DNA of 64,000 bases from Candidatus Zixiibacteriota bacterium. Lineage in GTDB: Bacteria > Zixibacteria > MSB-5A5 > GN15 > FEB-12. Shown in pieces: positions 1 to 64,000 of the stretch. The position numbers were made by a program, and so were the translations under genes. The stretch lies in assembly GCA_040756055.1 (NCBI GenBank), contig JBFLZR010000002.1, positions 646,411-710,410 of the forward strand, in the 5' to 3' direction. Within the stretch, counting starts at the first letter, position 1. The number at the start of each line of letters is the position of its first letter. Under the pieces are notes generated by a model. That model saw only the letters and a program-made list of their open reading frames with translations, was not told the DNA's origin and searched no databases.

Positions 1-513
1 ATCATATTCATCGGCTCGGCCATCGATGACAACGTGGCCAACCTCGTCATAGCCCAGATGTTGTTTCTGGAGGCCGAGGATCCGGAGAAGGATATTTTTA
101 TCTACATCAACTCGCCGGGCGGTTCGGTTACGGCGGGTATGGCGATTTACGATACCATGCAGTTTATCAAACCCGATGTGGCCACTACGTGCATGGGCAT
201 CGCCGCCTCGATGGGCGCGTTCCTTCTCGCGGCCGGCACCAAGGGCAAACGCGCCGCGCTTCCCAACAGCCGCGTGATGATTCATCAGCCGATGGCGGGT
301 ACTCAAGGACAGGTGTCCGATATCATCATTATGACTGAAGAGTTCACGAAGACGAAAAAACGTCTGAACGAACTTCTCGTCAAACACACCGGGCAGCCAC
401 TCGAGACAATCGAAAAAGATACCGACCGCAACTTTTTCATGGGCCCGCAGGAGGCTCAGAAGTACGGCTTGATAGACAAGGTCTACGAGTCGAAACGGCA
501 GGAGAAAAAATAA
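1..513 (+). CDS. clpP: ATP-dependent Clp protease proteolytic subunit (5' truncated by window edge)
   Basis: ClpP forms the tetradecameric serine-protease chamber that degrades substrates unfolded by ClpX in the cytoplasm. The frame is open from base 1 and already reads into the family core ([16 protein letters not shown]), so the N-terminus lies outside the window; the GTG at 34 is internal and not a real start. The catalytic Ser sits in GIAASMGAF (codon near 208), the His in MIHQPMAG and the Asp in DTDRNFFM, so all three catalytic residues are present. clpX follows 63 bases downstream on the same strand, the usual clpP-clpX order. Nothing looks degenerate. Confidence 0.97.
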
Positions 514-576
514 CATCGCTGTCTGCCGGAGTTATCCGGCTGATTGCGATGTTTGAAGCCAAGAGGTTGGAAGATT

Positions 577-1854
577 ATGCCACGTGACCGCGACCTACCC
601 CCCACCGCGCACCGTTGTTCGTTTTGCGGAAAGGCAGCCGGACAGGCCAAACGCCTTTTTTCCGGACACGAGTCGTTTATCTGCGACGAGTGCGTCGAAC
701 TTTGCTATGACCTGATTCAGAGCGCGCCCGATGTCAAGCAACCCAAAGAAATAACCGATCTCCCCACCCCCGCTGAAATAAAGGCCTTTCTCGACCAATA
801 TGTGATCGGTCAGGAAAAAGCCAAGCGAACTGTCGCCGTGGCGGTCTATAATCACTACAAACGTATCAACGACCAACTTCGCTCCGGCGCCAACGGGTCG
901 TCGATGCGTACCGACGAGGTGGAGCTGGAGAAATCCAACATCCTGATGCTCGGCCCAACCGGCACCGGCAAAACACTCATTGCCCGGTCACTGGCCAAGT
1001 TCCTCAAGGTGCCTTTCACGATTGCCGACGCGACCGTGTTGACCGAAGCGGGTTATGTTGGCGAGGATGTCGAGAATATCCTTGTCCGCCTGTATCAGGC
1101 CGCCAATTTCAATCAGCCCAAGACCGAGCGGGGAATTATCTATATCGATGAAATCGACAAGATTTCGCGCAAGGACGGCAACCCGTCGATAACGCGCGAT
1201 GTTTCCGGCGAGGGTGTCCAGCAGGGACTTTTGAAGATCCTCGAGGGCACGGTTGCGAACATTCCGCCCAAAGGCGGCCGCAAGCACCCCGAGCAATCGT
1301 TCGTCCAGATAAACACCAACAATATTCTGTTTATCTGCGGCGGGGCTTTCGATGGACTGGAGAATATCATTGCCCGTCGAATCGGCAAAAAAACCGTCGG
1401 TTTTGAGGCCGAGAAAATTCATATCAACGCTAAATCCGATGAGATTTTCGAATATGTCATGCCGGCCGACCTGATGAATTACGGGTTGATCCCCGAACTG
1501 GTGGGCCGTCTGCCGGTTACCGCCTCGCTTCAGGCGCTCGATGAAAAGGCCCTGTTGTCCATTTTGACCGAGCCCAAAAACGCCCTGACAAAACAGTATA
1601 TGCGGCTGATGGAGATGGAGGGCGTCAAGCTGACTTTTGAACCCAAGGCGTTGAAAGCCGCTGTCAAGATAGCGCAGGAGCGCAAAACCGGCGCGAGAGC
1701 TTTGCGGTCGATTCTTGAAAAGGCGATGCTTGATGTTATGTTTGAGGTTCCGTCAAAGTCCGACATCGCCGAGGTCATTGTCACCGAGAAGACGATAACC
1801 GATGGCGAGAAGCCTAAGCTCATAACCACCCGGGAAACCAAAAAAGCCGGTTAA
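577..1854 (+). CDS. clpX: ATP-dependent Clp protease ATP-binding subunit ClpX
   Basis: ClpX is the AAA+ unfoldase that feeds substrates to ClpP. The start at 577 (MPRDRDLPP) is preferred over the ATG at 544 because it has a GAGGTTGG ribosome site just upstream and gives the normal length of 425 residues. An N-terminal zinc domain has Cys14, Cys17, Cys36 and Cys39. The AAA+ core follows: Walker A GPTGTGKT, pore loop GYVGED, Walker B IIYIDEID, and a sensor-2 GARALRSI. The ClpP-docking IGF loop reads VGF here, a conservative change. The gene ends in a strong hairpin terminator at 1882, closing the clpPX unit. Confidence 0.97.
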
Positions 1855-1881
1855 CCGGTCCTCCCTTACAATAGAATTCCG

Positions 1882-1909
1882 ACCGGCCGCTTATAGCGGC
1901 CGGTTTTTC
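1882..1909 (+). terminator. Rho-independent terminator of clpPX
   Basis: A 9-bp GC-rich stem (ACCGGCCGC at 1882-1890 with GCGGCCGGT at 1896-1904) has a 5-base loop and runs into TTTTT. It lies 28 bases after the clpX stop. Confidence 0.9.
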
Positions 1910-1999
1910 TTATGCCCGCCCCTTATGAATCTTCTTGACTTGCATCCCCTTTTTTAAAACGTTTTATATCACTCTTAGCCAAAAACAAAGGAAACTGCC

Positions 2000-2341
2000 G
2001 TGTCAGACAAAGTCGATAAATTCAAGAAGGAACGTGAGCGGCTCAACGAGCACATTCTCTCGCGAGACAATATCAATATCAAACGGTTTTTCGGGATCGA
2101 CACCGCCGTGTATCGTGATGGCGCCCTGGACGCCAAGACCAAGGAGCTGCTCGGCCTGGTAGCATCGCTGGTGCTTAGATGCGATGACTGCATCGCCTAC
2201 CATCTCATCCAGTCCAGGGATCAGGGGGTGACCGACGAGGAGTTTGACGAAGTGATGTCGGTGGGGCTGGTCGTGGGAGGTTCAATCACCATACCCCACA
2301 TACGACGGGCTTACGATTTCTGGAAGGAATTGAACAGCTGA
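2000..2341 (+). CDS. Carboxymuconolactone decarboxylase/AhpD-like protein
   Basis: This 113-residue all-helical protein belongs to the CMD/AhpD superfamily, whose members are small alkylhydroperoxidase-like or decarboxylase proteins. The diagnostic feature is the CDDCIAYH segment, a CxxC pair followed three residues later by His, within a helix-rich core (LDAKTKELLGLVASLVLRC). In AhpD-type enzymes this CxxC/His site is a peroxide-reducing disulfide centre, so a redox role is likely here, but the partner and substrate are not evident. The gene stands alone between the clpX terminator and the endonuclease V gene. A stress or redox housekeeping role is inference. Confidence 0.85.
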   Translation: MSDKVDKFKKERERLNEHILSRDNINIKRFFGIDTAVYRDGALDAKTKELLGLVASLVLRCDDCIAYHLIQSRDQGVTDEEFDEVMSVGLVVGGSITIPHIRRAYDFWKELNS

Positions 2342-2501
2342 CCGGCGACATCAATCGTGTCGTGGCGAAAACTAAATAAATTAGTTGTCCCCTGCCTTCG
2401 TATATTCTAAGTTGTATAAGATGTGGTGAGGCATGTATCAAAAGGTCATTCCTACCTTCCTCGCTTGAAACTCCGGCCTTCCATGCCTTTAACTAGAGAT
2501 T

Positions 2502-3257
2502 ATGGATACAAAAGGGTTGGAATCACACGACCATCTGAGCTGGCCGACCACGGCCCCTGAGGCCATCAAGCACCAGACGGAAATGGCCGAAAAGATCGAG
2601 ATATTCGGCAATTTCGATGATCTCAAATATGTCGCAGCCGTCGATACCGCCTATGGAAAAAACGCCGAAGTCGTTTATGCCGCTGCTGTGGTTTTCGCTT
2701 TCCCCGAGATTGTGGAAATTGAACGGTCTTTTCGTTACAACCGGGTGACTTTCCCTTACCAACCGGGTCTGTTTTATTACCGGGAAGGTCCCACCATGCT
2801 TGAAGCTCTGGCGCGACTTGAGACTCAACCCGATGTGATCATCGTGCACGGTCACGGCATAGCTCATCCTCGCCGCTGCGGAATCGCCGGGCAGGTAGGC
2901 GTGGCGATGGGCAAACCCACCATCGGCTGCGCCCGAAGGCTTCTGGCCGGGACTCATCGGGCGGTATCGGACTTAAAGGGAAGCCAGCAGGCGATAGTCA
3001 TAAAAGGCAAAGAGGTCGGTTATGCCTACCGAAGTAAGGAACGTGTGAAGCCTATTTTCATTTCGCCGGGGCACCTTTGCAATCTCGAACAGGCGCGCGA
3101 CATAGTGGTGCGATGCCTGCGCGGCTACCGCGTTCCGGAACCTCTCAGGCTCGCACATCTTTACGCGAATAAATTCAGAAGGCGCACTGAGGCGAAGATG
3201 ACTCGCACCGACAGCAACACACCACCACAGCTTGGAAGTCCTCAAGCGATGAGGTGA
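2502..3257 (+). CDS. nfi: Endonuclease V (deoxyinosine 3' endonuclease) with altered active site
   Basis: Endonuclease V cuts DNA (or RNA) one nucleotide 3' of inosine. The 251-residue protein has the family signature: AAVDTAY with Asp48 matching E. coli Asp35, FPYQPGLFYYREGP with Glu95 matching Glu89, GHGIAHPRR, KPTIGCARR, and the YRSKERVKPIFISPGH block. The third metal ligand, normally Asp in DGHG or DGNG (E. coli Asp110), is His116 here because the codon at 2847-2849 is CAC. About 30 extra C-terminal residues after LAHLYANKF look disordered. Family identity is secure; full nuclease activity is not. The M20 amidohydrolase starts 4 bases after the stop. Confidence 0.93.
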   Translation: MDTKGLESHDHLSWPTTAPEAIKHQTEMAEKIEIFGNFDDLKYVAAVDTAYGKNAEVVYAAAVVFAFPEIVEIERSFRYNRVTFPYQPGLFYYREGPTMLEALARLETQPDVIIVHGHGIAHPRRCGIAGQVGVAMGKPTIGCARRLLAGTHRAVSDLKGSQQAIVIKGKEVGYAYRSKERVKPIFISPGHLCNLEQARDIVVRCLRGYRVPEPLRLAHLYANKFRRRTEAKMTRTDSNTPPQLGSPQAMR

Positions 3258-3261
3258 TTAT

Positions 3262-4464
3262 ATGAGCTTACCTGAGACAACAAAAGACATGATCCTGCGC
3301 AAGGCGCGGGAAATTCGCGCCCGGCAGATTCAATGGCGCCGCCATCTCCATCAACACCCGGAATTGTCGGATCAGGAATATGAGACCACAAAGTTCCTCA
3401 AGGATAAAGTCAGGGCGATGGGATTGAAGGTTGTCCCGCTGAAAATGAAGTCCGGCCTCATCGCCGAAGCACATGGCAACAATCCCGGCAAAACCGTGGC
3501 TATTCGAACCGATATCGACGCCCTGCCGATAACGGAGAAAACCAAACTCCCGTATCAATCGAAAGCCGACGGCATCATGCACGCCTGCGGTCACGATGTT
3601 CACATGGCGGTAGCGCTGGGAACGGCCGCGGTGATAAGTTCGCTGAAAAAGGAGTTTGACGGTGCGGTCCGGTTTATCTTTCAGCCCTCGGAAGAGATGC
3701 CGCCGGGCGGCGCCCGGCCTATGATTGCCAACGGCGCTTTGAAGGATGTTTCGATGATTTTCGCCTTACATGTCGACCCCCATTTACACACGGGTAGAAT
3801 TTCGCTGCGGGACGGTGTGGCGATGGGGGCGGTGACGGATTTCAATCTCGTTATACACGGCAAAGGCGGCCACGCGGCGCGACCGCACGATGCCGTTGAC
3901 GCGATCGCGGCCGCTGCCGAAGTCATAGACTCACTGCAGAAGGTTATTTCACGCGAAATCGACCCGATCAAGCCGGTCGTAATGACGGTTGGGAAGATCG
4001 AAGGCGGCACCGCTCGCAACGCCATCTGTGACCGAGTCGAACTTACCGCGACAGCGCGGGCCTTGTCGCAAGATGCTGCCAGGAAGTTACGTACGCTGAT
4101 AAAGCGAACCGCCGAATCGGTTTGCAAAGCCAGAGGAGCAAAGGCAGAGCTCATGTTCGTGGCCGACTACCCGGTGCTGCGCAATCATCCGCTGGCCAAC
4201 CGGATTCTGGCCGACAATTTCCAGTCTCTTTTCCGTGGGCATCGTATTGAGCAAACTCCACAGGTGCTCGGTGGAGAAGATTTCGCCTGCTACCTCGAGA
4301 AAGTCAAAGGCGCCATGTTTCGCCTTGGAACCATGAACGTCAAGACAGGCGCCAATAAACCGTGGCATTCACCCCAATTCAAAGTCGACGAAGACGCCAT
4401 GTATTACGGCACGGCCCTCATGGCGGCATCGGCTCTCGATTTTTTAAGGAATAAGTCCAGATGA
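3262..4464 (+). CDS. M20 family metallo-amidohydrolase (N-acyl amino acid hydrolase type)
   Basis: This 400-residue protein matches the M20D group, which hydrolyses N-acyl amino acids or aminoacyl conjugates such as hippurate. The metal site is visible as HACGHDVHMA (His107, Cys109, His111), FQPSEEMPPGGA with the Glu pair, and FALHVDP; the Cys ligand in HACGHD is typical of the subgroup. The dimerisation domain begins with VIHGKGGHAARPHDAVD. An AGGTGATT ribosome site precedes the ATG. No signal peptide is seen, so it acts in the cytoplasm. Its stop overlaps the next ATG by 4 bases, so it is probably co-translated with the secreted propeller protein; a functional link is not evident. Confidence 0.92.
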   Translation: MSLPETTKDMILRKAREIRARQIQWRRHLHQHPELSDQEYETTKFLKDKVRAMGLKVVPLKMKSGLIAEAHGNNPGKTVAIRTDIDALPITEKTKLPYQSKADGIMHACGHDVHMAVALGTAAVISSLKKEFDGAVRFIFQPSEEMPPGGARPMIANGALKDVSMIFALHVDPHLHTGRISLRDGVAMGAVTDFNLVIHGKGGHAARPHDAVDAIAAAAEVIDSLQKVISREIDPIKPVVMTVGKIEGGTARNAICDRVELTATARALSQDAARKLRTLIKRTAESVCKARGAKAELMFVADYPVLRNHPLANRILADNFQSLFRGHRIEQTPQVLGGEDFACYLEKVKGAMFRLGTMNVKTGANKPWHSPQFKVDEDAMYYGTALMAASALDFLRNKSR

Positions 4465-5936
4465 CCCAAATTCGTCTGTCCATAATCGTACTCAGCGTCT
4501 GTATTGTTCTCCCTTCCGCGTGCTTTGCATCGATGAACGACGTCGATATGATCACTTACGCCGATTTCACCCGCGTCAACTATATCGCGACATCCATAAG
4601 TCATGTCTATTTTGCCACCACCGAGGGCATCATCCGCTACGACAAGTCGATGCGCCAGTGGAATGATCCGCTTACCGGGGCCGAGGGAGTCGATAATCGC
4701 GATATCCAGCGCATCTGGTGTGACGTCTTCAATGAGAAGCTCTACATACAGACATCAACCGGCTACCTGGAGTACGATATCCTTTTTGAGCAATGGTACC
4801 CCATTTCCGAATTACCATCGCTCAATGTGAATTACGCCCACGTCAGACCACCATCGGTGATGTTCGCTCCGCCGGGCTTGAACTATGCGGCCGAGGGGTA
4901 TGTCAGCGATATTCATGGCCGCGATTTCCGTTTCAACGATATCGTTGACGACCGGGCGGGCAACCTGTGGATTGGTACCTGGGGATACGGTCCGGCGGTG
5001 GCCGACGCCGCTACAGATAACATCGAATTGCTGACCTTCGGTCTGATTCAGAACCGGGTTGACGCTGTTTACGACGACGATGGAGTGCTGTGGATTGGCG
5101 GCTCGACGCTGGGAAGTTTTCGTACCGGGATGACCGTCTTCGATACCGAAGAAAACAGTTTCGAACACATAGAGACCGGATGGGAAATCGGTCTGCCCGC
5201 CGTGGACGTAAACTGTATCGATGGGGATGATGATTTTGTCTATGTGGGCACGGAGGACGGTCTTTTTGTGTATGACCGTGATGATCGGCGGGTGGCGCGC
5301 AGCCTTAGCGGACGTTCGGGCCTGCCGGATGACTATGTCCATAGCGTCTGCGTCGTGGGCGATTCCATCTTCGTAGGCACGGCAAGTGGACTCGCCATGC
5401 TCACCTTCAAAGCTGACTCGGTAACATATGTCCAGCCCGGTCAATTTTCCAATGCTGACATTTACGATTTCGAAACCACCGACAGCTCCATCTGGATAGC
5501 GTCGTCGAGCGGCGCCTTTCAACTCCACTATGGCAGCGGCAGACTGCAAAAACTCATGGATCCGCACAATGTTCTGTTCGGTCGCGTATTTAAAATCGAA
5601 AGGTATGAGACTTCTTTGTGGCTGGCTTCCGATGGCGGCATGGTACGTCTGGACCTGCAGACCGGGGAAACAACGCCTTTCGTTTCGATTTCGTCGGGTA
5701 GTCGCGGACGGCCTCTGGCGGTCAACGACCGGATAGCCGCGCTGGCGACCGAACGCGGCGTCACCCTGTATTTCCTCGACCGCGAGGACCATATCTACGA
5801 ACGGGAGTTCACCAACGCCGACGGATTACCTTCGTATTGGGTCAACTGTCTTTTGCTCGACGGTGACTACCTGTGGATCGGCACCGACCGGGGGCTCACC
5901 CGCTTTCTCTGGAACGACCCCGACCGGCTGGATTGA
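4461..5936 (+). CDS. Secreted Reg_prop-type beta-propeller protein
   Basis: The 491-residue product begins with a signal peptide (hydrophobic run LSIIVLSVCIVLPSACFA) and then consists of repeated propeller blades with the two-component-regulator propeller signature: DDRAGNLWIGTWG, DDDGVLWIGGS, VYVGTEDGLFVYD, IFVGTASGLAML, LWIGTDRGLTRFL. Such propellers normally form the periplasmic sensor half of hybrid histidine kinases in Bacteroidetes and relatives. Here there is no kinase or membrane part after the propeller, so the protein is a free-standing exported propeller, probably a ligand-binding or scaffolding protein. The ATG overlaps the stop of the M20 hydrolase. Function is not assigned beyond the fold. 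Confidence 0.85.
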   Translation: MTQIRLSIIVLSVCIVLPSACFASMNDVDMITYADFTRVNYIATSISHVYFATTEGIIRYDKSMRQWNDPLTGAEGVDNRDIQRIWCDVFNEKLYIQTSTGYLEYDILFEQWYPISELPSLNVNYAHVRPPSVMFAPPGLNYAAEGYVSDIHGRDFRFNDIVDDRAGNLWIGTWGYGPAVADAATDNIELLTFGLIQNRVDAVYDDDGVLWIGGSTLGSFRTGMTVFDTEENSFEHIETGWEIGLPAVDVNCIDGDDDFVYVGTEDGLFVYDRDDRRVARSLSGRSGLPDDYVHSVCVVGDSIFVGTASGLAMLTFKADSVTYVQPGQFSNADIYDFETTDSSIWIASSSGAFQLHYGSGRLQKLMDPHNVLFGRVFKIERYETSLWLASDGGMVRLDLQTGETTPFVSISSGSRGRPLAVNDRIAALATERGVTLYFLDREDHIYEREFTNADGLPSYWVNCLLLDGDYLWIGTDRGLTRFLWNDPDRLD

Positions 5937-6031
5937 TTCCATGAATATCAGTTGCGAGCGATATAAATATTTGTTAGAATGACACCGAACGAGACTCGGG
6001 CGCGAATTACACCCGGAACAAAATAGCGATT

Positions 6032-6952
6032 ATGGTAAAGCTTATTTTTGAACACTTCTGGCTCAAAATCACCGCCCTCCTGCTGGGCATCTTCTTGTGG
6101 TTCCATGTAGCCACGGAAAAGATATACAATTATCAGTTGATGCTGCCGGTCGAGGAGATCGTGCTGGATCCGGAACTTTCGCTCTGGCAGCCGCCTCCAG
6201 AGTCGCTTATGGTGGTGGTGTCGGCCACCGGCAAACAACTTCTCCGTCAAAAGTGGCGGGAAAGCGGGTTGAAAATAACGGCGACTCAATTCAAGCAGGG
6301 ACGTCACCGGATTGAGTTCACGACCGCCAACACTTCGCTGATTACGCCATCGACCGAGGTATCGCTCGACGAAATACTTCACCCCACCTCGTTCGTGCTC
6401 ATGATTGACCAACTGGTGGAAAAGAGAGTCCCGGTGGTGCCGGACATAATAACCGAACCGGATGAAGGCTTCGCCCTCGGCGATATTTCCGGCATTACCC
6501 CGCCGCAAGTGACTGTGACCGGGCCGCGCTCGGTGGTCAATTCCGTCAATGAGGTTTCGACAGAGGCGAAAGAGCTCCAGGGGTTGCGAAACAATCTCAG
6601 CCTGACTCTTCCACTGGCTCTTCCCAAGGGTTATGGTTTGAGTCTCGATCCGGACTCCGTTACACTGACCGTGAGAGTTGTGCCGGTGAAGACGCGGGTA
6701 TTCGAGGGGATTCCGATCGTTGTTTATAACGCACCTGCCGATAAAAGAATCAGCCATCAGCCATCCTCGATTCGAATTGAACTCACCGGTCCTCCCACCG
6801 AAATTGATTTGCTCAACAAAAACGCGTTGATAGCCTCGGCCGATTACGCCAAAGCCGACGGCGGCGGCCGGGCGCCGATCAAAATCGACTGTCCCCTGAA
6901 ATTCCGCGTCAAAAACGCCTCGGCCGATTCGGTGATAATCACTGTTCAATAG
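6032..6952 (+). CDS. YbbR/CdaR-like repeat protein
   Basis: The 306-residue protein has a short N-terminal membrane helix (WLKITALLLGIFLWFHVATE) of the type that starts YbbR proteins, followed by extracytoplasmic beta-rich YbbR repeats with recurring VPV-P and VTVTGP segments (KRVPVVPDIITEP, PPQVTVTGPRSVV, FEGIPIVVYNAP, IRIELTGPPTEID). In Firmicutes the homologue CdaR regulates the diadenylate cyclase CdaA, but no cdaA precedes it here; the upstream gene is the propeller. tsaD starts 7 bases downstream, suggesting one transcript. The family call is firm, the cyclic-di-AMP role only inferred. Confidence 0.85.
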   Translation: MVKLIFEHFWLKITALLLGIFLWFHVATEKIYNYQLMLPVEEIVLDPELSLWQPPPESLMVVVSATGKQLLRQKWRESGLKITATQFKQGRHRIEFTTANTSLITPSTEVSLDEILHPTSFVLMIDQLVEKRVPVVPDIITEPDEGFALGDISGITPPQVTVTGPRSVVNSVNEVSTEAKELQGLRNNLSLTLPLALPKGYGLSLDPDSVTLTVRVVPVKTRVFEGIPIVVYNAPADKRISHQPSSIRIELTGPPTEIDLLNKNALIASADYAKADGGGRAPIKIDCPLKFRVKNASADSVIITVQ

Positions 6953-6958
6953 TCTGCT

Positions 6959-8026
6959 ATGCTTGTTCTGGGAATAGAAACCTCTTGTGACGAAACTTCA
7001 GCCGCGGTCATCCGCGACGGGCGTGAGATACTGTCGAACATCATCCTTTCGCAGACAATCCACAGCAAATTCGGCGGTGTCGTGCCCGAGGTCGCCAGCC
7101 GGGCACATCTCAAAACGATCGTACCCATTTATCAACAGGCGCTAAGTGAGGCAAAGGTGACACTGGCCGACATCGACCTTGTCGCCGCTACGATGGGTCC
7201 GGGATTGGTCGGCGCGCTCCTGGTCGGTCTTACTTTCGCCAAGGGCCTGGCCTTCGCCCGCTCGATTCCCTTTGTTGCCGTGAATCATATCGAGGGACAC
7301 CTGAGCGCCAACTATCTCGAGCATCCCGAAATGGAACAGCAGCATCTCAGCCTTATTGTCTCCGGCGGCCATACTCTGCTCGTACGCGTGAAGAGTTTTG
7401 GCGAGTATGAGATACTCGGGCGAACGAAAGACGATGCTGTCGGGGAAGCGTTTGACAAGGTTGCCAAGGTGATGGGACTGGGCTATCCCGGGGGGCACAA
7501 ACTCGACAAGCTGGCGCAGACAGGAGACGCGTCTTATGTGAAATTCCCCCGGGCGATGCTTAAGGACAAGAGTTACCGTTTCTCATATTCGGGTCTGAAG
7601 ACCGCGGTGGCGTTATACATCGATAAACTTCCGCGCGACGAATACGAAAGACACAAAGCCGATATTGCCGCCGCATTCCAGGAGGCGGCAGTGGAGGTGT
7701 TGGTGGAAAAAACTCTCATGGCGGCATCGCGCCATAAGATTCGCGACATAGCCATCGCCGGCGGTGTGGCCGCCAACAGCCGCCTTCGCTCCATGTTTCA
7801 ACAGCGATTCGACAGACACGACAGTGACCCAAGATCAAAATCAAAAGGCAGACAGCCGGTCAGCGCCAAACCCCGGTTCAGCCACAGGCTGTTCTGGCCG
7901 TCCACGGAATTATGCACCGACAATGCCGCTATGATTGCCGCGGCCGGGTACTACCGGTATCAAAAGAGCGGCCCCGGCGATATGACAGCTAACGCCGTCC
8001 CATACCTTCCTCTCGACCGAATGTAG
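6959..8026 (+). CDS. tsaD: tRNA N6-adenosine threonylcarbamoyltransferase TsaD
   Basis: TsaD transfers threonylcarbamoyl from its AMP adduct to A37 of ANN-decoding tRNAs, with TsaB and TsaE. The 355-residue protein opens with the classical GIETSCDETSAAV and contains the metal-binding HxxxH (His110 and His114 in NHIEGHL), SGGHTLL, FSYSGLKTAV and the closing CTDNAAMIAAAG. There is a hydrophilic insert of roughly 25 residues (near 284-308) compared with typical lengths near 340. tsaB and tsaE are not in the window. The gene converges on the minus-strand TPR membrane protein with 13 bases between stops. Confidence 0.96.
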   Translation: MLVLGIETSCDETSAAVIRDGREILSNIILSQTIHSKFGGVVPEVASRAHLKTIVPIYQQALSEAKVTLADIDLVAATMGPGLVGALLVGLTFAKGLAFARSIPFVAVNHIEGHLSANYLEHPEMEQQHLSLIVSGGHTLLVRVKSFGEYEILGRTKDDAVGEAFDKVAKVMGLGYPGGHKLDKLAQTGDASYVKFPRAMLKDKSYRFSYSGLKTAVALYIDKLPRDEYERHKADIAAAFQEAAVEVLVEKTLMAASRHKIRDIAIAGGVAANSRLRSMFQQRFDRHDSDPRSKSKGRQPVSAKPRFSHRLFWPSTELCTDNAAMIAAAGYYRYQKSGPGDMTANAVPYLPLDRM

Positions 8027-8039
8027 ATCTTAAAATCGT

Positions 8040-10052
8040 CTAACGCAGTTGGGGGTATCGCTCGCGGAGCATTCGAACCTGGCTGGTATCCATGCCGCGA
8101 CTTATGGCGCGCGGCAACAGACTTGACGCCCGGTCAAATTTGCCCTGGTTGATGTAAATAATGAGCAAATCCTGAATCGGTTTTAGAGGCACATCGCCCA
8201 TGCAACATCCTTTTTCGAGACAACCGACATACTCCTGGTATCGCCCGGTGGCCTTGTAGGTCATGGCCAGATTCAAGACAGCCGCCACATTTGTCGAGTC
8301 CAGTCTTAAAGCTTCGACAGCATGCTCCTCGGCTTCGGCGTAATGACCCAGATAGTAATGAGCGCCGCTCATATTACTGGTCACGGTCGAATTGCCCGGA
8401 TTGATGCCGTTGGCGATTTCATAGTAGGCGATGGCGCTGTCGTACTGCTTCAAATACAGGTAGGCGCACCCCAGGTTGGAGTAGGCCAGATAATAGCCGG
8501 GGTTGATTGACAGAGCCTGACGGAGATATCCTATCGCCTTGCGATATTCGCCGGCGCCGATCAAGTCGGAACCATTCTTATTGAGTTGCCACTCGGGGAA
8601 ACCATCCACCACATTGTCGAACTCGCTCTGGGCCGCAAGCGTGTCGCCGCGGTCATTGAAATATCCAACCATCACCCAGACACCGGATCTGTTTCTGAGC
8701 GGGTCGAGTTCGATGCAGCGGCGCATGCGCCCCACCGAAATTTCGTCGCTCGTCTGGTTATATGCCCGCGAGAATAAAGCCACCAGTCCCAGCGCAATGA
8801 CCAGCACAGCTATGCTGCCTGCCATCTTGAGGTTGCCGGAATCCTTTAGCAGCATGGAAAAAACGAGGAAAGTGAGCGGTATGGCAAAGAACGCAAAAAG
8901 GTCCCAGTCGCGCGGCATACCCAGTTTGGGATCGAACATCACAACCGCCGCCAAAGAGAACACGAGAACCATGAGCAGAAATCGGATCTTGGGCAGCCGC
9001 AACGCTCGACGCCCATCAGTCTTCATCAACGCTAACAAAGCGACAGGAAGGCCCGGCAGCAAAAACATCACGAGGTTCAACAGATCCATCAGGTGCGTCA
9101 CAGAAAACAGCGTGTAACCGTTGAGGGTGAAACGATCACTGAAAAGCGGGACAATAGCAAAGCGAAAATAGTACCTGGTGGAATAGAGATAACTGAAGGC
9201 GGCGATGAGAGCCGCGGCCACAACGGACACGATCGCGATTTTAAGAGTCAATGCGGCGTTCGATATTGCTGCCGCAAGACGCGTCCGACGAATCAGAATG
9301 TAGCCCGCTGCCGGGATCAACGTCACGCCGAGTACATGAAGAAGCAGCGCCACACCCAGCGGCAAAAGTATCACCCACCGGTTCAACCTTCGGGCCGCTA
9401 TCCAGACACCCACGGTGCAGAATACACCCACTGTGGCGGCGAACAACGAGTAATTCTCGACATGGCCGAAAAACAAAAGCATATAGCCGCCGGAAACGCC
9501 TCCCAGCAGAAACAGGGTTCGATGACGCGACTTATCGACTACCACCTCGGCAGCAGCCGCCACCGAGATGATAAACACGATCCCGGCGACAAAAGAGATT
9601 AGGTAAAAAGTTAGAAGCGATGGATCCGGCCCGATGTCGCTCAGCAGTCCATACACGAATCGATTCACAACCACCGCTCCAAAGTTGGTGAACTTGATCA
9701 GCGGGTTTTCCTCGGCCAGCATCGATTTTACCAGATACCCGTCACCATCGAAATGAGTCCTGGCGCGGAAGACGTAAAATGACAGTCCCATCACGACTGT
9801 CACGGCGCCTGCCACAAGGGGATACGAAACGTCAGAGACCCGGCGTCTTACCGACCATACCAGTGGCGGGACTATTGCGGCAACGACGAGCAGTCCGAGT
9901 TGAACCCACCATTCATAATATGCCCAGTGACTGAACCCCCACAACCGGTATTGCGGGAGTAGTGATGCGAGCAGATACAAGACGACAACGAGATAATAGG
10001 TTATTGTCGCAAGCAGCCATGCTTGATTGTCGGACTTAGCGCCTGTTGTCAT
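8040..10052 (-). CDS. GT-C-like multi-spanning membrane protein with C-terminal TPRs (paralogue 1)
   Basis: The 670-residue product has about ten to twelve hydrophobic segments in its first 430 residues and a soluble tail with at least three tetratricopeptide repeats (SNLGCAYLYLKQYDSAIAYY, NPGNSTVTSN, AVLNLAMTYKATGRY). After the second membrane segment lies HFDGDGYL (Asp102-Asp104), placed like the DxD/ExD motif in the first external loop of GT-C glycosyltransferases. A second conserved block is DPKLGMPRDWDLFAF. This suggests a polyprenyl-phosphate-sugar-dependent glycosyltransferase acting at the outer face of the inner membrane, but the donor and acceptor are unknown. Its start overlaps the stop of paralogue 2 by 4 bases. 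Confidence 0.75.
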   Translation of the reverse strand: MTTGAKSDNQAWLLATITYYLVVVLYLLASLLPQYRLWGFSHWAYYEWWVQLGLLVVAAIVPPLVWSVRRRVSDVSYPLVAGAVTVVMGLSFYVFRARTHFDGDGYLVKSMLAEENPLIKFTNFGAVVVNRFVYGLLSDIGPDPSLLTFYLISFVAGIVFIISVAAAAEVVVDKSRHRTLFLLGGVSGGYMLLFFGHVENYSLFAATVGVFCTVGVWIAARRLNRWVILLPLGVALLLHVLGVTLIPAAGYILIRRTRLAAAISNAALTLKIAIVSVVAAALIAAFSYLYSTRYYFRFAIVPLFSDRFTLNGYTLFSVTHLMDLLNLVMFLLPGLPVALLALMKTDGRRALRLPKIRFLLMVLVFSLAAVVMFDPKLGMPRDWDLFAFFAIPLTFLVFSMLLKDSGNLKMAGSIAVLVIALGLVALFSRAYNQTSDEISVGRMRRCIELDPLRNRSGVWVMVGYFNDRGDTLAAQSEFDNVVDGFPEWQLNKNGSDLIGAGEYRKAIGYLRQALSINPGYYLAYSNLGCAYLYLKQYDSAIAYYEIANGINPGNSTVTSNMSGAHYYLGHYAEAEEHAVEALRLDSTNVAAVLNLAMTYKATGRYQEYVGCLEKGCCMGDVPLKPIQDLLIIYINQGKFDRASSLLPRAISRGMDTSQVRMLRERYPQLR

Positions 10053-12064
10053 AGCCCCATCTGTGGATATCTTTGACGTATCAGTTCATACTCTTGCTCG
10101 GGCATTCCCTTCGCCAGAGCGGTTCTATACTGCGCCGCGGCATGCGAGTACGAACCTCGCGAAACGAAATGATCGCCAAGCTTTTGAAAAACGAAATACG
10201 GCGCGTCAGGCCGCGAGGCCAGTTGATAGAGCAAATCGAGATACTCGCGGGTCGCACCACCGAGCTGATAGGTTTGAAGCAACCCGGCATATGTTTGCAT
10301 GTCGTCAGGGTCGAGGGCTATTGATTTTGTGAATGATTCCTCGGCCCGCCCGTATTGCCTTTCGGCAAGATAAGCCATTCCCAGTTCACGCCAAATCTGC
10401 GGGTCATATCGATTGAGCCCCTCGGCTATCTCAAGATTGGCAATGGCGCTGTCGGGATGACCCTGGGCGAGATGACACGATCCCAGGTTCAAATAGGCCG
10501 ATGCCATAAGGGGGTTATGTTTAATCGCGCCCCGAAAGGCCGCCATAGCCTGATCAGTTCGTCCCTGCTCGCGCAGTCGCAGACCCGTCTGCACCATCTC
10601 CCATTCAGGGTAGTGCCTCTCCCACTCGAAATAAAGAAGCGGAGAACGCTCGTAATCACCCCGCTTCCAGAAATAGTCGTGCATTTTCAAAAGCATGAAG
10701 ATGTTGCGTTTCATATCCAGCATGGCGCTATCGAATGCCCTTGAGGTAGCTATCTGCACGCTCGTCTGTCCCACCGCGCGAGGAACCAGTGACAAAAATC
10801 CAAGAGCGACAGCCATCGACACGATAGCCGGGTAGTACCTGACCCTGCGCGCGTTTTTTATCAGTAAATAGTAACCGCCAACCACCAGCGGTATGCCCAC
10901 AAACGAGAAAAGGTCCCAGTCGCGCGGCATTCCCAGACGCGGATTAAATATCGCCGCCACCGCAACTGTCGACAGCACCATTACCAGAAGGAAAGTATGC
11001 GCGGGATTCCTGAAAGATTTGCGGCCGGGCGTCAACAATATGACAATCAGAATTAGCAGCATCGCCGGCAGCGAGAAGAGAATAAGATTGACGATATCCG
11101 CCAGATGCTTGGGGGCAAAGAAGGTGTAGCCATCGACAGTGAATCGATTTTTCCACAGGGGCACGAGGGCAAGCCTGAAATAATGAGAAACATTGTAGAA
11201 ATACCACAGCAGCGCCAACGCCACAACGGCCGCGACAAGCACCATAGTTGTTTTAAAGACAGGACCTCGGTGTGAGAGTTGCCGCCATCCTTTCGTATCG
11301 TTCACCAGCAGGTAGAAGGCCGCCGGTGCGAGGGAAACCCCGAACACGTGAAAAAAGATCGCCAGCAAAAGCGGCGGCAGAACAAACCATTTGCTGATCC
11401 GGCCGCCTGACGCCATCAGACCGGTAAGCGCGAAAACACCCACGCTGGCGACGAAAAACGAATAGTTCTCCACGTGACCGCAGAAAAGAAGCATATACCC
11501 GCCGGATATCATGCCCAATAAAAAGAGGGCGCGATCGGTTGTGCCTTCGAACAATCGGCGTGAGGCGTACGCGATGAACAAACACAGACCGAGTCCCGCC
11601 AGACAGGATAATGACTGATACGTGATAAGCGCTTGGTCGGCCCCCCCGCCGCCAATGATATTGTAGAGGGCGCGATGTATCAGTGTCTCACCGAAATTGG
11701 ACAGCTTCACCACCGGGCTTTCCTCGGCAAGAAGGGTCAGCACCTGGTAACCATCGCCTTCGAAGTGCGTTCGGTCGCGCATGAAGTAGAACAGCACCGC
11801 CATTACCAGGATGGCCAACACTGTGGCGATGGTGTAATTCAACCTGAGTTTCCTTCTACTGAGCTGGTACGCCACCAGGGGCAGGATAGCGCCGACCCCA
11901 AAAAGGATGACGGGAACTGAATCAGGAAAGTAGGCCCAGTGATTCAATCCCCACAGGCGATACTGTGGAAAAAAGGAAGCTGTCAGAAACGTTGTGAGGG
12001 TCAAATAGTAAGCCGCAAAGACAGCTGCCCATAGCTTCTTTTCAGTTACGATTAAGTTGTTCAC
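10049..12064 (-). CDS. GT-C-like multi-spanning membrane protein with C-terminal TPRs (paralogue 2)
   Basis: A 671-residue paralogue of its two neighbours with the same plan: YRLWGLNHWAYF near the N-terminus, HFEGDGYQ (an ExD version of the external-loop motif), GMISGGYMLLFCGHVENYSFF, FNPRLGMPRDWDLFSF, and TPRs such as SAYLNLGSCHLAQGHPDSAI and EELGMAYLAERQYG-like repeats near the C-terminus. It is probably translated together with paralogue 1 through an overlapping ATGA. A reasonable promoter lies at 12105-12133. A glycosyltransferase or glycan-assembly role is inferred from fold-level features only. Confidence 0.75.
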   Translation of the reverse strand: MNNLIVTEKKLWAAVFAAYYLTLTTFLTASFFPQYRLWGLNHWAYFPDSVPVILFGVGAILPLVAYQLSRRKLRLNYTIATVLAILVMAVLFYFMRDRTHFEGDGYQVLTLLAEESPVVKLSNFGETLIHRALYNIIGGGGADQALITYQSLSCLAGLGLCLFIAYASRRLFEGTTDRALFLLGMISGGYMLLFCGHVENYSFFVASVGVFALTGLMASGGRISKWFVLPPLLLAIFFHVFGVSLAPAAFYLLVNDTKGWRQLSHRGPVFKTTMVLVAAVVALALLWYFYNVSHYFRLALVPLWKNRFTVDGYTFFAPKHLADIVNLILFSLPAMLLILIVILLTPGRKSFRNPAHTFLLVMVLSTVAVAAIFNPRLGMPRDWDLFSFVGIPLVVGGYYLLIKNARRVRYYPAIVSMAVALGFLSLVPRAVGQTSVQIATSRAFDSAMLDMKRNIFMLLKMHDYFWKRGDYERSPLLYFEWERHYPEWEMVQTGLRLREQGRTDQAMAAFRGAIKHNPLMASAYLNLGSCHLAQGHPDSAIANLEIAEGLNRYDPQIWRELGMAYLAERQYGRAEESFTKSIALDPDDMQTYAGLLQTYQLGGATREYLDLLYQLASRPDAPYFVFQKLGDHFVSRGSYSHAAAQYRTALAKGMPEQEYELIRQRYPQMGL

Positions 12065-12104
12065 GACAAAACGATCTTAAAGATTCTGCATTCCCTCGTG
12101 ATAT

Positions 12105-12133
12105 AATATAACACCCTGTCGGTTTTATAACAA
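12105..12133 (-). promoter_or_regulatory. Sigma70-like promoter for the paralogue 2-paralogue 1 pair
   Basis: On the minus strand TTGTTA (12133-12128) is followed after 17 bases by TATATT (12110-12105), about 40 bases before the start of paralogue 2. The match is moderate. Confidence 0.5.
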
Positions 12134-12230
12134 GAGAGATTACATCGGAGTGAATGGATTCGCGCGGCCCATGATTGTCTGTATCACCGGTGCCGATGAA
12201 ACGCCCTTCGCGCAAGCAAAAGGTCGTGGG

Positions 12231-14264
12231 CTACAATTTCAGCTGAGGGTAGGTGCGAATGACAGGCTCGAGTTCGTCGCGGGGAAGCCCCTTCTCCAGC
12301 GCTATCTGGTACTCCCGTGAAGCATCGTCGAAAAATCTGTGCCGGATATAATAATCACCCAGGAGCTTGAATATCTCAGCCGGTGCGTCATCGAGCGACG
12401 CTACCCCCCGGAGGATCTCCAGCTCTTTCTCATCCTGCCCGCTCAGCGAATAGAATTCCGCCAGATTAACGTAGGTCTGCATGTTGGTGCCATCGATCGA
12501 AATCGCGGATTCAAAGTGTATCTCCGCCTTGTGAAGATCCCTGACACTCAGGTAGGCGTGCGCCAGATCGTTGTGGATGTGAATATCGTGCGGATTCAAA
12601 CCGTTGGCGATCTCAAGATAATACACCGCGCTGTCCACCCGGCCAACTGTCAGGTAACACGAACCCAGCCCGTAATACGCCAGCGCCAGGGCGGGGTGTT
12701 CCTTGATGGCGCTTTCAAACAGCGGCATCGCCTTGCCACACATGCCATCGGCCTTGAGCTTCAGCCCCGTCTGCACCAGCCCCCATTCGGGGAAATTACC
12801 TTCCCAGTCGAAATTGTAGAGTGGCGAGCGTTCGTAGTCAGTGTATTTCCAGCAGTAGTCGTGCATCTGAAAAAGAGCGAACATGTTTTTCTTCTTGTCG
12901 AGTTTGGCATAATCGACAGCCTGCCTGAGCGCGATGTCTTTATCCACCTGTCCCGCCACCCGCGCTCCCAGCGAGTACGCGCCCAGCGCTATTGCCAGAA
13001 TTGCCGCCATGAACGAGATTCTTGACGAAATACCTCGTCGCAGCAGCAGATAAAAAGCGGCGAACACCGTTACGACCGAAGCAAAGGCGAACAGATCCCA
13101 ATCGCGGGCCATGCCGAGTTTCGGGTCGAGCAGCACGACGGCGGTCAGAGCCGGCAAAAGCAGCAATCCGAAAAAGACTGTCTCCCCCCTGACAAGACTT
13201 TGTTTATCCCGCGTGAACCACAGCGCCGCCAGCACCAGCGGAAGGCCAGGGAACAACAGGATGACCAGATTGAAAAGATCCACCAGATGCGGCCACGACA
13301 GCAGTGTATATCCCTCGAGTGTAAATCGTCCCTGCCAGAAAGGAACGAAGGCGAGACGGAAAAAGTAGCTGGTCTGATAAAAGAAGAAAAACATGGCGCT
13401 GGTGACAGCAACCGCCAGCGATATTATGACGATTTTGATCGGAACTGAAAACCTCGAAAACCTCTCACCCGCGCGGGTACCGGCAGTCAGCAGGTAAATC
13501 GCCGACGGTATCAGCATAATCCCGAAAGCGTGAAAAAAAATGCTCAGCATGAGGGGAATCAGCAGATATAAGCGATGGATTCGCCCATTGGAGACCATGA
13601 TACCGATAAGTGTGTACAACGTCACCGATGGTACGAAGAGCGAGTAATGTTCGGCGTAGCCGAAAAACAAAAGCATGTACCCGCCCGTTAGAAGCCCCAA
13701 TAAAAAGAGTATCCGCGATTTGAGTTCATCGAACAGTAAACGCGAGGCATAAAGAGCGGTGACTATAAAAGCCGCCCCTCCGATGTACGATACGATCTGG
13801 TAGGCGAGCGTTGCCTGTTTTTCCCCACCTTTGCCAATTATGGCGAAAGCCAACTGGTGAGCCATCATCTCGCCAAAATTCCGCATCTTGACTATCGGGC
13901 TATCCGAGGCCAGATTCGCTATCAGCGTGTAACCATCGCCCAGAAAATATAGCCTGACCCGCAGCAGATAAAACGAAGCGCCGAACACAACCGCAACGAC
14001 AGCCGCCCAAAGCCAGAATGATTGATGCCGACGGACATTTTGGCCCCGCGTTTCGCGGCCGAAGAACCTGATTATCGAAGGCGCCAGCAGCGCCGCCGCA
14101 AGCGCAGGCAACGCGACGGTTGCCGGAAAATAGGTCCAGAGATTTATCCCCCACAGGCGCGCCTGCGGAAAAAAGTATCCAACGACAAACAGACCTATGA
14201 CCGAATAGTAACAGGCTTCGATGAAAAGCTGAGATTTGTTTTGAAGCAATGCCCCCACCCTCAC
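12231..14264 (-). CDS. GT-C-like multi-spanning membrane protein with C-terminal TPRs (paralogue 3)
   Basis: This 677-residue third copy keeps the family blocks (ARLWGINLWTYF, GYMLLFFGYAEHYSLF, DPKLGMARDWDLFAF) and a TPR tail (AYYGLGSCYLTVGRVDSAVYYL, NDLAHAYLSVRDLHKAEIHF). In the external-loop motif the first acidic residue is lost: YFLGDGYT instead of HFDGDGY. If that residue is catalytic the copy may have changed activity. The start is a GTG at 14264 after AAAGGG. It is separated from paralogue 2 by 166 bases and probably transcribed separately. The three copies are clearly tandem duplicates that have diverged. Confidence 0.75.
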   Translation of the reverse strand: MRVGALLQNKSQLFIEACYYSVIGLFVVGYFFPQARLWGINLWTYFPATVALPALAAALLAPSIIRFFGRETRGQNVRRHQSFWLWAAVVAVVFGASFYLLRVRLYFLGDGYTLIANLASDSPIVKMRNFGEMMAHQLAFAIIGKGGEKQATLAYQIVSYIGGAAFIVTALYASRLLFDELKSRILFLLGLLTGGYMLLFFGYAEHYSLFVPSVTLYTLIGIMVSNGRIHRLYLLIPLMLSIFFHAFGIMLIPSAIYLLTAGTRAGERFSRFSVPIKIVIISLAVAVTSAMFFFFYQTSYFFRLAFVPFWQGRFTLEGYTLLSWPHLVDLFNLVILLFPGLPLVLAALWFTRDKQSLVRGETVFFGLLLLPALTAVVLLDPKLGMARDWDLFAFASVVTVFAAFYLLLRRGISSRISFMAAILAIALGAYSLGARVAGQVDKDIALRQAVDYAKLDKKKNMFALFQMHDYCWKYTDYERSPLYNFDWEGNFPEWGLVQTGLKLKADGMCGKAMPLFESAIKEHPALALAYYGLGSCYLTVGRVDSAVYYLEIANGLNPHDIHIHNDLAHAYLSVRDLHKAEIHFESAISIDGTNMQTYVNLAEFYSLSGQDEKELEILRGVASLDDAPAEIFKLLGDYYIRHRFFDDASREYQIALEKGLPRDELEPVIRTYPQLKL

Positions 14265-14397
14265 TGAGCCCTTTTTACGTTTTTTCTTCCTTGCCTATAT
14301 GTACGTATAACAGGCGAAGTTGTTGTGCGGTGTCGAAAAGTATTTAGATTTTGTGTTGTGAGATTCAAAGAGATTCGACAATGTGTGCTGAATGCAA

Positions 14398-14422
14398 AGA
14401 AAAAGGGTGGATAAACCACCCT
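14398..14422 (-). terminator. Rho-independent terminator of the DUF4388 operon
   Basis: Read on the minus strand, AGGGTGG (14422-14416) pairs with CCACCCT (14410-14404) across a 5-base loop and runs into TTTTTC. It lies 34 bases after the last gene of the four-gene operon and before paralogue 3. Confidence 0.85.
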
Positions 14423-14455
14423 ATAATCGGAACAAAACTGTTTCGCTAAAGACGA

Positions 14456-14644
14456 TTAACCATAAACCTCGGCGTTGTTGCATTTGCACACGCCAACGTT
14501 CTGGGCGCGGAATTTCCAGGCTCCGTTCTCGCCTTTGACAGCCTTGACATGTTTGACAAACTGCAAAGTCTCGTTACAGACCGGGCATGTCATGGCATGA
14601 GCCTTTTTTGAGGACTTATCCGCAAAGCTTTGTTTCTTAGCCAT
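14456..14644 (-). CDS. Small zinc-ribbon-like protein
   Basis: The 62-residue basic protein carries two cysteine pairs, CPVC near residue 20 and CKC near residue 54, separated by a lysine-rich stretch (FVKHVKAVKGENGAWKF). This spacing is what a small zinc ribbon would show, so nucleic-acid or protein binding is possible. I do not recognise a named family. It is the last gene of a four-gene overlapping operon: its ATG lies inside the 3' end of the preceding TPR-like gene (8-base overlap), and a terminator follows. Confidence 0.7.
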   Translation of the reverse strand: MAKKQSFADKSSKKAHAMTCPVCNETLQFVKHVKAVKGENGAWKFRAQNVGVCKCNNAEVYG

Positions 14645-14867
14645 TTGAGAAAACCTCCTCGATGTCTATTTCATCCGCGGTTAAAGGTCGAGCCAATTTC
14701 TCTTTCACTTTCACCAGAAGCCGTGTGGTCTCCAAGTAGAGTTTGAATTCCTTGTCCTCTCCGAAGAAAGGCGCGGCGATTTCAAACTGCTCGAGCGCCG
14801 TTGTGTAATCCTTGCGTTTCAGCGCCAGTAGAGCACCGCAGTAAGCTTTTTCGCCACCGCTAAGCAT
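14637..14867 (-). CDS. Small TPR-like helical protein
   Basis: This 76-residue protein has one clear tetratricopeptide-like helix pair: AYCGALLALKRKDYTTALEQFEIA followed by a second amphipathic segment (LYLETTRLLVKVKEKLA). Too short for a stand-alone TPR superhelix, it probably works as a partner of its operon neighbours. Its ATG overlaps the end of the upstream 224-residue gene by 8 bases and the downstream zinc-ribbon gene overlaps its own end, implying translational coupling. No named family was recognised. Confidence 0.65.
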   Translation of the reverse strand: MLSGGEKAYCGALLALKRKDYTTALEQFEIAAPFFGEDKEFKLYLETTRLLVKVKEKLARPLTADEIDIEEVFSNG

Positions 14868-15534
14868 CTAACGCACCTTCCTTAAGGATTGTTTCGGCTT
14901 CTTTGAGTTTCTTTACGTACGGTTCGACCTTGTAACCGTTTTGCTTGAGGTAATATATGATAAAGGCGGACAAAATCAAGGCATCTTTATTGCGTTGAAG
15001 TTTCGCCGCCTTGAGGAGGTCATCGGCAACCGACAACAAATGCTGTTTCCCCTGGCAATAATCTTTGTAAATCGCCGTTAGTCGCTCTAACTTGTTGTCA
15101 AACATAATAATAGTGTCTTTGGGAACTATCGGCAAGGATGGAGCTTTGGTCTCCGGACCGCGTTTGAGCACCAGTTTGGGCGAGGTTTTGGGTTGGGCCT
15201 CAGACCAACGGTCAATCTCGGTGCGAATCTTGTCCTCAGCGGGAGAGGATTCATTGGATACCCGGAGCTCTTTTTTGAACTCACCCAGTATCCCCGTAAT
15301 CCGCTGAACATCGGCCGTCCCCAGACTACTATCGGTCAACCATCGGTTGTGCGTGGCAAACCAGTCACCCATCTGATCGGTGATGTCCGTCCCGAGACGG
15401 GACATGCGGGCGATGTCATCGAGACGGTTTATCCCTTCGAGAACCGACAGTCTTTCTTCCTTGGATTTCACCACTCGCTCGAGGAATGACTCCAGAAGAG
15501 TCTCGAGGGATTTCAATGTCTCCTGCTGACTCAA
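14860..15534 (-). CDS. Hypothetical helical protein of the DUF4388 operon
   Basis: A 224-residue, charged and mainly helical cytoplasmic protein without signal peptide or membrane segment. The first 110 residues look like coiled-coil or helical bundle (LKSLETLLESFLERVVKSKEERLSVL), then a proline-containing linker (RGPETKAPSLPIVPKD) leads to a second helical half (LLSVADDLLKAAKLQRNKDAL). Translation appears to start at a TTG that overlaps the DUF4388 stop (TTGA). I do not recognise a family; conserved placement with DUF4388 and the TPR-like gene suggests a complex or shared regulatory role. Confidence 0.65.
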   Translation of the reverse strand: MSQQETLKSLETLLESFLERVVKSKEERLSVLEGINRLDDIARMSRLGTDITDQMGDWFATHNRWLTDSSLGTADVQRITGILGEFKKELRVSNESSPAEDKIRTEIDRWSEAQPKTSPKLVLKRGPETKAPSLPIVPKDTIIMFDNKLERLTAIYKDYCQGKQHLLSVADDLLKAAKLQRNKDALILSAFIIYYLKQNGYKVEPYVKKLKEAETILKEGALDA

Positions 15535-16394
15535 TTCTTATCCAACTCCAGAAATGTGCTTTTCATGCGATTCTCGGCCGGACGCGCTGATGATCTCTCT
15601 GTCAGGTATTCTTCGAACAACCCGGCCAACCGGTTAACCATACCTTCGATATCTTTCGTGCCGGTCCCTCTGGGAACATCGGCTTTCGTAATTAGGCCTG
15701 CCAGCTTCAACTGAGCAAGCTTTTTTAGCGTTTCGTGGCGATCGTCCGGGGTTGCCCGGCAGATGTCGCTGATCGAACGGTGACCATCGACCAACGCCAT
15801 CACGTTCCACTCCTGCGCCTGAAGACTCACCTGCCGCGAGCGTCCCCCCTGCGTCGCCGATATCGTGTAGACCTCATCGAGATCCGTGAAGGTTTCGTTG
15901 ACCAGGTTCATTTCGTCGATGCGCCGAAGTCCCTCGAGGATGACATTCTCCACCGACAACCTCACGGTAATCTCTTCTTCGGTGGGAAACTGGTTCTCGT
16001 AAAATTTGAACGAACCGGTGCGCCATGATAGGAGCGAAAACAGAAGTTCTTCTATCTGTTTGGTCACGACTTTTTCAAGATCGGCCCGGTCGATAAATCC
16101 TCGTGTGGTTAGTATTTCGCCGAGTCTTTTGCTGTTTTCGGTCTTGGCCTGAATCGCCACCGCTTCTTCAAGCTGCTCGCCTGTGATTACCCGCTTGTCC
16201 CTGAGGAGTTGTCCAAGGTGGAAAGTCTGACGAGGACCATAGCCGTAGATTATCTCTCCCTCTTTGAAGTAAACCATGACGATGGAATCGTCCTTTTGAA
16301 TCCCCAGCGTTCCTGATTTACGGCTCGATGCAATCAGTTGGAAGATTTCCGGCAGTGTGAATTTCTCTATATTTCCCTGTAATCCTAATTCCAT
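15531..16394 (-). CDS. DUF4388 (PATAN-like) domain protein
   Basis: The 287-residue protein starts with a DUF4388 domain (LQGNIEKFTLPEIFQLIASSRKSGTLGI, then VYFKEGEIIYGYG), a module found in bacterial gene-regulation and motility proteins, often beside response regulators. The middle resembles the associated helical region (LGQLLRDKRVITGEQLEEAV, LGEILTTRGFIDRADLEKVV), and the C-terminal third resembles a small winged-helix-like segment (VDGHRSISDICRATPDD). No receiver domain is present. It is the first gene of the four-gene operon and has a good promoter at 16541-16569. Role inferred as regulatory or scaffolding; not proven. Confidence 0.85.
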   Translation of the reverse strand: MELGLQGNIEKFTLPEIFQLIASSRKSGTLGIQKDDSIVMVYFKEGEIIYGYGPRQTFHLGQLLRDKRVITGEQLEEAVAIQAKTENSKRLGEILTTRGFIDRADLEKVVTKQIEELLFSLLSWRTGSFKFYENQFPTEEEITVRLSVENVILEGLRRIDEMNLVNETFTDLDEVYTISATQGGRSRQVSLQAQEWNVMALVDGHRSISDICRATPDDRHETLKKLAQLKLAGLITKADVPRGTGTKDIEGMVNRLAGLFEEYLTERSSARPAENRMKSTFLELDKN

Positions 16395-16540
16395 GTAAGC
16401 TCCCTAATAACCTCTCCGACAATTCAAAAAATGCCACTCGTTTTAGTTACTGAAAGACAATCAAATATGGGGAACCAAATATTGCCTCTGTCAAAACAAC
16501 GATGTAGTAATAGGTTACCCTCACCTATTTTCGCAGCCTA

Positions 16541-16569
16541 AAAATACCGCAAACTACATCGACTGTCAA
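16541..16569 (-). promoter_or_regulatory. Sigma70 promoter of the DUF4388 operon
   Basis: On the minus strand a consensus TTGACA (16569-16564) is followed by exactly 17 bases and TATTTT (16546-16541). The start of the DUF4388 gene is about 150 bases further on. Confidence 0.7.
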
Positions 16570-16630
16570 CATTGAATTGCGACAACTGACATTTTGTTGG
16601 GTGTTTTCGGTACTGTTGGGCACTTTAATG

Positions 16631-16661
16631 TTGTCTTTAAGCCGATGCGGCTGTTTATAAT
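16631..16661 (+). promoter_or_regulatory. Probable promoter of recX-alaS
   Basis: A perfect TATAAT lies at 16656-16661, 48 bases before the recX ATG. The best -35 is TTGTCT at 16631-16636 with a long 19-base spacer, so the assignment is tentative. Confidence 0.4.
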
Positions 16662-16709
16662 CTATTACGATTCCTCAAGGTTATTATTTGTTAGAGCGGG
16701 TTACGTGAT

Positions 16710-17357
16710 ATGAGCAGTCAGATAAAAATCCTGAGGTTGATTCGTTCAGGCAGCAGGGTCAAAATCGTGCTTTCCAACAGCGATCAGTTGCTGGTCGTTT
16801 CCGAGGAAACCGTACATCGCCATCGCCTGGTCGAAGGTGTTGTAATCACGCAGTCGCAACACGATGTACTCAGGCAGGAGTCCGAGATGTTTCGTTGCGA
16901 CAGCGAGGCCGCGCGCCTGCTGGCCCTGAGGCAGCACTCTGTTGGCGAACTGAGAAGCAAGCTCAAGCGCAGACAGTTTGTGGCCACAGTTATTGATGAT
17001 GTCGTGCGGAAATACCGTCGCCAGGGAGTGCTCGATGACGCTCAGTATGCTTACAAGCTCGCGCAGAAGATGGTCGAAAACCGACCCTGCGGCATGGCAT
17101 ATCTCATGGCCTATTTACAGAAGAAAATGATTGACCGTTCTCTGGCCGAACAGACGGCGCAGATGGTGCTGTCCCGCTCCGATGAAAGCGACCGGGCCAT
17201 CGCGGCGCTTCACCGGCGGTGGGCGCAGCTGAGCCAGTTTGAGCTTGAAACGGCCCGCAATAAAGCATATAATTACCTCGCGCGGCGCGGCTTTAGCTAC
17301 GATGCCGCCAGAAAAGCTTTTGAAAAACTGTCTAACTCTCTTGAAAAGGACAACTGA
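16710..17357 (+). CDS. recX: RecX family regulatory protein
   Basis: RecX proteins bind RecA filaments and modulate recombination and SOS induction. The 215-residue product has the three-helix RecX repeats: ARLLALRQHSVGELRSKLKRR, then VVRKYRRQGVLDDAQYAYKLAQKMVENRPCGMAYLMAYLQKKMID, then ARNKAYNYLARRGFSYDAARKAFEKL. The extra N-terminal 60 residues (beta-rich) are usual in longer family members. recA is not in the window. alaS overlaps or directly abuts the 3' end, so the two are probably co-transcribed. Confidence 0.88.
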   Translation: MSSQIKILRLIRSGSRVKIVLSNSDQLLVVSEETVHRHRLVEGVVITQSQHDVLRQESEMFRCDSEAARLLALRQHSVGELRSKLKRRQFVATVIDDVVRKYRRQGVLDDAQYAYKLAQKMVENRPCGMAYLMAYLQKKMIDRSLAEQTAQMVLSRSDESDRAIAALHRRWAQLSQFELETARNKAYNYLARRGFSYDAARKAFEKLSNSLEKDN

Positions 17358-19980
17358 CATTAACACCGCCCAACTGAGACAATCGTTCCTCGATTATTTC
17401 GAACGAAACAACCATCGCGTCGTCCCCTCGTCACCGGTCATTCCGTTCGACGATCCGACGATTTTGTTCACCAACGCCGGGATGAACCAGTTTAAGGACG
17501 TTTTCACCGGCAAACGCAGAGTGGACTATAAAAGAGCCGCCAGTTGCCAGAAATGTATCCGTGCCGGCGGCAAACACAACGACCTCGATAACGTGGGCTT
17601 TACCGCCCGTCACCACACCTTCTTTGAAATGCTCGGCAACTTTTCGTTCGGCGATTATTTCAAGGAAGAAGCGATATATTTTGCCTGGGAGTGGGTCACG
17701 AAAGTGCTCGAGCTGCCGATCGACAAGCTCTACGCTACAGTTTACGAAACCGATGACGAGGCATTCGCGCTCTGGGAAAAGATCGCCAGTCCGCTGAAGA
17801 ACGGCCGCGTGATGCGGTTCGGAAAGAAAGACAACTACTGGTCGATGGGCGATATCGGCCCGGCCGGCCCGTGCAGCGAACTTCATTTCGACCGCGGCGA
17901 AAAATTCGGCACCGGTCCCGAAGACAAAGTCAACGGCGAGGGCGAACGTTTTATCGAAATCTGGAACCTGGTGTTTATGCAGTACGACCAATTACCGGAT
18001 GGCACGGTTATAGATTTGCCCAAACCATCGGTTGATACTGGCGCTGGACTGGAACGTATCGCGTCCATCATGCAGGGCGTTGACTCCAATTACGAGATTG
18101 ACCTGTTCAGGAGGCTGATTAAGGCTATCTCGGAAACAACGAAATCGAAATACAAAGACAACGTGTCCTCGCACCATGTGATCGCCGACCATTTGCGGGC
18201 GCTCACGTTCGCCATAGCCGATGGCGCGGGAATTTCCAACGAAGGCCAGGGGTATGTTCTTCGCCGCATTCTCAGACGCGCCGCCCGCCACGGGCGACTT
18301 TTGGGAGCCCACGAGCCGTTTATTTATAAGCTGGTGCCGACACTGGTCGATGAAATGGGCGGCGCTTACCCGGAGATTCGCGAAAAGCAATCGCACATCG
18401 AGAATGTATTGAAGGCCGAAGAGGAATCGTTCGGACGCACGCTTGAGACGGGTCTCGATCTGTTTGAGAAAATCGCAGAGGGAACGAAGGGTAAGGTTAT
18501 TGGCGGTGAGGATGTTTTCCGTCTTTATGATACTTACGGCTTCCCGTACGACCTGACCGAGATCATGGCCAATGAACGGGGTCTGACTCTTGACCAGCAG
18601 GGTTTCGAGAAAGCTATGGATCGTCAGCGGGAGCAATCCCGTTCGGCTGCGGCTTTCGAGGGTCACCTGTCTTTGATATCGAACACCTTTGACAAAGAGA
18701 AGTTGGATTTGCCCGCCACCGAATTCGTGCGCAATACGCTCGCGATACCGGCGAAGCTACTGTTTTCAAAACGTGTTGAGGGCAATGAGCAGGTCTCATA
18801 TGCAGTTGTTCTCGACAAGACTCCGTTCTACGCGGAATCGGGCGGACAGGTTAGTGATACGGGCAAAATCATTGGCGATGGCTTCGAGCTCGAAGTCCAT
18901 GCCATGTTTACGTATCAGGACTTTTATATTCATGAGGGTATTCTGATACACGGCGACGCCGAAGCGATTAAGGTCGGTTCGGCCGTAACTGCCGAAGTCG
19001 ACGCCGAGCGGCGCTGGGATATCATGCGCAATCACACCGTCACGCACCTGACCCACACGGCGCTTCGCAAGGTGCTCGGAAGTCACATCAAACAGTCCGG
19101 CTCATACGTGGGGCCGGAGCACATGCGCTTCGACTTCCCACATCATCAGCCAATGACCCTGGCCGAGATTCGCGCCGTGGAAGAAATCGTCAACAACGAA
19201 ATAATAAAAGGCACGAACGTAAACACCGAAGTCATGGATATCGAGGCCGCGAGAAAGACCGGCGCGATGGCGCTGTTCGGCGAGAAATATGACGAGAAAG
19301 TGCGTGTTGTCTCTGTCGGCGATTTTTCAAAAGAGCTTTGCGGTGGGACTCACGTAAGCAGTATCAGCCAGATAGGCCCGTTCTTCATCACGCTCGAAAC
19401 CGGCATCGCTTCCGGGGTGCGTCGCCTTGAGGCTATCACGGGACGCAAGGCAATCGAGTATATGCTTGACGCCAAGAAGTACCGCCAGGATGTCGCCGGT
19501 ATAATCGGCCGTCCGGAGCAGGATTCACTTGCTGGCGTTAAGCAGCTTAAGGAAGAGCACAGCGTCCTTCAGAAAGAGCTCAAGAAGACCAAGGCCGAGA
19601 TGTTCTCCGGCAAAGGCAACTCGGTCGGACAATCGCAAACCATTCTGGGCGGAGTGCTTTACATCACGCACGATTTCGGCCAGACCGACCGCGACATCAT
19701 GGCCGGATGGCTCGACACCCAGAAAGCGGAAAACAAGCCGGTTTTGGCGGTAGCGCTGGGCAATGTCAACGGCAAAACAACTTACATGGCGGCCGCCAGC
19801 AACAAGGCAACCGAAGATTTCAAGATAGATGTCGGCAAAATCACCAAGGAACTGCTTCCCAAATTCGGCGGACGCGGCGGCGGCAAACTGTCGTTCGCCC
19901 AGGGTACGGTCGATACGGGCACGGACGCGAAGCAACTATTCGATAAAGTGTTGGAGCTAACCGGCGAAAGCAAAGGATAG
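17341..19980 (+). CDS. alaS: Alanyl-tRNA synthetase, unusual start codon
   Basis: AlaRS charges tRNA-Ala and edits mischarged Ser and Gly. Family hallmarks run throughout: FLDYFERNNH, FTNAGMNQFKDVF, GPAGPCSELHFDRG, VDTGAGLERI, the editing-site HTVTHLTHTALR and CGGTHVSS, and a C-terminal glycine-rich GGRGGGKLSFAQG. The family normally starts a few residues before LRQSFLDYF, but no ATG or GTG lies there. Candidates are TTG at 17341 (used here, 879 residues) or ATT at 17359, which has AAAAGGA 8 bases upstream and starts one base after the recX stop. The in-frame ATG at 17239 would add 40 unusual residues inside recX. Confidence 0.95.
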   Translation: MKRTTDINTAQLRQSFLDYFERNNHRVVPSSPVIPFDDPTILFTNAGMNQFKDVFTGKRRVDYKRAASCQKCIRAGGKHNDLDNVGFTARHHTFFEMLGNFSFGDYFKEEAIYFAWEWVTKVLELPIDKLYATVYETDDEAFALWEKIASPLKNGRVMRFGKKDNYWSMGDIGPAGPCSELHFDRGEKFGTGPEDKVNGEGERFIEIWNLVFMQYDQLPDGTVIDLPKPSVDTGAGLERIASIMQGVDSNYEIDLFRRLIKAISETTKSKYKDNVSSHHVIADHLRALTFAIADGAGISNEGQGYVLRRILRRAARHGRLLGAHEPFIYKLVPTLVDEMGGAYPEIREKQSHIENVLKAEEESFGRTLETGLDLFEKIAEGTKGKVIGGEDVFRLYDTYGFPYDLTEIMANERGLTLDQQGFEKAMDRQREQSRSAAAFEGHLSLISNTFDKEKLDLPATEFVRNTLAIPAKLLFSKRVEGNEQVSYAVVLDKTPFYAESGGQVSDTGKIIGDGFELEVHAMFTYQDFYIHEGILIHGDAEAIKVGSAVTAEVDAERRWDIMRNHTVTHLTHTALRKVLGSHIKQSGSYVGPEHMRFDFPHHQPMTLAEIRAVEEIVNNEIIKGTNVNTEVMDIEAARKTGAMALFGEKYDEKVRVVSVGDFSKELCGGTHVSSISQIGPFFITLETGIASGVRRLEAITGRKAIEYMLDAKKYRQDVAGIIGRPEQDSLAGVKQLKEEHSVLQKELKKTKAEMFSGKGNSVGQSQTILGGVLYITHDFGQTDRDIMAGWLDTQKAENKPVLAVALGNVNGKTTYMAAASNKATEDFKIDVGKITKELLPKFGGRGGGKLSFAQGTVDTGTDAKQLFDKVLELTGESKG

Positions 19981-19984
19981 TTGT

Positions 19985-20752
19985 ATGAGCAAAGGCGGCG
20001 TTTACGACAGTCTGGTGGATATCGCCCAAAAGCGCGGCGCGGGGTTCTTTATCCTGGTCGACCCGGACAAGACCGACGAGAACAATTTCCTGGCAACATG
20101 TGAACAGGCCGAAGAATGCGGCGTTGACGCTGTTTTAGTCGGTACATCGTTCATGCTCAACTCGAATTTTCACGCTTCGGTGAAAAAGATCAAAAGCGCG
20201 ACTTCACTGCCCGTGATAATCTTCCCGGGATCGTTCGCCCAGATAACGCCCGATGCCGACGCTATCCTGTTTTCATCGCTCATTTCCGGACGCAACCCTT
20301 CTTTTTTGATAGACGAACAGGTGAAAGGTGCGCCGCTGGTCAAGAAGTACGGCCTTGAACCGATACCGACAGGTTACATGCTCATCGAGTCCGGGCCTTT
20401 GACATCGGTGCAGTACATATCCGGTTCGATGCCTATTCCGCGCACGAAAGACGATATCGCCTGCGCCCACGCGATGGCGGCACAATTTCTGGGAATGAAG
20501 ATGGTGTATCTCGAGGCCGGCTCGGGGGCAGAGCAGCCGGTCCCGGTGGAAATGGTACGGGCTGTGTCGGCTTGTGTCGAAATTCCGATTATTGTCGGCG
20601 GGGGCCTGAGAACGCCCGACGATTGCGCTGTCCGAGTCGAGGCCGGAGCATCGTTTATTGTCGTCGGCAACCACCTTGAGAGCGGCCAAAGTCGCAGTCT
20701 TCTTCGCGAGCTGACCGCCGCCACTCACACGAGGGAATCAATCGAAGTATGA
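19985..20752 (+). CDS. Geranylgeranylglyceryl phosphate synthase family protein
   Basis: The enzyme joins geranylgeranyl diphosphate (or a related prenyl donor) to glycerol-1-phosphate, the first committed step of archaeal-type ether lipids. The 255-residue TIM barrel shows LVDPDKTDE, VGTSFMLN, LPVIIFPGS, DAILFSSLISGRNP, YLEAGSGA, IIVGGGLRTP and IVVGNHLE, the glycine-rich phosphate-binding loops of the family. YLEAGSGA resembles the group II enzymes found in archaea and FCB bacteria. It starts 4 bases after alaS and its stop overlaps gmhA. Short-chain PcrB-type activity cannot be excluded from sequence alone. Confidence 0.9.
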   Translation: MSKGGVYDSLVDIAQKRGAGFFILVDPDKTDENNFLATCEQAEECGVDAVLVGTSFMLNSNFHASVKKIKSATSLPVIIFPGSFAQITPDADAILFSSLISGRNPSFLIDEQVKGAPLVKKYGLEPIPTGYMLIESGPLTSVQYISGSMPIPRTKDDIACAHAMAAQFLGMKMVYLEAGSGAEQPVPVEMVRAVSACVEIPIIVGGGLRTPDDCAVRVEAGASFIVVGNHLESGQSRSLLRELTAATHTRESIEV

Positions 20753-21336
20753 ACAGAGAAGAACAGTTATCGTATTTGCGTAAGCTCGGCGAGGAAACCA
20801 CTATCCTTCGCAAATCCGTTATCGAGCAGCTTGGTCCGAAAATCCTCGATACCGCCGCGGTGATCTCGGGCGTGCTCGGGTCCGGGGGTAAAATACTCAT
20901 CGCCGGCAACGGCGGCTCGGCCGCCGATGCTTCCCATTTCGCGGCGGAGATGATTGTGCGATTGACCGCCGAACACAGCCGGCAGTCTCTTCCGGCTGTC
21001 GCCCTGTCGGTGGACCCATCTGTCATAACTGCCGCCGCCAATGATTTCGGTTTCGAACATGTCTTCTCGCGCCAGGTCGAAGGACTCGGCGCCAAAGGCG
21101 ACATGCTCATCGTGATTTCCACCTCCGGTAATTCCGCCAACCTGGTCAAAGCTGTTCAGGCGGCGCACGAGCGCGGTATGATCTGTCTGGGACTGTTGGG
21201 CGGCAATGGTGGTAAGCTCGCGCCCATGGTCGATCGCGCCCTGGTCGTACCGCACCCATCGACCCAGAGAATTCAGGAAGAACACAGTTTCATCATACAC
21301 ATGTTAGTCGAGCTGGTCGAAAGAGACCTGTTTTGA
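20749..21336 (+). CDS. gmhA: Phosphoheptose isomerase GmhA
   Basis: GmhA converts sedoheptulose-7-phosphate to D-glycero-D-manno-heptose-7-phosphate for lipopolysaccharide inner core. The 195-residue SIS-domain protein has ILIAGNGGSAADASHFAAEM, the metal- and substrate-binding segment, MLIVISTSGNSANLVKAV, and the C-terminal HPSTQRIQEEHSFIIH. Length and motifs match functional GmhA. It overlaps the GGGP synthase stop by 4 bases and is followed immediately by an O-antigen-ligase-like gene, consistent with envelope polysaccharide assembly. The other heptose enzymes are not in the window. Confidence 0.95.
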   Translation: MNREEQLSYLRKLGEETTILRKSVIEQLGPKILDTAAVISGVLGSGGKILIAGNGGSAADASHFAAEMIVRLTAEHSRQSLPAVALSVDPSVITAAANDFGFEHVFSRQVEGLGAKGDMLIVISTSGNSANLVKAVQAAHERGMICLGLLGGNGGKLAPMVDRALVVPHPSTQRIQEEHSFIIHMLVELVERDLF

Positions 21337-21338
21337 GA

Positions 21339-22625
21339 ATGATCAAACAGCACGAAAAGCTTCTGAAAGACTTTCTGTTTTTCTTCTTCGCGCTTTTTGT
21401 ATTCGGCAGCACTTTCTCAATCGCGCTGGCACAGATTGCCCTGGGTGTATCGCTGGTACTGTTTCTTGTCTTCGTATACACCACAAAATATCAACCGATT
21501 ATAGAGAATCTCCGGCTGTTTTACATTTTCATCGGCGCTTATATTTTCTGGATGTTTCTCGCCGGCCTGTTCGGTGATACACCTTTCAAATCGATACTCA
21601 TAATGAAAGAGGAATGGCTGTTTTGTATAATCCCGATCGGCATATATCTGATGAACAGAGAATCGTATCGCCAGAAGCTCGTGGTGGTGTTCGCCGCCGG
21701 TGTCGGGTTGTTCGCCCTGTATGGCCTGCTGCAGTTCTTCACCGGCGTGCATTGGTTTAAGAGTGTCGCGCCGAATCCCGGTCCAGAACTTTTCTATGTC
21801 ATCAAGGGCAATTTCCCCAGCCCGATGACTTTCGGCAATTATTTCGGCACCGCCGCCGGGTTTTTTGCCGGGGTACTGGCGATCGGGTGGATGGAGATGT
21901 CCAAACCTCTGAGATGGTTCTACTGGGCTGCCTGTGCTCTGGCGGTCGCGGCAACACTGGGGTCTTACAACCGCGGCGCCATACTCGGTCTGTTTGTCGC
22001 GCTCGCGCTTCTGGGAATACTGTTTAACAAAAAGAAAGTGCTCATCGGCACCGGCATCGCGTTTCTCATCGGAGCGGCTGTTGTCGTGAATTCCCCTGAA
22101 GCGAAGTATCGTCTTTCGGCCCACCTGGCCAAAGAGCTAAACCCACAATACGAAGGCGGACGCGTCTTTATCTGGAACAACGCGCTGAAAATTGTCTCGG
22201 AAAACCCGGTCTTTGGTGTCGGTCAGGGGAATTTCCGATATGAGTATGAGAAGCTTCTACCCGTGGACGTAGAAGGTATCCGCAAGCATGTACATGCCCA
22301 CAACGATTTCTTTAATATCGCTGCCATCGCAGGGATACCCGCCGCACTGTTTTTTGTCGGTATGTGGGTTACGGCTTTGAGCCATTTCTGGAGGGGTTTC
22401 CGCCAGAAAAAGCGGTTCGTGGGCCGAAGACGGCATTTCGTCGGGGCCCTGATAGGCTCGACAGTCTTTCTGGTATCATCGCTCACCGAAGCTACTTTCG
22501 CCGATGAAGAAGTCAGGCAGATGCTTATGTTCATCTGGGCGGTGGGACTGTGGCAGTGGTTTGAGGAGAAATCGACCCAGGACAGCGCGGAACCAACTCC
22601 GGTTTCCGGGGGTAAAACCTCTTGA
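21339..22625 (+). CDS. O-antigen ligase/polymerase-like membrane protein
   Basis: A roughly 428-residue inner-membrane protein with about ten hydrophobic helices and the Wzy_C/WaaL pattern: an arginine in GSYNRGAILGLFVAL, a large periplasmic loop with RVFIWNNALKIVSENPVFGVGQGNF, and the conserved His of HVHAHNDFFNIAAIAGIPA. Such proteins transfer or polymerise undecaprenyl-linked glycan on the periplasmic side. The ATG at 21339 is taken as start; a TTG at 21333 overlapping the gmhA stop is also possible. Gene position after gmhA supports a lipopolysaccharide role. Ligase versus polymerase cannot be separated by sequence. Confidence 0.88.
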   Translation: MIKQHEKLLKDFLFFFFALFVFGSTFSIALAQIALGVSLVLFLVFVYTTKYQPIIENLRLFYIFIGAYIFWMFLAGLFGDTPFKSILIMKEEWLFCIIPIGIYLMNRESYRQKLVVVFAAGVGLFALYGLLQFFTGVHWFKSVAPNPGPELFYVIKGNFPSPMTFGNYFGTAAGFFAGVLAIGWMEMSKPLRWFYWAACALAVAATLGSYNRGAILGLFVALALLGILFNKKKVLIGTGIAFLIGAAVVVNSPEAKYRLSAHLAKELNPQYEGGRVFIWNNALKIVSENPVFGVGQGNFRYEYEKLLPVDVEGIRKHVHAHNDFFNIAAIAGIPAALFFVGMWVTALSHFWRGFRQKKRFVGRRRHFVGALIGSTVFLVSSLTEATFADEEVRQMLMFIWAVGLWQWFEEKSTQDSAEPTPVSGGKTS

Positions 22626-22660
22626 CAATCAACGGAACTTCCGTTTAAATAGACACAACT

Positions 22661-22915
22661 ATGGCAATTAAAGCAAAAAAGAGAGACGCAAGCGACGAAC
22701 CCGAGGGCAAGTGGCCCTATGGCAAGAAGAACTATATTCTTTTTGCGGCGGCCTTGATCGTGATTATTTTTGGTTTTGTTACTTTGGGTCAGGGTTCGAT
22801 GACGCTCGCCCCGATTCTGTTGGTAATCGGCTACTGTGTTTTGATTCCAATGGCGCTTATTTGGAAAGACAAGCCCGAAGAAAACGAAACCGCCGAGACG
22901 ACCCCGACTGAATAG
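22661..22915 (+). CDS. DUF3098-like small membrane protein
   Basis: An 84-residue protein with a basic N-terminus, the segment GKKNYILFAAALIVIIFGFVTLG and a second hydrophobic helix (TLAPILLVIGYCVLIPMALIW), ending in an acidic tail. Two helices preceded by KKNY are characteristic of DUF3098 proteins known from Bacteroidetes and relatives, which have no established function. It lies 35 bases after the O-antigen-ligase gene and before a terminator, so it closes the recX-alaS to ligase gene string. Confidence 0.75.
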   Translation: MAIKAKKRDASDEPEGKWPYGKKNYILFAAALIVIIFGFVTLGQGSMTLAPILLVIGYCVLIPMALIWKDKPEENETAETTPTE

Positions 22916-22942
22916 CCCGGGCATCTGTCAGCCTTAAATTTG

Positions 22943-22975
22943 AGGACTTCCCATCATACGGAAAGTCCTTTTTTG
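22943..22975 (+). terminator. Rho-independent terminator after the DUF3098-like gene
   Basis: AGGACTTCC (22943-22951) pairs with GGAAAGTCCT (22960-22969) with one bulged A, followed by six T residues. Confidence 0.85.
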
Positions 22976-23181
22976 TCCCGGGTGTTCCACAGCTTGGGGC
23001 CTGTTGAATAACCTTTCCGCTATTGTGTCAGGTCACGTAAATCTGCTACGCGGATTTACAGAACCTGCCGCAACCAGACACGAGGACCTTATCAACCTGC
23101 CCCTTGCGGTGGGATTCTTCGCTATGCTACCATTTCCTTTCAACGCTTGACACCTTCCCCCACAGGCAGCATCTTCCGGCC

Positions 23182-24360
23182 ATGGAAATCGGCAAGCTCA
23201 TTTTAAAGCCCAAAGAGGACCGTCGCGTCCGCTCCGGACATCTGTGGATTTTCAGCAACGAAATCGCCGAGGTTCACGGGGGGGATTCCGATGGCGGCAT
23301 CGTCGACGTTGTTGGCTCGCGCGGTCAGTTTGTCGGTCGCGGCTATTATAATCGGCACACCCTGATCGCCGCCCGAATACTTTCACTCCATCAGGAGGCT
23401 ATCGACACCGAGTTTTTCTCCAAAAGATTCCACAAGGCTCTCGCCCATCGCAAAGCCACTCTCGGTCCGGTTCGATCGGCGAGAGTAGTTTACTCCGAGG
23501 GTGACCTTCTGCCGGGGCTGATTGTCGACCGATACGAAGATTACCTTGTTGTCCAGTTGTTGACCGCCGGGATGGAATCGATGCGCGAGATAATTTTGGA
23601 GGCGCTCATCGAGGTCTTCAAGCCGAAAGGCGTACTTCTTCGCAATGATACTTCCTACCGTGAACTCGAAGGACTCCCGCTGGAGGTTGGGATTGTCCAC
23701 GGCGAGGTGCCGCAGAGAATCACAATAGATGAAGCCGGCGCGAGCTTTATTATCGACCCGCACTCCGGGCACAAGACCGGCTTTTATTTTGACCAGCGCG
23801 ACACCCGTGCCGCGGCGCGGGCAATGGCCAAAGGACGCAGGGTACTCGACTGTTTCTCTTATACCGGAGGTTTCGCCATCAATTACGCCCTCGGTGGGGC
23901 ATCGTCGGTGCTGGCGCTCGATGAATCCCAACCCGCTTTGGACATCCTAACCGAGAACGCGAATCTGAACAAGGTGGCCTCTATCGTCACTACCGAAAAG
24001 GCGAACTGTTTTGATAAGCTTCACGCTCTGACTGACGACGGAGAGAAGTTTGATTTGATAACGCTCGACCCACCGGCTTTTGTCAAGAGCAAGAGTCAGC
24101 TCAAAGCAGCTTTGACCGGCTATCGTGAGATAAATCTCAGGGCGATGCGTCTGTTGTCGCCGGGCGGGATTCTGGTGACGTGCAGTTGTTCGATGAATCT
24201 CACCGATGATGCTTTCCAGTCAGTTCTTCGCACGGCTGCCCGTGACGCTCGCCGGCGGTTCCGCGTGCGGGACTTTATAACTCAATCCGCCGATCATCCC
24301 ATCCTGCAGGCCATGCCCGAAACCCAGTACTTGCGGTGTTATGTGCTGGAAGCGGTTTAG
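23182..24360 (+). CDS. rlmI: PUA-domain class I SAM-dependent rRNA methyltransferase (RlmI-like)
   Basis: RlmI methylates C5 of cytidine 1962 in 23S rRNA. The product from the ATG at 23182 is 392 residues: an N-terminal PUA domain (RVRSGHLWIFSNEIAEV, RGQFVGRGYYN), an EEHEA-like connecting domain (YSEGDLLPGLIVDRYEDYLVVQ), and a Rossmann methyltransferase with HSGHKTGFYFDQRDTR, VLDCFSYTGGFAI, LDPPAFVKSK and the catalytic-type CSCSMNL. The longer frame back to 23104 adds 26 residues unlike the family and is rejected. It stands alone after a terminator. Confidence 0.9.
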   Translation: MEIGKLILKPKEDRRVRSGHLWIFSNEIAEVHGGDSDGGIVDVVGSRGQFVGRGYYNRHTLIAARILSLHQEAIDTEFFSKRFHKALAHRKATLGPVRSARVVYSEGDLLPGLIVDRYEDYLVVQLLTAGMESMREIILEALIEVFKPKGVLLRNDTSYRELEGLPLEVGIVHGEVPQRITIDEAGASFIIDPHSGHKTGFYFDQRDTRAAARAMAKGRRVLDCFSYTGGFAINYALGGASSVLALDESQPALDILTENANLNKVASIVTTEKANCFDKLHALTDDGEKFDLITLDPPAFVKSKSQLKAALTGYREINLRAMRLLSPGGILVTCSCSMNLTDDAFQSVLRTAARDARRRFRVRDFITQSADHPILQAMPETQYLRCYVLEAV

Positions 24361-24492
24361 GGCCCTGCGAGGCCGATCTTGCATTTCGCCTCAACGTATT
24401 GAATCACAAAAGGGTAGGGCACATCAGCATGGTCAGGCATGCGGTACTGTTGGTGATCAGTGAATATGTGATGCCAAAAATATAAAAAAAGC

Positions 24493-24524
24493 TTGACACT
24501 TTGGGGTGTTTTCCGATGTATTAT
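24493..24524 (+). promoter_or_regulatory. Possible promoter of a short non-coding transcript
   Basis: TTGACA at 24493-24498 is followed after 18 bases by TGTATT at 24517-24522, which overlaps a TATTAT. A short transcript from here would meet the terminator at 24576 within about 80 bases. The -10 match is weak. Confidence 0.35.
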
Positions 24525-24575
24525 TAATGAACCACTGAAAGTACGAATGTACCGTAGGTGGTGTACCAAAAATCT

Positions 24576-24606
24576 GAGGCGGCTTTCGGGCCGCCTCTGG
24601 TTTTTT
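24576..24606. terminator. Bidirectional terminator before the DUF3800 gene
   Basis: GAGGCGGC (24576-24583) and GCCGCCTC (24590-24597) form a perfect 8-bp stem. On the plus strand TTTTTT follows; on the minus strand a shorter T run follows, so it can also end the DUF3800 transcript, whose stop lies at 24605-24607. Confidence 0.8.
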
Positions 24607-25399
24607 ATGAAGGATGAAAATAGACCCCGTAAGGATCGGTTCTGCTGGCAAACGTGTTAAGGCTCGGTTTAAGCCGATCCATCCAATCCAATACGTTCGA
24701 CCGTTTTACGTAGCCGCTAATTCTGCTTGCGATCACATTGGCCGTTCCCTGTGAATAGCACGCATATAAGTAGATGATCAGTGAGACCAGATCGGCCGAT
24801 TGAACAAAGTATGATTGCTCAGAATTCTTTGGGAGAGGATCCTCAATGAGTGTCTTTATGTCTATCGGCTGAGGAGCTCCGCCAAAACGAGATGGAACGT
24901 AATTTATTCGACGCATCCTTCGAGAAGTCTTCCTCATTTTGCCGTGTCGCCCTTCGTCCGTTATAATCATGAATTTGCTTTCGGGATTGTCCTTTGGTTT
25001 AAGATCGTTGTGAATCCTCTGGATTGAGAACGTCAAGGCTTTGTCAAGAATCTGATAATCTGATTTGATTATCTTCTTCTTCACTATACAGACATTTATG
25101 ATCTTCACCTTCAGGGAGGAGATTATGTCGCAATAGGCCGATATGATATCAAGCCTATCCTGATTGGAGAGCCCGTAGCCGGTGAATGGTTTTTTCTTTT
25201 TCAGAAAGTGGGTAGTATGAAAATCCACCTTCAAGGGCAGGCCGTATTGTGACCTCAGTTGCTTCCGAAACGACAATAATTGATCCAGAGTCTCTTCCCA
25301 ATGAAGGTAATGAAGGTATAATGCCGTCAGTACGAAGTAGTTTGAAGAGAAGGTGGGATATCCGTCATCACCTGCTTCATCATAGTACGCCAGCCGCAT
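24605..25399 (-). CDS. DUF3800 domain protein
   Basis: The 264-residue protein begins RLAYYDEAGDDG, the acidic YxDExGD signature of DUF3800, a predicted RNase-H-like nuclease fold frequent in mobile and defence-associated genes. A second acidic segment is FMIITDEGRHGKM and a third acidic patch is FVQSADLVS, as expected for a three-carboxylate metal site. The surrounding DNA is more A+T-rich than the housekeeping genes on both sides, which suggests horizontal acquisition. The unknown exported protein lies 58 bases upstream on the same strand. Enzymatic activity is unproven for the family. Confidence 0.8.
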   Translation of the reverse strand: MRLAYYDEAGDDGYPTFSSNYFVLTALYLHYLHWEETLDQLLSFRKQLRSQYGLPLKVDFHTTHFLKKKKPFTGYGLSNQDRLDIISAYCDIISSLKVKIINVCIVKKKIIKSDYQILDKALTFSIQRIHNDLKPKDNPESKFMIITDEGRHGKMRKTSRRMRRINYVPSRFGGAPQPIDIKTLIEDPLPKNSEQSYFVQSADLVSLIIYLYACYSQGTANVIASRISGYVKRSNVLDWMDRLKPSLNTFASRTDPYGVYFHPS

Positions 25400-25457
25400 C
25401 CATTTCCTCCCTCGTGTTCTGTTTTAATATTTGTTGTAGATTGATGCCAAGATTTCC

Positions 25458-26204
25458 TCACTCTGCCATGTCGACATCGATGTCGATTTCCCTTGCTGTC
25501 TCGCCCTCTGCGTTGCGGATGACGAGCTTGCCCGTTATGTTGGTGGACCACACCATCTCCAGAGTCTTCCCAGACAAGTTATATCCAAGACCGTCCACAC
25601 GGTTGGATAAGTCAGGGGTATTCACGTTAGCAGCATCCGCGGGAATCTTCGGCTGAATAGAAAGAATACCGACTGAGGCGTTAGTGAGACCTACTACCGT
25701 GACGCCAGTGTCGACCAAGAGGCAGTGGGTGCCATCCGGACTGCACGAAGCGTACTGGTAAGATCCTTGCGGCCCAATCCTCTCCCCCTCGGGATAAGCA
25801 GTACCGAACACTCTTATCCCCGATATGACTAGAGCAACTCCTTGCTGGACTAACTCCAATGCAAATACGCGAGGGGACTCGAGTTCAACAGAACAGATCA
25901 AATATTGTCCGCTTGAAAATGCCGTCAGATGTTCCACCCGCACACTCGGAGGACTGGAGCTGCGAAGAAGTATCGCAGTATAACCGGGTGGACAATCGTA
26001 GCACATTTTCTCCACCACCTGGCGCGAAATTGTACAATCCTTACCACACAGAGAATCAAGCGACGTGGTAAATCCCCCCTGCGTCGTGTCTATCACGCGG
26101 ATCATGTCGCCGGCATTAACGGACTGGACTATTGTGGAAGTGAGAATTACAAGGACAAGCAGAGTGGTCGCGAAGACCACCTTAGAGAAATTACTGTTTA
26201 CCAA
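25458..26204 (-). CDS. Exported protein of unknown function
   Basis: The start is chosen at the TTG at 26204-26202 because an AGGGAGG ribosome site lies 6 bases upstream and the product then begins with an ideal signal peptide (FSKVVFATTLLVLVILTSTIVQSVNA). The longer frame back to 26276 would bury this behind 24 unlikely residues. The mature part of about 215 residues has four cysteines early (CGKDC, CYDC) and another two in YASCSPDGTHCL, so disulfides are likely, and is beta-rich. No family was recognised. It lies in the same A+T-richer patch as the DUF3800 gene and may share its transcript. Confidence 0.7.
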   Translation of the reverse strand: MVNSNFSKVVFATTLLVLVILTSTIVQSVNAGDMIRVIDTTQGGFTTSLDSLCGKDCTISRQVVEKMCYDCPPGYTAILLRSSSPPSVRVEHLTAFSSGQYLICSVELESPRVFALELVQQGVALVISGIRVFGTAYPEGERIGPQGSYQYASCSPDGTHCLLVDTGVTVVGLTNASVGILSIQPKIPADAANVNTPDLSNRVDGLGYNLSGKTLEMVWSTNITGKLVIRNAEGETAREIDIDVDMAE

Positions 26205-26322
26205 TGCGAACCTCCCTCTCTTTTGAGAAAAGTAAAGGTTAGCCGCCGGGAGGTCAACATCAAAATAAGTTGCCATTTCAAGTTGTGTAAGCCCTCATCA
26301 AAACATATAATCTTAGCATCGG

Positions 26323-27462
26323 ATGAAAGACTATAACATCGCCTTCATATGCCCCTCGAAATCATGGGGCGGGTTGGAAATGAATGTCTTCCGGCTGGCC
26401 AAATGGCTGACCGGACGCGGACATCATATCATCCTCTACGGCTACCCCGGCTCCACCCTCTATGACTCATGCGAAAAAGAGGGTATCGCGGTCAGAGGAC
26501 TGCGTTCCAAATCGAAATTGGGCGATATCTTCCTCGCCTTTTCTTTGGCCAGACAACTTCGCCGTGACAACGCCCGCATCGCTGTCTTTCACCTCAACAA
26601 GAACATGATTCTAATGGCGCTGACAAAAGTCTTTGCCGGGCGTTTTCTCAGAATAGTCTATATGCAGCATATGCACGTGGGACCATCGAAAAGGGACATC
26701 TTCCACACCTGGCTCTACGGCTGTCTGAGCGCCTGGATCACTCCGCTGGACTGGCTGGCCAGGGCCGTTCGCGAAAAGACCCGCATCGAACCATCCAAAG
26801 TGCGCGTAATCCCGTTGGGCATAGAGGTTGACAGGTTCACCGACAAGAAACCGGGGAAGCAGCTCGCCCGTAAACTTCTCGGCGTCCCCAAAGACGTTGT
26901 CATAGCCGGTGTGGTCGGAAGACTCGATCCCCGCAAAGGCCAGCACATTCTGATCGAGGCCTGCCGCAAGGTTCATGACCGCGGACATAAGCTGCATTTG
27001 CTTCTGGTGGGAGATCCATCGCTCAATGAATACACCGGCTACGATGAGACCCTCCGCAAGCTGACTGTAAAGCTCGGCCTCGACGCCTGTGTGCATTTCA
27101 AGCCACACCTGGATAATATCGAATACGCCTATGCCGCGATGGACATATTCGCTCTCACGTCGAAGTCGGAAACTTACGGGATGGTGACACTCGAGGCGAT
27201 GGCATCGGGCCTGCCGATTATAGCCACCGCCGAAGGCGGCACGCTCGATATCATCCAGCACGAATCCAACGGACTGCTGGTCAAGCCGTATGACCCGGTG
27301 GAACTTGCCGATGCACTGGATAGAATTCTGCGCGATAACGATCTGGCGGTGAAATTGGCGTCAAAGGCACAGTCCGATGCTGAAAGCACATATTCCAACA
27401 CGCGACAGTGTGAGCTTCTCGAGAGTTTATTTGATGAAATCCTGACCGATCAGGAAAGTTGA
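26323..27462 (+). CDS. Glycosyltransferase family 4
   Basis: A 379-residue GT-B retaining glycosyltransferase. The N-terminal Rossmann half shows SWGGLEMNVFRLAKWLTGRGH, and the GT4 C-terminal half shows RVIPLGIEVDRF, GVVGRLDPRKGQHILIEA and the nucleotide-sugar-binding segment SETYGMVTLEAMASGLP with its Glu. No signal peptide, so it works at the cytoplasmic face, presumably adding a sugar during surface glycan assembly. Its 3' end overlaps the convergent nucleotidyltransferase gene by 13 bases. Donor and acceptor cannot be read from the sequence. Confidence 0.9.
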   Translation: MKDYNIAFICPSKSWGGLEMNVFRLAKWLTGRGHHIILYGYPGSTLYDSCEKEGIAVRGLRSKSKLGDIFLAFSLARQLRRDNARIAVFHLNKNMILMALTKVFAGRFLRIVYMQHMHVGPSKRDIFHTWLYGCLSAWITPLDWLARAVREKTRIEPSKVRVIPLGIEVDRFTDKKPGKQLARKLLGVPKDVVIAGVVGRLDPRKGQHILIEACRKVHDRGHKLHLLLVGDPSLNEYTGYDETLRKLTVKLGLDACVHFKPHLDNIEYAYAAMDIFALTSKSETYGMVTLEAMASGLPIIATAEGGTLDIIQHESNGLLVKPYDPVELADALDRILRDNDLAVKLASKAQSDAESTYSNTRQCELLESLFDEILTDQES

Positions 27463-29951
27463 TACTGCTCGACCAACCCCTTGTACTGTTCCAGTAGCTT
27501 CGACGCGTGATCTCTGTCACGGGATTCAGCGAAGATATTAAACGCCGCGGTGGTTCTGTCCGGCGCGACAAGCACCCAGCCGTTATCCTCGAATATCCTG
27601 ACGCCATCGATAAGCTGACGGTCCTTGTTTTCGGAGTTAATAATCAACTGACGCATGACCGTTCCCTTCTTTGACCAGGGACAGGGCACCGAGGCGCTCT
27701 GACGGCTGAGGTATTCGAAGCGGCTGCGGATAGTGCCGAACCGGCTCTTGGTCATGGCCATCATTTCGAGCAGCTTGACAGTGGTCAGAATGGCGTCGGA
27801 CCCCATCTGGAATCCCGGGAAAATAAAGCCGCCCCTTGTTCCACCGACAAAGTCCACGTCGCCGCGGCGGAATATCTCCATCATCGAAAGATGGTCATTG
27901 GCCACGCGGATAACCTCAATACCGTGTTGATGGGCGACATCCTCGACACCCATTGACGCACCCACCGGCACCGCGATCTTTTTGCAGTCGTTTGTCTCGA
28001 TAAACAGGTAGGTGCCGATCAGCAAAAGCAAATGACTGTCGACCGGCTTGCCGTTTTCGTCGACAACAACCAGCTTCTCGGCGGCGGGATTTATCAAAAA
28101 ACCGATATCGGCGTTGAGGGTGGTTACGATCGAAGCAAGCTGCACTATGGCCTGGGCGTTTTCCTCGGGCGAGGTCGAGAACTTACGCGGGTTCAGACTG
28201 GCGTTAAGCTCCGTGGCCGAAATGCCGAGCTGCGAAAACAGGGTCGGGAAAACCTGACTGGAGGAGCCGTTGTTGTGATCGATGACAATCTTGAACCCGG
28301 CCTGGTTGATAACCTCGGAGTTGACATTGGCCATGAAATCCTCGCGGTAGCTTTCCAGCACGTGCGGGAGCTCATCGAGATGGCCGATATTATCCAGCGA
28401 GGCGCGCTCAAAATCCTCTCCGAAATACATCCGCTCCACCTTCTTGGATTTCGAGGTAGGCAGATCCAGTCCGCTGCCATCGAAAAATATCATATCCAGT
28501 TGGCGGTAATCATCGGGATTGTGCCGGATATAGATGCCCGCGGCGTAGTTGCCCTTTTGCAGGCAGTATCTCACGATCGGCACCGGCATGGTCTCGATGT
28601 CATCGACATTGGTGCCCGCGGCCAACAGACCGGAAATCAAACCGCGTTTGATCAGGCGGGAGGTATCCGAGGCATCGCGGCTGACCACCACCCTGCTTTT
28701 CTGGCCCACGAACGCACCGAAGGCCGCACCCACTTTGAGGGCCATCTCGGGGGTGATTTCGGTCAGGGCCAAACCGGTTATCTTGGCGTTGGTGAACAAC
28801 TCCCGGTTCCACTTTTCGCCCCAGACTATCGACATCGACACAATAGCGCCGTCATCAACCGTCTTACCCGGCCATATTTTGCAGTTAGCCTTGACGGTGG
28901 CGAAATTGCCAATCGAGCTTTCATCGGAAATAACTACATGGTCGAGCAATTGGACATTGTTGCCTACGCGGGTATTGTTGCAGACGATAGCAGTGTTCAT
29001 GACCGTATCGCGGCCAATTCTGTTGTCATACCAGATGATACTGTTGTTCAACTCGCAACCATCGCCGACCTGGCTGCGATGTCCGACACAGCAGTTCTGA
29101 AGATAGGCGCCATCGCCGATCGATACATCGTTGCCCAGCGCCACCCGTCCGGCGAAACGAACATCGCGCCCTATGGTCACATTGCGGCCTTTATAAACGA
29201 CGGCTTTCTCGGTCTTTTCGGCTTCGGTCTTCAGGTCAAGACTGAGTTTGCGCTCGAAGAAATCGATATGGACAAGCTGGTATTCATCGACATTGCCGAT
29301 ATCGCGCCAGTAACCATCCATAATCTTACCGTACAAGCCCATACGTTTTGACAGCATGAGCGGATAAAGGTTCTGCGAGAAATCGAAATTCGTTTTCGGC
29401 GGGATGAGTTTGATAGCCGGTGGTTCGAGAATATAGATGCCGGTATTTATGGTATCCGAAAAAGCCTCGCCCCACGATGGTTTTTCCAGAAAACGCACGA
29501 TGCGGCCATCGTTATCGGTTATTACAATACCATACGCGAGCGGGTTCTCCATGCGGGTGAGCAGAATAGTCGCTTCGGACTTTTTCTGTCTGTGCCAGCT
29601 GATTGCCTCGGAAAGACTGAAATCGGTAATCAGGTCGCCGGAAATAATCAGAACCGGTTCATCGGCCGACTGCAGCGCGTAGCGCACTGCCCCGGCTGTC
29701 CCGTAGTCATCATCGGGCTGAACATAGTCCATATTGACGCCGAACGCGCTGCCGTCCTTGAAATAGTCCTGAATAGTCTTCGGCTGGAAATACAAAAGCG
29801 ATGTTATCTCGGTTATGCCGTGCTGCTTGAGCAAAGACACCACGTGTTCCATGATGGGAATATTGGCGATAGGCACCATTGGTTTGGGGATATTTATCGT
29901 GAGGGGTCTTAGCCTCGTGCCGAACCCGCCGGCCATTATAATCGCTTTCAT
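27450..29951 (-). CDS. Sugar nucleotidyltransferase fused to a degenerate phosphomannomutase domain
   Basis: The 833-residue protein joins an N-terminal nucleotidyltransferase (MAGGFGTRLRPLTINIPKPMVP; acceptor side VLIISGDLITDF), a left-handed beta-helix of hexapeptide repeats (about 250-370) and a phosphohexomutase-like region from about 385. Related fusions are annotated mannose-1-phosphate guanylyltransferase. In the mutase region the phosphoserine loop, normally TASHNP, reads IRHNP with Arg476 in place of Ser, so mutase catalysis is not expected. The HAD phosphatase ends 29 bases upstream, making this the last gene of the tmk cluster. The PGI/PMI and a GT4 elsewhere in the window fit mannose metabolism. 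Confidence 0.88.
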   Translation of the reverse strand: MKAIIMAGGFGTRLRPLTINIPKPMVPIANIPIMEHVVSLLKQHGITEITSLLYFQPKTIQDYFKDGSAFGVNMDYVQPDDDYGTAGAVRYALQSADEPVLIISGDLITDFSLSEAISWHRQKKSEATILLTRMENPLAYGIVITDNDGRIVRFLEKPSWGEAFSDTINTGIYILEPPAIKLIPPKTNFDFSQNLYPLMLSKRMGLYGKIMDGYWRDIGNVDEYQLVHIDFFERKLSLDLKTEAEKTEKAVVYKGRNVTIGRDVRFAGRVALGNDVSIGDGAYLQNCCVGHRSQVGDGCELNNSIIWYDNRIGRDTVMNTAIVCNNTRVGNNVQLLDHVVISDESSIGNFATVKANCKIWPGKTVDDGAIVSMSIVWGEKWNRELFTNAKITGLALTEITPEMALKVGAAFGAFVGQKSRVVVSRDASDTSRLIKRGLISGLLAAGTNVDDIETMPVPIVRYCLQKGNYAAGIYIRHNPDDYRQLDMIFFDGSGLDLPTSKSKKVERMYFGEDFERASLDNIGHLDELPHVLESYREDFMANVNSEVINQAGFKIVIDHNNGSSSQVFPTLFSQLGISATELNASLNPRKFSTSPEENAQAIVQLASIVTTLNADIGFLINPAAEKLVVVDENGKPVDSHLLLLIGTYLFIETNDCKKIAVPVGASMGVEDVAHQHGIEVIRVANDHLSMMEIFRRGDVDFVGGTRGGFIFPGFQMGSDAILTTVKLLEMMAMTKSRFGTIRSRFEYLSRQSASVPCPWSKKGTVMRQLIINSENKDRQLIDGVRIFEDNGWVLVAPDRTTAAFNIFAESRDRDHASKLLEQYKGLVEQYQLS

Positions 29952-29980
29952 TGGAGCTTTCCTCGTCTATAGAAACGGCG

Positions 29981-30640
29981 TTAACGCGCCAGATATCCCT
30001 GCTCGATCAGGTGCCGGGAAACATCAAAAAAAGTGTCATAGCTTACATACGGAATATTACTGTCGCGGCAGTATTGTTCAAGGTCTTTTTTGGCAAAAAT
30101 TAGATCGGCCTCGCGGGTGGCGCAGGCATCCGAATAGCCATCACCCACAAAGACAATCTTGTACTCGCCGTCGGTCTTTTGGCGAAACTGCTGTATCCTC
30201 TCCCCTTTGCACACCCCGCAGCGCGGGCAGGAGATATTGTCATAGGGGAATTCCACCTTAAGCGTGCCATTTTCCAGTTTGCCGACATTGGTTTTTATGT
30301 CCAGGTGGCTTAGGTTGTTCTTATCGAGGATATACCTGATATAGAAATCGAGCCCGTCGGACGCCACCAAAAGCGGCGCTCCGTTGGAGTCACACAAGGC
30401 GACAAAATCGATAAACCCTTCGTCGATTTCGAATTGATCGATAAAACGATAAACCTCTTCGGGGGTGGCTTTCACCAGCTCGGCTTCGAGGGTCAGGCAG
30501 GCGCGGGTGGTCATGCGGCCGGCTTTCCAGTCGGGCAACAACTCATCGTTGCGTCCGCCGGAAAAATGGTGAAAGATAGAATAACCGACATCCCGCCGGG
30601 TAATAGTACCGTCAAAATCACAGAATATCGCTGTCTTCAT
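29981..30640 (-). CDS. HAD-IB family phosphatase (SerB/MtnX-like)
   Basis: A 219-residue haloacid-dehalogenase phosphatase with motif I FCDFDGTITRRDVG (nucleophile and acid Asp), motif II VASDG, a lysine in CKGERI and motif IV VGDGYSDACA. The intervening SCPRCGVCKGE cysteine cluster and overall length match MtnX-like members of subfamily IB. Substrate is unknown; candidates are phosphoserine or a sugar phosphate. The start is the ATG at 30640, which overlaps the DUF1634 stop as ATGA. It lies upstream of the sugar nucleotidyltransferase fusion. Confidence 0.85.
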   Translation of the reverse strand: MKTAIFCDFDGTITRRDVGYSIFHHFSGGRNDELLPDWKAGRMTTRACLTLEAELVKATPEEVYRFIDQFEIDEGFIDFVALCDSNGAPLLVASDGLDFYIRYILDKNNLSHLDIKTNVGKLENGTLKVEFPYDNISCPRCGVCKGERIQQFRQKTDGEYKIVFVGDGYSDACATREADLIFAKKDLEQYCRDSNIPYVSYDTFFDVSRHLIEQGYLAR

Positions 30641-30924
30641 AGCCACAATTTCAGGGCTGCCACGGCCGCGAGAACCACAACGAGAAAATAGCTCAAGAGC
30701 CAGAAGCGTTTAAGTTTTGCCAGACGGAACTGTTCGGCCATCACAATAAGCTGTGCGATCGCCACCGCCAGGATGAGAATTATGCCGTACTTCGTGTAAG
30801 CGAAAACATTTTCAAAATCAAGCATGTACAGAATCGTGATCGCCAGAAAGTAGGCCAGCACCAGATACCATCCAATCTGCTGGATTCTGATCAAAACACT
30901 CACGTTGAAAATCGTCTCTCTCAT
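30637..30924 (-). CDS. DUF1634-like small membrane protein
   Basis: A 95-residue protein with three hydrophobic helices (IGWYLVLAYFLAITILYML, TKYGIILILAVAIAQLIVMA, FWLLSYFLVVVLAAVAALK). The topology and its position directly after a TauE/SafE gene, with overlapping stop and start codons, match DUF1634 proteins, which commonly accompany that transporter family. A role as an accessory subunit of the exporter is inferred from this association. Confidence 0.75.
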   Translation of the reverse strand: MRETIFNVSVLIRIQQIGWYLVLAYFLAITILYMLDFENVFAYTKYGIILILAVAIAQLIVMAEQFRLAKLKRFWLLSYFLVVVLAAVAALKLWL

Positions 30925-31697
30925 AACAGCCTCATCAGCCTCATCACCGGTTCCTGGGCCAGTTCGTACGCGAGGTAAAGCATGATAATAAAAAACAGTA
31001 CTTTCACCACCACCGGCTTGGCGATAGTACCTAGAAAGCCGCCCAGCTTGCCTCCGAGCACGATCCCCAGCACTACGCCGGTGACAATTTTCGGGTCGAT
31101 CTGCCCGTTGAGAAAGTAAACCGTGGCGGCAGCGGTAGCGGCGAAGCCGGTCATGATCGATGATGTTCCCCTGGCAACCGTTAGAGGCAGCCCGATAACG
31201 AGATAGATAATCGGCACGAGAATCACGCCGCCACCAATACCCACCAGCGCCGAAAGCACCCCGGTCATAAAGGCCAGCACGGTACAGATCATCAGGTATT
31301 TGCCCCGGTTGTCTTCGTAAGTCAACTGCTGCGAATTTTTCTTCTTTCTTAAAAGCGAGAAAGCGGTGTATATCAGCACTGCCGTCAGAAGAAGTCGGAT
31401 CAATTCCGCCGGGGCGATGGCGTTAAGCTGGCTTCCGGCAATACTTCCCAGCGCCGTGAACACGGAAAGAACTATCACCAGCTCCAGGTCCACCATCCCT
31501 TTTTTGAGATACTCGTTTGACGCCGAGAAAGAACTGACCACGATCGCAGTCACGGACACGGGCACAGCCGCCTTGATATCCACTCCGGTTACGACCGTCA
31601 AAAACGGTACCATAATAATTCCACCCCCGATTCCAAGATACCCGGCGAGGAGCCCCGCCGACAGCCCACACAGAATGTACAAAAAGTAATCAAGCAT
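30921..31697 (-). CDS. TauE/SafE family (TSUP) anion exporter
   Basis: A 258-residue inner-membrane protein with about eight helices arranged as two repeats, each starting with a glycine-rich motif: AGYLGIGGGIIMVPFL in the first half and SALVGIGGGVILVPII in the second. This is the hallmark of the 4-TMS TSUP family, which exports sulfite, sulfoacetate or other organosulfur anions. It overlaps the S41 protease stop by one base and the DUF1634 start by four. Substrate is not determinable. Confidence 0.9.
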   Translation of the reverse strand: MLDYFLYILCGLSAGLLAGYLGIGGGIIMVPFLTVVTGVDIKAAVPVSVTAIVVSSFSASNEYLKKGMVDLELVIVLSVFTALGSIAGSQLNAIAPAELIRLLLTAVLIYTAFSLLRKKKNSQQLTYEDNRGKYLMICTVLAFMTGVLSALVGIGGGVILVPIIYLVIGLPLTVARGTSSIMTGFAATAAATVYFLNGQIDPKIVTGVVLGIVLGGKLGGFLGTIAKPVVVKVLFFIIMLYLAYELAQEPVMRLMRLL

Positions 31698-33268
31698 CAG
31701 TCACGCTCCACGAGAAGTTGCGAGGCAAAGTTGATCTCCGGACGGGTCTCGAGCAGAACGTCTTTGTAGGTGCGATAAGTGCCATATTTTCTCTCGTAGG
31801 CTATCTCTCTCAGCCTGTTCTTGATATAATCCTTATTGTTGTCGAATTCGTTTACATCCGCCGTCAGAGATTTGTCTATGACGCTCGTTATCATTTTCTC
31901 GGTAGCCGCCGAGCTTTTTTCATCGAGCGCGCTGACCATCAACTCGCGCGCGGACTCTGTCAACGGGGAACTGTAACTGAATCCCTGTTCCATAGCATAG
32001 TCGCGGAACCGGCGTACCCAGAAATCGCCGAGGGTGTCCCCCTGAGAGGCCTCGACAATCTCATCCTGATGCCGATTGGCGAATCCGCTCATCAACAGCG
32101 AGTTTTCAAGTTTCCTTCTGAACGGGTTCATGCGGCGCACATCGAACAGATAATCCGGCACCAGGCCGTGACCAATGTCGTTTAAGGTCGAATCAAAATC
32201 GTTGAGATAGATCGGTCCTGCGAAATAGTAACGTGAGATCGTCAGCTTTAACCCGTCGCCATCGGGAAACCTCACAAACCCCTGCACCAGCCCTTTGCCG
32301 AAAGTCGTGTCTCCCACCAGGAAGGCTCTTGCGGAAGCCTGAAGTGACCCGGCCACGATTTCCGCCGACGAGGCGGACCCGCGGTCGACTATCACCGCCA
32401 TCGGCAGCCCCCCGGTGATATCATCGCTCTGCGCATAAAACTTGTGGTCGTTCCAGCGCGAGCGACCATCGGTCCCCACCATGAAAACGCCCTCATCCAA
32501 AAACAGGTCGGCGGTTTCGTATGCTTCAGCAAACAACCCGCCCGGGTTGCCCCTGAGATCGAGGATAAGACCCCGCGGATGAGCACGGCCTTCGAGCAAG
32601 CTGTCCAGCGCGACAGCGATATCTTCGGTGGCGCCGGCCTCAAAATCCAGAACCCGGATATACAGCACACTATCAGCGGTGTAGCCGGCAAACGGTACGT
32701 GCAAAAGAGGAATGCGCCGGCGCGTTATATCAACATCAAAGGTTTCGTCCGTCACCGCGCGGTAGACTGTCACCCGCACCTTGCTGCCCTCCTCCCCCCG
32801 AAGCACACCTATCGCCTTATCGCTGGTCAACTCTGCAAATGAAACCGAATCGGCGGCTGTCACCAAATCGCCCGGCAGAAGTCCAACCTCCGCCGCCGGG
32901 CCGTTCTCGCGCACCGACATTATCAGAAGACCGTCTTCCTGATAGATGATACTCACGCCAATCCCCCCGTAAGCACCCGTCAATTCCTCATCGAGATTTT
33001 CGAACTGACGAACGGGAACATAATCGGAGTAGCGGTCGAGTTTATCGAGCATGGCGTTGCGGCCCGACTCCACCAGCGCCTGCCAGTCAACCTCGCCCTG
33101 ATAGGCTTCCTGTATCATTATCGCGGCCAGGCTGATTGACAGCGCCTGCGAAATAGATGGATCCGACAGGACATACACAGCCATCCCGCCGGCAGTGATG
33201 ACAATCAGCACGATGAGAATCATCGAGACCAAAAAGGATTTTCTATCGAGGACGGGAGAGTTGTTCAT
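31697..33268 (-). CDS. S41 family C-terminal processing protease (CtpA-like)
   Basis: A 523-residue periplasmic protease anchored by an N-terminal helix (FLVSMILIVLIVITAGGMAVYVL). A PDZ domain follows (GGIGVSIIYQEDGLLIMSVRENGPA), then the tail-protease domain with RGNPGG, DRGSASSAEIVAG containing the nucleophilic Ser, and GDTTFGKGLVQ with the general-base Lys. The C-terminal 150 residues are a helical extension. CtpA-type enzymes trim C-termini of envelope proteins. The gene overlaps tmk upstream by 4 bases and TauE downstream by 1. Confidence 0.92.
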   Translation of the reverse strand: MNNSPVLDRKSFLVSMILIVLIVITAGGMAVYVLSDPSISQALSISLAAIMIQEAYQGEVDWQALVESGRNAMLDKLDRYSDYVPVRQFENLDEELTGAYGGIGVSIIYQEDGLLIMSVRENGPAAEVGLLPGDLVTAADSVSFAELTSDKAIGVLRGEEGSKVRVTVYRAVTDETFDVDITRRRIPLLHVPFAGYTADSVLYIRVLDFEAGATEDIAVALDSLLEGRAHPRGLILDLRGNPGGLFAEAYETADLFLDEGVFMVGTDGRSRWNDHKFYAQSDDITGGLPMAVIVDRGSASSAEIVAGSLQASARAFLVGDTTFGKGLVQGFVRFPDGDGLKLTISRYYFAGPIYLNDFDSTLNDIGHGLVPDYLFDVRRMNPFRRKLENSLLMSGFANRHQDEIVEASQGDTLGDFWVRRFRDYAMEQGFSYSSPLTESARELMVSALDEKSSAATEKMITSVIDKSLTADVNEFDNNKDYIKNRLREIAYERKYGTYRTYKDVLLETRPEINFASQLLVERD

Positions 33269-33906
33269 CGCTCCAGTTTCTTTAGCAGCAATTTTCGCAC
33301 GTTGTCAAAGATTTCTTCGATCGGGCGGGTGGCATCGATAACTTTTACGCGCCTTCTTTCCTTGCGCGCGATTTCCAGAAAGCCCAGCCGGACCCGCTGG
33401 AAGAAGGCCTCCGATTGCGATTCGAGCCGATCGCGCTTTTTGCCGAGGCGCGCAAAAGCCGTCTTGAGATCAACATCGAAAACAAAAGTGAGGTCCGGCG
33501 TCACGCCGCCGACAGCTATCTTGTGAAGTTTCTTCACCATAGCGATATCGAGTTTGCGCCCGAACCCCTGATACGCGGTGGTGCTATCGTAAAACCGGTC
33601 ACACAGAACAATGGTTCCGTTGGCCAGAGCGGGAGCGATCTCTCTGGTGGTTATTTCGGCACGGGCCGCCTCGTAAAGAAAAAGTTCGGTGAGGTCGGTT
33701 ATCTTGAGACGCTTGTTGAGCAGTATATCGCGGATTTTTTCGGCAACCACTGTCGAGCCGGGTTCACGAAGCATCTTGACCTGGTACTTGCGCGACACCA
33801 GAAACTGATACACCAGAAGCGCCTGGGTGCTCTTACCGCACCCATCGATACCCTCAAAGGTGATCAACATCGGCTTGTGTTTTACGGTAGTAATTGGTGC
33901 TCGCAT
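33265..33906 (-). CDS. tmk: Thymidylate kinase
   Basis: Tmk phosphorylates dTMP to dTDP. The 213-residue product has the P-loop FEGIDGCGKSTQ, LREPGST in place of the usual REPGGT, the DR-Y motif LCDRFYDSTTAYQGFGR, and a lid with KKRDRLESQ. The start is uncertain: ATG at 33906 gives 12 extra residues, while ATG at 33870 starts at the usual MLITFEGIDG; neither has a good ribosome site. The inositol-phosphate-synthase terminator ends only a few bases upstream. The ctpA, tauE, DUF1634, HAD and nucleotidyltransferase genes follow closely downstream. Confidence 0.92.
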   Translation of the reverse strand: MRAPITTVKHKPMLITFEGIDGCGKSTQALLVYQFLVSRKYQVKMLREPGSTVVAEKIRDILLNKRLKITDLTELFLYEAARAEITTREIAPALANGTIVLCDRFYDSTTAYQGFGRKLDIAMVKKLHKIAVGGVTPDLTFVFDVDLKTAFARLGKKRDRLESQSEAFFQRVRLGFLEIARKERRRVKVIDATRPIEEIFDNVRKLLLKKLER

Positions 33907-33913
33907 AGTTACG

Positions 33914-33950
33914 CAAAAAAACCGGCGATAGACTCATTTCTATCGCCGGT
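33914..33950 (-). terminator. Rho-independent terminator of the inositol-phosphate synthase gene
   Basis: On the minus strand ACCGGCGATAG (33950-33940) pairs perfectly with CTATCGCCGGT (33931-33921), 11 bp with an 8-base loop, followed by a run of T residues. It ends within 10 bases of the first possible tmk start codon. Confidence 0.9.
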
Positions 33951-33980
33951 AAAGTTAGGCAAAACTATAGTTTGAAAAAA

Positions 33981-35195
33981 CTATTTTTTCTTGCGGACCA
34001 CCCGCTTTTTCGAGGCGGTTTTGGCCGACTTTGTAGTGGTCGGTTTCACGGCCGGTTTAGCCTTGGCCGGCTTTTTAGCCGCGACCCGCGTGGCCGTCGG
34101 AGCTTTCACCGTGGCATGCTTCCAGCCGTACTTGGTGATAAACTCTTCCGTCAGGCGGCGAGCCTCATCATCGGTATACTGGACCGGAGGAGACTTCTTG
34201 AAATACGATGACGGCTCAATCAGGGCGCCCGATAGACCATTGTCCAGAGCCAGTTTACAGCACCGGATAGCGTCGATAACGACACCGGCCGAGTTCGGCG
34301 AATCCCAGACTTCCATCTTCATCTCGATATTCAGCGGCACATCGCCGAAAGTCCGGCCTTCCATGCGGATATAAGCCCACTTGCGATCATCGAGCCAGCT
34401 GACATAGTCCGACGGTCCGATGTGAATGTTGTGGGCGCCGATATCATAGTTGAGCTGGCTGGTCACCGAACAGGTCTTGGAAATCTTCTTGGACTCCAGA
34501 CGCGAACGCTCCAGCATGTTCAAAAAGTCGGTGTTGCCGCCCACATTGAGCTGACTGGTGCGCTCCAACCTCACGCCGCGATCGAGGAAAAGACGGGTGA
34601 GTATACGGTGCGTGATAGTGGCGCCCACCTGCGACTTGATATCATCACCGATAACCGGCAGACCTTTCTCTTTGAAACGGTTCTGCCAGTACTGCTCCTT
34701 GGCGATGAAGACGGGGATACAGTTCACGAAACCGCAGCCGGCCTCGAGAATCTGCTCGACATACCACTTGGTGGCCTCTTCCGAACCGACCGGCAGATAG
34801 CTCACGACTACATCGGTCTTGGTGTCCCTGAGAAGCTTCACGATATCAACCGTGTCGCCGGGGGCTTTTTCGATAATCTGGGAAAGATAGTACCCCAGAC
34901 CATCGTGGGTCATCCCGCGCTGGACAGTAACGCCGGTTTTCGGCACCTTCGCGAACACGTAAGTGTTGTTCGGCTTGGTGTAGATAGCTTCAGCCAGATC
35001 CTTGCCGACTTTGTTCTTGTCGATATCGATAGCCGCGGAGAACTCGATGTCGCGGATGTGGTAGCCGCCCAGGTTGACGTGCATCAGGCCGGGCACGAAA
35101 TCATCGTCCTTGGCCTTCTTGTAATACTCGACACCCTGCACCAGTGATGAAGCGCAGTTGCCGACGCCTATAATGGCAACTCTTACTTTGCCCAT
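33981..35195 (-). CDS. ino1: Inositol-3-phosphate synthase with basic C-terminal tail
   Basis: The NAD-dependent enzyme cyclises glucose-6-phosphate to inositol-3-phosphate. The first 360 residues carry the family blocks: [19 protein letters not shown] at the Rossmann N-terminus, [27 protein letters not shown] and the [19 protein letters not shown] catalytic region. After residue 363 a tail of about 41 residues follows with 13 Lys and 3 Arg among Ala, Pro and Thr, like a histone-H1 tail; this is not part of the enzyme. The gene stands alone, with a terminator downstream and the TetR regulator divergent upstream. A CDP-alcohol phosphotransferase at 41.7 kb could use its product. Confidence 0.93.
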
Positions 35196-35279
35196 AAATC
35201 AGATTCCTTTCTAGAAGTGGAAGTTAACACGCTTACACCGGCAATACTAAAATCAGGCGCGACCCGTGTCAAATATTTA

Positions 35280-35307
35280 TTGACTCTTTAGATATATAGT
35301 TTATATC
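35280..35307 (+). promoter_or_regulatory. Promoter of the TetR gene
   Basis: TTGACT (35280-35285) is followed after 16 bases by TATATC (35302-35307). The predicted start of transcription falls in the palindrome at 35309-35326. Confidence 0.55.
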
Positions 35308-35308
35308 T

Positions 35309-35326
35309 TATGACTAAACAGTCATA
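35309..35326. promoter_or_regulatory. Palindromic operator candidate of the TetR regulator
   Basis: TATGACT (35309-35315) and AGTCATA (35320-35326) form perfect 7-bp arms around AAAC. The site lies right after the -10 box and before the start codon, the usual position for autorepression by a TetR dimer. Confidence 0.65.
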
Positions 35327-35339
35327 TTGGAGTAATATT

Positions 35340-35999
35340 GTGCCGTTAATACCACTTGATGAAAACCTGATCAGCGAACTGGTAAGCCGCGGGATCGTGG
35401 CGGATACTTTCCGAAGGCTCCCCGCCGACAAGAAAAACCGCATTTACCGCGTGGCGATAAACCTGTTCGGCGAATACGGCTATGACGGCCTGGCCATAGA
35501 CCAGCTCTGCCAGCAGGCGGGGATTTCCAAAGGTTCCTTTTTTCAGTATTTCCCCTCCAAGACACATCTTTTGGAGTTTGTCATTTTGGTGTTCGATGAC
35601 TACCTCGCCAAGTGGATCGCCGAAATTAGAGCCAGCGAGACAGCCGTGCTGGCGCGCGACCGGCTTTTGTATGTTTATCAGGCGATGGTGGTCAATTCGA
35701 AACTGTTTCGCGATGAAGAGCGGTTTTTCTTGTTTATCACCGGCGCGATGCAACACTCGGCGGTGGCCCTGGAGGGAATCGACCCGCAGCGGCATATCTA
35801 TGATTACGTGGGCGAGATTATCGAACGGGGTGTGCAGACCGGTGAGATACGCCGGGATTTTGAGGTTGAGACGACTGCTTATCTGGTGTCGCTGATAATC
35901 GAGGGTCTGGTTCGCCGTCAATTTACCGACAAGAAACTATACCGGCGTCAGACAGAGGAATATTTGGTTTCATTTCTGTTTGACGGGATAAAAGCGTAG
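35340..35999 (+). CDS. TetR family transcriptional regulator
   Basis: A 219-residue regulator with an N-terminal TetR helix-turn-helix (RIYRVAINLFGEYGYDGLAIDQLCQQAGISKGSFFQYFPSKTHLLEF split over the three DNA-binding helices) and an all-helical ligand domain of unknown specificity. GTG at 35340 is chosen as start: TTGGAG lies 8 bases upstream, whereas the ATG at 35310 sits inside the operator palindrome and at the predicted transcription start. Divergent to the inositol-phosphate synthase gene, which it may also control; that is inference. Confidence 0.88.
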   Translation: MPLIPLDENLISELVSRGIVADTFRRLPADKKNRIYRVAINLFGEYGYDGLAIDQLCQQAGISKGSFFQYFPSKTHLLEFVILVFDDYLAKWIAEIRASETAVLARDRLLYVYQAMVVNSKLFRDEERFFLFITGAMQHSAVALEGIDPQRHIYDYVGEIIERGVQTGEIRRDFEVETTAYLVSLIIEGLVRRQFTDKKLYRRQTEEYLVSFLFDGIKA

Positions 36000-36075
36000 C
36001 AAAAGTAGGTCGGATGAGCGTCGCGAAGTAGAAACCCGATATCAATCCTCTACGCGACGACGACTCCCGTAATTC

Positions 36076-36417
36076 TCAATACAACCTTGCGCCGAGCACG
36101 GCTTCGTGAACCGGACTGGTCAGGGAAATCCCTCCACCTACTTTATCGACACCCAGCACCAGAACTTCAGAGAGAAACCCGGCGATGTTTTTGGGCGCAA
36201 AATTGACCACTGCCAGGCACTGCCGGCCCAGAAGGTCTTCGGGGGTATAGTCTTCTTTGTACCGCCCCGATGACTGCTTGACGCCTATTTCCGGCCCGAA
36301 GTCGATTTTGAATTTGTAGCTGGGGAACCTGGCCCGTTCAAAATCGGTAACTTCGATTATCCTGCCCACCCGGATATCGACTTTTTCGAAATCCTCAAAA
36401 GATATTGTCTTTTCCAT
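36076..36417 (-). CDS. csaA: CsaA-like tRNA-binding-domain protein
   Basis: A 113-residue single OB-fold protein of the EMAPII/Trbp111 tRNA-binding family. The sequence follows CsaA closely: FEKVDIRVGRIIEV, FPSYKFKIDFGPEIGVKQSS, LLGRQCLAVVNFAPKNIAGFLSEVLVLG. CsaA was described as an export-related chaperone in Bacillus, with the same fold binding tRNA. The gene ends 3' of the TetR gene, convergent with it, and starts 3 bases before the stop of the upstream beta-barrel gene on the same strand, so they may share a transcript without an obvious functional link. Confidence 0.9.
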   Translation of the reverse strand: MEKTISFEDFEKVDIRVGRIIEVTDFERARFPSYKFKIDFGPEIGVKQSSGRYKEDYTPEDLLGRQCLAVVNFAPKNIAGFLSEVLVLGVDKVGGGISLTSPVHEAVLGARLY

Positions 36418-36420
36418 ACC

Positions 36421-38103
36421 TCAATATAGGTAATGGTCAAGTGAGGCGGAAATGGTATATGAGTTATTTGTCTCCGAAGTCCCATAATCGTCCCAGGTTA
36501 GCACATCCGGTTGAGAGCGAGTGTAATAGGCCCTTATTGAGAAAGATGTGGAAATCGCTATCCGGTAAGTGAGCCTGCCGTCGAAACGCAGAATGTGATT
36601 GTCCCTTTGATCGGTGGTCCAACCATCATAAATTTTGTCAGGGTCATATTTGATCTTTTCATACATGTAATTGGCGCCGAATGACAGCCATGTCCGCGAA
36701 TTATAAATGTAATCCGTGTTGGCATCGAGCACGAGCCGGTACTGCTTCTCTATTTTACCTTCGTTGGAGCGGGTATATGTGTCGCTAGAGTACACATGTT
36801 CGCCGTCGCTGTATTGTGAGTCTCTGTATCGCGTGGTCCGGTAGCTCCGTCCCTCGCGCGACGCAAAAAAGTATCTCCAATCGGCTGATAAATCGAGTTG
36901 CCACTGACGTGAAAGCGGGCGGGAGTATTCGGCCAGGCCCCTGAAGTAAACATCACGCGACCAAACTGTCTCCGTTGTGGATGTATATTCGAACAGGTTC
37001 GACCAGGAAACAGTGTCGATGTCGCCGGCGATCCGTTCATCGCTCCAGGTTCGTACCCTGGTCATAAACTCATCTTCCGATATGTTAGTGCGATACCAAG
37101 AATACTCATATCCCGGTCCGGCGCTGAATCTCAGTCCAAACCGCCGAGCATAGGTCGGGAAATAATCCCAGACATCCTCAATCAACAGATGACCATAGTA
37201 CCCGGACGCATCGGAGATTCCCCGCTCGACAAAATAACCAATTATCTCATCGAAAGTCTCGATCCTGCGGATACGCTTGTCGACCGCATGTTCCAGGCGA
37301 TTCTGATATATCAGCTCTGTCAACTCAAGCATTTCGTCACGCGTTGGCTCGCGAAGCAGGGCGCCGTGCGAGCGAAGTTCCTCGATCATATAAAGGGCGG
37401 TGGACGCATAATCACCAACGTACATCCTCCCCCAGCCGGGCATAATATCGATAGAAATCTGATAGTCTTTTCGTATATAGGAACTCTCGGTCAGGCGGTC
37501 GTCTGTGTAGGTCGATTTCGAAGTATCAGTATACTGAACCGTCTCTTTCCAGTAATCTGTCTCTCCGCCCGGTCGCTCCCGGTAGCCGAGGAGGAGAGAG
37601 ATGTCGGCCGATGCAAAGAAGTCGCCAAGGAGGTAACGCCCCCAGTTCACGCTGGGCCTGACATCAGCCTCAAGAGTTTTTTCAAAGCCATCCTCTTGCG
37701 TTACGCTGTACCCCGCCGGGCAGCAGTCATAATCCTGGTATCTCGACTGGTTGGTGTTGTTGTACAGGTACGAAGCACTCAGGCCAAGCCTCCCCGTAAA
37801 GAATTGGGTCAGAGTCTCGTACCGGTAATTGAGATCAGTGGTGAAATCGTTGTCCCAATATGCAGTCGTTCGGTTCGTTGTCGAGATATCACTTCTATAA
37901 TCCTCCGGATAGATAAGGTCTCGTCCGTAATCGCTCCCACTCAGTCCGATACTCCCGCCGAGTCGCCACTCAAAGTCCTCAAACCGCTCCGGTATGTAAT
38001 CGGTAATTTTGAATTCATCAGTGTCCTCGGCCTTCACCGAGCCGGCCGATATTAACGCCATCAAGGCACAAAACAGCGTTACTGTGATAGACAGCTTATG
38101 CAT
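36421..38103 (-). CDS. Outer-membrane beta-barrel-like protein (paralogue A)
   Basis: The 560-residue protein has a signal peptide (LSITVTLFCALMALISAGSVKA) and long stretches of alternating polar and aromatic residues ending in SASLDHYLY, as in outer-membrane barrels. In the middle lies a helical block shared with the adjacent paralogue: ASTALYMIEELRSHGALLREP, NRLEHAVDKRIRRIETFDEI, and LIEDVWDYFPTYARRFG. That block is much better conserved than the strands around it and could be a plug or periplasmic domain. Family not recognised. Promoter at 38202-38230. Confidence 0.75.
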   Translation of the reverse strand: MHKLSITVTLFCALMALISAGSVKAEDTDEFKITDYIPERFEDFEWRLGGSIGLSGSDYGRDLIYPEDYRSDISTTNRTTAYWDNDFTTDLNYRYETLTQFFTGRLGLSASYLYNNTNQSRYQDYDCCPAGYSVTQEDGFEKTLEADVRPSVNWGRYLLGDFFASADISLLLGYRERPGGETDYWKETVQYTDTSKSTYTDDRLTESSYIRKDYQISIDIMPGWGRMYVGDYASTALYMIEELRSHGALLREPTRDEMLELTELIYQNRLEHAVDKRIRRIETFDEIIGYFVERGISDASGYYGHLLIEDVWDYFPTYARRFGLRFSAGPGYEYSWYRTNISEDEFMTRVRTWSDERIAGDIDTVSWSNLFEYTSTTETVWSRDVYFRGLAEYSRPLSRQWQLDLSADWRYFFASREGRSYRTTRYRDSQYSDGEHVYSSDTYTRSNEGKIEKQYRLVLDANTDYIYNSRTWLSFGANYMYEKIKYDPDKIYDGWTTDQRDNHILRFDGRLTYRIAISTSFSIRAYYTRSQPDVLTWDDYGTSETNNSYTISASLDHYLY

Positions 38104-38183
38104 GAAGCTTCTCCCCTCGCATTAATGGTTTTGATCCAAATGTACTGCGTGCGATATAGCCGGATCAGGCTTACCTGAAAAAA

Positions 38184-38221
38184 GGCGACATCTTGCTACA
38201 TATTATACAACCGATGTCGCC
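38184..38221 (-). terminator. Terminator-like hairpin of paralogue B, containing the promoter -10 of paralogue A
   Basis: On the minus strand GGCGACATC (38221-38213) and GATGTCGCC (38192-38184) form a perfect 9-bp stem with a 20-base loop, followed by TTTTTT. The loop contains TATAAT, the -10 box of the downstream gene. Confidence 0.65.
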
Positions 38222-38230
38222 AGGTTCCAA
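38202..38230 (-). promoter_or_regulatory. Promoter of beta-barrel paralogue A
   Basis: TTGGAA (38230-38225) is followed by 17 bases and a perfect TATAAT (38207-38202). The start codon lies about 100 bases downstream. Confidence 0.7.
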
Positions 38231-38277
38231 TTTATTTTTTGACGGGCGGGAACAGCCCCCGTTGTTGCCCTAGTCCA

Positions 38278-39846
38278 TTAATACAAATAATGCTCGATCG
38301 CAACCGATAGAGAAAAGCGATCCCGGTTCGATAATGTTGTCCAATCGGTTCGCGACTTTCGCCTTTCGTAGTCTACCGCCGCCACCAGTGTCGTAGGTAT
38401 CGCAAGCCGGTATTCAACTTGACCGCCCAGGTTGATTTTCCAACGGTATCCGATGTAATCGTAGTAGTAGTGATCCAGACTCAAAACCACACTGGTGCGG
38501 GAATTCGCGATATAAATCAAATCAAAGTTGGAATTGGTTTCCAATTCCCACTTCTGCTCACACTCACTTGAGCTAGCGCTGCAATCGGAGGGTGGTTTCT
38601 TGCCTATCCAGGACAAACGCACATAAGTCGCGGTAATTGTAGCATCAAATTGCCACTTTCGAGACAGCGGGTTGAATCCTTCGAACACACCGACCAGCCG
38701 ATGACGCGAGTAGTCATTCTCGCGGGAAGAGTATGAATACGTATCATAAGAGTCCCAAATGAGGGTGTCCACTACGTCCGTTGAGTCGATAATTGACCGA
38801 ATCTCCCGATAAGAAAAGTATTTTTCCTGCGCGTTTTCCCTGTGCTCGTGCCGGTAGTCTTCCCGAAAGCCAAGGCTCGCACGACAGCCAAACCGCCTGC
38901 GTGTTGTGGGGAAGTAATCCCAGACATCCTCAACAAGGAACTTCCCATATCGCGCTTCTCCAGCCAGCAGTCCGTTGTCGGCAAGAAAGCCGAGTATCTC
39001 GTCGAGACTTTCCTGTCGTCGAATCCTTGTGTCAACGGCATGCTCGAGGCGATTGCGACGCACAATCTCGCTGAGATTAAGCACTTCTTCAGGTGTGGGA
39101 TCCCTGAGCAGGTAGTCATGAGACCGCAATTCCTCGACTATGTACAAAGCGGTAGACGCGTAGGTCCCTTCATATATGTGACCGTACCCAACCGCGAGAT
39201 CAACAACCGCGCGGTACTGGCGATCAATTTCTGAGATCTTTGTTCTTGAGTAGTCGCTGGTGCGGTAGATATACGGATCCTCTAGTTCGGTTCTTACGTA
39301 GGTCTGTGCCGACACATAGTCCGGCATCTCCCGGTAATAACCCGATAGAAATATCTCTCCCGAGACGAAAAATTCACGCAACCAATAGATGCCAGCCCGG
39401 GCATCCAGACTGCTTGAAAGGCTGTAATATTCACTTTTCGTCCCTCCACCTACAGTTCTAGAGTAACTCTCCGAATCACGATGTTCTGTGGATGATGCGT
39501 CTGAAGTCGTTCTGCTGTACGTTACGCCGCCGCTGCAGCTCAAATTCAGGAAATGGCCAATGGTCTCATGGTCGTACCATAGGTTACTACCAACCGAAAG
39601 TCCGTACGAATGTCGGTTGTCGAAGGATTGGCGAACTGTCTCTGTCATTACTCGTGCATCCCCTGAATACTGATCAGAATAGCTACCAGACATAGAAGCA
39701 GCTCCGTTGACTTTCCACTCTAAGTCCCTGAAGTAATCCGGTATGTAATCCTCAATCTTAAAATCCAGACTATCGGCAAAACATTGGCCGCAGAGCGAGG
39801 CATAGACAACCCCGATTATGCCTATCAGCAAAAGCCTTCTCAGCAT
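38278..39846 (-). CDS. Outer-membrane beta-barrel-like protein (paralogue B)
   Basis: A 522-residue protein with signal peptide (LLLIGIIGVVYASLCGQCFA) and mature start DSLDFKIEDYIPDYFRDLEWKV, which parallels the DEFKITDYIPERFEDFEWRL of paralogue A. It ends SLSVAIEHYLY, again a barrel-type terminal strand with aromatic end. The shared helical block reads ASTALYIVEELRSHDYLLRDP, NRLEHAVDTRIRRQESLDEI and LVEDVWDYFPTTRRRFG. The two genes are tandem duplicates; strands have diverged, the block has not. A plausible promoter (TTGGAG, 17 bases, TAAACT) precedes it. Function unknown. Confidence 0.75.
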   Translation of the reverse strand: MLRRLLLIGIIGVVYASLCGQCFADSLDFKIEDYIPDYFRDLEWKVNGAASMSGSYSDQYSGDARVMTETVRQSFDNRHSYGLSVGSNLWYDHETIGHFLNLSCSGGVTYSRTTSDASSTEHRDSESYSRTVGGGTKSEYYSLSSSLDARAGIYWLREFFVSGEIFLSGYYREMPDYVSAQTYVRTELEDPYIYRTSDYSRTKISEIDRQYRAVVDLAVGYGHIYEGTYASTALYIVEELRSHDYLLRDPTPEEVLNLSEIVRRNRLEHAVDTRIRRQESLDEILGFLADNGLLAGEARYGKFLVEDVWDYFPTTRRRFGCRASLGFREDYRHEHRENAQEKYFSYREIRSIIDSTDVVDTLIWDSYDTYSYSSRENDYSRHRLVGVFEGFNPLSRKWQFDATITATYVRLSWIGKKPPSDCSASSSECEQKWELETNSNFDLIYIANSRTSVVLSLDHYYYDYIGYRWKINLGGQVEYRLAIPTTLVAAVDYERRKSRTDWTTLSNRDRFSLSVAIEHYLY

Positions 39847-40004
39847 GGTCTTCTCCCCTGAGATATGTCAGTTGATAAGTTTATGTACTGCGTTTACCGG
39901 CTCCAAAAAAGAGACTGGCCGGGAAAAGCGACTTGATTGTAGATATTATAATAAGAAAAGGCCAAAGCCGCAGGAGCATTGTCGAGGTCTCCGCTGCCGA
40001 GATT

Positions 40005-40055
40005 GGCAGGATCTCTCCCGCAACGCGGGAGACTCTAACGAGCAGGGATCCTGCC
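40005..40055. repeat. Compound intergenic hairpin
   Basis: GGCAGGATC (40005-40013) pairs with GATCCTGCC (40047-40055); between them TCTCCCGC (40014-40021) pairs with GCGGGAGA (40025-40032). The outer arm followed by CTAC resembles the hairpin at 61646. Confidence 0.55.
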
Positions 40056-40064
40056 CTACAAAGC

Positions 40065-40619
40065 CTAAAACCCGAACCGATCCATGGCGATAATCTCGCT
40101 CAACTCCTTGCGGGTGCGCGGGGATTCGTCTTTTTTGCGCGTGCGTTCATCGAGAAGGTCTATCGGGCCTTCATAGCCAAGCGCTATCACGGTGATAACA
40201 TGGTATTCATCGGGAACGCCCAGCGCCTCTTTCATCTTGAAAGCGTCATACCCGGCCATCGGGTGCCCCATCAGCCCTTCATCGACCGCCGCCAAAAGTA
40301 GCGACAAAGTCGCCATGCCGCTGTCGAACTGGTAATATTTAACAGGGTCATCCTCGCGCGTGTAATCATCGGCTTCCCGCGCGCACATCACCACAATCAC
40401 CGGCGCTTTTGACGCCCACTGGTTGCCCTTCGAGAGAGCCAGTGCGGCCCTTTCATGCTGCGCCTTATCTCGTACGAAAATCACCCGCCAGGGCTGGTTG
40501 TTGTTGCACGATGGCGTCCAGCGGATAATTTCGAAAATGCGGTCGAGAACATCCTGCGGTATCGGTTTGTCCAGATAGGCGCGTTTACTGTGCCGTTTGA
40601 AAAAGATGGAGTCTTGCAT
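40065..40619 (-). CDS. Nitroreductase family protein
   Basis: A 184-residue FMN-dependent NAD(P)H oxidoreductase. The N-terminal FMN phosphate-binding motif reads FFKRHSKRAYLDKPIP, followed by WTPSCNNNQPWRVIFV and, later, DSGMATLSLLLAAVDEGLMGHPMAGYD and VITVIALGYEG. Typical substrates are nitroaromatics or quinones; the physiological one is unknown. Length matches small single-domain members. It ends near the compound hairpin and has its own upstream gap before the PfkB kinase gene, so operon membership is unclear. Confidence 0.92.
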   Translation of the reverse strand: MQDSIFFKRHSKRAYLDKPIPQDVLDRIFEIIRWTPSCNNNQPWRVIFVRDKAQHERAALALSKGNQWASKAPVIVVMCAREADDYTREDDPVKYYQFDSGMATLSLLLAAVDEGLMGHPMAGYDAFKMKEALGVPDEYHVITVIALGYEGPIDLLDERTRKKDESPRTRKELSEIIAMDRFGF

Positions 40620-40657
40620 AGCGGCTCCTTCTGTATGATTTGAGAATTCTTCGGTCG

Positions 40658-41593
40658 TTAGCCGTTGACGGCCACTTTGACTTTATAATCGGATTTGGCC
40701 AGAAGTTGTTCCTGACGCTCGCGAATCATCGCCTCGGTCATCTCGAAATCCGGCCCGACATTCTCGATCATAATCGATGAAGTACACGACGCGTAGCATC
40801 CGGCCTTGCGCAAATCGCCGCCGGTTTTCAGATACTCGAACACGAATCCGGCCATGTAGGTATCCCCCGCCCCGGTAGCATCGACCAGATCAATCTCGAA
40901 CGGAGGAATATCGATGAAATTAGCGCCATCGTAGATGATAGACCCAAGCTCGGCCAGCGTGACGATTACAATCTTCGGCCCCCATGATTTGATAATGCGG
41001 GCGGCCTCGTATGGATCCTTCCGGCAATCAATACCCGTGAGCACTTTTCCTTCGAGTTCGTTGGGCTTGACAATATCAAAGGCGCCCAGTGCCCTTTCAA
41101 TACCGTCGACTTTTTCATGATAGATGCGATTGGAATCATCGGCGCCGCGCAAAAGCCCCTGAGGGTCGCAGAAGAACAGACCGTCAAAGTTGGCGCGAAT
41201 CTCTTTTATCTGTTCGAACGATACCTCGCCGAGAATCGGGCCGATCAGCACCGCTTTGCAGTCGTGGTACCACTCTTTACTGATGTTCGAAATATTATTA
41301 GCGCGTCCCAGTAAATCGAGCGTGCGGTTGCCGAAATCATCGTAATAGATCAGCGAAAATCCTCCGGTCTCTTTCGATGGCGTGATCTCATACTCGATAC
41401 CGTATTTCTTGAGATCCGCGACAAACCTGTCTCTGTAATCATCGCCCACCGCCCCGACCAGTTTTACTTTTTCGCCCATTTTCGAAAGCGCCAGAGCCGC
41501 GTTGGTGGAACATCCGGAGAGAATTCTCGTCTGCGTGTTGACTTTTTGAGTCTTGATATAATCGTAAACCGGGTTGCCGATAGCGGTGATCAC
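40658..41593 (-). CDS. PfkB family carbohydrate/nucleoside kinase
   Basis: The 311-residue ribokinase-fold kinase shows the N-terminal glycine pair region (LSGCSTNAALALSKMG), the substrate-pocket lid and the C-terminal PfkB signature DLVDATGAGDTYMAGFVFEYL with the catalytic Asp. Start is a GTG at 41593. Substrate cannot be read from the sequence; adenosine, a sugar, or inositol (archaeal inositol kinase belongs to this family) are possibilities. The CDP-alcohol phosphotransferase lies 100 bases upstream on the same strand. Confidence 0.9.
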   Translation of the reverse strand: MITAIGNPVYDYIKTQKVNTQTRILSGCSTNAALALSKMGEKVKLVGAVGDDYRDRFVADLKKYGIEYEITPSKETGGFSLIYYDDFGNRTLDLLGRANNISNISKEWYHDCKAVLIGPILGEVSFEQIKEIRANFDGLFFCDPQGLLRGADDSNRIYHEKVDGIERALGAFDIVKPNELEGKVLTGIDCRKDPYEAARIIKSWGPKIVIVTLAELGSIIYDGANFIDIPPFEIDLVDATGAGDTYMAGFVFEYLKTGGDLRKAGCYASCTSSIMIENVGPDFEMTEAMIRERQEQLLAKSDYKVKVAVNG

Positions 41594-41693
41594 TTGACTG
41601 CCTTTCTGGTTTGCTTGTCGGGGGTTGATAGATTCATCGGTCGAGCCGGTTTTGCTGATGCTGCGCCATCGCGTAAGAAACAGGCATCGCCGG

Positions 41694-42317
41694 TCAGACT
41701 TCCTTTTTGTCGCCGAGAATTTTGTGGGTATAGACCAGACGTTGAACGGCGGTGATGACCGATGTCACGCCGACGATAATAAGCGCGAACTCCAGCCATC
41801 CGCCGCGCGGCCAGGTGCCGGTGGGAAGAAAGTGCTCAACAATCGAGCCGGCGATAATGAGAATAAACTTCTCCAGCCGTCCCATAATACCCACCGCGCA
41901 GTTTTCCATTTTTCCCATCGACTCGGCCGCCGCGCGGGTGTAGCTGGCGATAAGCATGCCGAACAGCGCGAACAGTCCCCACCCGGGGTGAACCGCGCCC
42001 GACATAGTGATACCGGCCAGAATGAAAAACTCGCCGTAGCGATCGGACACGTGATCGAGGATACCGCCGAACACCGTGCCCATGTTGCCGGCCCGCGCGG
42101 TGGAACCATCGAGCATATCCGTGAAGGAAGTTAGAATCATCCAGAACACGCCCCAGAGCATCTGGTCTTTCCAGAAGTATATCCCTGAGACAATCGCGCA
42201 GACGAGCGAGACAGCCGTGATGAAATTCGGCCGAAGGCCCATCTTCACGCAGGCGCGGCCCAGGACGAGCGATGATTCCTCGTAGAATTGTCTTTTGCGC
42301 TGATTTATTCCCGGCAA
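41694..42317 (-). CDS. CDP-alcohol phosphatidyltransferase family protein
   Basis: A 207-residue membrane enzyme with about six helices and the complete CDP-alcohol motif DGSTARAGNMGTVFGGILDHVSD (DG..AR........G...D...D, shown here in parts: DGSTAR, then GGILDHVSD). The following SYTRAAAESMG...GRLEKFIL segment resembles archaetidylinositol-phosphate and phosphatidylinositol-phosphate synthases more than glycerophosphate or serine enzymes. With inositol-3-phosphate synthase 6.5 kb away this suggests an inositol-phosphate acceptor. Start is TTG at 42317 with AAGGA upstream. Confidence 0.87.
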   Translation of the reverse strand: MPGINQRKRQFYEESSLVLGRACVKMGLRPNFITAVSLVCAIVSGIYFWKDQMLWGVFWMILTSFTDMLDGSTARAGNMGTVFGGILDHVSDRYGEFFILAGITMSGAVHPGWGLFALFGMLIASYTRAAAESMGKMENCAVGIMGRLEKFILIIAGSIVEHFLPTGTWPRGGWLEFALIIVGVTSVITAVQRLVYTHKILGDKKEV

Positions 42318-42527
42318 GAGCTACAAATCCTTTTGTCTTAAAATTTCAGACAAATATATGGTCTTTTCAGGCGGCCGTCAACGCCCATAATGGATTATTA
42401 GCTGCATCAATGGCATTGTAGGACATAACGTTAACCACAATCCCGATAATTCGGCCGGGAGCAGGGGACATCACGACCACACTGACAGGCGGCTTCAGTT
42501 TGAGATTGCCCGAACATTAATCGTTAA

Positions 42528-44642
<2,115 letters not shown>

Positions 44643-44646
<4 letters not shown>

Positions 44647-44912
44647 TTAAGAAAGCAACCACGATTGTCAACAAGCTGGGCCTTCACGCCCGACCGTCTG
44701 CCATGCTGGTAACCGCGGCTTCGAAATTTGAATCCGAAGTCTTCATTACCAAGAACGGGCTGCGTGTCAACGCCAAGTCTATCATGGGTGTAATGATGCT
44801 CGCGGCGGAGCAGGGGTCCGAAGTAATTGTCGAGGTCAACGGCAGCGATGAAGAACTGGCTCTGAAGGAAATCCTCAGAGTGATCGAGTCCGGCTTCGGC
44901 GAAATGGACTGA
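44643..44912 (+). CDS. ptsH: Phosphocarrier protein HPr
   Basis: HPr receives phosphate from enzyme I on His15 and passes it to EIIA-type proteins. The 89-residue product has NKLGLHARPSAM with His15 and NAKSIMGVMMLAA with Ser46, the residue phosphorylated by HPr kinase in regulatory versions. ATG overlaps the dprA stop; ptsI follows after 78 bases. No EII component is present in the window, so a regulatory rather than transport PTS is possible. Confidence 0.95.
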
Positions 44913-44990
44913 TATTGCACTTGCCTTACCCGTTTAACCACATTTACATTATTTTGATAAGGAATTAGCCTTTTTTGCACAGAGCGCCAC

Positions 44991-46754
44991 ATGAACACCA
45001 CGCGAAAAATCATTAAAGGAATCCCCATCTCGGGCGGCATAGTCCTGGGACACGCCCGGGTGATTCTTCCGGGCGACCTGGACATCACCGAGGTGTGGAT
45101 TACATCTTCGCACATCGACGACGAGATTGAGGCTCTGGAAAAGGCTGTCGAGACGACCAAATCGGAGATTCACGATCTTCTGGAATCGGCCGGACGCAAG
45201 CTTGGCGGACCGGTGGCGAGAATATTCGATGCTCAGCTTCTGATAGCCGATGACGAGCAGTTTCTTGAACAGGTGAAAAAGGAAATCAGGACCCGCCGAC
45301 GCAACGCCGGTTTTGTCTATAATCAGTTGGTCAGACAGACCACGGCTCCCTTGAAGAGTTCTCCGGACGAGTATATGCGCCAGATGGCGACCGATATCGA
45401 AGCGGTGGCGCAGCGCGTCCTTTCTCATCTCAAGGGCAGCGATAAATGTGATCTCAAATTTTCGCCGAATACTATTCTGGTGTCGAAGATGTTGACGCCC
45501 GGTGATGTGCTGTCGTTTCGTCAGCGCAAGGCCATAGGCTTTATCGTGGGTGAAGGCGGCCCCAACTCGCATATGGGTCTTATCAGTCGCGCCTTGCGCC
45601 TGCCCGTGGTGCTCGCCAGGGATGCTTACCTTGAGATCGAAAACAACGCCGACCTGATCATTGACGGAACCTCCGGCGAAATAATCGTCACCCCTTCCGA
45701 GGCTGACTGGACCGAGTACCAGAAACGCCGCAAACGCCAGGGACCCGCCGCCATCACAAGGATACGCAAGCTCACCCCTGTGCCGCCGGTAACTGCCGAT
45801 GGCAAGGTGGTCAATGTCGGCGCCAACCTGACTCTTCGCGGACCGGCCGATGACATTCTCTCCGAACAGAAAATACCGGTCGGCCTGTACCGTACCGAGT
45901 TTCTTTACCTGGCTCATTATGATTTCCCCGACGAGGACACTCAGTATGAATATTACTATCAGATCGCTCAGAAGTACGCCAAAACTTATGTCGTCCTGAG
46001 AACATTCGATCTCGGCTATGACAAACTGATCGCCGATAACGCCTGGCTCCAGGAAGACAACCCGGCGCTGGGATGGCGCGGGATGCGCGCCATGCTTGAA
46101 ATGACCGATGTCTTTAAAACCCAGATCAGGGCGATGCTTCGGGCCTCTACGCTGGGAAATGTGAAGATTCTGCTGCCGATGATAACCGATGTTTCGGAGC
46201 TGGAACAGGCGAAAAAACTCATCTCGCAGGCTAAATTCAAGCTTCGCAAGGAGAAAATTCCTTTCGATGAGAATATCGAGGTGGGCATCATGGTCGAGGT
46301 ACCATCGGCGGCCATGACAGCCGACACGCTGGCGAAGAAGGCCGACTTTCTATCGATAGGCACCAACGATCTCACGCAATACGCGCTGGCGGCGGACCGG
46401 ATGAACAGCCGCGTCGCCAACCTCTACAGCGCCTTTCATCCCTCGGTGCTCAGACTGGTCATGATGACGGTTGAGGCCGCCAAACAAAACAACAAGCCGG
46501 TATCCATCTGCGGTGAACTCGCCGGTGACCTCACGGCTCTGCCGCTGTTTATCGGCATGGATGTTGATCTGTTGTCGATGAACCCGGCCAGGATATTCGA
46601 CCTGTGCCGGCTCGTCAGGAAAGTCGATTCATCGCTGGCCCGGCATCTTCTGTCATCGGTGCTCACCAGCGACTCACAACAGCAGGTGGTAACGATGCTG
46701 CACAACTATCGAACGGAACTCGAAAAGAAAACAACATTTAGAAAAAGGAAGTGA
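44991..46754 (+). CDS. ptsI: PTS enzyme I (phosphoenolpyruvate-protein phosphotransferase)
   Basis: Enzyme I autophosphorylates with phosphoenolpyruvate and phosphorylates HPr. The 587-residue protein has the N-terminal HPr-binding half (GIPISGGIVLGHARV), the phosphohistidine loop GEGGPNSHMGLISRALRLP with His194, and the PEP-binding barrel (GLYRTEFLYL, GTNDLTQYALAADRMN, SICGELAGD). The loop differs from the usual GGRTSHTAI at the residue after His, which is Met. Length is normal. Co-transcribed with ptsH and the PGI/PMI gene. Confidence 0.95.
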   Translation: MNTTRKIIKGIPISGGIVLGHARVILPGDLDITEVWITSSHIDDEIEALEKAVETTKSEIHDLLESAGRKLGGPVARIFDAQLLIADDEQFLEQVKKEIRTRRRNAGFVYNQLVRQTTAPLKSSPDEYMRQMATDIEAVAQRVLSHLKGSDKCDLKFSPNTILVSKMLTPGDVLSFRQRKAIGFIVGEGGPNSHMGLISRALRLPVVLARDAYLEIENNADLIIDGTSGEIIVTPSEADWTEYQKRRKRQGPAAITRIRKLTPVPPVTADGKVVNVGANLTLRGPADDILSEQKIPVGLYRTEFLYLAHYDFPDEDTQYEYYYQIAQKYAKTYVVLRTFDLGYDKLIADNAWLQEDNPALGWRGMRAMLEMTDVFKTQIRAMLRASTLGNVKILLPMITDVSELEQAKKLISQAKFKLRKEKIPFDENIEVGIMVEVPSAAMTADTLAKKADFLSIGTNDLTQYALAADRMNSRVANLYSAFHPSVLRLVMMTVEAAKQNNKPVSICGELAGDLTALPLFIGMDVDLLSMNPARIFDLCRLVRKVDSSLARHLLSSVLTSDSQQQVVTMLHNYRTELEKKTTFRKRK

Positions 46755-46758
46755 TACT

Positions 46759-47823
46759 TTGTCGATTCTCGATGACATAGAAAAAGTACGATCGGTGGAT
46801 CCCGACAACATGTATAACGCCATTTTTGATTTGCCCGAGCAGATGGCCGAGGCGCTCAAAATCGCCAGGTCCTGGAAGTTTAATCGCGGCGACTTTGCGG
46901 ATATAAAAAACATCGTTGTCATCGGCATGGGCGGCTCCGCCATCGGCGGTGATTTGGTCAGGTCGCTTCTTTCGCCCATGTTGCTCGTGCCCTTCGAAAT
47001 CTGCCGCAATTACACCCTGCCGGAATATGTCGATGACGAAACGCTCGTTATCGTGTCCTCATACAGCGGTAACACCGAGGAAACTCTTTCGGCGCTCGAC
47101 GACGCTCTCAACCGCAAAGCTATGGTGGCCGGCATCACCACCGGAGGAGTTCTGTCCGATGTAGCCAGGCTGAACGACTTCCCCCTCGCTATCGTGCCTT
47201 CGGGACTTCAGCCCCGCGCGGCGCTCGGATACTCGTTCGTACCGCTCTTGGTATTCCTGGAGGCCATTGGCCTGATCAAAAATGTCGCCGGAGACATCGA
47301 AAACGTAATCAGTGAACTCAAAAAGTATCGCGAAGACTATATCGAAGACACTCCGACCGAATCCAATCTTGCCAAACGGCTGGCAGAAAAAATACAGGGC
47401 AGGATCGCCATTGTGTATGGCGGACCGACCCTTACCAGCGTGGTTGCGGTTCGATGGAAGGGGCAATTTTGCGAGAACGCCAAAAACCTCGCCTTCGCCA
47501 ATCAGTATCCCGAATTCAACCACAATGAGCTCGTGGGATGGTCCGAAACCGTCAAACCGTTCAGGGAATACCTCGTGGTCCTGCAGCTTCGGGATAAAGA
47601 TGACCACCCTCAGGTCGCTAAACGCATGGATATAGTCAAAGAATTGATTGGCGAACACAAGGTCGAGGTTATTGACGTCTCATCGAGGGGAAATTCCCCC
47701 CTGACGAGAATGTTCAGCCTCATTCAACTGGGCGATTTTGCTTCTTACTACCTGGCGGTACTCAACGATATCGATCCATCGCCGGTAAAAGTTATCGCCG
47801 CTCTGAAAAATAAACTGACCTGA
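46759..47823 (+). CDS. Bifunctional phosphoglucose/phosphomannose isomerase
   Basis: The enzyme interconverts glucose-6-P or mannose-6-P with fructose-6-P. The 354-residue SIS-type protein resembles the archaeal and actinobacterial PGI/PMI family: VIGMGGSAIGGDLVRSLL, IVSSYSGNTEETLSAL, SGLQPRAALGYSFVPLL and, in the C-terminal half, EFNHNELVGW containing the catalytic Glu/His. Start is TTG at 46759 with GGAAGTGA upstream, 4 bases after ptsI. A terminator at 47866 closes the operon. It can feed mannose-6-phosphate toward the sugar nucleotidyltransferase pathway. Confidence 0.92.
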   Translation: MSILDDIEKVRSVDPDNMYNAIFDLPEQMAEALKIARSWKFNRGDFADIKNIVVIGMGGSAIGGDLVRSLLSPMLLVPFEICRNYTLPEYVDDETLVIVSSYSGNTEETLSALDDALNRKAMVAGITTGGVLSDVARLNDFPLAIVPSGLQPRAALGYSFVPLLVFLEAIGLIKNVAGDIENVISELKKYREDYIEDTPTESNLAKRLAEKIQGRIAIVYGGPTLTSVVAVRWKGQFCENAKNLAFANQYPEFNHNELVGWSETVKPFREYLVVLQLRDKDDHPQVAKRMDIVKELIGEHKVEVIDVSSRGNSPLTRMFSLIQLGDFASYYLAVLNDIDPSPVKVIAALKNKLT

Positions 47824-47865
47824 AATTGAACATTTTTGTCCGGGCCGCACCCCAAAGATGCCTTT

Positions 47866-47892
47866 GCCCGCCTTTGACAGGCGGGCTTTTTC
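47866..47892 (+). terminator. Rho-independent terminator of the obgE-dprA-ptsHI-PGI/PMI operon
   Basis: GCCCGCC (47866-47872) pairs with GGCGGGC (47880-47886) and is followed by TTTTTC. Confidence 0.88.
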
Positions 47893-47980
47893 TTGTCCCT
47901 GAGCAAGATAGGCCCGCACCACCCTGAATTTCTGGAGCTCTGGGGCCCGGCCGCCGGCCAGCCGAATTTCTAGAAACCTG

Positions 47981-48009
47981 TTGACACAACTTAAATTATC
48001 GGTTATACT
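47981..48009 (+). promoter_or_regulatory. Strong sigma70 promoter of the exported protein/sigma54-activator operon
   Basis: TTGACA (47981-47986), 17 bases, then TATACT (48004-48009). The leader to the next ATG would be about 115 bases long. Together with the terminator at 47866 this accounts for the 306-base spacer between 47824 and 48129. Confidence 0.8.
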
Positions 48010-48129
48010 TAAGCACAGTTGGGATGCGTAGCATATCCAAATTCACACACCCGCTGGTACCCTCCGCCATACACCATAGAGAAGAGTAGAGACATACGCC
48101 TATAAGAACCTTTAACCAAGGAGTCTTCC

Positions 48130-48459
48130 ATGAAACGCCTATTAACCATTCTGGCGTTGATGCTGGCGCTGTTTGCATTTGCATGGGGCGCCGCGTTTTC
48201 CGCTGACATTGAAGATCCCGATGATCACACCTGGGGTGGTGAACAGTCGGGCGAACCGGGGCAGTACCGCCACACCAACTGTGGCAGCGAAATCACAGCC
48301 TCGGGTGTTTTTGCCATCGACATAATGGTCTATCAGACCATTTCCTACGACAAACTCAGATCGCTTTTTGACAGGAGCCGACGCGCCGACGATCTCTATC
48401 AACGCACCGATGATGGGGTCGTTTATAATAACCGCGCAAGACAGGTATCTGTTAAATAA
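48130..48459 (+). CDS. Small exported protein of unknown function
   Basis: A 109-residue protein preceded by AAGGAG and starting with a typical signal peptide (LLTILALMLALFAFAWGAAFSA), cleaved before DIEDPDDH. The mature part of about 85 residues is polar, has a single Cys in HTNCGSEI and ends in a basic, arginine-rich region. No family recognised. It is expressed from the strong promoter at 47981 and followed 26 bases later by the TPR-sigma54 activator, with which it is presumably co-transcribed. Whether it is a signal, a structural protein or a regulated target is open. Confidence 0.7.
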   Translation: MKRLLTILALMLALFAFAWGAAFSADIEDPDDHTWGGEQSGEPGQYRHTNCGSEITASGVFAIDIMVYQTISYDKLRSLFDRSRRADDLYQRTDDGVVYNNRARQVSVK

Positions 48460-48485
48460 CTGCAGGCGATAGTGAGGATGAAGCT

Positions 48486-50723
48486 ATGAAAAGCGTAGGA
48501 ATTTGTCACTCAATGGAAAGCTATATGGCTTCCCTGATTGACCGAAAGAAGCCGGACGATGCAGTCAGGTACTACGAGTCGAATCGTAGTGAACTTGAGC
48601 GGATCGGCGGCTCTGACGCGTCACGGGTAATCCATATGGCTGCCAAAGCCTATGCTTCGCTTTCTCACTTTTCGGTTGCTCTTAAAACCGCCCGTACGGC
48701 GCAGCATGCAGCGGCTCAGGAGGGAGACAGCCTGCTGCTGGCCGAGATTTTCCTGACAATCGGCGGTATTTTGCGTGACATAAGTGAGTACAAAGAAGCT
48801 GAAAAGGCTTTTCGCGATGCTGAGTCCATATTCCGACGGAATGATTGTGCTGATGGACAGAGCCGGGCGCTCAACCAACTCGCCGGACTGTTCTACAGAC
48901 AATCGGACTACAGCAATTCTCTCGCCGTCCTGATCGACGCCATCGAGCTGGCCCGTCACCTCGACGATAAGAAGAAGCTGGCGTACATGATGGGTAACGT
49001 CGGCCGTATCTACACCTTTATCGGCGACTTCGAAGAGGCCGAGAGAAATATAAGACTTAATATCGAACTTTCCAGCGACCTGGGCGACACGCTCGAGGTT
49101 GCCCGTGCCTATATCCATCTCGGATATATCTATATTCAGAAAGCTCAGTACGAGAAGGCCGAGAAGGCGCTCGAAACCGCTTATCCGATGGTGATCGAGG
49201 CTCGGAGTGAACGTGACGAAACCATTTACCTGACCTACCTGGGCGAACTGCGCTACCGCATGGGTCAATACGAAGAATCCCGCGAGATTCTCAGGCAGGC
49301 CCGGGCGCTGGCCCGCAAGGTTGCCCCCAACGGCACGCTCGAAGGCCGGGTACTTCGTCATCTCGCCGAACTGGCGCTCCGTGTCGATGAACATACCCGC
49401 GCCGAACGTTACTCCGCGCTTGCGTGGGTCGTCATGGAAAAAGCCGACAACAATCTTGAACTGGGTGTCCTGTGCCGGATTAAAGCTGTTCTGGCCGAAA
49501 CAAAGAAGCGCAAAGCGGAAGCCCGTAAGCTCTACGCCAGAGCTATCGAACTTCTGAGCGATGCCAACGTTCGCTTCGAAAAGGCCGAGGCCCTGGTGGT
49601 AGCCGGCAAATCACACCTGTTTTCTCCCCGCCAGCGGATGACTTATCTGTTCAGGGCGGAAGAGATTTACGCGCGTATGAACCTGGCCCAGAAACAACGG
49701 GATACCGAAAGATTGATCGACGAAATCGACTCGCAGTTGCCACATCGCCCTCAAAACAGCCCCGACACTCCTTGTGTCGATATTCAGGATTACGACTATA
49801 TCACCAAGTGCCCGGAAATCCTGAGATTCAAGAGCCAATTACCGTTGATCATCAATTCGGATCTGCCGATTCTCCTGACGGGTGAGACCGGCGTGGGCAA
49901 GGATCATCTCGCCAGGTATTTCCAGAAGATCTCTCGTCCCGAAGGACCGTTCGTGGCTATCAACTGCGCTTCGCTTCCCGAAACGCTCTTGGAATCCGAA
50001 CTCTTCGGTTACCATCGCGGCGCCTTCACCGGAGCGGAGCAGAACAAGCAGGGTCTGTTCGTAGCGGCAAACGGCGGCGTGCTGTTCCTTGACGAGATCG
50101 GGGATATGCCGTTGACACTTCAGACCAAGCTGCTTGGCGTTCTTGAGAATCGACGGGTGATTCCGCTCGGTTCGACAACATCGGTGGACCTCGACATCAA
50201 GATCGTGGCCGCCACCAACAAGAAGCTTGAGCAGATGGTCGAGAAAGGACTGTTCCGCCGTGACCTTTACTACCGGCTCAGCGGAATCGCTTTCGAAATC
50301 CCGGCATTGCGGCATCGCAAAGAAGATATTCCCGTCCTTCTGAAGCTGTTCATGAAAAACTGCGGACTGTTAATGGAACACCAGTCGCCACCGGCCGAAC
50401 TGGCCCGCCAGTTCATTGAACACGACTGGCCCGGAAATACCCGCGAACTGTTCAATAAAGTCAAACGTCTGGGGGTAATGGCCCAGATGGTTGCGGAAGG
50501 GGACATGGTCGAACTGACCCGATCGATTTTTGAAACGACCGTGCCGGCGACCAACAATTCGCTTTTTGACAGGGTCGAAGAGTTTGAACGAAAAATCATT
50601 CTCGAGGCCCTGCTTGCGGCTCAAGGGAACAAATCGGAGGCGGCCCGTCTGTTGGGGATTCACGAGGCCACCGTCCGCACGAAACTGAAACGCTACGGCA
50701 TCAGCTTGGGAGGGGCTAATTAG
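48486..50723 (+). CDS. Sigma54-dependent transcriptional activator with N-terminal TPR domain
   Basis: The 745-residue regulator has roughly ten TPR-like repeats in its first 410 residues (ALKTARTAQHAAAQEG, AEKAFRDAESIFRR, LAYMMGNVGRIYTFIGDFEEAE, ARAYIHLGYIYIQKAQYEKAE), a sigma54-type AAA+ domain (Walker A GETGVGKDHL at about 466-473, ESELFGYHRGAFTGAE with the GAFTGA loop near 512, Walker B GGVLFLDEIGDMP) and a C-terminal Fis-type helix-turn-helix (NKSEAARLLGIHEATVRTKL). No receiver, GAF or PAS domain is present, so the TPRs are the likely sensory part. Its targets are -24/-12 promoters, none of which I could locate nearby. Confidence 0.93.
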   Translation: MKSVGICHSMESYMASLIDRKKPDDAVRYYESNRSELERIGGSDASRVIHMAAKAYASLSHFSVALKTARTAQHAAAQEGDSLLLAEIFLTIGGILRDISEYKEAEKAFRDAESIFRRNDCADGQSRALNQLAGLFYRQSDYSNSLAVLIDAIELARHLDDKKKLAYMMGNVGRIYTFIGDFEEAERNIRLNIELSSDLGDTLEVARAYIHLGYIYIQKAQYEKAEKALETAYPMVIEARSERDETIYLTYLGELRYRMGQYEESREILRQARALARKVAPNGTLEGRVLRHLAELALRVDEHTRAERYSALAWVVMEKADNNLELGVLCRIKAVLAETKKRKAEARKLYARAIELLSDANVRFEKAEALVVAGKSHLFSPRQRMTYLFRAEEIYARMNLAQKQRDTERLIDEIDSQLPHRPQNSPDTPCVDIQDYDYITKCPEILRFKSQLPLIINSDLPILLTGETGVGKDHLARYFQKISRPEGPFVAINCASLPETLLESELFGYHRGAFTGAEQNKQGLFVAANGGVLFLDEIGDMPLTLQTKLLGVLENRRVIPLGSTTSVDLDIKIVAATNKKLEQMVEKGLFRRDLYYRLSGIAFEIPALRHRKEDIPVLLKLFMKNCGLLMEHQSPPAELARQFIEHDWPGNTRELFNKVKRLGVMAQMVAEGDMVELTRSIFETTVPATNNSLFDRVEEFERKIILEALLAAQGNKSEAARLLGIHEATVRTKLKRYGISLGGAN

Positions 50724-50869
50724 TTAGAGAGTCCCACCGGTATGGTGAGGCTTAAGCTTCTCGCATCACAGGACCCTCATTCTCCGGACAGCTCAACCGG
50801 AGAAGCCCACGCGGGAAAGTTGAGTTTCATCGTACTGATTTACGATTCGTTATCATACTCCTTGGTTAG

Positions 50870-50906
50870 CGGTAAGCATCTGCTTTTCAGGTGCTTACCG
50901 TTTTTA
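50870..50906 (+). terminator. Terminator of the TPR-sigma54 activator transcript
   Basis: CGGTAAGCA (50870-50878) pairs with TGCTTACCG (50892-50900), followed by TTTTTATTT. Confidence 0.85.
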
Positions 50907-51225
50907 TTTGCGCTCAAGTTCGTACGGATGTACGAAATTCCGAGCTGACAAGAAATTAGCCCCGATTAAACGATTCTGTAACATTCTGCCATCAAAACAC
51001 TTAACAACCAGTTTTGAGCCGCCAAACGTCACGGCATAATGGTTGCTAATCTTAGATTTGTCATTTTTACTCCCAAAATGCTGTTGTTTGTTTGGGATTT
51101 CTTTTCTCTTTGGTGTTGCCGCCCGCAGTCGAGGGGACTTCGGGCGGTATTCTTTTGGGCTTCCCCGCAAACCCCGGTCTTCGATCCCGCCGATTCCAAT
51201 CACAGGCCTTCTATCCAGACCGCCA

Positions 51226-51254
51226 TTGACAATCCGCAACTTCGACCGTATAAA
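51226..51254 (+). promoter_or_regulatory. Near-consensus sigma70 promoter
   Basis: TTGACA (51226-51231), exactly 17 bases, then TATAAA (51249-51254). The small membrane protein gene starts 50 bases downstream. Confidence 0.8.
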
Positions 51255-51303
51255 GTATAAGTAGGGACATTTCCAGCATTACCAGGCAAAGGAGGCAAAT
51301 GAT

Positions 51304-51450
51304 ATGCGAGATATGAAATGGTATTATTGGGTAGCTTTTATTCTGGGCGGCCTGGCCGCTATCGCCATAGTCTATGTTGTCCTTCGCTCGAGCGGAGTTC
51401 TCAATAAACTCATGCCGGATAAGAAAAAGATGGTGGAGGACGCCCAGTAA
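51304..51450 (+). CDS. Small single-pass membrane protein (48 residues)
   Basis: An ATG at 51304 with an ideal AAAGGAGG ribosome site 8 bases upstream opens a 48-codon frame: a short basic start (MRDMKWYYW), one hydrophobic helix (VAFILGGLAAIAIVYVVLR) and a charged lysine-rich tail (KLMPDKKKMVEDAQ). The near-consensus promoter, good ribosome site and membrane-protein composition argue strongly that it is expressed. Topology N-out or N-in is ambiguous. No family recognised. It is immediately followed by the convergent toxin-antitoxin-chaperone locus. Confidence 0.75.
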   Translation: MRDMKWYYWVAFILGGLAAIAIVYVVLRSSGVLNKLMPDKKKMVEDAQ

Positions 51451-51549
51451 CGTCTGAAATACGAGAGGAGCCCGCCCCTCCTTGGGAACTGAGCCCCTCG
51501 TATCTGCCTGCTACGTTCTTTGCCTTTCAATAGGCCGTCAAGTCACATA

Positions 51550-52014
51550 CTAGTCACCAACCAAGAATTTCCTCAGCGGCAGGATCAAAGGCGGGAGCCC
51601 CATCCTTGAGATCATAGAGTTTACACACTCCCTTAGATACGGGAAAGTCTGTAGCGGCAGACTATGTTTGTTATATAACTCAAAGAAGCCGTCTGGTATG
51701 TCACCCTTACAGTCAAAAAGAACTGCATATTTTATTCGTGATGTAAACAGGCGGTTCCGCCCACACTTCGCCTTGAGATTGTAAGAAACCTCTATTGTCG
51801 CCACGTTTTCGGCAACACTAAGCACATTCGCCGACTCGTCGAATTTAAGGGAAGCCCTACCTGTTAGCTCCCTAGAATACAGAGTAGATTTGATCTCCTT
51901 CAAATAAATGTCTCGAAGATCAACGCACTTTAGAATCTCGCCGTATTGGGTCGGCGTAATGGTAACTTCTTCAGCGCTTCGCCTAAGCGCTGACTGCTTC
52001 TTTGCTTTCGGCAT
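51550..52014 (-). CDS. SecB-like chaperone of a toxin-antitoxin-chaperone locus
   Basis: A 154-residue protein of the SecB fold and length. The core LRDIYLKEIKSTL, RASLKFDESANVLSV and VATIEVSYNLKAKC follow the SecB strand order, and the C-terminal FPYLRECVNSMISRMGLPPLIL matches the SecB helix region (E. coli FPYARECITSMVSRG; M. tuberculosis Rv1957 YPYIREYVYDLTGRLALPPL). Start is set at the ATG at 52014 after AGGTGG; a GTG at 52029 is possible. It overlaps the HicB-type gene by 32 bases. In known TAC systems such chaperones fold and protect the antitoxin. Identity from pattern, not alignment. Confidence 0.75.
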   Translation of the reverse strand: MPKAKKQSALRRSAEEVTITPTQYGEILKCVDLRDIYLKEIKSTLYSRELTGRASLKFDESANVLSVAENVATIEVSYNLKAKCGRNRLFTSRIKYAVLFDCKGDIPDGFFELYNKHSLPLQTFPYLRECVNSMISRMGLPPLILPLRKFLVGD

Positions 52015-52525
52015 AGTTATCTTGACCACCTTGCTTGTTTATGTCAATAATCCAAGGCTGTTCGCACGTGCGCTCTCCGTAGCCCTTTACGGAGGCCGTA
52101 CTTGGGAGCACTGCTTCAACTGCTCTTCCGTAATCATCCCACCCGCAAAAGCGCTCCATTACAGCATTAACAAACGAATTAAGACTCTGGTTGTTTTTCT
52201 TGGCAAGTTTAATGAGCTGCAGATGCGTCGCGGGGGAAGTACGGAACACGAACCTCCCGCTTGGCATTGCCACATCTTCCCTTTCGGGTTCAGGTATTGG
52301 GATCTTGTTCTCAAAGTAGTAAGGAACAAGCTCTCGCCTGACTAGCTCAAAGCTCTCCAGAGCTTCCTTTTTAGTCGCACCTACTCCGTAGAACGCAACC
52401 TGATCCAGTTCACGACAGTATGCGCGATACATGACTTCGCCGTCGTCTTCCACCCTAGCAACTAACACATCGTAGTCGAGCTTAAGGTAGTATTCTAGAT
52501 CCTTATTTTGCGTTACCACAGGCAT
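51983..52525 (-). CDS. HicB-type antitoxin with C-terminal extension
   Basis: The 180-residue protein has an N-terminal HicB fold (YLKLDYDVLVARVEDDG, VAFYGVGATKKEALESFEL, NKIPIPEPE), then a ribbon-helix-helix/Arc-like DNA-binding region (SGRFVFRTSPATHLQLIKLAKK, NQSLNSFVNAVMERF). After about residue 125 comes a 55-residue extension with Trp in EQPWIIDINKQ, not part of HicB. In toxin-antitoxin-chaperone systems such tails make the antitoxin depend on its SecB-like chaperone. GGAGG abuts the ATG; the GTG two codons later at 52519 has better spacing. It overlaps both neighbours. Confidence 0.8.
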   Translation of the reverse strand: MPVVTQNKDLEYYLKLDYDVLVARVEDDGEVMYRAYCRELDQVAFYGVGATKKEALESFELVRRELVPYYFENKIPIPEPEREDVAMPSGRFVFRTSPATHLQLIKLAKKNNQSLNSFVNAVMERFCGWDDYGRAVEAVLPSTASVKGYGERTCEQPWIIDINKQGGQDNYAESKEAVSA

Positions 52526-52823
52526 CCTCCATTTCCATTAAGTCAATTATCTCCAACAATCGCGGCCTTAGATATTTCCTGTAATCAAATCGCGATATTA
52601 TTTCACGCTTCTTGTGACTTTTGTGTACTGTAAAAAGTCCATCGCGCCCCAGCCTTTTCAATATCTTATGTTGATATTTTATGCTGCTTCCGCCAGTCAG
52701 TTTAAGCCTCTCCACACCAAGTTCTTCGAACATAAACTTTTCAATTGGAGCAAGTTTCATTTCGGGCATGTTTATCGAGTCAAACTCCTTCAGCCTCGCC
52801 CTTAAGTTTTCAAACTTGCTCAA
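52503..52823 (-). CDS. HicA-like toxin candidate
   Basis: A 106-residue protein, first gene of the locus, with TTG start at 52823 and AAAGG upstream. The second half TGGSSIKYQHKIL, GLFTVHKSHKKREIIS, and YRKYLRPRLLEII follows the HicA pattern (G-G-S-H-x-K-x-x-H, a beta strand with His, then a helix pairing with the sheet). The catalytic His expected after GGS is Ser here. HicA is an mRNA interferase in known systems. The N-terminal 40 residues are an added helix. Assignment rests on weak sequence pattern plus gene position in front of a HicB-type gene. Confidence 0.6.
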   Translation of the reverse strand: MSKFENLRARLKEFDSINMPEMKLAPIEKFMFEELGVERLKLTGGSSIKYQHKILKRLGRDGLFTVHKSHKKREIISRFDYRKYLRPRLLEIIDLMEMEDACGNAK

Positions 52824-52850
52824 GTTGCTACCTTTATCGTCATTCGGAGG

Positions 52851-52881
52851 TACTATATTTAGTATGATACTAAATATAGTA
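52851..52881. promoter_or_regulatory. Perfect 31-bp palindrome, candidate operator of the toxin-antitoxin locus
   Basis: TACTATATTTAGTAT (52851-52865) and ATACTAAATATAGTA (52867-52881) are exact reverse complements around a single G. It lies 27 bases upstream of the first gene and covers the -10 box. Ribbon-helix-helix antitoxins bind such sites. Confidence 0.8.
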
Positions 52882-52902
52882 TCATTAATACGCAGCCGTC
52901 AA
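52873..52902 (-). promoter_or_regulatory. Promoter of the toxin-antitoxin-chaperone locus
   Basis: On the minus strand TTGACG (52902-52897), 18 bases, then TATATT (52878-52873). The -10 lies inside the palindrome, so binding there would block transcription. The 302-base spacer from 52824 to 53125 holds nothing else that I recognise. Confidence 0.6.
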
Positions 52903-53125
52903 TGATAAAGTTTATAAAATTATGCCGGAAAACATTTTACTCCGAAGTTGTAGTTTTTTTGCTGTGCTTAAGAGCCTGCCTCTCAATCAAATACTGAGCC
53001 AACAATGTGTTTAGATGACAACGCATTACCCCGCAATGGGTTACGTTGAGCCATTCTAAGTGCGGACGATTTTACTTGCGAGAAGTATCTTTGTATATTC
53101 AGAAGTAGGAAAACGGCCATTTACA

Positions 53126-53857
53126 ATGCGCTCACTAAAGGATAAAGTCGTAGTCATAACGGGGGCTTCGCGGGGAATCGGCGAGGGTATCGCCCGCGTT
53201 TTTGCCGCCGAACACCCCAAGCTGGTTCTGTGCGGACGGGATAAAGAGCGCCTTCAAAAGGTCGCCAAATCCCTGCCCCTGCCAAGATCCCATGTCAGCA
53301 CTGTAATAGCCGATATCACCAGAGCCTCGGGCATGAAGAAAATAATCGATGCCGCCTACAAAAGACACGGCGTGATCGATGTGTTCATCAACAACGCCGG
53401 GGTCGGCGCGCGCAAAAACCTGCTGGATACCACCGAAGAAGACTACGACCTGACGATGGATACCAACCTCAAGGCGGTTTTCTACTCCTTCAAGATGCTT
53501 CTCCCCCGGATGCTCAAGCAGGATTTCGGACACATTATCAACATTTCGTCGGGCGCCGGCCGAATCGGGATGCCCGGCCTGGCGGTTTATTCGGCATCAA
53601 AAGCGGCCCTGAACGCTTTCAGCGAGGCTGTCGCCGGCGAAGTCCGCAACGATAACATAAAGATCTCCGTTCTCGCTCCCTCCTCCACCGATACGAGTTT
53701 CGGGTCGGGCAGATCAAGCAAGAAGAGCGCGCATCGCAGCGCCACAGTAAGATTGACTGTCGATGAAGTCGCCGAGGCGGTGTTGTTCCTCGCCAAACAG
53801 AATGAGAACGCCTTTACCTCGATGGCGGACATAAGACCCCTTATTACTCGCAAATAG
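53126..53857 (+). CDS. Short-chain dehydrogenase/reductase
   Basis: A 243-residue SDR oxidoreductase. The cofactor site is VVITGASRGIGEG, followed by NNAGVG, the Ser of INISSGAGRIG and the YSASK catalytic pair. The Rossmann fold is complete; substrate preference is unknown. The frame back to 53060 adds 22 residues and is not supported by a ribosome site; the ATG at 53126 gives the usual length. No operon partner is evident. Several SDRs of this length act on fatty acyl or sugar substrates, but no assignment is possible here. Confidence 0.9.
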   Translation: MRSLKDKVVVITGASRGIGEGIARVFAAEHPKLVLCGRDKERLQKVAKSLPLPRSHVSTVIADITRASGMKKIIDAAYKRHGVIDVFINNAGVGARKNLLDTTEEDYDLTMDTNLKAVFYSFKMLLPRMLKQDFGHIINISSGAGRIGMPGLAVYSASKAALNAFSEAVAGEVRNDNIKISVLAPSSTDTSFGSGRSSKKSAHRSATVRLTVDEVAEAVLFLAKQNENAFTSMADIRPLITRK

Positions 53858-54079
53858 ACACATCCGCGTGTCCTCTCCCGGTAACATGGAAAACATTTCT
53901 CTTGATTCCGGTTCAGCGCGCGTGCATTTTTATATTAGATACATAAATCTTCGTTTGTCTGCGATCATCAAACCTCACCACTGATATCGCGGTCCAACAC
54001 GAGTCGGCATCGAACCTGCCAACCTCAATCACCTCACATCCTGGCGGGAGGGAATTCATACAAACGCGGAGGGTTGTTC

Positions 54080-54670
54080 ATGTTACGTGGACTTAAGTTA
54101 GTCATCGTGTCCGTCACAGTCATAGCAATTACGATTGGTCTCGCCTACGTGCTGGGTGGCGAGGCCGGCCAGTATATTGCACAATATCGCGCGGAACGCG
54201 AGTATCTTCAGCAACGCGACAAGGACAGTGAACAGCAACTTGCCAACGCCAACCGCACTATCATCGGCGAAAAACTCCCGGAAGACGAATTCAAAGATGT
54301 AAGCGGTAATACCGTTCGACTGTCAGAGCTTCTCAGACGGAAGACGGTCGTATCGTTTATGTCTTCAAATTGTCAGGGATGCATGACCCAAGCCGAGCAG
54401 ATCGCCTCACTTGCCCGCGACAGCGTTGATTTCGCCGGCTTTATAGTGATATCGCTCAGCGACGTTGATGATCTGATCTCGTTTAAACGGGAATACGGGC
54501 TTAAGTGTCCCGTTCTGCACGAGAACGGTGAGTACGTAATGAGATTTTTCAACAACTATCTGACTCCGACCAGCCTGATAGTCAACGGAGATGGTGTTGT
54601 TGAGAAACTTATCGCCGGACATCTCACCGATAGCGAGATCGAAGATGTAATGGATTGCAATCGCGATTAA
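54080..54670 (+). CDS. Membrane-anchored thioredoxin-fold protein (TlpA/AhpC-like)
   Basis: The 196-residue product starts at ATG 54080 after GGAGGG and has an N-terminal anchor (LVIVSVTVIAITIGLAYVLGG), a coiled linker (QYRAEREYLQQRDKDSEQQL) and a thioredoxin-like domain: GEKLPEDEFKDVSGNTVRLSEL, SFMSSNCQGCMTQAEQI with the CQGC redox pair, and LTPTSLIVNGDG in place of the cis-Pro loop. It should sit in the periplasm as a thiol-disulfide oxidoreductase. Two genes for small Cys-rich exported peptides follow directly, so a role in their oxidation is plausible. Confidence 0.85.
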   Translation: MLRGLKLVIVSVTVIAITIGLAYVLGGEAGQYIAQYRAEREYLQQRDKDSEQQLANANRTIIGEKLPEDEFKDVSGNTVRLSELLRRKTVVSFMSSNCQGCMTQAEQIASLARDSVDFAGFIVISLSDVDDLISFKREYGLKCPVLHENGEYVMRFFNNYLTPTSLIVNGDGVVEKLIAGHLTDSEIEDVMDCNRD

Positions 54671-54744
54671 TGGTAAGAACTGACTCTGACATCGGAAGTC
54701 TGGAGTTAAACACACATTCAAGACCAACGAAGGGAGGTGATTTT

Positions 54745-54981
54745 ATGGCGCGTAAACTTTCTTTGGTGCTTCCAGCCCTCTTTGTGCTGGTATTCGCTTT
54801 CTGCCTTGTGGTGCAGATGCATTCACCGGCCGAGGCCGAGCCGTTGTGCTGTTATGTGGTCAACGTCTGCGACGGTATTGTGTATCAGGGCTGTTGCCCA
54901 AGGATAGACAAAGTCTGTCGTTGCGATGTTGTTGTGGACTACTGTCCGCCAGGCCCGCCGCTGGAGTGCGATATTGACTAG
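54745..54981 (+). CDS. Small Cys-rich exported peptide A
   Basis: A 78-residue precursor with a strong AAGGGAGGTGA ribosome site and signal peptide (LVLPALFVLVFAFCLVV, then MHSPAEAEP). The mature peptide of about 46 residues contains nine Cys (LCCYVVNVCDG, GCCPRIDKVCRC, YCPP, LECD). Eight of these positions are shared with peptide B, giving CC...C..G...CPRID..C.C...YC.PP...EC. Such density suggests a disulfide-stabilised secreted peptide. No known family recognised. Starts 74 bases after the thioredoxin-like gene. Confidence 0.8.
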   Translation: MARKLSLVLPALFVLVFAFCLVVQMHSPAEAEPLCCYVVNVCDGIVYQGCCPRIDKVCRCDVVVDYCPPGPPLECDID

Positions 54982-55151
54982 CAAGGTCTCTCATTCACAC
55001 ATCCCGCCGGACCAAGAGCCTCAACTTGGCGAGACACATTCCAACCAGCGCCGGGAATCAAAGTAATCGACTGAGCTCCACCCAGAACTTGGTTGGCTAA
55101 AGACCCGGTGACTGCCTGCTGACACGAACGAAAATGAAAGGAGATGTTAAT

Positions 55152-55388
55152 ATGTTGCGAAAACTGTCTGTCCTGCTGCCCGCATTATTCGTGCTTGTTT
55201 TCACGTTTTGCCTTATCGTCTCAATGAATGCCCCAGTTGCGGCCGTTCCGAAGGAATGCTGCACTAAAGTTAACAATTGCGACGGAGTACTCTGGTGGGG
55301 CGAGTGTCCCCGGATCGACGGTCTCTGTGACTGCAACCTCGTGGTTAGTTATTGTCTCCCTCCGCCAAGAGAATGTACTCCAGACTGA
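55152..55388 (+). CDS. Small Cys-rich exported peptide B
   Basis: A 78-residue paralogue of peptide A, same length, with start ATG 55152 after AAAGGAGATG. The signal peptide (LLPALFVLVFTFCLIVSMNAPVAA split around the cleavage region) is nearly identical; the mature part has eight Cys (ECCTKVNNCDG, GECPRIDGLCDC, YCLPP, RECT). The pair is a local duplication with conserved cysteines and changing residues between them, as expected for a secreted functional peptide. Ends at a strong terminator. Confidence 0.8.
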   Translation: MLRKLSVLLPALFVLVFTFCLIVSMNAPVAAVPKECCTKVNNCDGVLWWGECPRIDGLCDCNLVVSYCLPPPRECTPD

Positions 55389-55447
55389 TCCTATCGGCTG
55401 ATCAGTAATCAAACGCTGCAGCCCCCAGACAACGGTTATGAGTCAGA

Positions 55448-55475
55448 CAGGCCCCTTTCAGGGGCCTGATTTTTT
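55448..55475. terminator. Terminator after the Cys-rich peptide genes
   Basis: CAGGCCCCT (55448-55456) and AGGGGCCTG (55460-55468) form a 9-bp stem followed by ATTTTTT. It lies between convergent genes and may also act on the minus strand. Confidence 0.85.
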
Positions 55476-55478
55476 GGA

Positions 55479-56354
55479 TCACAGTTTTTCAAGAAATTTG
55501 AGAACTACCGATGACGAATTGTCGGCGGCTACCTTGAAAAACTCCTCGATCTCCACCGCAGCGGTCGCGGAACCGGAACCTCCGGCAAGGTCCGAGGCTG
55601 ACCTGAAGATTATATACGGAACCTCATTCACGGCGCACACCTGAGCTACCGCCGCCGACTCCATATCGGTTACCACCGCGGAAAAGTGGTTACTCAGCCA
55701 AAGACGTTTCTCCCGGCTATCCACAAACACGTTGCCGGTCACGCCAACCCCACCAACCAACAGCCGCGGCTTGCGGTCGCCAATTGAGGCTACCGGGAGT
55801 TCTTCATGACTCAACTTCAACGCCGACGCCAGCATGACACTATCCACCTCGAATCTGTCAATCCGCCTTACACTGTCTTCGCCCGGCATCCAGACCGGCA
55901 GACCCCGCGGCTCGAATCCGGTCGGGCCGATATACCCGTAATCATGCTGCACCCACTCTCCGCAGACTGTAATGTCCCCAATATGCACCGAACTGTCTAT
56001 CGCTCCCGCAATACCGGTCAGGACCACTGCCTTTGGCCGATAATAGTCCAGCATCTTCTGGGTCGTCATAGCGGCATTGGTCATGCCGATACCAAGCTCT
56101 GCCAGGACTATGTTCTTGCCACCAACGGTTCCAACCGACACGGCGCGATTCAAAAGCGTTTCGGTAGTATCGACCGACATCTGGTTCCTTATCAGTTCCC
56201 CCTCATAATTGAAGGCATATAGCACCAGAATCGGCTGCGACTGAGGGTCCATCTGCTTGCGACATGAGACCGTAACAGCCAGCAAACAGCACAGTACTGA
56301 CACCAACAGCAGGCGAGTCACCGCGACCGCGTATGTCTTTCTAAGGCGATGCAT
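55479..56354 (-). CDS. Exported MTAN/nucleosidase-like phosphorylase-family protein
   Basis: A 291-residue PNP-UDP family protein: LGIGMTNAAMTTQKML, VVLTGIAGAIDSSVHIGDITV, VTDMESAAVAQVC and IIFRSASDLAGG with the catalytic Asp. These match 5'-methylthioadenosine/S-adenosylhomocysteine nucleosidases, which are cytoplasmic. Here an N-terminal hydrophobic segment (LLLVSVLCCLLAVTVSC) directs it across the membrane, possibly as a lipoprotein at the Cys, so an extracytoplasmic nucleosidase is inferred. GGAGG precedes the ATG. It sits 26 bases after the transglutaminase gene. Confidence 0.85.
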   Translation of the reverse strand: MHRLRKTYAVAVTRLLLVSVLCCLLAVTVSCRKQMDPQSQPILVLYAFNYEGELIRNQMSVDTTETLLNRAVSVGTVGGKNIVLAELGIGMTNAAMTTQKMLDYYRPKAVVLTGIAGAIDSSVHIGDITVCGEWVQHDYGYIGPTGFEPRGLPVWMPGEDSVRRIDRFEVDSVMLASALKLSHEELPVASIGDRKPRLLVGGVGVTGNVFVDSREKRLWLSNHFSAVVTDMESAAVAQVCAVNEVPYIIFRSASDLAGGSGSATAAVEIEEFFKVAADNSSSVVLKFLEKL

Positions 56355-56380
56355 TCAGTTACCTCCGATGAAAACACAGG

Positions 56381-57994
56381 CTATTTATCTGAGGCTGCTA
56401 CGGGTGTCCACTCGGCGAATCCCTCCGTCGAAACCTTCGCCCGTCCCTGCGTGGTCCATCGTTCATTGGCGTTGTAGCTCCATTCGAGATATTCCGAACC
56501 TCCCCCGCCCGAGGTGGTAATCAGATAACGGTTGTTCAGATATCCGAAACTGTTGGCGCGATCGGCCGGCCATTTTGAGTCGCCACCCGACGGATCCACC
56601 GGGATCCATCCATAGTTGGGCAGGTAAATCTCTACCCATCGATGGTACACATCATCGTACGAAGCATCATCGCCGCGAATAACCACCGACCCGACATACC
56701 TGGCCGGCAGCCCCGCTGCCCGGCACATGGCAATATAAACAAAACTGTATTCCGAGCATGAACCGGTTCCACGGTCAAGAACGGTCGGAGCGATATTCCA
56801 TCCTCCCACCAATTCGTACTCCACATGATCGATCACGTAATCGTAGATCTTGCGCCCGATCCAGTACGGATTGGTCTCATCACCCACGGCGGCCTTGATA
56901 CCCTTCTGAATAACCGGATTATCGAAAGAGAATTTCGTGTCATTCACGAGATACTTGTCGGTGATTTCCTTGGGTATGTCTCTCAGCGTCCCCACCTTAT
57001 CGGGAAAGACGAAATAGCGGTTCTGGTAGAGCTTTGCCTCGACATTCATGCGGACATCGGTGAACTCCAGTGCCGGCAAATCCGTAAATCGGAAATGGGC
57101 CACCTTCTGCCCCCATTTATCCGTAAGAAAATCCATCGGCTGGGGATTGAACGTGACTTCACCAATCAGCTCCTGGTTATTCATATCATGTGGCACCGCG
57201 AGGTAAACATCGAGCGTCTTAACCATTCCGGGACCGTAATTTCTGACCTGATGGATATATTCCACCTTCTCGTGTTTCTCTTCGAGTCGCGCGAACTTGA
57301 CACCGTCGTTTACAACCAGCTTGTAGATACGATCCGTCTGATAGTCAACATTCCACAGGTTTAAGCCATCCCACGCCAGACCGCAACTGTGGGGGCCGGG
57401 CGAGGCGAAGCAGATGATTACATCCCCCCTGTCAGGCGTGACCATGTAAATCATGTCCTTGAAGCGGTCAGAAACCCACAGATATTTGCCGTCAAAAGTC
57501 AGACCCCAGGGGTTTGGCGATGGCGCCGGAATAGAGACAATAGTAGTGCCGTCTTCGGGGCTGATCTGGTGAAGCATATTGTCGGCATCATCGGCAATCC
57601 ACAGATACTTACCATCCCAGGCCAGACCGTACGGCTTTGACACCGGGCAATAGATAGTCCTCTCGACAATCCGTGTTTTCGGGTCAATCGCGAATATCAG
57701 TTCTTCGCCGGCATCCACTATCCACAGCCACTTACCATCCCAGGTCAAACCTCTCGGTATATATCCGGGAGCATCCAGAGAATCGACAACCGCCCCGTTT
57801 TGAGGGTCAACCTTGTAAATCAAATCAGTCAGGCGATCGACATTCCAGAGATACTTTCCATCGAACGTAAGCCCCTGCGGACAACTCCCCGGTGTCGCGA
57901 AGGAACTGACAGTGTCGCCCGGAGTGGCGGTGGTCGTCTGGGCCAGAATACAGACCGCCAGCAAAAACAGGCCAAGGCTTCGCGCTATTGACAT
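56381..57994 (-). CDS. Secreted propeller-transglutaminase protein
   Basis: The 537-residue protein has a signal peptide (LGLFLLAVCILAQTTTA), then five repeats of about 42 residues containing GL-WDGKYLW-VD (near 22-230), a beta-rich middle and a transglutaminase-like core with Cys413 in GTGSCSEYS, His in VYHRWVEIY and Asp in PVDPSGGD. These three form the catalytic triad of the bacterial transglutaminase/protease fold. Such proteins can cross-link or cleave envelope peptides. Upstream of the MTAN-like gene on the same strand and probably co-transcribed. Confidence 0.88.
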   Translation of the reverse strand: MSIARSLGLFLLAVCILAQTTTATPGDTVSSFATPGSCPQGLTFDGKYLWNVDRLTDLIYKVDPQNGAVVDSLDAPGYIPRGLTWDGKWLWIVDAGEELIFAIDPKTRIVERTIYCPVSKPYGLAWDGKYLWIADDADNMLHQISPEDGTTIVSIPAPSPNPWGLTFDGKYLWVSDRFKDMIYMVTPDRGDVIICFASPGPHSCGLAWDGLNLWNVDYQTDRIYKLVVNDGVKFARLEEKHEKVEYIHQVRNYGPGMVKTLDVYLAVPHDMNNQELIGEVTFNPQPMDFLTDKWGQKVAHFRFTDLPALEFTDVRMNVEAKLYQNRYFVFPDKVGTLRDIPKEITDKYLVNDTKFSFDNPVIQKGIKAAVGDETNPYWIGRKIYDYVIDHVEYELVGGWNIAPTVLDRGTGSCSEYSFVYIAMCRAAGLPARYVGSVVIRGDDASYDDVYHRWVEIYLPNYGWIPVDPSGGDSKWPADRANSFGYLNNRYLITTSGGGGSEYLEWSYNANERWTTQGRAKVSTEGFAEWTPVAASDK

Positions 57995-58521
57995 TGCAGC
58001 CTCCTAACTCCTATGGATAAATCTTGTTTGACCGAAAGGGTTCTTTCTATTGAGGGGGAAATATGGTCCCATAGGGGACAAATAGCGGCAATCCCGGCGG
58101 GATTGTCAAGCTAAAGCGACCGGCCCCGGAGCGCAGATTCCGGGGCCGGTATCCTCCCATCCGGTAAAGGGCATTTGACGGGACATTTTTTGTATTGTAT
58201 GTCCCTTCGGGTGCTACGGGCGGATGAATCCGTTAATATCTTTTGTGTGAGGTCAAACAGATGCCTAAACAAATCCTGCGCCAAAGACTGGCGCAGGATC
58301 TACCTAGATCTCTTTATTCGTGGCGAGAAGGGTATGTTATGAGGATTGGAGTACTAAGCACTCGAGCAGAGTATACTACATTATCCATGAAATGTCAAGA
58401 GAAATTGTTCTCTGCCACAAGCAAAAAATAAAGTAGTTGATTCGTAGCTATCAGATTTTACCTTGATACCGGTCTCGAAAAGTATTCTTTACCAGGATAA
58501 CGAATCCGAAAGGAGTGATCG
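57995..58521. other. Non-coding spacer with two strong hairpins
   Basis: No convincing gene lies here; the only frame (58243-58431) spans a hairpin. Two perfect inverted repeats are present: 12-bp arms at 58119-58130/58139-58150 and 10-bp arms at 58273-58282/58290-58299. Neither is followed by a T run. Confidence 0.5.
58119..58150. repeat. Perfect 12-bp inverted repeat
   Basis: ACCGGCCCCGGA and TCCGGGGCCGGT flank 8 bases. The stem is very stable but lacks a T run in either direction. Confidence 0.6.
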
Positions 58522-58905
58522 GTGGAATCCAACTTAGCCCTCACTGTTTCCTTTATAATTTACAGTGCCGGCATAGTGGCGTTCGGGCTTGATTCGACAA
58601 AGCTTCGAAAGAAAACGGCCGATGACTTCGTACTGGCCAACCGTGAGCTGGGTCCCTGGGCGGCATCCCTTTCTTCGGCCGCCTCGGCCGAGTCGGGATG
58701 GGTGATGCTCGGGCTGGTCGGCGAGGCCTATCTTTACGGGGCGGCCGCCGGCATGCTCACCGGCGCTATCGTGACAATCATATGGCGCAATGTCGAGGCG
58801 TTGAAGGCTATCGTGTACGAACTTGTACCCGCCTTCATACTGGCCTTCCTCGCCGTTATAATATTCAGCCTTATAACCTCGAAAGACAAACCCGAAAACG
58901 GATAG
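58522..58905 (+). pseudogene. Internally deleted sodium:solute symporter (SSS family)
   Basis: The 127-residue product starts at a GTG with AAAGGAG upstream. Residues 1-70 match the N-terminus of PutP-like symporters (KKTADDFVLANRELGPW, SLSSAASAESGWVMLGLVGEAY), and residues 74-127 match their C-terminal end (GAAAGMLTGAIVTIIW, then ELVPAFILAFLAVIIFSL). Roughly 370 middle residues, including the transport core, are missing. The frame is preserved across the junction near 58732-58742. It may be a pseudogene or a retained miniprotein. The penicillin acylase starts 13 bases downstream. Confidence 0.75.
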
Positions 58906-58917
58906 ACCGGGAGCAGT

Positions 58918-61341
58918 ATGGCCAGATCGAAAACACGTAAAATTCTCTCCTTCGCCGTCATGTCCATCGTCGGACTGGCTATCGGCGTGGCAGTATCGTT
59001 CTATGTTCTGGTGAAACTATCCGTGCCATCCACCGGCGGCACGATCAAGACCATGGGCGTCGAGCATCCGGTCGAGATCACGTTCGATAAAATGGGCATC
59101 TGTCAAATCTGGGCCGAGTCTGAAACCGATGCGTATTTCGCGCTGGGATACCAGCACGCCGCCGACCGGATGTTCCAGATGGATCTCTCCCGACGAATCG
59201 CTAAAGGACGATTGTCACAAATGCTCGGCGATATCACCCGCGATATCGATATTTTCCAGCGACGGATCGGTCACTACCGTAGTGCCGCAAAAGCGCTGAC
59301 AACACTCTCCGAAGAAAATCGGGCGCGTCTTGGGGCGTATACCGATGGAGTCAACGCCTACAAGACGCACGCAAAGGCGCTTCCCTTCGAATACCGGTTT
59401 CTTCCCGTGACATTTGAAGACTGGACAATTGAGGACTGTCTTGCCCTGTTGAGTTTTCAGACATGGTTTTCCAATGCCCTGATGAACCGCGATGAGTTCT
59501 ATATCGAGCTTGAACAAAAAATCGGGCACGACCGGGCGCAAAGCCTCGTCTTCCCCTACCCCGACTGGGCGCCTACAACCGTGCCGGACGACACCAGACT
59601 TGGGATGCACTCCCCCGATAGCAGACCATCAATATACCGCGCCTTTGGCTCTATTCTTAAGCGAAGTGAACATACGTACCAAAGCGGCGGATATACGAGC
59701 GTGTACGAGCCATTTCAACGCGCGGTGGCAGGAGAGCTTTTCCGCAATTTTGAGATCCCGATGCAAATGACTCATTCATCGAACGCTTGGGTGGTCGCAC
59801 CGCCTAAAAGCGCCAGCGGACACGCCATGCTGGCGTCGGATCCGCACCTGGAACTGACACGCCTCCCGCAGTTCTGGTATGTCGCCGGAGTGCACGCCTC
59901 GGCTGACTCGCTCGATGTTCTCGGTGTCACCACACCGGGACTTCCGTTTTTCGTGATGGGCCACAACGGACGCGCGGCATGGGCGTTCACCGCCGGGGGG
60001 ATCGATGTTATCGACTACCGCGAGATTGAGGTCAACCCGAGCAATGCCGATGAATATCGCGATGGCGACCAGTGGGTAAAGTTCGAAACGATTGCTGATT
60101 CCATCGTGTACAGCGACAGCGACAAAATCGACTCCCTGAGTTTCAAAACCTGCCGCTATGGTATCGTGGTTGATGATATCGGCGACCGCGGCACGACCTA
60201 CGCTTTCCACTGGGCTGGGTTCGATACTGATATGAATCAGGCCGTATCGTCGGGGTTCGAACTGCACTCCGTCCGCGGCTTCGACCGGTTCCGCCGGGTG
60301 GTGACCAATCTCGGGGCGCTCGACGCCAACATGCATTACGCGGACATCAACGGGAATATCGGCTACCAGTTGACAACACCGGTACCTATTCGAGACGAGA
60401 ACTCCGATGGCTGGAACGGGTATCTCGATCTTGATGCCACCCCGCACGCTTTCAACCCATCGCGCGGATGGCTGGCGTCGTGCAACAATCTTCCCGAGCG
60501 CGGCGACAATATCCGCGGACATTTCTTCACCAACCGGATACTCAGCATCTTCGAATTGCTCGGCAGTAAGGACAAGTTCACGGTGGATGACATGCGCGCG
60601 TTCCAGAGCGATATCAACGACAGATACTGGCTGCGTTTCACCGATGATGCCGCCCGGATACTCGATCTGATGGATCAGCCGGCGATAGCCGATTCGGTCC
60701 GCGAGTGGGATGGCTACTGCGGTCTTCAGTCGCGTCAGGCGGCTATCCTCAATGTTTACCGCGCGCGTCTTAAGACGATCACTTTTACCGATGAGCTCGG
60801 CGGGCTGGCTTCGCAGGTGCCTGACCGGTGGATCGAATGTATCGCGCAGGTGGACAGCGCCGGGTGGTTCGATGATGTATCGACCGACAGCGTCATAGAA
60901 TCTTATGACAATATCGCGATGGCGGCTATGAAAGAGGCGCTGAAGGTGACTGACGGCAAAGTGTGGGGGCAGATGCAGTCTCTCGAGATGCAGCATCCGT
61001 TGTCGATGATTCCCGTGCTCAGCGGACTGATGGGTCTTACGATCGGCCCGGAGCCCTGGCCCGGTAGCCCGGGTACGCTTCGCGCGTCGTTTTATCGTCA
61101 GGCCGCCGATGACAAGTTTGAGACTATGGCCGGTCCGAGCTGGCGGTTCGTGGTGGATTTCGCCGATGTGGACGCGGCGCAGATGGTGTTGCCGGCCGGC
61201 AATTCGGGTAATCCGATGAGTGATCATTTCCGCGATTTTTATCCTTTGTGGAGGGCCAACGAGTACTGGACCGTCCCGTTCACCCGCGACAAAGTCACCG
61301 CATCCTCCGCCAGCATTCTTAATCTGGAACCTGAAGCCTGA
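58918..61341 (+). CDS. Penicillin acylase family protein
   Basis: An 807-residue N-terminal-nucleophile hydrolase with an N-terminal membrane anchor or signal (FAVMSIVGLAIGVAVSFYVLV). The alpha region has YFALGYQHAADRMFQMDLSRR; after a spacer the beta chain should start at Ser288 in THSSNAWVV, where the usual residue before the nucleophile, Gly, is Ser. SDPHLELTRLPQFWY and the C-terminal LPAGNSGNPMSDHF follow the family. Members cleave acyl-amides such as acyl-homoserine lactones or beta-lactam side chains; substrate here is unknown. Confidence 0.92.
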   Translation: MARSKTRKILSFAVMSIVGLAIGVAVSFYVLVKLSVPSTGGTIKTMGVEHPVEITFDKMGICQIWAESETDAYFALGYQHAADRMFQMDLSRRIAKGRLSQMLGDITRDIDIFQRRIGHYRSAAKALTTLSEENRARLGAYTDGVNAYKTHAKALPFEYRFLPVTFEDWTIEDCLALLSFQTWFSNALMNRDEFYIELEQKIGHDRAQSLVFPYPDWAPTTVPDDTRLGMHSPDSRPSIYRAFGSILKRSEHTYQSGGYTSVYEPFQRAVAGELFRNFEIPMQMTHSSNAWVVAPPKSASGHAMLASDPHLELTRLPQFWYVAGVHASADSLDVLGVTTPGLPFFVMGHNGRAAWAFTAGGIDVIDYREIEVNPSNADEYRDGDQWVKFETIADSIVYSDSDKIDSLSFKTCRYGIVVDDIGDRGTTYAFHWAGFDTDMNQAVSSGFELHSVRGFDRFRRVVTNLGALDANMHYADINGNIGYQLTTPVPIRDENSDGWNGYLDLDATPHAFNPSRGWLASCNNLPERGDNIRGHFFTNRILSIFELLGSKDKFTVDDMRAFQSDINDRYWLRFTDDAARILDLMDQPAIADSVREWDGYCGLQSRQAAILNVYRARLKTITFTDELGGLASQVPDRWIECIAQVDSAGWFDDVSTDSVIESYDNIAMAAMKEALKVTDGKVWGQMQSLEMQHPLSMIPVLSGLMGLTIGPEPWPGSPGTLRASFYRQAADDKFETMAGPSWRFVVDFADVDAAQMVLPAGNSGNPMSDHFRDFYPLWRANEYWTVPFTRDKVTASSASILNLEPEA

Positions 61342-61645
61342 CCGGGAATTTGGCTTCGGTACCCCACACCTAGCAGTTTTGTGCGAGGCAGATGTCTTCA
61401 TCTGCACGAACAAATCCTCCGTAATCGTTTTTCACCCATGTCATTATCATGATTTGGGTTCGTTTCGTTGTTTTTGTATGGTGCCCTCACCCCGCCCCTC
61501 TCCCGGAGGCCGAGGGGGAAAGAGGCGTGATGTCGTGTCGCGTTTGATAAATCAAACGCCTACGGATGCGTTTTGCTTTGTCAGGCCCAAACGAGTTTGA
61601 GCCTGCCACCCGGACGCGGTCAGGTTAACAGCAGAGTCGCGAGGT

Positions 61646-61671
61646 GGCAGGAGTCTAAGAAGGCTCCTGCC
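61646..61671. repeat. Intergenic hairpin related to 40005-40055
   Basis: GGCAGGAG (61646-61653) pairs with CTCCTGCC (61664-61671) and is followed by CTAC, the same outer arm and 3' flank as the compound hairpin at 40 kb. Confidence 0.45.
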
Positions 61672-61687
61672 CTACGCTTACTTTGTC

Positions 61688-61713
61688 CCCGGTGAATCTT
61701 CAGATTCACCGGG
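61688..61713. repeat. Perfect 12-bp hairpin
   Basis: CCCGGTGAATCT and AGATTCACCGGG are separated by only TC, a near-perfect palindrome of 26 bases in the spacer before the RHS gene. No T run follows. Confidence 0.55.
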
Positions 61714-62195
61714 TAATCCAGAATTGGCTTTGTTTCGCTATTTTTCATGGGACCCCAAAACGCGTTTTTCCCTTCTAACCTATTTTCCGGTAGACATTTA
61801 CTGCCTGTCATCAATGCCGTTTGGATGCACAAAGTATTCGATTTATGGTCTCTGAGAATATTCCGCTTCATATTTACTCGGACGTCAATGCATTGACCAT
61901 GGATTTTGTGGCGAAATTGCACAGGTGGATAGGATCTGCGACAAGCCGCGGTGGGGCTTGATTTGTGGCTCTCAAATACCGATAATATGGTATATGATTG
62001 GGGAGGTTTGAAGGGGATTGGTTTTGTACAGAGGGCAGCGGGAGGAGTAGCCGCGGGGAGATTTGTGACAAAGGTCAACTTGACAAGACGACTGGTGAAA
62101 CGTCTTTTAGTGAGCGATTGGGTCTTGTCTGCTTGCCCGGATGGACCCGACGTCGAATGAGTGCACATTAACGACAAATGAGGGAGGAATTACCC

Positions 62196-64000
62196 GTGAA
62201 ATGTTTTAACCAATCAAAGGGAGGAGTGATGCGGAATTTCGCGCTGTACCTTATCATAGCCGTCGTGATTGGGATGATGACATCGACAGAGGGGCTGTGC
62301 CAAGAGTGCTATGGAGGTATTGAATGTGATTCGACGTGTATGCCCATTGTTGTAGACTATAGTGCCGAGGTCATCGGCGTAGACCCAAGCACCGGATTAG
62401 TTGCGTTCTGTTTTTCAATAAGCGCGAGGGGACAGAAGGAATTTCCGTTTGGCGGCTTTGTAGCTGTACTAAATGCCACTGATGGTTATGGCGAGGTGGT
62501 GAGTTGTCATGTGCTAGAGCTAGGGTGTCATGAATGTACAGGCAAGTTTTCAAGACTACTTCAGTGTCCTGACGGGCAGATAGGATTTTGGTGGGAAGCG
62601 TGGCAGTACCTTAATAACGGATACTGCGGTTGTACGTCTGACACCACCTGGATATCGGTTCCGGAGATATCGCCGGAGCCCACCGATGTTCCTCTCGCGA
62701 AGGAAGACGAGTACGGAAAGCCCCTGTGTACCGAGGCAATAGGGCATCCAATAAACGCGCTGAACGGCAATGTGTATACTGAGGCGGTCGATGTAACTAT
62801 ACCCTCCGACCGGGGGCCAAGCCTGCGTTTCGTGAGACATTATAACAGCATGGATGCTTTTACCACGGCCCTGGGCCGTGGTTGGAGGCATTCCTACGAC
62901 TATTCGATCTGGATATCGTCAGACAGCAGCCGAGTGAACGTACGAGAAGGATCGGGACGGCAGCTTTCCTTCCGGAACAAACCGGCTATGGGCGATTACT
63001 GGTATGAATCGCCTCTGGGAGTTTTGGACAGACTCGAGTTCGAGCAGACGGCGGGCGTTTACTATCTCGTGAAGCCCGACGACACCAAATACTGGTTCGA
63101 CACTGAGAGGCAACTCGATTACATCGAGGATCGCAACGGCAACCGTCTTGACTTGAATTATGAAGGCGGGTTTCTGACCAGCGTAACCGATGCGTCTGGC
63201 AGAAGTCTTAATTTCGTCTACGCTGGGACGAAGCTATCGGAGATCCGATCCGATTTGGATGAACTTTTGGTATCTTATGACTACGACGATGAAGACTGGG
63301 TGCTTGAACGGGCTACGTACCCCGATGGAAGTTGGGAGGGATATACCTATGCTGGTGATATTGGGGACGGCGGATACATTCACGCCATTTCGAATTCGGC
63401 CGGGGTCGGACATTACTATGGATACGACCCTGATGGCCGGGCGACATCTACCTATGGGAACGACGACATCGACAGGGCAGATCTCACGTACATACGCTTT
63501 TGCGACACGTGTCCGGTACTCTTCGAAACAAACGTGAGTTACCCGAACCGAAATAAAAGTTCGGTCTTTCATTCCATGTTTTCTAATGACGGTGACAGGC
63601 GAATTTTGGTTGACGTGACCGATCCCGACTGTCCCAGTTGCGCAGTGGCATACGAATATGATGGCGGGGGAAATCGCAGAAGGATCATCTACGCCAACGG
63701 TGTCGAGGACACCCTCAGCTATGACGTGCGTGGGAACATGCTGTCCTACACCCGCGCGGCCAACACTTCGCTGGCGCAGACGACGTTCTTTGAATATCAT
63801 GACGTCTACAACCTTCCCACAAAAGAATACTCCACCAGCATCGCTAATCCCGCCAGCGGTGATACAATCAGATACGATTACGACGACAACGGTAACCTGC
63901 AGTACTACACTGAGTTCGGTTGGAAATCGGCCACCGAGAGCTATGAGTATATTACATCGTATTCGTACAATGAATTTGGTCAGGTGGAGACAATCAACGG
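62196..64000 (+). CDS. Secreted RHS/YD-repeat protein (3' truncated by window edge)
   Basis: The frame is open from a GTG at 62196 (with GAGGGAGGAA upstream) to the window end, giving 601 codons. A signal peptide (FALYLIIAVVIGMMTSTEGLC) is followed by a Cys-rich region of about 160 residues, then GHPINALNGNVYTEAVDVT, the entry to DUF6531/RHS domains, and FVRHYNSMDAF. From about residue 300 YD repeats appear (YIEDRNGNRLDLNYEGG, YGYDPDGRATSTYG, YEYDGGGNRRRIIYANG, YDYDDNGNLQYYTEFG). RHS proteins form a beta-cage around a C-terminal toxin or adhesive tip, which lies beyond the window. Confidence 0.9.
   Translation, partial: MKCFNQSKGGVMRNFALYLIIAVVIGMMTSTEGLCQECYGGIECDSTCMPIVVDYSAEVIGVDPSTGLVAFCFSISARGQKEFPFGGFVAVLNATDGYGEVVSCHVLELGCHECTGKFSRLLQCPDGQIGFWWEAWQYLNNGYCGCTSDTTWISVPEISPEPTDVPLAKEDEYGKPLCTEAIGHPINALNGNVYTEAVDVTIPSDRGPSLRFVRHYNSMDAFTTALGRGWRHSYDYSIWISSDSSRVNVREGSGRQLSFRNKPAMGDYWYESPLGVLDRLEFEQTAGVYYLVKPDDTKYWFDTERQLDYIEDRNGNRLDLNYEGGFLTSVTDASGRSLNFVYAGTKLSEIRSDLDELLVSYDYDDEDWVLERATYPDGSWEGYTYAGDIGDGGYIHAISNSAGVGHYYGYDPDGRATSTYGNDDIDRADLTYIRFCDTCPVLFETNVSYPNRNKSSVFHSMFSNDGDRRILVDVTDPDCPSCAVAYEYDGGGNRRRIIYANGVEDTLSYDVRGNMLSYTRAANTSLAQTTFFEYHDVYNLPTKEYSTSIANPASGDTIRYDYDDNGNLQYYTEFGWKSATESYEYITSYSYNEFGQVETIN

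Follow-up and report, generated by a model that had tools for sequence, protein, structure and literature searches.

The question raised by this locus is why a gene for a membrane-anchored thioredoxin-like protein should stand directly before two genes for small, exported, cysteine-rich peptides. The window, a stretch of 64,000 nucleotides from a Candidatus Zixiibacteriota assembly (3.3 Mb in 12 contigs), carries this cassette on its forward strand. The first gene (54080..54670, +) starts at the ATG at 54080, with GGAGGG upstream, and encodes a TlpA/ResA-type protein of 196 aa (hereafter Trx). It matches AhpC-TSA with an E-value of 3.1e-13, displays an N-terminal hydrophobic helix in both sequence and model, and bears a CQGC active site at residues 98-101 (codons 54371..54382, +), the first cysteine of which is invariant in an alignment of 15 Trx rows. 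The preliminary description of the gene before the peptides as a membrane-anchored, thioredoxin-like CQGC protein was thus upheld. Peptide A (54745..54981, +) and peptide B (55152..55388, +) follow, each a 78 aa precursor preceded by a Shine-Dalgarno-like purine run. Their predicted mature parts of 47 aa contain nine and eight cysteines respectively; eight mature cysteine positions are common to both, as had been claimed for the two 78-residue precursors, along with one in the signal, and the ninth mature cysteine is found in A only. The signal peptides had been called nearly identical, but they are merely similar: with the predicted cleavage site, 21 of 31 signal residues (68%) are identical as against 26 of 46 mature residues (57%). 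The single terminator reported after the peptides corresponds to a hairpin followed by a T run (55448..55468, +) that separates the cassette from a convergent gene; it is indeed the only one found, but because shuffles of the region yield 2.0 such sites on average, the terminator scan on its own constitutes no evidence. A scan of 53800-55600 revealed no sigma-70-like promoter.

Elsewhere in the window, at 48486-50723 (+), we noted a TPR protein with a fused sigma-54 activator domain and a Fis-type helix-turn-helix. At 51550-52823 (-), HicB (PF05534) and SecB-like (PF02556) genes adjoin an ORF of 106 aa that appears HicA-like by eye and has no Pfam match; this is possibly a toxin-antitoxin-chaperone cluster.

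The structural model of the window Trx (mean pLDDT 85.2) has ResA as its best match among solved folds, and the nearest solved sequences and folds include ResA, StoA, CcmG, TlpA and Etrx2. It resembles ResA, StoA, CcmG and TlpA in fold, sequence, membrane anchor and the CxxC motif, and differs from them in being encoded together with cysteine-rich peptides. It also misses the curated NCBIfam thresholds of ResA, StoA and DsbE, scoring 48.4 bits against the 170 bits required for ResA (NF002854).

Relatives of the window Trx in Candidatus Zixiibacteriota often precede one to eight small exported cysteine-rich ORFs. To quantify this we used 60 fetched loci, including that of the window, which were taken mostly in the rank order of Trx-profile matches; short fragments were passed over, as were several full rows towards the bottom of the ranking, and one locus (L125, genome G055) was taken out of rank order with its peptide already known. 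A cysteine-rich ORF (at least 6 Cys) lies within 300 bp downstream of 40 of the 57 Trx genes with downstream room. Among the 362 remaining ORFs of these loci that reach 150 aa the figure is 3, and two of those three control hits (L104 and L124) are themselves cassette-like peptides. The Fisher value for this contrast, 1e-38, ignores shared descent. Leaving out the window and L125 gives 38/55. Under the same strict rule the association is seen in 26/30 core Trx genes, namely the closest relatives of the window protein, and in 14/27 of the others. A looser rule (an exported ORF within 1.8 kb downstream that encodes four or more Cys) recovers 44 of the 60 loci, among them a likely false positive (L109) and a broken-looking case (L094), and 26/32 of the core Trx loci (L066-L097, at least 111 bits). 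Among the 16 loci without a downstream peptide, three (L087, L089, L099) hit a contig end, one (L082) shows a peptide-profile match that overlaps the Trx ORF at its end, two (L111, L116) have a peptide just upstream of the Trx, and in five (L106, L115, L118, L120, L121) the Trx bears an ATWC-x-PC motif; the remaining ones are L070, L081, L096, L098 and L117. A further locus beyond the 60, L172, combines eight peptides with a weak Trx match (22 bits).

Peptide B alone retrieved relatives in 3 of 61 genomes, namely its own and two of the same genus, and the window Trx in 30 of 61. A profile of the 15 Trx relatives matched 101 of 132 genomes of the phylum at E<=0.001, and many of these matches are probably ordinary thioredoxins. 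A scan of named genomes in which six Trx relatives from outside the window's genome served as queries gave 17 pattern stretches, four of which encode a relative, all in Candidatus Zixiibacteriota. Viral contigs were considered as a source of relatives of peptide B and set aside after 22 pattern stretches yielded no confirmed relative; plasmids, searched with one peptide from L084, gave only three weak matches (E 2 to 8).

A peptide profile built from 22 sequences and searched against 132 genomes produced 56 matches in 29 of them. By hand comparison, 37 of these have a Trx match close by, which in some cases is weak or fragmentary. The other 19 have no adjacent Trx: G002 contributes nine of them, G040 five, G001 two, and G035, G049 and G043 one apiece. 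Their loci showed no Trx-like ORF, that of G035 being situated at a contig start. The preliminary description had held that peptides occurring widely without the CxxC gene would speak against the cassette. These 19 matches lean that way, but 18 of them, the exception being G043, occur in genomes with a core Trx, that is a close relative of the window protein, elsewhere. Genome-wide, an A4-type peptide is held by 20 of the 24 genomes with a core Trx as against 9 of the 108 others, a contrast that is partly circular, as most peptides in the A4 profile had been taken from beside a Trx. In G002, which belongs to the genus of the window, one locus (L081) has a short-chain dehydrogenase 68% identical to that of the window together with a Trx (37%), and at another (L168) two cysteine-rich peptides are accompanied by genes for PNP (61%), a transglutaminase-like protein (74%) and an acylase (72% over a segment of 120 residues). 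Because these two loci hold the genes of the window locus about 1.6 Mb apart, the locus is present in two places in G002, both of them conserved. The L168 peptides match those of the window over the signal region only (A over 33 residues, E=2.6e-5; B not significantly).

If their cysteines pair, such peptides are expected to have even cysteine counts, and the predicted mature parts of 97 out of 103 peptides do so. This set includes both window peptides, of which A has an odd count. By cluster, 55 of 56 mature-part clusters are mostly even, and an earlier count under a cruder rule gave 57/61. We dropped an antisense-looking ORF (L109_374), a broken-looking one (L094_77) and five ORFs of L170 before the cysteine count, and at loci L006, L007 and L167-L186 solely ORFs with at least 6 Cys entered it. 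The five L170 ORFs were removed by a filter aimed at dockerin-like proteins; among them are a peptide with 8 Cys that looks genuine and a dockerin-like protein with 7. That locus (L170:2134-4660) has four small, exported, cysteine-containing proteins, dockerin-like by eye, flanking a cysteine-rich peptide. The 103 mature peptides have a median length of 51, contain 4-12 Cys amounting to 14.4% of their residues, and carry a CC pair in 86 cases. The even counts point to a disulfide-bonded, secreted set of peptides that has not yet been described.

Metal ligands could also account for even counts. The peptides might bind copper or zinc through their cysteines, with the Trx keeping the thiols reduced in the manner of TlpA acting on Sco and cytochrome oxidase subunit II, and the fold matches of the Trx do include the mixed-disulfide complexes of TlpA with ScoI and with subunit II. 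However, histidine makes up just 2.3% of the mature residues, tyrosine (6.5%) and tryptophan (3.4%) are common, and the cysteine patterns differ widely among the peptides, so that we regard a role in metal handling as improbable.

The peptides are strongly divergent overall, 61 precursors falling into 13 clusters at E<1e-5 even with their signals included. With cleavage sites guessed, identity is higher in the signal than in the mature part for some pairs (88% vs 64% in L084/L086; 88% vs 47% in L068/L077), and the trend is reversed in others (50% vs 68% in L067/L073; 93% vs 100% in L108_37/L110_32). The preliminary description knew of no family with their pattern, and this held for the members scanned: no Pfam family scored above cut-off for peptides A and B, for 10 individual peptides or for the 22 peptides of the A4 set, nor did any NCBIfam family for eight peptides (the two of the window and six from relatives). 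The nearest candidate was DUF6520 (PF20130), which one cassette peptide matched with E=9e-4 and three of 22 at E<=1. Its gathering score of 25.4 bits was reached neither by the best cassette peptide (20 bits) nor by the best genome match (21.8 bits), and none of the 132 genomes passed the cut-off in a search where 14 control genomes were silent too, leaving it with no positive control. NVEALA (PF14055) likewise comprises small exported proteins, and it had no match at its gathering threshold of 27 bits in the window's own genome, the control matching in 1 of 14 genomes. A PDB sequence search with peptide B gave no match, and an AlphaFold model of this peptide alone (mean pLDDT 64.5) was set aside. 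Open-licence literature searches for NVEALA, DUF6520 or Zixibacteria (in this spelling) with cysteine-rich, and for the Trx-peptide pair, found nothing. Zixibacteria with thioredoxin led to a paper on mercury genes, and Zixibacteria with bacteriocin led to several papers, one of which, in the passages covered, does not describe these peptides (PMC7472256).

Beyond the pair, a recurrent neighbor is a family of large exported proteins, mostly of about 800-900 aa where complete, present in 25 of the 60 loci and, by hand count, directly downstream of or divergent from the cassette in 24 (for example L068, L072 and L090). No Pfam family scores above cut-off for it, and some members show a weak likeness to type IX sorting tails. 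The peptides could accordingly be disulfide-bonded subunits or partners of these proteins at the cell surface, a proposal that gains from the presence of the same family beside two Trx-less peptides (L175, L178). Against this, the occurrence of the family is not tied to the cassette, each of the 61 genomes yielding 3 to at least 16 matches, and no such protein adjoins the window cassette; we therefore hold this role to be unlikely. The presence of at least three copies in every one of the 61 genomes also led us to set the large protein aside as a third core component. Other neighbor families are scattered in distance and strand, one occurring in 17/60 loci and sigma-54-type regulators in 11/60.

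The active site of the Trx is not uniformly conserved across the 60 proteins: five have CxxS, L097 has neither cysteine and L098 has lost the first. A peptide is nevertheless present beside four CxxS forms (L068, L071, L077, L095) and the Cys-less L097, and is absent at L098. CxxS proteins still paired with peptides would suit isomerase or binding roles. As for redox partners, DsbD_TM was detected in 39 of 41 genomes, DsbB in none and VKOR in two, the respective controls matching in 10, 6 and 3 of 14 control genomes; MauE, found in 37 of 41, was not linked to the cassette. These counts appear to suit a reduced, disulfide-correcting Trx better than an oxidation route like that of DsbA/DsbB.

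ResA-type thioredoxins are reductases, and the prevalence of DsbD/CcdA-type proteins with no DsbB could also be counted for self-protection, whereby the peptides are antagonistic toxins and the Trx, serving as an immunity protein, shields the producer by reducing and so disarming them. Clustering of the neighbors in the 60 loci found no other conserved immunity gene of at least 100 aa beside the peptides, the ORF length at which it was run, so that smaller immunity genes would escape it. But the same clustering found no conserved transporter next to the peptides, an ABC ATPase family occurring in 4/60 loci at 2-7 kb, and the peptides are retained beside CxxS and Cys-less Trx proteins. Moreover, typical bacteriocins are cationic, whereas 78 of the 103 peptides carry a net negative charge, 16 are neutral and 9 are positive. 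We consider an immunity function of this kind a rather remote prospect.

Repeatedly in the phylum, then, a membrane-anchored Trx of the ResA/TlpA fold is encoded beside one or more Sec-type precursors with a short cysteine-rich mature part and mostly even cysteine counts. The preliminary reading of the locus as a cassette for making disulfide-rich secreted peptides is supported by the recurrence of the pair in many genomes and by cysteine counts that favor pairing. The explanation to which we lean, by a modest preference, is that of Sec-exported, disulfide-rich peptides served by a dedicated, membrane-tethered Trx acting as disulfide corrector, by which their disulfides may be made or corrected. 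Outside the cytoplasm, the peptides would adopt the fold of disulfide-bonded miniproteins. The tethered Trx is probably maintained in its reduced state by the DsbD/CcdA-type protein, which nearly all of the searched genomes possess, and it would break and re-form wrong disulfides as the peptides emerge, in an isomerase or proofreading role. The folded peptides might then act outside the inner membrane. A comparable pairing of a small disulfide peptide with a thiol-disulfide oxidoreductase is encoded in the pediocin PA-1 system, where PedC is reported to raise potency and its authors speculate that it forms the correct disulfides (PMC4919988). In operons of the pediocin kind, genes for immunity and for an ABC transporter are described (PMC5465099). 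The cassettes differ in having no conserved adjacent ABC transporter in the 60 loci and in their peptides, which have Sec-type signals, 4-12 Cys and a mostly acidic character.

The mature parts vary strongly around the kept cysteines, as might be expected by analogy with peptides that track changing targets. We tentatively raise a broader proposal, held with rather more doubt than confidence, that the phylum possesses a diversifying repertoire of disulfide-rich secreted miniproteins, each set with its dedicated tethered Trx, which would be a counterpart of cone-snail peptides in design and not in descent. If this were true, secreted disulfide miniproteins that come with their own folding partner would form a large family in a poorly known phylum. 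They would be a source of new peptide scaffolds, and would let the handling of many-disulfide peptides be studied in a natural setting, in bacteria without detectable DsbB.
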